Virus record (IMG/VR): IMGVR_UViG_3300027816_000459
Location: 1-21,516 of that record
Strand: one strand, 5' to 3'
DNA from: a virus
DNA length: 21,516 nucleotides
Below the pieces are notes generated by a model. That model was given only the letters and a program-made list of their open reading frames with translations. It was not told the DNA's origin and searched no databases. How positions within the stretch are numbered: the first letter of the stretch is position 1; every line of letters begins with the position of its first letter. The translations under genes and the position numbers were made by a program. Shown here in pieces: positions 1 through 21,516 of this stretch.

Positions 1-190
1 TAGTAGCGGCTACACCTTGAGCAACTGTCTTAGCTTTACCGATCTTAGTTAGATTAATGGTATCCCACTTACCTTTGTCTTTAGTAGGGTGGTTTACCAT
101 AATATCACCAGGTTCTCCTTTACCACGTTTACTCGTCTTTTTATAGACAACGTGTTTTTCACCACCTGCTGATACTCTAACCTTTCCCAT
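1..190 (-). CDS. Small basic protein, 3' end outside the window
   Basis: Reading leftward from an ATG at 188-190, an open frame runs without a stop to the window edge, giving at least 63 residues that begin MGKVRVSAGGEKHVVYKK. It is rich in Lys and Gly, with no Cys and no hydrophobic segment. The ATG overlaps the TAA of the preceding gene (TAATG), so the two are probably translationally coupled. Its place at the end of a run of small basic proteins downstream of the capsid gene suggests a virion-associated or DNA-condensing protein, but that is inference from position and charge. I do not recognise a family. The C-terminus is beyond the window. Confidence 0.7.
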   Translation of the reverse strand, partial: MGKVRVSAGGEKHVVYKKTSKRGKGEPGDIMVNHPTKDKGKWDTINLTKIGKAKTVAQGVAAT

Positions 191-438
191 TACTTTTTCT
201 TTGATTTAACAGCACCACCTTTTTTCTTAGCGGGAGCTGCACCAACAAAAGGTTTAGGAGCATTAGGATTTCCCTTGTAACCCGGTCCATACATTTGAAC
301 ACCAGTAGTAAACTTACCAGTACCTTTCGTAATAGACTCTTTACCTCTCTGCTGCATATCAGATACAGACTTTGTAGAGCCGCCCACTTTATAAGTGGGC
401 TTGCTCGACATAGTTTTTTTAGATGACATCTTTTTCAT
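190..438 (-). CDS. Small, very basic Lys/Ser/Gly-rich protein
   Basis: An 82-residue protein starting MKKMSSKKTMSSK and ending in a Lys cluster (AKKKGGAVKSKKK). It has no acidic domain, membrane segment or Cys, and most of it looks low-complexity and probably disordered. It lies in a chain of short genes downstream of the major capsid gene, 6 bases after the stop of the gene before it and overlapping the start of the next (TAATG). High positive charge and late-operon position fit a DNA- or capsid-binding minor virion protein; this is inference. No family is recognised. Confidence 0.75.
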   Translation of the reverse strand: MKKMSSKKTMSSKPTYKVGGSTKSVSDMQQRGKESITKGTGKFTTGVQMYGPGYKGNPNAPKPFVGAAPAKKKGGAVKSKKK

Positions 439-444
439 GAGTTC

Positions 445-615
445 TTACTTTTTGAGTTTACCAGTAGGAACATCACAAGCAGCTTTATTCAAACCACCCG
501 TGTAACGAGTAGGATTAGTCTCCACAGTTACAGGAGCATTCATACCACCACGATACTTGGTAGGATTAGTTACCACCGTAGGGTATTGGTTTTTGTTTTT
601 CATATGACTTGACAT
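445..615 (-). CDS. Small protein with two TNPT(K/R)Y.GG(M/L)N repeats
   Basis: A 56-residue protein from the ATG at 613-615. An upstream TTG at 637-639 would add 8 residues and overlap the previous gene by 13 bases; the ATG, 11 bases after that gene's stop, is preferred. A second ATG at 601-603 is also possible. The protein holds two copies of an 11-residue unit, TNPTKYRGGMN and TNPTRYTGGLN, then a basic C-terminus. Such short tandem units are common in small structural decoration proteins, but no specific family is recognised. It sits between the gene at 627-1652 and two basic small genes, probably in the same transcript. Confidence 0.65.
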   Translation of the reverse strand: MSSHMKNKNQYPTVVTNPTKYRGGMNAPVTVETNPTRYTGGLNKAACDVPTGKLKK

Positions 616-626
616 ATCGATATAAG

Positions 627-1652
627 TTATTGTTTCCAATGATACTCAACCTTCTTTTGAAGCTTGAGAAGAACTTGGTCATTCAAAGGATTTTTCAAGA
701 ACTCAACACAATCGCTTGGGTTTCTACCCATTTGGATTGATTCGCTGACTTCATAAATGAATCCATCAGAACGAGCCGTGATATACTTATAGAACGTAGC
801 GTCTTTCACCAATGCGCGGAGTTTCAATGTTTCCATATCAAGATCCGCTGCATCAATAAAGGATTTAGCTGCTCTATGAAGATTAGTTTCAATACCATCA
901 CCGTTAATATATCTGTCCATGTTATCATAGATCAAATCGTTCGGTGTGGATTTTTTGTACGACGCGCTGTTCCCGTCAAGTACTTTCGCAATGTAAAGCA
1001 ACTTGTTGGGGTTTTTATTGAACAACGAATCGAGCTCTGAGAGTGCTTTGTTTTTGAGTTTCTTAAGCTCAGTTTTCGTAGCAATTGTGTCAACGGCTTT
1101 GTCCAAAAAGAACTTAGGAGGTACAGCTTTAGATTTAGCTGTCTCAAGACTTGGGGCGACCATTGAGAATCCACCTGCTTCGATTGCATAGAGTTTAATT
1201 AAATCATAAGGGTCTTTAGCTGGATCAAGAATAACTTGATCATTCCCACAACGGAGTGTAATTCTATCCCAGAATTCATTGTTATCAGGACGAAGAAGTT
1301 TTAGCTTATTCCAAAACTCAGGATCATCAGGATCAACAATGTTAGCACAAAGTTCTTTCTCTAATTGAGAAACAACTTTTCTGATTTCTTTAATCTTAGC
1401 TTCTCTTTCTTCCTTGTTAGCAATGTTTTTTACTTCAGGTGCAAACTCATTAAGACCAGTAATGTATCTGCTGATTCCGTTTCTTTCGATACATGCTAAC
1501 TGTTCTTCATGAAACACACCATCATAAAGAGCCATCCCATATCTCTCCAAACCTAGGTTACTAGCTTCTGGGTCAAAATAGGGACGAATTGTCACACTAG
1601 TGCTTTTTGCACCTTCGTAAGGGACTTGTACAATAGAAATTCCTCTTGCCAT
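627..1652 (-). CDS. Putative crAss-like virion (head-associated) protein downstream of MCP
   Basis: A 341-residue protein (MARGISIVQVPYEGAK...) from an ATG at 1650-1652, with an A/T leader and no Shine-Dalgarno. It is soluble, of mixed alpha/beta character, with a charged helical stretch around residues 80-100 (EEREAKIKEIRKVVSQLEKE). No catalytic motif is visible. A conserved structural gene commonly follows the capsid gene in crAss-like genomes, and position and size fit that. The gene lies after a strong terminator that ends the MCP transcript and has its own upstream GTCAGT/CCAAC motif at 1665-1681, so it probably starts a new transcription unit with the three small genes to its left. Function is assigned by context only. 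Confidence 0.7.
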   Translation of the reverse strand: MARGISIVQVPYEGAKSTSVTIRPYFDPEASNLGLERYGMALYDGVFHEEQLACIERNGISRYITGLNEFAPEVKNIANKEEREAKIKEIRKVVSQLEKELCANIVDPDDPEFWNKLKLLRPDNNEFWDRITLRCGNDQVILDPAKDPYDLIKLYAIEAGGFSMVAPSLETAKSKAVPPKFFLDKAVDTIATKTELKKLKNKALSELDSLFNKNPNKLLYIAKVLDGNSASYKKSTPNDLIYDNMDRYINGDGIETNLHRAAKSFIDAADLDMETLKLRALVKDATFYKYITARSDGFIYEVSESIQMGRNPSDCVEFLKNPLNDQVLLKLQKKVEYHWKQ

Positions 1653-1664
1653 AATAATTATATA

Positions 1665-1681
1665 GTTGGTATTTAACTGAC
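1665..1681 (-). promoter_or_regulatory. GTCAGT-N6-CCAAC motif, site 1 (candidate late promoter)
   Basis: On the minus strand, TTTGTCAGT, six bases, then CCAAC, ending 12 bases before the ATG of the gene at 627-1652. The same two blocks recur before the genes starting at 4567 (N7) and 12112 (N8). It lies directly downstream of the MCP terminator, where a new promoter is needed. It lacks a usable Bacteroidales -7 box (TAnnTTTG), so a phage-encoded or phage-modified polymerase is possible. Confidence 0.5.
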
Positions 1682-1716
1682 AAAAAAAGATTGAGAGGGG
1701 AGAAAACTCCCCTCTC
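1682..1716 (-). terminator. Rho-independent terminator after MCP
   Basis: A perfect 10-bp stem (1693-1702 with 1707-1716) with a 4-base loop, TTTT on the minus strand, is followed on that strand by AATC and a T7 run (1688-1682). It lies 13 bases after the stop of the capsid gene and ends its transcript. Confidence 0.88.
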
Positions 1717-1729
1717 GTTCGCGTGAATA

Positions 1730-3355
1730 TTAGAAACTACCGCCGGTGATCGGATTGCGCATGACAATCTTCAACACTTTGGTAGGGTCTTTTACCCAAA
1801 TCGCAGGCATCGTTTGGGTCATCATGACACGGTAACCGTTGAACTGACCAGAAGACTGGAATCCTTGGGTACGGCCCATGTAGTCCATAGTACCATTCTG
1901 ATACCACCACTTCAATTGATTGTCCCACGAAAGCTTCAACATGAAGATGTTGTCGTTTCCAGTGTCGGTGATGTCGAAAATGATAAAGCTATAGGAGCTA
2001 AGCGGATGTCCATCAATGATCGGGTTTTCGATGTCATTTGTGTAAATGTTATCGAATGCTGGGTTCAAGACGAACTTCACGTTAGCAAGAAACGGAATCA
2101 CGTAGCTGGTGAACGCGAACCCAAAGTTCAAGTCCATACCTTTACCCGTGATTGCGCCGATACCATTGTTATCTGCTGCCTGAATAACAAGACCGGAGTT
2201 CACTGCTTCACGCTTGATCGCTTCGTTGACCATACGCATACCACCCATACCCGTTTGGACGATGAGTTGGCGCTTAGGATCTGGACCTTGGAACTCGACA
2301 CGACCAGCGTAGAAGTTGTACAACTCAGCACGGAACAACTCCAAGGAGAAGTTCGACTTGTTGTAAACACGCTTGAAGGAGTTGTCGAGCTGCTTCCAAA
2401 GACCTACAGACAGACGGATATCATCTGGACCGTCTTGCTTAACGCGACCACCATGTCCCCACATCAAGTAGGTTTCGATGTCCGTAGCAATCTTGGTCAA
2501 GTGAGCTGCTTCCATCGTAGTAAGGAAGGTGCGGGTCAAGGTACCATTACCTACTGCGCGCTTCAGGTAGTCTTTACCCATTTTGGAAGCGATATCCTCG
2601 ATCTTGGTCAACGCAGGATCAAGACTCTTATCGAAGTTCCGCCAAATTTCAGTAACAGGAACGGTACCGTCAGCGTTCATTCCACCCTTGATCATCATGT
2701 CCGCACGGGAGCTGATGGAGTAGTGAACGTGAGCTTCAGCACCACCCACGAAGTTATAGAATTCGCGGAAGCCCGAACGAGTTTGAATATCGGAGAAACG
2801 CTCACCGTACTCACCACGAGCAGATCCTTTACGGAAGATCTTCGTTTGAGGAGCAAGGTACTTGTTCTCCAAGAATTTATAGTTATCGTTGTTCACCAAA
2901 CGAACGGTGTACAAGAAACCATCCCCGAGAGGAAGGATGTCATCGTCCGTGATGTACATTTCAACGCCGTTGTATTTGTCATAGGTGATGATGTCACCAT
3001 GTCCAAATTCGCGTTTGTTAATCTTAATTCTGAAAGTCGTACCGTCGATACCTTTGGTTTCGTTCTCAGGTTCGATGTCTTCAAGAATGTAAGGAAGGTC
3101 TTGACTTACTGGGGTCTGCCACTTGTACTCACCCCGAGCATTGTCAACCATAATCACATTCTTACCACCAAAGGAAGACAACTGATAAAGCGGCATTTCG
3201 ACTTTCTGAGCCATCGCCCAAATATCGACTGGACCCATGTCCATAGGCTCCGCATCTTTCAGCATGTTTACCAGGTGGTAAGAATCTACGTGAGAACTAG
3301 CTTGGTAGTTCGTATCACGTAGAAAAATACCATTGTTTAAAACTGGTGTTGCCAT
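1730..3355 (-). CDS. Major capsid protein (crAss-like, HK97-fold expected)
   Basis: A 541-residue protein (MATPVLNNGIFLRDTNYQ...) in the canonical crAss-like place: portal, scaffold-like protein, then this gene. It has no membrane segment or catalytic motif, is rich in aromatic, Gly and Asn residues, and resembles crAss-like capsid proteins in sequence style (for example WGHGGRVKQDGPDDIR and QTGMGGMRMVNEAI near residues 310-380). HK97 fold is known for this family and inferred here. The gene is visibly richer in C and G than its neighbours, with preferred codons such as GAC, AAC, ATC and TTC, as expected for the most abundant virion protein. That bias also creates a long false open frame on the opposite strand. 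It is followed at once by a strong terminator. The leader is A/T-rich without a Shine-Dalgarno. Confidence 0.92.
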   Translation of the reverse strand: MATPVLNNGIFLRDTNYQASSHVDSYHLVNMLKDAEPMDMGPVDIWAMAQKVEMPLYQLSSFGGKNVIMVDNARGEYKWQTPVSQDLPYILEDIEPENETKGIDGTTFRIKINKREFGHGDIITYDKYNGVEMYITDDDILPLGDGFLYTVRLVNNDNYKFLENKYLAPQTKIFRKGSARGEYGERFSDIQTRSGFREFYNFVGGAEAHVHYSISSRADMMIKGGMNADGTVPVTEIWRNFDKSLDPALTKIEDIASKMGKDYLKRAVGNGTLTRTFLTTMEAAHLTKIATDIETYLMWGHGGRVKQDGPDDIRLSVGLWKQLDNSFKRVYNKSNFSLELFRAELYNFYAGRVEFQGPDPKRQLIVQTGMGGMRMVNEAIKREAVNSGLVIQAADNNGIGAITGKGMDLNFGFAFTSYVIPFLANVKFVLNPAFDNIYTNDIENPIIDGHPLSSYSFIIFDITDTGNDNIFMLKLSWDNQLKWWYQNGTMDYMGRTQGFQSSGQFNGYRVMMTQTMPAIWVKDPTKVLKIVMRNPITGGSF

Positions 3356-3373
3356 TTGAAAATATTAAATAAT

Positions 3374-4567
3374 TTATCTTTTGAAAAAGTTTTTACTTGG
3401 TCTAGCAATAGTTTGACGCTGAGGTTGTTGGTACGACTCCTCCTCTTGTGCATAGGAAGAAGATGTTTTACGGGACTCTTCAGACTTCAATTGACGAACA
3501 GTCTCTTTAACAACTTCTTTCTTAGTATTCTCACGAACTTTAGCTTTATATCCATCTGGATCTGCGAGTAACCACAAAGCTTCCGCAATAAGGGAATGGT
3601 TTGGTTCTACGTATTGGTGTTTCTCCAACAAGTGACCGAGTAGGTTTGTAGGTCTCCCAGAAATAGAGGGATATGCGGGTTGAACAAGACCTGAGAACAA
3701 CATGTTCTGAGTCTTTCTATCAAGTTTCAAACCATTGAGCTCACCAGGTTCAAGTGTTCTATATACATTGTCCATGTACATTTGAGCTTGTTGTTCCTGC
3801 ATTTTACGACGTTCTTCTTGTTCTTGAAGCTGATACTGAATTTGTTGTTCAGTCATAGCGTCAAGTTTTGGTTTGAACTTCTTAGCTTTTTCGTTCAGTT
3901 TACCAAGGTCATCCCAAGAGTTGATCTCTTCTTCAATTTCCTCAGCGCTACCAAATCTAGTTGCTTGAAGATAAGAACGAACGATAGTCCTAGCATCATT
4001 GTCATCATCAGGACTCATTGAGCGAACTTCTTCTACACTCGCCAATGTCCTAAACAATGCTTTAAGATCTGTACCACCGTTAGCTACGTATTGAGCAGCA
4101 TACTGAAGCTCCTCAGGTAATGCTTCAAAAAATTCAGCAGGAACCTGTTCACGAGCTTTTCTTTCACGCTCATTGAAATTAGCTTCTAACAATTCCTCAA
4201 AGTCTTGAAGAGAATAGTCCTCGAGAGGTTTCTCATCATCAAAAGGAATAAGAAGCTTTTTCTCAATCAGCTTGTTTGTTAGTTGAAGAACTCCGTCTTT
4301 GTTGTAGCGAGGTTTCTTTTCGGAAACTTGAGTATCGTCAATAGCTAGAACTTTCTCAATTTCCTTTTTTTCTTCCTCTTCGGGTTCATCATCCTCTTGT
4401 TCACTTTTTCTATCAAGGAAAGAAACATCAGGATTTCCACTTCTTGAAAAGACACTAGGCTTGGTTTCTTTATCAGCGGGGAGCATAACATTGTCCGCAC
4501 TGATACCGAGCATAGAATCGATATCAATATCTAGTTGTTCTACCTGTGTATTTTCTTGTACTTCCAT
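3374..4567 (-). CDS. Putative capsid scaffold / head morphogenesis protein
   Basis: A 397-residue, strongly acidic protein. The N-terminal ~80 residues carry a long Glu/Asp run (EDDEPEEEEKKEIEK), a central segment of about residues 235-270 is Gln/Glu-rich and probably coiled coil (TEQQIQYQLQEQEERRKMQEQQ), and a short basic tail ends in SKNFFKR. A charged, helical protein encoded between portal and major capsid genes, with a small basic C-terminal end that could bind capsid protein, is typical of phage scaffolds. The assignment rests on composition and position, not on a recognised domain. It is the first gene after the GTCAGT/CCAAC motif at 4579-4596 and is probably co-transcribed with MCP, 18 bases downstream. 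Confidence 0.7.
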   Translation of the reverse strand: MEVQENTQVEQLDIDIDSMLGISADNVMLPADKETKPSVFSRSGNPDVSFLDRKSEQEDDEPEEEEKKEIEKVLAIDDTQVSEKKPRYNKDGVLQLTNKLIEKKLLIPFDDEKPLEDYSLQDFEELLEANFNERERKAREQVPAEFFEALPEELQYAAQYVANGGTDLKALFRTLASVEEVRSMSPDDDNDARTIVRSYLQATRFGSAEEIEEEINSWDDLGKLNEKAKKFKPKLDAMTEQQIQYQLQEQEERRKMQEQQAQMYMDNVYRTLEPGELNGLKLDRKTQNMLFSGLVQPAYPSISGRPTNLLGHLLEKHQYVEPNHSLIAEALWLLADPDGYKAKVRENTKKEVVKETVRQLKSEESRKTSSSYAQEEESYQQPQRQTIARPSKNFFKR

Positions 4568-4578
4568 AATAAATAAAT

Positions 4579-4596
4579 GTTGGTTTTATAACTGAC
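4579..4596 (-). promoter_or_regulatory. GTCAGT-N7-CCAAC motif, site 2 (candidate late promoter)
   Basis: On the minus strand, TTTTGTCAGT, seven bases and CCAAC, ending 11 bases before the ATG at 4567. It is the second of three copies and precedes the scaffold-MCP unit. The distance to the start codon nearly equals that of site 1 (12 bases). Confidence 0.5.
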
Positions 4597-4615
4597 AAAA
4601 TCTTAATCAAAGAAA

Positions 4616-4643
4616 AGAAAATAAACTTTATAGATGATAAAGT
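4616..4643 (-). terminator. Weak stem-loop after portal, possible terminator
   Basis: A 7-bp A/T-rich stem (4625-4631 with 4637-4643, 5-base loop) is followed on the minus strand by TTATTTTCTTTTC. It lies in the 116-base gap between portal and scaffold genes, just before motif site 2. Stem stability is low, so termination would be partial. Confidence 0.35.
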
Positions 4644-4683
4644 GCATTATTTTCAAATCAAAAAACTATACATTATAACACTA

Positions 4684-7458
4684 TCAATCTTTTTCATTCT
4701 TCTTTTTACTAGCTGTTTTTAAATCAAATTGATTTTTATTCTCTCTAGCTATCTGAAGATCGGTTTGTTTCATTGCTATTTGAGCTTGTGTTTTCTCACG
4801 AGCAATCTGGTTTTTCTCTCTAGCAATGGTAGCCTTAGTATTTTCCTTACTAGATTCCATATTCATAGTTTCACGGAATTCTTCAGACTTTCTGATACGG
4901 TCCATGTTATCCATGAAATCACTTTGGAGATTCTGGTTAATGTCCTGCATAGACCCAAAACCAGATGCTTTAATTTCAGCAACAAGAAGATCTTTACGAC
5001 GATTCTTTTCAGCTTCCATAGATTGATGATCAAGCATCATTTTTCTTTCAGCTGTACGTTGTTCCATCTCCATCTGCTTCATCTTCTCTTCATGCTGCTG
5101 CTGTTGAGCTTGAGCATCTCTTGTCTTACGTTCTGTCTCTTTCAGGATGTGATTCATCTCAGCAAGAGTTTCAGACTGCATGATGTTTCCGAGATCATAG
5201 ATTGTAGCACCAGTAGTGTTATTTCCTACAATCATTTGTTTCATTTGTTCTACAAGAGAACGATGATTTGCTTTGGTAGTACAGAATACGTTTAAATCTC
5301 TCAGTAAGAGATCGGTACCGTTCATTTGGAAATTAACCTTTTCACCGGTACCTAACATGTATTGTAGGCGGAGTGATGGTTTTGTTGAATGGTAATATTG
5401 CGCTAAGTCTGTACGCATCTGATGTACCCTAGGCATTAGGTAATCAGAGTGTTGGATAAAGAATGTCTCTGTTTGAGCAAACGATCCTGTAACAGCTTGT
5501 TCGACACCTTTAGCTGTATCTGTTTGACCAATCTGCTGACCTAGTCTTTGAGGTGTGATACCGATTACTTCAAATGCTTGTTGTTTAAAGTAATTAGCTA
5601 ACTGAACCCTTGACATCATACGCTGTGTCTGTTCAAGGTTCAGTGTTTGAAAATGCTGAAAGTTCAGTGCATTCTCAGTATTAGTAATCGAGGTATCAAG
5701 CGGTAGCATCTGAAAGTTCTTCATAGCTACATATGCTTTAGCAAGATTGTTCTTACCCCAATCTTCTCCCAAAGAGTGTCTAGGAAGAGCATTCTGATCT
5801 AACAGAATAACAGTTCCTAATTCGTCGACAAGAATATCAGCAATCTGATTATTTACAATGTTATAACCGATTTGGAATGGTTTCATCAAATCGACCATAG
5901 ACATTGATCTAGTATTACGGTCATTGAAGATAGATCCTTCTACAGGAAGTTTACAACCGTAGAGAGAATTGTCCCCCTTAAATTGAAACTTAAGAGGACC
6001 GATTTTATTCTTGTCAATACCGATGTACATTGGATTAATACCCCCGGGGTTATTCATACCCCAGAACGATGGGTGGTTAGGACCAATCTTAATACCACCC
6101 CATACTTCATTAATCCAAATCCAATCTACGTGTTCACCAAAGATCAAATTGTCTTTGCTCTTATTCTTAATGAGATTGGTGTTATAAATAGGTTTGTCTG
6201 TAATCTTATAATTCTCATCGACAATATCGATGATTACTTCGCCGTCTTCTGTAATCTTGGTAAGGTGACCTACCTTTCTTTGTGATTTCCAATAAGAGGT
6301 TGTTACCCTCATAAGGAACGCCATACCCATAGGAGCATAGTCTTCACCTTCACCAAAGATCCAGTTGATAATATCACCACCAGGAGCGATAGAGTTGTCC
6401 CACATAGATGTGAACTGTCTATATGCGAGTGATGGCATATTGACGTTCCAATCGTGAGACTTAGTAGCATCATAGTAGCTACCATCGTTTTGATACCCTT
6501 GTAATGGATAACCTGCAGAACGTACAGGATAAATAGCTTCCAAAGACTCAAGCTGTTCCTGAGTCATGATGTAACCGTATTTATCAATAACGTCTGCTAC
6601 GGTAAGCATCTCAATTCTACCTACGTAGTTACCTTGAGATACATATCTTGTTTCTGGTGACTTATGGTAGAACGTAGTCACTGGGTTCCACAGCTCTACA
6701 TCATAGTCATCTTCCATCATTCGGAAGTGCCAAAACTCTCTATCTGTAATGAGCATGTCTCTGAAACCACGTTCTTCCAACTCATCCATTGAGAATCTTT
6801 CGACGTCAATCTTATGTTGGTGAGAAGCCCATTGTTCGGACATACTCCTATAATCTTTATCAAAGAAGTTTTGGATTTCAGGAAGAGACTTGATGTTTTC
6901 AGGTTTCATCTTTTCTTCCATCATCTGCTGAACTTCGGGATCTTCTTGATTTAATCCCATATTTAAGAGTTCAATCATGACTCTTTGTTCAGCTTGAGAA
7001 TAAAGTACTTCTTCAATCTGCTTACGTTTCTCCTCTAACATTTCATTATAAGAGAATTCGTCAACACCGTGATAGGTTACTTTAGTATTCCTTTTTGCAA
7101 ATTCAGAAGTAAGAACTCTGATTACGTTTGGAATAATAGGATAAAACTTAAGTTCTAATGCGCTAGCGTCTTCTTTAATGAGAGTTTCTACAAGATCTCT
7201 CATCTCATTATCATCCTCAATAAGATAGTCTGTTTTATCAATAACACCTTCGGCTAACTTGTAGTTTTTCATTAACCGACGAGCATTACGTCTAATCTGT
7301 TTCAGACCCTGCCACTCTAACCAGTCTAGATTCCATGCTGTCCACGACTCGTCTTTCTCTCCTCTAGGTAAAAACTGAATAGGTTGGGTAATACTACCAA
7401 GACGGTTGTACTCCGCTTTCGCCCCACCTTTAAGTTGTAACGCATTTAAAACCTTCAT
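4684..7458 (-). CDS. Portal protein (crAss-like)
   Basis: A 924-residue protein immediately downstream of TerL (4-base gap). The portal forms the dodecameric DNA channel at one capsid vertex and docks the terminase. The central part contains segments characteristic of crAss-like portals, including a Gln/Thr-rich stretch near residues 630-680 (TPQRLGQQIGQTDTAKGVEQ) followed by helical sequence. From about residue 770 to the end it is a long, charged, Gln/Glu/Lys-rich helical or coiled-coil tail with heptad-like repeats (IAREKNQIAREKTQAQIAMK), longer than in most tailed-phage portals and apparently an elaboration seen in this group. The start codon ATG has a fairly A/T-rich leader inside the TerL-portal junction. 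Identification is by sequence style, size and position; confidence is high. Confidence 0.88.
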   Translation of the reverse strand: MKVLNALQLKGGAKAEYNRLGSITQPIQFLPRGEKDESWTAWNLDWLEWQGLKQIRRNARRLMKNYKLAEGVIDKTDYLIEDDNEMRDLVETLIKEDASALELKFYPIIPNVIRVLTSEFAKRNTKVTYHGVDEFSYNEMLEEKRKQIEEVLYSQAEQRVMIELLNMGLNQEDPEVQQMMEEKMKPENIKSLPEIQNFFDKDYRSMSEQWASHQHKIDVERFSMDELEERGFRDMLITDREFWHFRMMEDDYDVELWNPVTTFYHKSPETRYVSQGNYVGRIEMLTVADVIDKYGYIMTQEQLESLEAIYPVRSAGYPLQGYQNDGSYYDATKSHDWNVNMPSLAYRQFTSMWDNSIAPGGDIINWIFGEGEDYAPMGMAFLMRVTTSYWKSQRKVGHLTKITEDGEVIIDIVDENYKITDKPIYNTNLIKNKSKDNLIFGEHVDWIWINEVWGGIKIGPNHPSFWGMNNPGGINPMYIGIDKNKIGPLKFQFKGDNSLYGCKLPVEGSIFNDRNTRSMSMVDLMKPFQIGYNIVNNQIADILVDELGTVILLDQNALPRHSLGEDWGKNNLAKAYVAMKNFQMLPLDTSITNTENALNFQHFQTLNLEQTQRMMSRVQLANYFKQQAFEVIGITPQRLGQQIGQTDTAKGVEQAVTGSFAQTETFFIQHSDYLMPRVHQMRTDLAQYYHSTKPSLRLQYMLGTGEKVNFQMNGTDLLLRDLNVFCTTKANHRSLVEQMKQMIVGNNTTGATIYDLGNIMQSETLAEMNHILKETERKTRDAQAQQQQHEEKMKQMEMEQRTAERKMMLDHQSMEAEKNRRKDLLVAEIKASGFGSMQDINQNLQSDFMDNMDRIRKSEEFRETMNMESSKENTKATIAREKNQIAREKTQAQIAMKQTDLQIARENKNQFDLKTASKKKNEKD

Positions 7459-7462
7459 GTCT

Positions 7463-9676
7463 TTACTTTATGTTTTTAAAGGGGTTCCTAGGTTTACCCA
7501 TGTTTAGTCCACCCCTATTATTTTTTCCTAAATTACGGAAAGGGCTTACTGATAATTTATATAAATCAGAAGATTTTTGCAAATGTGATCTGTCAGTATA
7601 TTCAGTTCTTTTCTTTAATCCTCTGTTTGCTTGTTGAACTTTAGCAAAAGTAATAAGAGCTGCTAATGAAACTAAACGGTCAACGTTTATATCATCATTA
7701 TAAGCTTCCATCTCTTTGATCGCCATAATATCAGGTATACGTTCAACACCATATACCTTTTTAACTATCGTACCATCTGTTTTAGTTTCTACATCTAGCT
7801 CTTCATTTAAAAATTCGATGAGATAACTAAGCATGTGATTCTTAAAGATTGTACCCACGTTCTTCCAACCATATTCTTGGTAGACGTTTCTAGATGCACC
7901 AATGTCTTTTAAGAAAAGCATTTGGTCTTTCTGAACTAGATACTTCTGTTTCTTTCTATGAATCATGTGCTGGATGAATAGGGAAACGTTATTTTCCACT
8001 ACTGTCCACGCGCTGTACCACTCAATTATGAGCTCGAGACGCTCATGTGTTTTATTGATATCATCAAAACGACCACACCATGCAGCTACAATCTTGTCTC
8101 GCTCCATGAATGATTCTACTTTATCAGCTCCTACACGAGTTATTTCTACAGGATTCTTGTAGACATAGATAGAACATAGAGAATCAGAAGTTGTAGTTTT
8201 TCCTTCTGACACCGGGTCAATAGATGCATAGTATGTCCCCCACTCTGCATTCTTATCAGGTCTTTCCCATACTACGATAGAGCCTGTTTTATCTTCTGTA
8301 CTCTTTGAAATAGGAAACTCTAAAATCGGTAATTTATTACTGGTAGTATGAACTACTTCACCCTTTTCGTTCCATGCAAGATTTACAAACTCATATGGAT
8401 AGTCTTTATCATCTATTCTAGCTTTTTGAGCTGAGAGTAAATGAGTAGGGAAAAGGGATACGTTTCTAAACGCGAAAGCTTCCTCAATAGTACGCGGATG
8501 CTGTGATACCCTAAGCTGATAGGTCTGAGGATCAAGATCCTTCTTCCACTTCTCAAACTTAGAGTTAAGAGCTTCTAGTGCTTCTTCTACTAGTGAGTTA
8601 CCATATTGATCAATGTATGGAGGCATTGACCACTGTTCAGGAATGAATAATCCTGATAGACCTATAGTCCCTTTATTATCAATTAGATTAGTCTCGACAG
8701 GATATATGCTATGTCTAATAGGAAATAGCATCATCTTCTTTAGAGGTTCACATTGATCAAGGTCACCCACGGAACCAGCTGCAATAAATACACCAGTAGT
8801 AATGTCACCTAACTGTAACGCAGGAAACATGTATTCCACTGTCTGATCCATTGTAGGTGCAATCCCCGCTTCTTCGTAGAAGAAGTACCTTACCCCACCA
8901 CCTACACCTGTTGTAGGATCTTTATCAAAGGATACACCCTGAATAGTTCCTTTAAGACCTTTCAGAGTTTCACGACCGTTAGAGTCTGTATCTCCAATCT
9001 GCTGCTGCCACATGAGAACCTTTCCAGGGTTCATAGGACGATACCACGCCGTCTCACTATCTAGGAAAGATTTATACTCGTTTAAGAACTTCCAAGATCC
9101 CTTTTCATTTATGTAGTCTTTGAGTGATGCGCCTATTTTAAGAATAGGAGTTTCCTCAAACCATATTTGATTTATGAGCTTAGCACAGTGATAATAGCTA
9201 GATCCAAACTGACGTTTCTTTAGGACTGCACAATGCTGGTAATGTAACTCAGCTAATAGCTCATATAGAGCCATATGATATTGAGAATCCCATACATCAG
9301 GGAAACCGAACTTCCTTTTTTTCTTATCATTGATTGGTAAGAAGTTGATCCACATGTAGTATTCCCTAGGGAGATACCATATCTTCTTACCGCTTTTATA
9401 AATTACTCCTTCTTTACATTTCTCTTTTTCTCCGTTCCAATACTTTTTAAAGTCTGCTGTACCTTCAGGAAAAGGACAGTAGTATTTTCTATCGTTGTAT
9501 TTTCTAGCTTGTAAATTGAATTCAAATGCTACATCGTCAAATTCATATTTACCGGGTTCTTTAAAAAGAGATTTTACAAATTCCCGAAACTCATCGTAGT
9601 TATAAAACTCAGTGTAAGACCATTCGTCATTTTCCCACGTAGGGATTTTCTTATAAAAATCATCATTCCTGGTCAT
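7463..9676 (-). CDS. terL: Terminase large subunit (ATPase and nuclease)
   Basis: A 737-residue DNA-packaging motor. The N-terminal ATPase shows a deviant Walker A at residues 153-160 (KKRQFGSS), in which the usual GK(S/T) lysine is absent and a lysine stands at the start of the loop, as in phage lambda terminase (KSARVGYS). Walker B with its catalytic acid is at 262-269 (VRYFFYEE). The C-terminal RNase H-like nuclease has acidic candidates at Asp487 (YASIDPVSEG), Glu561 (VVENNV) and Asp666 (NVDRLVSLAAL). Length and architecture fit crAss-like TerL. Its start overlaps the previous gene by 14 bases and its stop lies 4 bases before the portal start, so terminase and portal are in one operon. 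Confidence 0.94.
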   Translation of the reverse strand: MTRNDDFYKKIPTWENDEWSYTEFYNYDEFREFVKSLFKEPGKYEFDDVAFEFNLQARKYNDRKYYCPFPEGTADFKKYWNGEKEKCKEGVIYKSGKKIWYLPREYYMWINFLPINDKKKRKFGFPDVWDSQYHMALYELLAELHYQHCAVLKKRQFGSSYYHCAKLINQIWFEETPILKIGASLKDYINEKGSWKFLNEYKSFLDSETAWYRPMNPGKVLMWQQQIGDTDSNGRETLKGLKGTIQGVSFDKDPTTGVGGGVRYFFYEEAGIAPTMDQTVEYMFPALQLGDITTGVFIAAGSVGDLDQCEPLKKMMLFPIRHSIYPVETNLIDNKGTIGLSGLFIPEQWSMPPYIDQYGNSLVEEALEALNSKFEKWKKDLDPQTYQLRVSQHPRTIEEAFAFRNVSLFPTHLLSAQKARIDDKDYPYEFVNLAWNEKGEVVHTTSNKLPILEFPISKSTEDKTGSIVVWERPDKNAEWGTYYASIDPVSEGKTTTSDSLCSIYVYKNPVEITRVGADKVESFMERDKIVAAWCGRFDDINKTHERLELIIEWYSAWTVVENNVSLFIQHMIHRKKQKYLVQKDQMLFLKDIGASRNVYQEYGWKNVGTIFKNHMLSYLIEFLNEELDVETKTDGTIVKKVYGVERIPDIMAIKEMEAYNDDINVDRLVSLAALITFAKVQQANRGLKKRTEYTDRSHLQKSSDLYKLSVSPFRNLGKNNRGGLNMGKPRNPFKNIK

Positions 9677-10178
9677 ATGCTAGTTTCTTATCACCTCTAA
9701 TTCTATTAGAGCTTTCATTAAGCTCTTGTAGAACTATCTTTTCTAGTTGTTTAAATTCCTGAATGGTCTTTCCTACTGATTTAACCTGCATAGCTAACGC
9801 TGCTAAGTTACCATCTCTACCAGTAGTAATAGGAGTATTACGTGCAAACGTACCTAGTTTCTCTAAAAGAATCTTATTATCAAGATAATAACGATACGTA
9901 GGAGTCATGAATAGTAGCTCTAACTTCTTTAAAGCAGCTTGCATAACTTCATCTTCTAGAGTATAATCTCCTACAAAATCATTTAAAAGAGTTTCCTCTT
10001 TAATGTTTTCCGGAAGATTAGCGTAAGGACCTGTATGATCAAAGTAATAGTGAAGAAATGACAGGGCGGGGATCGGGTCTTCGTACTCGTCGTGTACAGC
10101 TTTAAGCTCAGGGACAAGCAAACAGTTAATATTAACTATTACTTTTCCATTCTGTATATCAAAGATTCTAATAGTCAT
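9663..10178 (-). CDS. Conserved pre-terminase protein, possible small terminase subunit
   Basis: A 171-residue soluble protein overlapping the TerL start by 14 bases and starting inside the stop of the nuclease gene (ATGA). The N-terminal 40 residues look like beta strands (TIRIFDIQNGKVIVNINCLLV) and the rest is helical, with a charged C-terminal helix (KTIQEFKQLEKIVLQELNES). I recognise no DNA-binding motif. Tight coupling to TerL is where a small terminase subunit is often encoded, so TerS is a reasonable hypothesis, but a virion or assembly role is equally possible. The gene itself is certain from overlap structure and composition; the function is not. Confidence 0.75.
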   Translation of the reverse strand: MTIRIFDIQNGKVIVNINCLLVPELKAVHDEYEDPIPALSFLHYYFDHTGPYANLPENIKEETLLNDFVGDYTLEDEVMQAALKKLELLFMTPTYRYYLDNKILLEKLGTFARNTPITTGRDGNLAALAMQVKSVGKTIQEFKQLEKIVLQELNESSNRIRGDKKLAYDQE

Positions 10179-11002
10179 TTTACTTGATCTTTATTGTCTC
10201 TTATCCAATTGAACATCGCTATTACTTCGTCTTTTAAGTAAGGGACAGTATAGGGAACTACTTCTTTTACAATAGCTTCTCCTTTTTCATTTTTCTTATA
10301 GATAGGGAATTTAAATGAATCTTCACCTTCTTTTTCAAAAATGATGTGGTGTAAAGTCATTGTTCCAGGTTTGTATCTAGGGTTATGCTTTAGAATAATG
10401 TACATGTAAGTACTCAATTGTAAAGCATAATGATTGAAATTACAGTCATCTAAGTGAGAACAAGGACCTAGCATTTTGGTACTAACACCTTCCCAATTAG
10501 TAAAGCTCTTGGTCTTAATCTCTTTATTAGTCTTAAAGTCTACAATGTCTACTACACCATTTACAACCTCAACCCTATCAGCTTGACCACAAATACCTGC
10601 AGATTTCAAGTAAACAAAGTGTTCTGGATAGATACCGTCAACTAGTCTCTGTTCTGGTGCAAGCTTAATATTACCGTTATAAATAGGAGGGATGATCGGT
10701 ATATCTAAGCCCTGTCGTCTAAGTGTCTGAAGACTAACAGTATCCGATTCTCTTTGGTCATGGAAATAACTACCATTAAGAATAGCTCTATCGGTTTCTT
10801 TTTCCCAATGTTCTCTAATAACAGCTGGGTCTAAACCATACCATTTACTATTAGGATTAACAGAAGCTTTTTTAGATACAGCAATAGGATCAAATGGTTC
10901 TTTAAACTGTTTGATCATTGATGTAACTCCTAACCATTGGATATTATCGTTAGGATCCTGACTCTCGTATTTATGATTTTCTGATTTGAATAGTACCGCC
11001 AT
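10175..11002 (-). CDS. PD-(D/E)XK nuclease, RecB/Cas4-like
   Basis: A 275-residue protein with the ordered motifs of the PD-(D/E)XK superfamily: His81 in NGSYFHDQRE (RecB/Cas4-type motif I), Asp142 in GICGQADRVE, the Asp155-Phe-Lys157 motif in VDIVDFKTNK, and Gln195...Tyr199 in YALQLSTYMY (the QxxxY motif of the RecB/Cas4 branch). These predict a metal-dependent DNA exonuclease or endonuclease. No iron-sulphur cysteine set as in Cas4 or AddB is evident; Cys181 and Cys187 alone would not suffice. In crAss-like phages a nuclease of this type lies next to terminase, and a role in processing replicated DNA for packaging is inferred. It ends in an ATGA overlap with the pre-terminase gene. Confidence 0.85.
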   Translation of the reverse strand: MAVLFKSENHKYESQDPNDNIQWLGVTSMIKQFKEPFDPIAVSKKASVNPNSKWYGLDPAVIREHWEKETDRAILNGSYFHDQRESDTVSLQTLRRQGLDIPIIPPIYNGNIKLAPEQRLVDGIYPEHFVYLKSAGICGQADRVEVVNGVVDIVDFKTNKEIKTKSFTNWEGVSTKMLGPCSHLDDCNFNHYALQLSTYMYIILKHNPRYKPGTMTLHHIIFEKEGEDSFKFPIYKKNEKGEAIVKEVVPYTVPYLKDEVIAMFNWIRDNKDQVK

Positions 11003-11003
11003 A

Positions 11004-11333
11004 TTAGTCTATATCTGGATTGTAGTTTATTTGATCGTAGAATTTGTCTTCGTCTTCTTCACTTAAAATGGCATTCCAGCGTGATCCTTTAGGATGAGGA
11101 CATTCAGAGGAGAGAGATCTTACTTTATAGGAAAGTTTACACCCGCATTCACCACAGCATGGTTGAGTACCAGGTAAAGCACACTCTGATCCTTTTCTAT
11201 CGATGAGATCACATGCTTCACAGAGCTTCATTCTTTCAGAAGCAATCTGTTCAATGTGTTCACTCTTGATCAGAGAGTTCTTTATCCCCTCTAGAATCTT
11301 GGTTTTGTTCTTCCAAATCTCTCTTATATTCAT
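11004..11333 (-). CDS. Cys-rich zinc-ribbon-like protein
   Basis: A 109-residue protein with eight cysteines: Cys38 and Cys41 (CEAC), Cys51, Cys59, Cys60, Cys63 (CCGEC), Cys65 and Cys78. The CxxC pairs imply one or two bound zinc ions in a ribbon-type fold. The N-terminal 35 residues are helical and charged and the C-terminus is acidic. It sits between the HU/IHF-like gene and the nuclease. Its first 74 bases overlap the end of the HU/IHF-like gene in another frame, unusually long for this genome. A later ATG at codon 35 (MKLCEAC) would remove the overlap but also the helical arm. Function is unknown; a nucleic-acid-binding or virion-assembly role is possible. Confidence 0.78.
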   Translation of the reverse strand: MNIREIWKNKTKILEGIKNSLIKSEHIEQIASERMKLCEACDLIDRKGSECALPGTQPCCGECGCKLSYKVRSLSSECPHPKGSRWNAILSEEDEDKFYDQINYNPDID

Positions 11334-11709
11334 CTCTTTGGTTTTTTATTTCACTTTTGTATGTAGCTTTTTCTTGAAGCAGAGGTATCATTTTCTCAAG
11401 TTTTTCTAAAGCTTTTTTCTTGTCCTGCATGATTGCATACTTCTGCATTGTAATTCTATGACCTGAGTCAATGATCTCTTGGTATTTGTTTATTATATCT
11501 TGAGACATTTTAATTCTCTTCTCAAGACGATTAGGTTTTATATAAAAAGTACCAAATCCATGGACATAGATGCTTATGTGTTCAGGTTCAGTCAGAGCTT
11601 TTTTAACTCGTTTCCAATAAGCATCAATGATAATTTCTGCGGTTTTCTGGTCTACGCCATTAGCATCACAGAACTTCTTAATCAGTGGTTTAAGCTTCTT
11701 AGGATTCAA
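11260..11709 (-). CDS. HU/IHF-like DNA-binding protein with helical C-terminal extension
   Basis: A 149-residue protein if it starts at the TTG at 11707-11709; a TTG at 11734-11736 would add nine residues. The inner TTG is chosen because HU/IHF proteins begin at this point of the fold. The first ~65 residues match the HU/IHF pattern: two helices (PKKLKPLIKKFCDANGVDQKTAEIIIDAYWKRVKKAL), then the signature beta segment HGFGTFYIKPNR. The DNA-intercalating arm sequence of normal HU/IHF (with its RNP... tip) is not visible. Instead a charged helical region runs to the end. IHF-like subunits are a known crAss-like conserved component; DNA bending during packaging or transcription is inferred. It overlaps genes on both sides. 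Confidence 0.82.
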   Translation of the reverse strand: MNPKKLKPLIKKFCDANGVDQKTAEIIIDAYWKRVKKALTEPEHISIYVHGFGTFYIKPNRLEKRIKMSQDIINKYQEIIDSGHRITMQKYAIMQDKKKALEKLEKMIPLLQEKATYKSEIKNQRDEYKRDLEEQNQDSRGDKELSDQE

Positions 11710-12112
11710 GACTAAACACTTTATAGTTAAGAACAATATTACCTGCAGTTTGGATTTGCATCTCAGGGTTTAGAGAAATCTTCTTTCTACCTTTTCCATT
11801 CTTAGAAATAAGATTTGCTCTCTCAGCTTTGAGTAATACGTTTCTTATACTTTGTGGGGAAGCATCAGGATTCTTGGTTTTATTTCCACTACTCCTAAGC
11901 TCATCAAGCTTTTTCTCTCTTCTTATTTCTGCCATCTGAGTACAGAAATCTGTAAGTTCCATCTCACCTGCTAAACCCAAATAGGTTAAACAGTCTAGGT
12001 CTAGCTCACTTAAGTTGATGTTCCGTAAATAAGAAAAGACAATTAATTGGAACCTGACGATAGCGTCAAGTTCCAATTTCACATTTTTAGTTACAAGATT
12101 TACTTTAGCCAT
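11699..12112 (-). CDS. Winged-helix-like conserved phage protein
   Basis: A 137-residue protein from the ATG at 12110-12112; an upstream TTG at 12131-12133 is rejected because it would run through motif site 3. The N-terminal half is helical. Residues ~84-125 read like a winged helix-turn-helix: ASPQSIRNVLLKAERANL (recognition-type helices), then the basic wing ISKNGKGRKKISLNPEM. A DNA-binding role is likely. As the first gene of the unit encoding IHF-like protein, nuclease, terminase and portal, it could be a transcription regulator or the DNA-recognition (small) terminase subunit. The sequence does not decide between these. Its stop overlaps the start of the HU/IHF-like gene. Confidence 0.72.
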   Translation of the reverse strand: MAKVNLVTKNVKLELDAIVRFQLIVFSYLRNINLSELDLDCLTYLGLAGEMELTDFCTQMAEIRREKKLDELRSSGNKTKNPDASPQSIRNVLLKAERANLISKNGKGRKKISLNPEMQIQTAGNIVLNYKVFSLES

Positions 12113-12131
12113 GTTGGTATACGTGACTGAC
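12113..12131 (-). promoter_or_regulatory. GTCAGT-N8-CCAAC motif, site 3 (candidate late promoter)
   Basis: On the minus strand, AATTGTCAGT, eight bases and CCAAC, directly abutting the ATG at 12112. It is the third copy of the motif. If it is a promoter with a start site just after CCAAC, this mRNA would be leaderless or nearly so; the other two copies leave 11-12 bases before the ATG. Confidence 0.45.
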
Positions 12132-12154
12132 AATTTTAAATGTTTACAGTTTTA

Positions 12155-12481
12155 TTAAACTGTTTCCTTCTTAAGTGAGCGGAGTTTTCTAGGCTTTTTA
12201 AACTCTTCTTCCTCTTCTTGTGGAACTTCAGGTTCTACTTGTTCCTCTTCTTCTTGTTCATACTGATCTTGTTCAAATTGGTTCTGAGAATCAAGCAGTT
12301 GTGCAGTTTGAATCTGCGTTACCATTCTGTCAAAACGAGCTTTATCGATCTTTGTAGCTAGTTCTTCATACTCTGCACGAAGACGCATAAGTGGTAGTTC
12401 TCGCTTGTAGAAATCAACCATTTTCTTTCTGGCATTCTCTAAAACTTCTGGACTTACTTCTTGTTGGTTTTCTTGTGTCAT
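12155..12481 (-). CDS. Small acidic coiled-coil protein
   Basis: A 108-residue protein (MTQENQQEVSPEVLENARKK...). Residues ~10-65 are predicted helical and charged, then a Gln/Glu-rich tract and an acidic run (YEQEEEEQVEPEVPQEEEEE), ending in a basic patch (KKPRKLRSLKK). No known domain is recognised. It has its own Bacteroidales-type promoter at 12505-12537 and precedes the head and packaging block; motif site 3 lies between its stop and the next gene. The acidic-then-basic layout resembles small scaffold or assembly chaperone proteins, but this is inference from composition only. Confidence 0.75.
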   Translation of the reverse strand: MTQENQQEVSPEVLENARKKMVDFYKRELPLMRLRAEYEELATKIDKARFDRMVTQIQTAQLLDSQNQFEQDQYEQEEEEQVEPEVPQEEEEEFKKPRKLRSLKKETV

Positions 12482-12504
12482 AATAAATAAGATTTAATGT
12501 TTTA

Positions 12505-12537
12505 CAAACATAACAATTAAAGTTTAAATATTACAAA
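12505..12537 (-). promoter_or_regulatory. Bacteroidales-type promoter (TTTG-N21-TATGTTTG)
   Basis: On the minus strand, TTTG (12537-12534), 21 bases, then TATGTTTG (12512-12505), an exact match to the primary sigma consensus of Bacteroidales (TTTG, 19-21 bases, TAnnTTTG). It lies 23 bases before the ATG at 12481 and just after the terminator of the lysis group. It indicates transcription by host-type RNA polymerase. Confidence 0.72.
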
Positions 12538-12569
12538 TAGAAAATCCCCCGTTTTTTAGGCGGGGGATT
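12538..12569 (-). terminator. Rho-independent terminator after the lysis genes
   Basis: A perfect 9-bp G/C-rich stem, 12543-12551 with 12561-12569, with a 9-base loop. On the minus strand it is followed by TTCTATTTG, a short T-rich tail. It lies 92 bases after the holin-like gene. The 92 bases between (12570-12661) are A-rich and hold no gene or other recognisable element. Confidence 0.7.
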
Positions 12570-12661
12570 CTACGAAACTACAAAGCAACAAGAAAAGTGA
12601 AGAAAAACCAAAAAGTATATGCTATATATATAATAAGAAAAATTGTAATACTTTACAAGTA

Positions 12662-12895
12662 TTACTCTTTCTCTACGGTTTTCTTTTTAGAAGTAGGGAC
12701 AGGAATAGATGAGAACCCGAGAGCTGCTGCACTGTAACCTGCGAGTACATAACCTACCCATTCGTGAACTATAATAGCATTAAATAGGTCGAGCATGCAT
12801 ACCAAGATTAAAGCAAATCCGGATACAATACCCATTAGTCTTTTGGAGCTCTGAGGCTTATCAGCTTCAAAGAATCCTTTAATCCATGTAATCAT
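12662..12895 (-). CDS. Putative holin (two-TM small membrane protein)
   Basis: A 77-residue protein with two hydrophobic segments, about residues 21-42 (MGIVSGFALILVCMLDLFNA) and 47-64 (VGYVLAGYSAAALGF), an amphipathic N-terminus and a basic C-terminal tail (SKKKTVEKE). Size, two membrane helices and charged tail fit a class II-type holin, which permeabilises the inner membrane at lysis. Its ATG overlaps the TGA of the lipoprotein gene, placing it in a compact cassette with the spanin-like pair. An alternative is a small membrane protein unrelated to lysis; the company of spanin-like genes makes holin the best guess. Confidence 0.65.
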   Translation of the reverse strand: MITWIKGFFEADKPQSSKRLMGIVSGFALILVCMLDLFNAIIVHEWVGYVLAGYSAAALGFSSIPVPTSKKKTVEKE

Positions 12896-13167
12896 TTGTA
12901 AGTAAGTTTTTTACGTTTACACCTTAATTGAACAACGCTATCTAACTTATGAATCTTCTTTTCAGACTCTTGAAAAGTATGGACAACGCTATCGAAGTTC
13001 TTAACCAAATTGATGTGGTAATTTGAACTATCTGCGTGAACTATAGTATCTAGTATTACTACAGTATTGTACTCAAGGGGTACATCTTCTCCGTTAGGAT
13101 AGCTTGTACACGCCGAAAAAGTGATACTACTTAATAAGAGTATCGTAAATCTTTTGAATGAGCTCAT
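12892..13167 (-). CDS. Putative outer-membrane spanin lipoprotein
   Basis: A 91-residue protein with a lipoprotein signal peptide: basic N-terminus (MSSFKRF), hydrophobic core (TILLLSSITFSA) and lipobox-like FSAC with Cys20. The mature part has a short linker, a beta-type segment and a helical region near residues 55-80. The first 41 bases overlap the end of the inner-membrane coiled-coil gene in another frame, the genetic arrangement of overlapping Rz/Rz1 spanin pairs. A lipoprotein implies a Gram-negative host. Phe at position -3 of the lipobox is not the commonest residue. The spanin role is inferred from architecture and overlap. Confidence 0.62.
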   Translation of the reverse strand: MSSFKRFTILLLSSITFSACTSYPNGEDVPLEYNTVVILDTIVHADSSNYHINLVKNFDSVVHTFQESEKKIHKLDSVVQLRCKRKKLTYK

Positions 13168-13411
13168 TTTGTGTTCCCTGATTTTTCTTTAGTTCCTCTA
13201 TTTTCTCATTTACCGAATTGAGTTGAAACTGAAGAAGTTCAGGCTTAACACTTTCTATTTTATTCACTCTTTCTTTAAGATTATCAATATCGTATTGAGT
13301 AGTTAGTTTAGTCGTCATATAGCTCATAATAATGCCAATTATGAGAATAACTATATTAACAACTTGTGGAAGAGCTAATTTAAGTTTTGTATCTTGAGTA
13401 ATGTCAGCCAT
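13127..13411 (-). CDS. Putative inner-membrane spanin (TM plus coiled coil)
   Basis: A 94-residue protein with one membrane segment at about residues 17-35 (VVNIVILIIGIIMSYM) followed by a charged coiled coil to the end (DNLKERVNKIESVK...ELKKNQGTQNELIQKIYDTL). Such N-terminal TM plus periplasmic coiled coil is the layout of inner-membrane spanins, which join the outer-membrane lipoprotein to fuse the two membranes at lysis. The gene ends in TAG, 41 bases inside the lipoprotein gene. Homology is not recognised, and short TM-coiled-coil proteins have other uses, so the call depends on the neighbour. Confidence 0.6.
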   Translation of the reverse strand: MADITQDTKLKLALPQVVNIVILIIGIIMSYMTTKLTTQYDIDNLKERVNKIESVKPELLQFQLNSVNEKIEELKKNQGTQNELIQKIYDTLIK

Positions 13412-13418
13412 AACATGT

Positions 13419-13673
13419 TCAGGGTTGCCCCTCTGGTAAACTATGAGAAGTTAATATTACCGGGTCCACTACTCTCTGATAACTATCAAGATTTGGATCA
13501 GGGAGCGGAACCTCGGTGTAATTTACAATTAGTTTGTTTATGTACCCGTCTGTGATATACACATAGGTGTACCCGTTATGGATGTAGCAAGGAAAGAACT
13601 CGTATGAATCTTCGGGTAAATAGGTAACAATTTCCCCGAGCATGTCAGCATCTAAAATTTGAACCAGTGCCAT
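13419..13673 (-). CDS. Small protein of unknown function, tail/lysis junction
   Basis: An 84-residue protein (MALVQILDADMLGEIVTYLPE...), rich in Tyr, Ile and Val and probably mostly beta (YTYVYITDGYINKLIVNYTEV). It has no signal peptide, TM segment or Cys pair. Its ATG overlaps the TAA of the 288-residue surface-type protein (TAATG) and its stop lies 7 bases before the spanin-like gene. It is probably a small virion protein co-expressed with its right-hand neighbours; no family is recognised. Confidence 0.68.
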   Translation of the reverse strand: MALVQILDADMLGEIVTYLPEDSYEFFPCYIHNGYTYVYITDGYINKLIVNYTEVPLPDPNLDSYQRVVDPVILTSHSLPEGQP

Positions 13674-14539
13674 TAGGATGTAGTTTTGGGTGGATGATGT
13701 TCTAAATAGTGTCCTGCTGTTACAGCAAAGTCAGGATAAAGATCGGTAGTTCCATCATACAACAATGTAGAAGTATACAATGTTGAATACGATAATCCAG
13801 TAGAATACTCATAAACAATACTACCACCACCAGCACTTGGGCTACTAATTCTGTAATAAAATAACTGATTGGTAGTAAGTGCAATTGTAGCTTTAAGTAC
13901 CCCAAACTCATATATCTGCACGTTACTAGTATTTAAGTAAATACAATAACGCATTCTAGGATAGCGATTAACAGTATTAAACGGAAGACTTAAATCGTTT
14001 AACCCGAAAGCTAATTGACCTGTAAAGTTCCAGTGCGAGGGTTCATAAACCATTTCGCATCTTCCTTTAATAGGATCACCCCATACGCAGTTAGTTTGGA
14101 AAGATGTGGTACTACCTTGACCCTTAATTGACTGATCTGTATTAAGCAGATAATCATTAAGTGCGATTACATTCTCTTTATGGAGCATGTAACGTGGGTA
14201 CGCTAATTTAGAGTTTTGAGTAAAGGTTACAGGATCACTGATTCCTTTTACATTAAACTTTACACTAGCAGCTCCAGCTACAGTCCTAGTAATTGATACG
14301 AATACTCTATCGTTTTGATTAACAGTAAAGGGGAAGGTTAAGGGTGTAACCAACGTATCATTCACCCACATTTGATAGGATGTTACATTGGTAAGAATTT
14401 CACTTGTAAGCTCACCAGTAAATCCTATTCTAAAAAAGATATTTTTGTTAGTGTTAGATGCATATGATACAAGCATTGTGCTAGTAGATTCACCAGCACA
14501 TACTTTTACAATATTAGGATCGTTTATTGATCTTCCCAT
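13673..14539 (-). CDS. Putative virion surface/tail protein, RSINDP family member 1
   Basis: A 288-residue, mostly beta protein (MGRSINDPNIVKVCAGEST...). It shares its N-terminal peptide (RSINDP..(I/V)K.C) and its overall order of segments with the neighbouring 340-residue protein: SEILTNVTSYQMWVNDTLV here against SSVLTNVATSSIYKNDVLV there, NDRVFVSITRT against GDRIFVEITRT, and RYPRMRYCIYL against RFPRCQYMILI. The two are therefore diverged tandem paralogues. Composition (Thr, Ser, Asn, Tyr) suggests a tail, fibre or receptor-binding role. It starts at a TAATG overlap with its paralogue and ends at another TAATG overlap. Confidence 0.72.
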   Translation of the reverse strand: MGRSINDPNIVKVCAGESTSTMLVSYASNTNKNIFFRIGFTGELTSEILTNVTSYQMWVNDTLVTPLTFPFTVNQNDRVFVSITRTVAGAASVKFNVKGISDPVTFTQNSKLAYPRYMLHKENVIALNDYLLNTDQSIKGQGSTTSFQTNCVWGDPIKGRCEMVYEPSHWNFTGQLAFGLNDLSLPFNTVNRYPRMRYCIYLNTSNVQIYEFGVLKATIALTTNQLFYYRISSPSAGGGSIVYEYSTGLSYSTLYTSTLLYDGTTDLYPDFAVTAGHYLEHHPPKTTS

Positions 14540-15561
14540 TAGTTCTGTGTTAGTTCTGCAATGTGTGTTTGCAAATAATAGCCATAATTTGCAACAAAGT
14601 CAGAATGGAAATTAACCGTTCCATTGTGCGTGGTTAGCGATGTGTACAACAATGTCCAAGTGGCTCTATCATTATCTGAATAATAATAACGAATCGTGTA
14701 CACACCCGGTGATGTCAACGTCGATGTGATTTTAGACCAATGTAACTCACTATATCCTATAAGAACATTCGCTTTTGATACTCCCAATTCCAAGATTTCA
14801 AAAAAGTTGTTTCTAATCAAAATCATGTATTGGCATCTCGGAAATCTGTTTGCAACCGTGTTGCTTACCGTGAGATTGTTCAGTCCGTATCTAAAATTCG
14901 TGAACGAACCAATTGAATTGATTGGTGGCATTTGTATTTCAAACACACCCTTTACAGGATTTGTAAAAATACAATTTGTCAAATAAGACAATGTGCTTCC
15001 TGTTCCCTTCACACCAATCCCATCCACATAGTTCTGCGTGGTGGTCATGTTCTCCACATAGTGCGTGGTGCGAGGCTTGTAATATGTGGTTGAAGAAAAT
15101 GTCAGCGCATTTGTAATCCCAGATGTGTTTAGAGATATGGATGAGGCAAGTGCAGGATTGGTTCTTGTTATTTCAACGAATATCCTGTCACCGTTATTAA
15201 ATGAAAATGGAACTGTGACCAATACATCGTTCTTATAAATGGATGATGTGGCCACATTGGTCAGAACCGATGAATTGAATGTTCCCTGCATGCTCATCCG
15301 TTGGAAGATGACATTCTGCAACCCAACTCCGAAATTCAATGTCGTAGTCGCGGATGCAGGAGGACATGGAAGACATGTGTATGTCTGACCGGATGATAGA
15401 TTGTGAGGTCCATCAGTATCGTTTACAATAGCAGGAGGAGGTGTTAGACATGTATAAGTATCACCAGAAAACAGATCATGATTTCCATCTATATCAGTAA
15501 CCACAGCAGGTGCTGTTTTACATGCTTTTAAAACAAATGGATCATTTATTGATCTAGCCAT
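14539..15561 (-). CDS. Putative virion surface/tail protein, RSINDP family member 2
   Basis: A 340-residue protein (MARSINDPFVLKACKT...), paralogous to the 288-residue protein to its left. After the shared N-terminal tag it has two 25-residue repeats (residues 18-42 and 43-67) absent from the paralogue, each with the pattern V.D.DG.H.L.SG.TYTCL, then a Cys/Pro linker (PCPPAS) and a long beta-rich domain (~70-340) aligning with the paralogue. Thr/Ser/Asn richness and repeats suggest an exposed fibre or adhesion protein. To the eye, base composition of the main domain differs from the first ~65 codons (more CG and TG), which may reflect domain exchange. The receptor-binding role is inference. 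Confidence 0.72.
   Translation of the reverse strand: MARSINDPFVLKACKTAPAVVTDIDGNHDLFSGDTYTCLTPPPAIVNDTDGPHNLSSGQTYTCLPCPPASATTTLNFGVGLQNVIFQRMSMQGTFNSSVLTNVATSSIYKNDVLVTVPFSFNNGDRIFVEITRTNPALASSISLNTSGITNALTFSSTTYYKPRTTHYVENMTTTQNYVDGIGVKGTGSTLSYLTNCIFTNPVKGVFEIQMPPINSIGSFTNFRYGLNNLTVSNTVANRFPRCQYMILIRNNFFEILELGVSKANVLIGYSELHWSKITSTLTSPGVYTIRYYYSDNDRATWTLLYTSLTTHNGTVNFHSDFVANYGYYLQTHIAELTQN
15370..15510 (-). repeat. Two 25-residue tandem repeats inside the 340-residue protein
   Basis: Residues 18-39 and 43-64 are near-copies (V(V/I).D.DG.H.L.SG.TYTCL), with a period of 25 residues (75 bases). The nucleotide copies are diverged, so the duplication is not recent. Confidence 0.8.
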
Positions 15562-15562
15562 C

Positions 15563-16027
15563 TTAAATAGTTTTATACAGCGTAAAGTTTACATAACCAC
15601 CTGACATAATCAATTCATCAGAGAAATTAAAAGCAAGTAGCTGTGCTTTACTTACAAGACGTAAAACATCTCCTTCAGAAAGTTGTTTTCTTTGAGCTCT
15701 AGTAGCAAAGGTAAATGTCTCATAAAGATTATACCTAATACTAGTACCACCCGCAGAAGTATTTACAACCTCTATTACAGCTACGTCTGCATCATATGTA
15801 CTAATCCATCCTAAAGTAGTAGCAGGATTAATAACAGTATCAGCTGCTCCTAATGCATAAGTAAGGGATGCTACGGGTTCTTCAACCTTAGTTGCGCCGT
15901 ATGTGCTAATCAAAGTATTAATGTCTAGAAGAGCGTTTACGATCTTACCAAGACCCTTGAGCATTCCAAACTGCCAAGTAAAGTTTTTACCCTGATTACC
16001 TTGGTCTTTTAAGTTTCCTACTGACAT
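15563..16027 (-). CDS. Structural protein with N-terminal GNLKD tag, short form
   Basis: A 154-residue protein starting MSVGNLKDQGNQGKNFTWQF. This N-terminal peptide is shared with the 440-residue neighbour (MSIGNLKDYGNKGNNFPYQL), and similar tags are found on virion proteins of crAss-like and other Bacteroidetes phages (recalled knowledge, not searched). After the tag and a short helix (LKGLGKIVNALLDIN) comes a beta-rich domain of about 100 residues (AADTVINPATTLGWISTYDADVAVIEVVN...). The tag probably mediates assembly on a common virion site and the C-terminal domain supplies the function. It lies 15 bases after the longer protein and 1 base before the RSINDP protein gene. Confidence 0.75.
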   Translation of the reverse strand: MSVGNLKDQGNQGKNFTWQFGMLKGLGKIVNALLDINTLISTYGATKVEEPVASLTYALGAADTVINPATTLGWISTYDADVAVIEVVNTSAGGTSIRYNLYETFTFATRAQRKQLSEGDVLRLVSKAQLLAFNFSDELIMSGGYVNFTLYKTI

Positions 16028-16042
16028 GTTCTATATGTTAAA

Positions 16043-17365
16043 TTATCTACTAATTTCTTCCCAGTCTACTGAAGCATACATACCTAAAGTTCCACCTATA
16101 CTATCTATAGCTGCTTCTACTATTAGTTCAGATGCTACACCTGTTAGACCATTTCTTTCTAACTGATTAGTAAAGAGTGCTTCTTTCAAAATATTAATAC
16201 TAGGTGACGCTTGGTTAGAGGAGTTTATATAACCTAAAGCTAATATTCTACCACCTGTAACAGACGTTCCTGTAAGATTGTATTCAACAGCAGAATCAGC
16301 ACCTACAGGTACCCATGCTCCACCTGTAATAGTACCACCCTGTACAATTCTCCAAGAATAGTTCTTACCGTTACCTAATCCTAATATTGATATAGCAGTT
16401 GCTATTACTATAGCATCTAACTTTGTAGAGGTTAATTTAAGACCTACCACAGGGTAAAATGTACCAGCTGCTGCAAAACTTATCGGTGTAGTAATGGGCG
16501 TACCAACAGATTGTTGAGCTCCACGAAGTTCATAACCACCCTCAGAGATTACAGTAGAACAAACCTGTTTCAGTGTACTAGAAACTCCAGTTGCACCAGT
16601 ATTAGTGATCTCATACCGTAAGGGAAGAGACGCGGTGGTAATGTATGTGCTAGTAATAAGATTAGCGTGGTTAAATCTATGACAGAGAATAAATACCCCG
16701 TCAATAATAAACCCAACCCTTACTGTTCCTTCACCCAACCACTCAATATCCATGAAGAATATTTGAGCTTTGGTAATATCTAAAACAACACCCGAAGGAC
16801 CCGTACCATCAAGTTTGTCTACGTTCCACTCCGACTGCTTTACAATCGTCTCGGTAACAACACCCGTGACAATACTTCTTTCGACAAAACTTAAGATGTT
16901 ATCTTTTAATTGTACATAGATACCATTATCAGCACCAAAATACCCAACTCTCTGTCTAAGATTTGTCTGAGCAGGAGCCATCACAAAAGTACTAAGTACC
17001 ATCAATGACTTACCTGGTTGGTAAGAGAATACTTTTGTCGTTTCTCTTAAGACCTGAGAACCGTTAGTACCATCTACATTCAGATTAACCAACCCCTCAT
17101 TCAAGCTAAATACGACAGCACCCCCACTAGCAGTAGCAGTACTCCATAAACCATTATCACGATACCTATGAGAAGAATCAAATAATGTTAAAGGATTAGA
17201 TACTCTTAATCTACCAAAAGAATCACGAATCATCGCGTTATCCGCCCCACCACCACCAGCTTCAATGATACTCTTATTGATAGCAGCTAGAGCTTTTAAG
17301 CTTCTAAGCTGATAGGGGAAGTTATTCCCTTTATTACCATAATCCTTTAGATTACCAATACTCAT
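16043..17365 (-). CDS. Structural protein with N-terminal GNLKD tag, long form (tail/fibre-like)
   Basis: A 440-residue beta-rich protein. Residues 1-35 hold the GNLKD tag and a helix (LKALAAINKSIIEAGGGG). Residues ~43-75 read MIRDSFGRLRVSNPLTLFDS.HRY, a segment I associate with the start of the beta domain of phage tail and neck proteins. The rest is rich in Gly, Thr, Val and Ile without catalytic motifs, as in jelly-roll or lectin-like virion proteins. It is the first gene after the terminator at 17423-17442, with a 10-base leader (CTTTGTATTATG context) lacking a Shine-Dalgarno. A role in host binding or tail decoration is inferred. Confidence 0.75.
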   Translation of the reverse strand: MSIGNLKDYGNKGNNFPYQLRSLKALAAINKSIIEAGGGGADNAMIRDSFGRLRVSNPLTLFDSSHRYRDNGLWSTATASGGAVVFSLNEGLVNLNVDGTNGSQVLRETTKVFSYQPGKSLMVLSTFVMAPAQTNLRQRVGYFGADNGIYVQLKDNILSFVERSIVTGVVTETIVKQSEWNVDKLDGTGPSGVVLDITKAQIFFMDIEWLGEGTVRVGFIIDGVFILCHRFNHANLITSTYITTASLPLRYEITNTGATGVSSTLKQVCSTVISEGGYELRGAQQSVGTPITTPISFAAAGTFYPVVGLKLTSTKLDAIVIATAISILGLGNGKNYSWRIVQGGTITGGAWVPVGADSAVEYNLTGTSVTGGRILALGYINSSNQASPSINILKEALFTNQLERNGLTGVASELIVEAAIDSIGGTLGMYASVDWEEISR

Positions 17366-17414
17366 AATACAAAGTCTTATTATATATAATACTTAAATTA
17401 ACCCAATTATACAA

Positions 17415-17442
17415 ATAAAAAACCCCACCTTACAGGGTGGGG
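17415..17442 (-). terminator. Rho-independent terminator after the amidase operon
   Basis: A 7-bp stem, CCCCACC (17423-17429) with GGTGGGG (17436-17442), and a 6-base loop. On the minus strand it is followed by TTTTTTATTTG. It closes the operon 18749-17469 and lies 58 bases before the start of the 440-residue structural gene. Confidence 0.85.
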
Positions 17443-17468
17443 GCGGTTCAATCTAAAAACTTTACACA

Positions 17469-17726
17469 CTAACTTATAAGAACTAATGTTGTAATCAAAG
17501 CTCCTAAAGAATATCCAATAGCGCTAGAGCATGCGATAAAAATTCTTCTACCCCATGTCTTCTCATCTGCTATTACACCCGCGAAAGGTAAAGCAATGAA
17601 TGGACCCAAAAAAGCCCACACTAGTATCTGAGATACATTCTTCTCAGCTACACCATTAATATAAAACGTACTTCCTACTTCCAATAACAAAGCAGAAAAG
17701 AACACAACCAATAGTTTAATCTTCAT
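17469..17726 (-). CDS. Small three-TM membrane protein, possible holin-like
   Basis: An 85-residue protein with three hydrophobic segments, roughly residues 3-23, 31-52 and 61-84, and short charged loops (NGVAEKN; DEKTWGRR). Its ATG overlaps the TGA of the HExxH protein gene (ATGA). Size and three TM helices fit a class I holin, and it is in one operon with an endolysin-type amidase. A second holin-like gene (12662-12895) exists, so one of them could be an antiholin, a pinholin or unrelated to lysis. The sequence alone cannot decide; no family is recognised. Confidence 0.7.
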   Translation of the reverse strand: MKIKLLVVFFSALLLEVGSTFYINGVAEKNVSQILVWAFLGPFIALPFAGVIADEKTWGRRIFIACSSAIGYSLGALITTLVLIS

Positions 17727-18094
17727 ATAATCTTGTTTATAATTTCCACTACCTTATAAGTCTCAAGCTCAGCATTCGTAATTATCTCCTCCTCATTCTC
17801 CTGAAGATTATCATAATTCAATAACCAATACAAGTGACTCATCTCATGCATCACCAACCCAGTAGTATGCATTGTGTCCGTACACCTAGATAAATTTATA
17901 AAAACAAAGGGTTTGTTATCAGTAGGGGAAAGATTGCACCAACCCGCGATATACGCAAACTCAGTACTATTCTCACACAACTTACATTCATGTACACTCA
18001 ACCCATGCATCCTCTCAACACCGTAGTATTCAAAAATGCTACACGGATCAAATGACATCAACAAGTCATACTCCTCACCCTCAACCTTAATCAT
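17723..18094 (-). CDS. Predicted zinc metallopeptidase (HExxH)
   Basis: A 123-residue protein with the zincin motif HEMSH at residues 83-87 inside a helix (TGLVMHEMSHLYWLL), and downstream acidic residues (EEEIITNAELE, with Glu102, Glu103 or Glu109 as third zinc ligand candidate). This is the minimal gluzincin core seen in small peptidases such as the ImmA/IrrE type. Five Cys lie upstream, including CKLC at 37-40. There is no signal peptide, so it acts in the cytoplasm or is released at lysis. It sits one base after the amidase stop and overlaps the next gene. Substrate unknown: a peptidoglycan crosslink, a host regulator or a virion protein are all possible. Confidence 0.75.
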   Translation of the reverse strand: MIKVEGEEYDLLMSFDPCSIFEYYGVERMHGLSVHECKLCENSTEFAYIAGWCNLSPTDNKPFVFINLSRCTDTMHTTGLVMHEMSHLYWLLNYDNLQENEEEIITNAELETYKVVEIINKII

Positions 18095-18095
18095 C

Positions 18096-18749
18096 TCACA
18101 AACTCTTTAACATCTCAATCATCCTAGGACATGGATAAATATCAAACTTATCCTTCCTAACAGAATTGTGAGTATACAAACCTGGGGAACCCTCAAATGC
18201 TCTCTTAGTCAATCCAAAAATATCAGGATTGTAAACAATCTCAATCCCATGCTTCCTACTCAACTCCAAAAGTAACAACCGCACAGACTCAATCTGAGCA
18301 TCTGAATACGAGTGCCAATACATATACCCCTTATACAACTCGTCAAGCTTCGTAACCTGATCATCAGGAATAACACCCCCAACATAGTTCACATACTCAA
18401 CCTTATCCTTACCCTGACGAGGCTTCAAATAACCCCAATTACAAATCTCAATCCCAACCGACATCTTATCCAAATTAATATAGGGAAGATTAAACGGCTT
18501 AAAATGTTTAGTACCCAAACCCAAATGGTACGCCCACTTATCAGAATCAAAACCCTGAATGATCCTACCATCACCCGATACAACAGCAAACGTAGCTACC
18601 CTATCAGGTGTACTAGCCCACCACCTAAACACCCCCTCACCATCACCATTACCAGCCGTGTGGTGCAGATAAATCTGCTTCTTCTTAGTAACCTCATCCA
18701 AAAAATGAGAACTACTAAACTTAATCTTCTTCAAATTATTAATAACCAT
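18096..18749 (-). CDS. N-acetylmuramoyl-L-alanine amidase (endolysin, Amidase_2/T7-lysozyme type)
   Basis: A 217-residue protein with the Amidase_2/PGRP pattern: LHHTAG with His29 or His30 as first zinc ligand, VSGDGRIIQGFD at 58-69, WAYHLG at 73-77, SVGIEICNWG with Glu101, then second zinc histidine His184 (THNSV) and the end motif KDKFDIYPCP (Lys191, Asp193, Cys197). It cleaves the bond between muramic acid and the stem peptide of peptidoglycan. No signal peptide or binding domain is present, so it would need a holin or act from the virion. It is the first gene of the late module, with a 5' region of more than 100 bases and a candidate promoter at 18860-18891. Confidence 0.93.
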   Translation of the reverse strand: MVINNLKKIKFSSSHFLDEVTKKKQIYLHHTAGNGDGEGVFRWWASTPDRVATFAVVSGDGRIIQGFDSDKWAYHLGLGTKHFKPFNLPYINLDKMSVGIEICNWGYLKPRQGKDKVEYVNYVGGVIPDDQVTKLDELYKGYMYWHSYSDAQIESVRLLLLELSRKHGIEIVYNPDIFGLTKRAFEGSPGLYTHNSVRKDKFDIYPCPRMIEMLKSL

Positions 18750-18859
18750 AGTCTTAACCCGTTACAGTAAAAGAGAAAAGGGATACCTAATATAGACATC
18801 CCTACTCTACAATAACAACAACAAAATAAAAAAGTCTTATCAACCAAAAAATCTCAAAC

Positions 18860-18891
18860 CAAAAATACGAAATACATTTCTAACTACGAAA
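18860..18891 (-). promoter_or_regulatory. Candidate Bacteroidales-type promoter for the amidase operon
   Basis: On the minus strand, TTTC (18891-18888), 20 bases, then TATTTTTG (18867-18860), matching TTTG-N19-21-TAnnTTTG except for one base in the -33 block. The start codon of the amidase is about 110 bases downstream, implying a long leader. In A/T-rich DNA such matches arise by chance, so confidence is moderate. Confidence 0.4.
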
Positions 18892-19172
18892 GACTTTGTG
18901 AGTGGTCTTATATAGTAACCCCCCGGGTAGCGAGCGTAGCGGTGGGTACCCCCCATATGTGCAGGGGGTGGGGTACATATTATATATATTTCTTACTAAA
19001 GAATTCTTTTCCATGGGAAAGTTTGGGGGGGTATGGTGAGTTTCCCTAGTCTATTTCCCTAGTAGCATGAGATGAGTGAGTACTAGCTGTAATGAAGTCT
19101 GAGTGGATGACATACATATGTATAGTATGATATAGTACATATAATATATAGCGTTTATTGTATGCGTAAGGT

Positions 19173-19203
19173 GGGGACGCAAAGCGTCCCCAAAAAAACC
19201 TAC
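19173..19203 (+). promoter_or_regulatory. Hairpin element copy 1 (stem GGGGACGC, loop AAA)
   Basis: An 8-bp perfect stem, 19173-19180 with 19184-19191, and the 3-base loop AAA, followed by A7 and CCTAC. The downstream TTGTCAT-like block is altered (gagatatgttatttt), and copy 2 follows 40 bases later. See copy 2 for the family. Confidence 0.75.
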
Positions 19204-19230
19204 GAGATATGTTATTTTCTGTAGTTGTGA

Positions 19231-19302
19231 GGTGACGCAGAGCGTCACCAAAAAAACCTACTTTTTGTCATTGTTGTAGAGTTCGGAACGCGGAACACTA
19301 CA
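19231..19302 (+). promoter_or_regulatory. Hairpin element copy 2 with second stem-loop (candidate early promoter)
   Basis: An 8-bp stem GGTGACGC (19231-19238) with GCGTCACC (19242-19249), loop AGA, then A7, CCTAC, TTTTTGTCATTGTTG, and a second stem-loop (19275-19302: TGTAG and GTTC pairing with GAAC and CTACA, one A-A mismatch). The 120-residue gene starts 40 bases further on after an AGGAGG-containing leader. The stem covaries among copies while the loop and the 3' blocks are kept, so the structure itself is selected. The T-run needed for a terminator is absent on both strands. Confidence 0.75.
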
Positions 19303-19342
19303 TTAACTATAGTCCTGAAAGGAGGGCGAGCGGAATATTATT

Positions 19343-19705
19343 ATGGAATTGAGAACCGTCAAGCAAATTGCTGAACGTGTGTTTAGTGTTCCCGTAGGAG
19401 TTGTCTCCCACGATGCACCTCAACAGTTTACTGCTCACTACCATATTGGTAGCATGGGCAGAACTGAAGAAAACTTCGTGGTATACCAATACCACCCCGA
19501 TAAAGGGTTTGTGCAGGTGGACTGCGTAAACCAGCAACATACGTCCAACTATGCGTATGAGGAGCCCATCTTCAGAAAAGCTCCTAAGTATTTGGTCTCC
19601 GGACCGGTGCTGTTAATCAGCAAAGGTTTCTCCAATTGGGAGGGACAAGAGTCTGCAGAATGGAACTACGGGGTATTGTTCCCCGATGTAGAGCTTCCAT
19701 TCTAA
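19343..19705 (+). CDS. Early protein of unknown function, 120 residues, C-terminal ELPF
   Basis: A protein starting MELRTVKQIAERVFSVPVG, soluble, of mixed alpha/beta character and rich in aromatic residues. It has no TM segment and only one Cys. The C-terminus, LFPDVELPF, has the final Pro-Phe seen in single-stranded DNA-binding protein tips but is only mildly acidic. The second early gene (20508-20900) likewise opens with an (S)ELR..I motif and ends LPF, hinting at a family. AAGGAGGG at 19318-19325 is a good Shine-Dalgarno sequence but lies about 18 bases from the ATG, farther than usual. Codon use is richer in G and C than in the late genes. It is followed at once by a terminator. I do not recognise a family. 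Confidence 0.75.
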   Translation: MELRTVKQIAERVFSVPVGVVSHDAPQQFTAHYHIGSMGRTEENFVVYQYHPDKGFVQVDCVNQQHTSNYAYEEPIFRKAPKYLVSGPVLLISKGFSNWEGQESAEWNYGVLFPDVELPF

Positions 19706-19710
19706 CACAA

Positions 19711-19741
19711 ACACCCAACCCCGTAAGGTTGGGTGTGTTTT
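19711..19741 (+). terminator. Rho-independent terminator after the 120-residue early gene
   Basis: A perfect 10-bp stem ACACCCAACC (19711-19720) with GGTTGGGTGT (19727-19736), loop CCGTAA, then GTTTTATT. It starts 6 bases after the stop codon. Confidence 0.85.
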
Positions 19742-19759
19742 ATTATCTAGAAGGAGATA

Positions 19760-19774
19760 AAAGCGCGACGCTTT
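19760..19774 (+). other. Short hairpin with CGA loop
   Basis: AAAGCG (19760-19765) pairs with CGCTTT (19769-19774) around the 3-base loop CGA, just after an isolated AGAAGGAGAT sequence with no ATG at Shine-Dalgarno distance. It lacks the A-run and CCTAC block of the hairpin family, so it is recorded separately. Function unknown. Confidence 0.35.
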
Positions 19775-19799
19775 AGCTCGTTAATCATATCCTACAGAT

Positions 19800-19874
19800 A
19801 TGTCCTTCTATTCACTGAAACCTGAACATCATAGGGGAGTAGGTATTTATCCACTAAAACAAGGATTGAGATGA
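19800..19874 (+). CDS. Possible 24-residue leader peptide upstream of the two-TM protein
   Basis: An ATG at 19800 opens a 24-codon frame (MSFYSLKPEHHRGVGIYPLK...) whose TGA overlaps the ATG of the next gene (ATGA). The coupling is suggestive of a real cistron or leader, but there is no strong ribosome site and the frame is very short, so it may be chance. Confidence 0.3.
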   Translation: MSFYSLKPEHHRGVGIYPLKQGLR

Positions 19875-20038
19875 CACAGTTGATTTTCATGAGCTCATTG
19901 TGCTCCATTTTCCTCTTCATTATCTTTCTATTGAAAGGTTTGGTAGAGGAGAACGGAGCAAGAATGTCGGCGTACCTTTTGTATGCTGGCATTTATGCGG
20001 TAGTCGCGGTAGTTCTCGCGAACCTACTACCGAATTAA
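19871..20038 (+). CDS. Small two-TM early membrane protein
   Basis: A 55-residue protein, MTQLIFMSSLCSIFLFIIFL..., with two hydrophobic segments, about residues 3-22 and 34-53, separated by a charged loop (KGLVEENGARM). AAGGA lies 7 bases before the ATG. A strong terminator starts 6 bases after the stop, marking the end of a real transcript. Small early membrane proteins of phages often modify the host envelope or exclude other phages; nothing in the sequence specifies which, and no family is recognised. Confidence 0.62.
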   Translation: MTQLIFMSSLCSIFLFIIFLLKGLVEENGARMSAYLLYAGIYAVVAVVLANLLPN

Positions 20039-20043
20039 AAAAC

Positions 20044-20080
20044 AGGACAAGGGGAAACCCTTGTCCTTATTTTTTTTCTT
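20044..20080 (+). terminator. Rho-independent terminator after the two-TM gene
   Basis: A perfect 10-bp stem AGGACAAGGG (20044-20053) with CCCTTGTCCT (20058-20067), GAAA tetraloop, then a TATTTTTTTTCTT run. It is the strongest terminator in the window. Confidence 0.92.
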
Positions 20081-20431
20081 ACAACAAGGTGTCTCCTTCG
20101 TCGACGGGTCTTATGGATCATGTTCCGCTTTGCTCCACATGATCTTTCCCCCGCATGAGCGCACGTGACCAGCGCCTCCTTCGTCGGCACTAGTCCACGT
20201 GCACATCATGCTCCGCACATGGACGTGACGCGTCTTCGCTTCGCTCGACACTGTCACCATCCATCTAGATGTCTTCGCTAAAGCTCAGACATCATTGTGC
20301 TACGTTCGGCTCAGAGAGCCTCAAAAAAAACTCACGCGCTAGTCAGATTCGCGGGAGTGCTAACGACGGGGTGTTACTATCATCACACAACAACTCGCTC
20401 GCTATCCGCTCGCTCGGTCACACTAAGCTGT
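20081..20431. repeat. Cluster of palindromes with related loops, gene-free
   Basis: The gap 20039-20507 has no supportable gene. Its left part is packed with inverted repeats: GATCATGT/ACATGATC (20116-20144, 13-base loop); GTCCACGTGC/GCACATGGAC (20193-20224, one mismatch); GTGAC..GTC/GAC..GTCAC (20225-20257); GATGTCT/AGACATC (20268-20293). Arms differ but loops are alike and end in GCTC: TCCGCTTTGCTCC, ACATCATGCTCC, TTCGCTTCGCTC, TCGCTAAAGCTC. GCACGTG at 20161-20167 can also pair with CACGTGC at 20196-20202, giving an alternative fold. Further right are direct repeats of CTCGCTCG (near 20396 and 20409). The function is unknown: structured RNA, replication or recombination site, or mobile palindromes. 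Confidence 0.7.
20308..20335 (+). promoter_or_regulatory. Hairpin element, degenerate copy (stem GGCTC, loop AGA)
   Basis: GGCTC (20308-20312) pairs with GAGCC (20316-20320) around AGA, followed by TC, A8 and CTCAC, and further on TAGTCAG where other copies have TTGTCAT. The outer three stem pairs are lost. No gene follows directly, so it may be inactive or weak. Confidence 0.5.
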
Positions 20432-20500
20432 GGTGACTCAGAGAGTCACCGAAAAAACCTACCCTTTATCATCATTGCGCTTATCCGTTTAAGCGTTTTA
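20432..20500 (+). promoter_or_regulatory. Hairpin element copy 3 with second stem-loop (candidate early promoter)
   Basis: An 8-bp stem GGTGACTC (20432-20439) with GAGTCACC (20443-20450), loop AGA, then G, A6, CCTACC, TTTATCATCATTG, and a second stem-loop CGCTTA/TAAGCG (20478-20483 with 20490-20495) followed by TTTTA. The ATG of the 130-residue gene is 12 bases after the second stem. GTCAC at 20417-20421 could pair with the left arm instead, giving an alternative structure. Confidence 0.75.
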
Positions 20501-20507
20501 TCAACTA

Positions 20508-20900
20508 ATGTTTTACCCTAAACTTTTAATCCACATGAAAACGAAATTCATGTCCATGTCTGAATTGCGCCAAATTCCATTTGGTCGCACAATTCACCTC
20601 TTCGGCTCCTACTGGACGAAAGTCCGTATGACCGAAGAGACATTTAATGTTTTCGGGGAATTAGCCCCCGAAAACATGGTACTCTACAAAAACGTAACCC
20701 GCAAGGGTCACGTATTTGTCGCGTACCAAGGTAGCGACAGCGAGAAATTCTTCACACTTGTGAAGAAAGCGTGTATCCTTAGGGATGCGCGTAAAGCGGG
20801 TATCTCAGTTCGGTTCACCCCCGAATCTGAGATTACCGCACGTCCTGTGCATGTTGCAACCGCAGTCATATTTGAAGACGAGGATGACCTCCCATTCTGA
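20508..20900 (+). CDS. Early protein with SSB-like acidic C-terminal tip (EDEDDLPF)
   Basis: A 130-residue protein from the first ATG; starts at 20535 (MKTKFMSMSELRQ), 20550 or 20556 are possible and the inner ones place the SELRQI motif nearer the N-terminus, as in the 120-residue early protein. No Shine-Dalgarno distinguishes them. The body is basic to neutral and of mixed alpha/beta character, with a helix around FFTLVKKACILRDARKAG. The last residues, FEDEDDLPF, closely match the tip of bacterial SSB (acidic residues then (I/L)PF), which recruits replication and repair proteins. I see no clear OB-fold signature, so it may be a divergent SSB or a protein that mimics the tip. Its TGA overlaps the next ATG (TGATG). 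Confidence 0.75.
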   Translation: MFYPKLLIHMKTKFMSMSELRQIPFGRTIHLFGSYWTKVRMTEETFNVFGELAPENMVLYKNVTRKGHVFVAYQGSDSEKFFTLVKKACILRDARKAGISVRFTPESEITARPVHVATAVIFEDEDDLPF

Positions 20901-21046
20901 TGACTGAAAAACTCAAAAAGCTCCCTCATGGCGCGAAAGTGCGCTATGAGGGAACGGTTTGTGTCGTACTTAAACGGCACACGATTCGCGGGACGGTAAC
21001 ACGTCTCGTATGTGTTAAATCTAATATTCCAATGGAGGTCCTATGA
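20900..21046 (+). CDS. Small basic early protein, 48 residues
   Basis: A frame from the ATG at 20900, which overlaps the TGA of the previous gene (TGATG), to a TGA at 21044-21046: MTEKLKKLPHGAKVRYEGTV...KSNIPMEVL. It is basic, with alternating hydrophobic residues that suggest a small beta barrel (AKVRYEGTVCVVLKRHTIRGTV). Coupling to genes on both sides supports translation. No family is recognised; a small nucleic-acid-binding protein is possible. Confidence 0.55.
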   Translation: MTEKLKKLPHGAKVRYEGTVCVVLKRHTIRGTVTRLVCVKSNIPMEVL

Positions 21047-21114
21047 TTTTATTGGGTGTGACATTGGCATCAAGTTTTGTGATGCTGATGTTGGGTAGCG
21101 ACCTTATCCGCTAA
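21043..21114 (+). CDS. Possible 23-residue single-TM peptide
   Basis: An ATG at 21043 overlaps the TGA of the 48-residue frame (ATGA) and opens 23 codons, MILLGVTLASSFVMLMLGSD..., a single hydrophobic helix. AATGGAGG at 21031-21038, five bases upstream of the ATG, is a good ribosome site. A terminator begins 7 bases after the stop. Its ribosome site, coupling and terminator favour a real gene despite the size; function unknown. Confidence 0.5.
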   Translation: MILLGVTLASSFVMLMLGSDLIR

Positions 21115-21120
21115 GACATT

Positions 21121-21166
21121 ATAGGGTGGGTTGAGTGCTTCGCGCATTCCCCACCCTATTTTTTTA
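21121..21166 (+). terminator. Rho-independent terminator after the SSB-tip operon
   Basis: A 10-bp stem ATAGGGTGGG (21121-21130) with CCCACCCTAT (21150-21159), extended by inner pairing of GAGTGC with GCATTC (one G-T pair), followed by a T7 run. Confidence 0.9.
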
Positions 21167-21186
21167 CTTTAACAAGTTTTAATTTT

Positions 21187-21405
21187 ATGAACATCAGATT
21201 TGATATTGAAATTCTTGACGGATTGAGCCCTGTTAAACAGGAGAAAGTTGCTTTAATCCGTCAAATCAACGACAGGAACATCAAATATCGTAGTCGTTCA
21301 ATAACGACTGACGAATTTGATTACCTGTATGAGCTATCCATTAATTACCTTATCACAATAAAGGAAGGTATGGATTACGAGCTTAACAAAGTAGAGGGGT
21401 ATTAA
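21187..21405 (+). CDS. Small early protein, 72 residues, unknown
   Basis: A protein starting MNIRFDIEILDGLSPVKQEKV..., charged and mostly helical after the first strand, with no Cys, signal or TM segment. The leader is A/T-rich (AAGTTTTAATTTT) without a clear Shine-Dalgarno, like the late genes and unlike the first early gene. It lies between two terminators, so it needs its own promoter in 21167-21186 or depends on read-through. Its TAA lies in the loop of its own terminator. No family recognised. Confidence 0.62.
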   Translation: MNIRFDIEILDGLSPVKQEKVALIRQINDRNIKYRSRSITTDEFDYLYELSINYLITIKEGMDYELNKVEGY

Positions 21406-21419
21406 CCCCTTTACTTTAT
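21395..21419 (+). terminator. Terminator overlapping the stop codon of the 72-residue gene
   Basis: AGGGGT (21395-21400) pairs with ACCCCT (21405-21410) around a 4-base loop that contains most of the TAA stop (21403-21405), followed by TTACTTTAT. The stem is short, so efficiency may be moderate. Confidence 0.6.
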
Positions 21420-21422
21420 GTA

Positions 21423-21495
21423 GTTGACGCAGAGCGTCAACGAAAAAACTCACCATTTGTCATTCTTGTGTTACATATTCGGTGTAACATTTTTT
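21423..21495 (+). promoter_or_regulatory. Hairpin element copy 4 with second stem-loop (candidate early promoter)
   Basis: An 8-bp stem GTTGACGC (21423-21430) with GCGTCAAC (21434-21441), loop AGA, then G, A6, CTCACC, ATTTGTCATTCTTG, and a second stem-loop TGTTACA/TGTAACA (21469-21475 with 21483-21489) followed by T6. The gene it would serve lies beyond the window. Compared with copy 2, the second pair changed G-C to T-A on both sides. Confidence 0.75.
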
Positions 21496-21516
21496 ATGTT
21501 TTAACAACTTAATAAT

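Follow-up and report, generated by a model that had tools for sequence, protein, structure and literature searches.

The described promoters closest to the element reported here are those of coliphage N4: the hairpin measures 5-7 bp, its loop has 3 bases, some stem positions are fixed and others variable, and the template strand carries an A4 ruler (PMC4496689). In N4-like Pseudomonas phages, hairpins with stems of 4-5 nt and 3-nt loops are found before early genes (PMC3715699). The other relevant system is early transcription by gp66, the virion RNA polymerase of the crAss-like phage phi14:2 (PDB 6VR4), which resembles the present case in that relatives of our phage encode a homologue of this polymerase and in that a divergent early region lies past a strand switch. 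In the papers retrieved we came across no account of the way in which the crAss-type virion RNA polymerase locates early promoters, nor did the papers searched yield a crAss promoter motif.

The DNA analysed here (the window), a fragment 21.5 kb long, comes from an environmental crAss-like phage. Window proteins matched head and packaging PHROG families, and the genes for MCP, portal, TerL and amidase are all directed leftward. Judged by the sequences of TerL (28% to cr55_1), portal and MCP (with matches to crAss MCPs), the phage is crAss-like (Crassvirales-related), in agreement with the first-pass annotation and with the giant RNA polymerase of the phi14:2 type in its relatives. The best named relative of the MCP (1730-3355) was that of the cyanobacterial Leptolyngbya phage Lbo-JY46 (29% over 99%), ahead of the gut crAss phages. 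The leftward genes start at 18749 and are followed by a divergent region and then by small rightward genes without known relatives. From the strand switch, the genome layout and analogy we infer that these rightward genes are early.

A hairpin element repeated among the rightward genes

Past the strand switch, we found four copies of an element and one degenerate copy, all located outside genes; this tally covers the fragment only, the replication half of the genome lying outside the window.

19173-19218, + strand: copy 1, stem GGGGACGC/GCGTCCCC, loop AAA, A7, CCTAC, divergent 3' block GAGATATGTTATTTT
19231-19276, + strand: copy 2, stem GGTGACGC/GCGTCACC, loop AGA, A7, CCTAC, TTTTTGTCATTGTTG
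20308-20351, + strand: degenerate copy 5, GGCTC-AGA-GAGCC, A8, CTCAC, decayed core, lying 124 nt upstream of copy 3
20432-20477, + strand: copy 3, stem GGTGACTC/GAGTCACC, loop AGA, GA6, CCTAC, CCTTTATCATCATTG
21423-21468, + strand: copy 4, stem GTTGACGC/GCGTCAAC, loop AGA, GA6, CTCAC, CATTTGTCATTCTTG

The four full copies align without gaps over 46 columns and follow a common plan of an 8-bp stem with a 3-base loop (hairpin 1), (A/G)A6, CCTAC or CTCAC and then a 3' block, which is divergent in copy 1. The first-pass annotation had given the places and the strand of these four copies correctly, and had noted that a gene comes immediately after copy 2 and after copy 3. It had also described the 3' block as kept, which is true of copies 2 and 4 (both with TTTGTCATTnTTG) and, in a variant form (TTTATCATCATTG), of copy 3, but not of copy 1, which lacks the block. 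Copy 1 starts 58 nt before copy 2 and both precede gene 19343, copies 5 and 3 precede gene 20508/20535, and copy 4 lies directly after a terminator-like site, with the next gene beyond the contig end. The surrounding features are the following:

19343-19705, + strand: first rightward gene, 120 aa, no known family, immediately downstream of copies 1 and 2 and ending before the terminator at 19711-19736
19711-19736: terminator after a gene (terminator scan)
20044-20067: terminator after a gene (terminator scan)
20535-20900, + strand: gene after copies 5 and 3, 121 aa (130 aa from the ATG at 20508), no known family
21394-21412: terminator-like site just before copy 4 (terminator scan)

With copy 4 coming after a terminator and ahead of the following transcription unit, the layout is that of a promoter/leader. 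Gene 21187 comes after a terminator and has no element of its own.

Some other properties of the region were observed. The orphan proteins encoded at 19343-19705 and 20535-20900 are unrelated and both end in LPF (DVELPF and DEDDLPF, respectively), resembling the acidic C-terminal tail of single-strand binding proteins. Positions 20068-20430 form a GC-rich non-coding run of hairpins of about 360 nt (with TTCGCT in loops and CTCCGC-like sequence), of a stability above that of shuffles (z -3.9), that contains the degenerate copy 5, stops just short of copy 3 and is possibly a structured RNA. An inverted repeat pair (CGGGTAGCGAGCG / CGCTCGCTATCCG) is present at 18924-18936, in the divergent region, and at 20396-20408, just before copy 3.

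In the stem of hairpin 1, positions 1, 4, 5, 6 and 8 are fixed and positions 2, 3 and 7 vary. All 32 cells (8 pairs in each of four copies) are paired, with three pairs changed on both sides and none on one side only. Pairing as good as this was obtained in 4 of 500 shuffles, and slid registers were 22-44% paired. The matched stem changes reported at first pass are therewith confirmed; their reading as direct evidence of selection for structure goes too far, since both arms can be made to match by template switching in quasi-palindromes as well, and the covariation rests on four of a set of copies that are all paralogues within 2.3 kb of one contig. We consider the three double substitutions among these four paralogues good evidence for such selection.

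The possibility that hairpin 1 is an intrinsic terminator was rejected, as it had been before: A6-7 follows the stem on the + strand, the T-run precedes the stem on the - strand, and the hairpin is absent from the terminator scan. All pairs of hairpin 1 are Watson-Crick pairs (no G.U), with a C-G pair closing the 3-base loop, and the stems folded as single-stranded DNA reach -6.6 to -9.1 kcal/mol, with none of 200 shuffles as good.

Operators are commonly laid out as a perfect palindrome with a 3-bp centre next to a promoter, here a putative one, and the inner half-sites GAC(G/T)C of hairpin 1 are well conserved. Both would suit a palindromic operator for a dimeric regulator of phage or host located beside a promoter, in which pairing is a by-product of the half-sites. 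An operator does not require compensated changes, yet of the eight positions three differ on both arms and no position on a single arm, and we regard this explanation as quite unlikely.

A covariance model trained on the four copies (which it recovers by construction) matched the degenerate copy at 20305-20351 (E=0.0017), indicating that this copy, noted at first pass, is real but weak; nothing else convincing was found with it across the window. Rfam gave no match near the gathering score over 18700-21516. A hairpin AAAGCG-CGA-CGCTTT at 19759-19810 is followed about 16 nt later by CCTACAGATATGT, which resembles the 3' block of copy 1; this may be a very divergent sixth copy before gene 19871, and it was not matched by the covariance model.

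A second hairpin and a candidate transcription start

Copies 2, 3 and 4 each contain a further hairpin (hairpin 2), missed at first pass, which begins at about the final G of the TTG closing the 3' block, at a fixed offset of about 45 from the element start.

19275-19302, + strand: second hairpin of copy 2, TGTAGaGTTC...GAACaCTACA, with at most 1% of shuffles folding as well
20477-20496, + strand: second hairpin of copy 3, GCGCTTA-tccgtt-TAAGCGT, with G.T at the base and TTTATC after it
21468-21490, + strand: second hairpin of copy 4, GTGTTACAT...GTGTAACAT, with T-rich sequence after it

The three stems (GTAGaGTTC, GCGCTTA and GTGTTACA) are unrelated to one another, and each is self-complementary. 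Shuffle p values were 0.001, 0.002 and 0.004 for copies 2, 3 and 4, and the position-matched fractions were 0.013, 0.055 and 0.013 in the whole window and 0.04, 0.10 and 0.04 in the early region, so that the joint chance, taken as the product of the per-copy fractions, is about 1e-5 for the whole window and 2e-4 for the early region alone. At this position copy 1 folds differently and more weakly. Hairpin 2 has longer loops than hairpin 1, and in copies 3 and 4 it has G.U at its base, followed by T-rich sequence.

We propose, giving it an even chance, that the element is an early promoter and leader module repeated before rightward transcription units of this crAss-like phage. Hairpin 1 and the A-tract would be upstream promoter DNA for the phage's own polymerase, either as an extruded hairpin or as a recognised palindrome. 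Transcription would start after the A-tract and ahead of hairpin 2, within or close to the 26-nt sequence A7-CCTAC-nnTTT(G/A)TCATnnTTG, and hairpin 2 would form a stem-loop at the 5' end of the message, free in sequence, kept in pairing and serving stability or regulation. The start is placed between the hairpins because the character of hairpin 1 suits DNA and that of hairpin 2 suits RNA: hairpins with Watson-Crick pairs only and 3-base loops are DNA-like, and longer loops with terminal G.U pairs are RNA-like.

Alternatively, transcription could start upstream of hairpin 1, which would make the whole element an RNA leader with both hairpins and the A-tract acting in the 5' UTR (e.g. in translation control, in RNA stability or as target of a phage RNA-binding protein). 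The compensated pairing in both hairpins, the kept loop and A-tract, and the T-rich sequence after the second hairpins of copies 3 and 4 are in line with this, but no shared promoter motif was seen upstream of hairpin 1, the variable pairs of hairpin 1 are all Watson-Crick without G.U, and AGA and AAA triloops are, to our knowledge, unusual for RNA. We find such a leader possible, though rather unlikely.

The perfection of the hairpins might also be mutational, resulting from template-switch correction of quasi-palindromes combined with recent duplication of a gene cassette and having no structural role. Matched changes are what such correction would produce, the copies are without exception paralogues lying within 2.3 kb of a single contig, and the element was found in no independent lineage searched. 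Against this, the loop, the A-tract and the 3' block have been kept while flanks and genes are unrelated, and the second hairpins are wholly different in sequence and still paired at the same offset, which makes a mutational origin improbable in our opinion.

Comparison with N4 promoters

The element resembles P1-P3 of N4 and the promoters of N4-like Pseudomonas phages (Schitoviridae) in having, ahead of early genes, a short and perfectly paired hairpin with a 3-base loop, in its conserved and freely covarying stem positions, in an A/T spacer followed by a C/G pair, and in the occurrence of several copies on one strand. The differences are the 8-bp stem, the reversed strand polarity, the second hairpin and the long extra conserved block, and at the level of the phage group the unrelated two-barrel polymerase. 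The non-template strand of N4 P1 (identified by eye from the sequence before gp1) reads GTTGC-TTC-GCAAC-TTATGG; a strict A4/T4 scan missed the known N4 promoters, because P1 has TTAT. The non-template strand of the window element reads GCAGAGC...AAAAAAACC, with the purine loop and the A-tract on the strand opposite to that of N4. Thus, the purine loop, found on the template strand in N4, is here on the non-template strand for the genes downstream, and in place of a template AAAA spacer followed by C at +1 there is a non-template A6-7 followed by CC or CT (TTAT followed by GG in N4 P1). The position before early genes on the same strand is shared, copies 2 and 3 being directly before rightward genes whose timing is judged from the layout.

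The resemblance in the 3-base loop with a central purine, the C-G closing pair, the fixed and variable stem positions, the A-tract and the association with early genes (PMC4496689) could suggest an N4-type hairpin promoter read by an N4-type virion RNA polymerase. Nevertheless, the polarity is reversed (the strand in gene direction carries the purine loop, A7 and CC), and no match to an N4-type (T7-like) virion RNA polymerase was found in five relatives, in a search that did find the positive control N4; the window's own genome is incomplete. We consider this reading very improbable: the element may work in an N4-promoter-like manner, yet it is not N4-type.

The slot before early genes in related phages

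IMG/VR contains many contigs with an MCP 85-93% identical to that of the window. Further copies in related contigs, for which the first-pass annotation had suggested a search, were not found: in 50 sampled related contigs the covariance model gave only weak matches (E 0.007-0.08), none with hairpin and A-tract on inspection. A generic scan (stem, 3-5 base loop and A-run) of 16 relatives (about 1 Mb) gave a few scattered matches, none like the element, and there was no copy in the INPHARED phages searched. In IMG/VR, the exact CAGAG-type pattern gave one chance match inside a gene, the pattern A6-C-nnAC-TTT-TCAT gave 35 matches (0 with an upstream hairpin), stem plus A6CCTAC gave 75 matches (the only hairpins being one 5-bp type common to four similar sequences), and stem plus A5 gave no hairpin. 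Three bacterial matches in a GTDB scan were unrelated. A general use of such hairpins among crAss phages was rejected, no hairpin element being seen in the phi14:2 leader regions examined, which sets phi14:2 apart from the window. So far, the element is known from a single fragment. No relatives of the proteins 19343 and 20535 were found in IMG/VR, and early regions could therefore not be collected by gene.

The late genes of the relatives are collinear with those of the window and the early genes are not shared, except that gene 21187 weakly matches an early gene of relative G004 (E=0.002). The relative G007 (IMGVR_UViG_3300003653_000052; 126 kb; L106), with an MCP 88% identical to that of the window, has about 14 copies of a motif ATAACACTCTTTATA(A/T)TTG in a 4-kb block (119205-122980 in contig coordinates), nearly all of which precede + strand genes, while several come straight after terminator-like hairpins. 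We consider this array a clear candidate for an early-promoter array of a crAss-like phage. It is comparable to the window element in its slot between terminator and early gene and in its many copies on one strand; it differs in being a linear motif without hairpins. In G014, a weaker motif (motif likelihood 49.7 versus 35.6 shuffled) occupies the slot between terminator and early gene. Homology of the window 3' block to the G007 or G014 motif was rejected as not significant (p 0.06-0.8), and a scan of the window with the G007 matrix gave no G007-type promoter; the common slot is therefore an analogy. By position only, promoter-like repeats appear to occupy this slot in the family. Several early genes of G018 (L150, 108-110 kb in contig coordinates) come after 3-base-loop hairpins with differing stems (GTCC-TTC-GGAC, GTGC-TGC-GCAC and TTCC-TGC-GGAA), followed by T-rich sequence and (C/A)ACT(A/G)A; these are probably terminators with a promoter motif fused to them.

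In five relatives we found a gene for a giant protein of 3,300-4,600 residues with the motif G-x-D(F/Y)D(V/I)DK; the profile of this protein matches the phi14:2 RNA polymerase 6VR4 (E=9.7e-32). The two-barrel giant virion RNA polymerase was thus found in relatives and not in the window fragment. The promoter and leader module is favoured by this polymerase and by the promoter-like repeats in the slot in G007 and G014, together with the compensated stems, the offset of hairpin 2 in three copies, the non-coding position and the terminator-like site before copy 4. Against it are copy 1 without the 3' block, gene 21187 after a terminator without an element, and the absence of the hairpin from the relatives searched and from the phi14:2 leader regions examined. 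A more specific proposal, which we make tentatively and think unlikely, is that this crAss-like phage independently evolved DNA-hairpin promoters, in which the two-barrel virion polymerase would recognise an extruded triloop hairpin of opposite polarity and the messages would start with a stem-loop.

The structured element and the linear repeat of G007 provide concrete candidates for early promoters of the crAss type. Should hairpin 1 function as DNA, the recognition of promoters by way of an extruded hairpin would have evolved on at least two occasions, in polymerases unrelated to each other.
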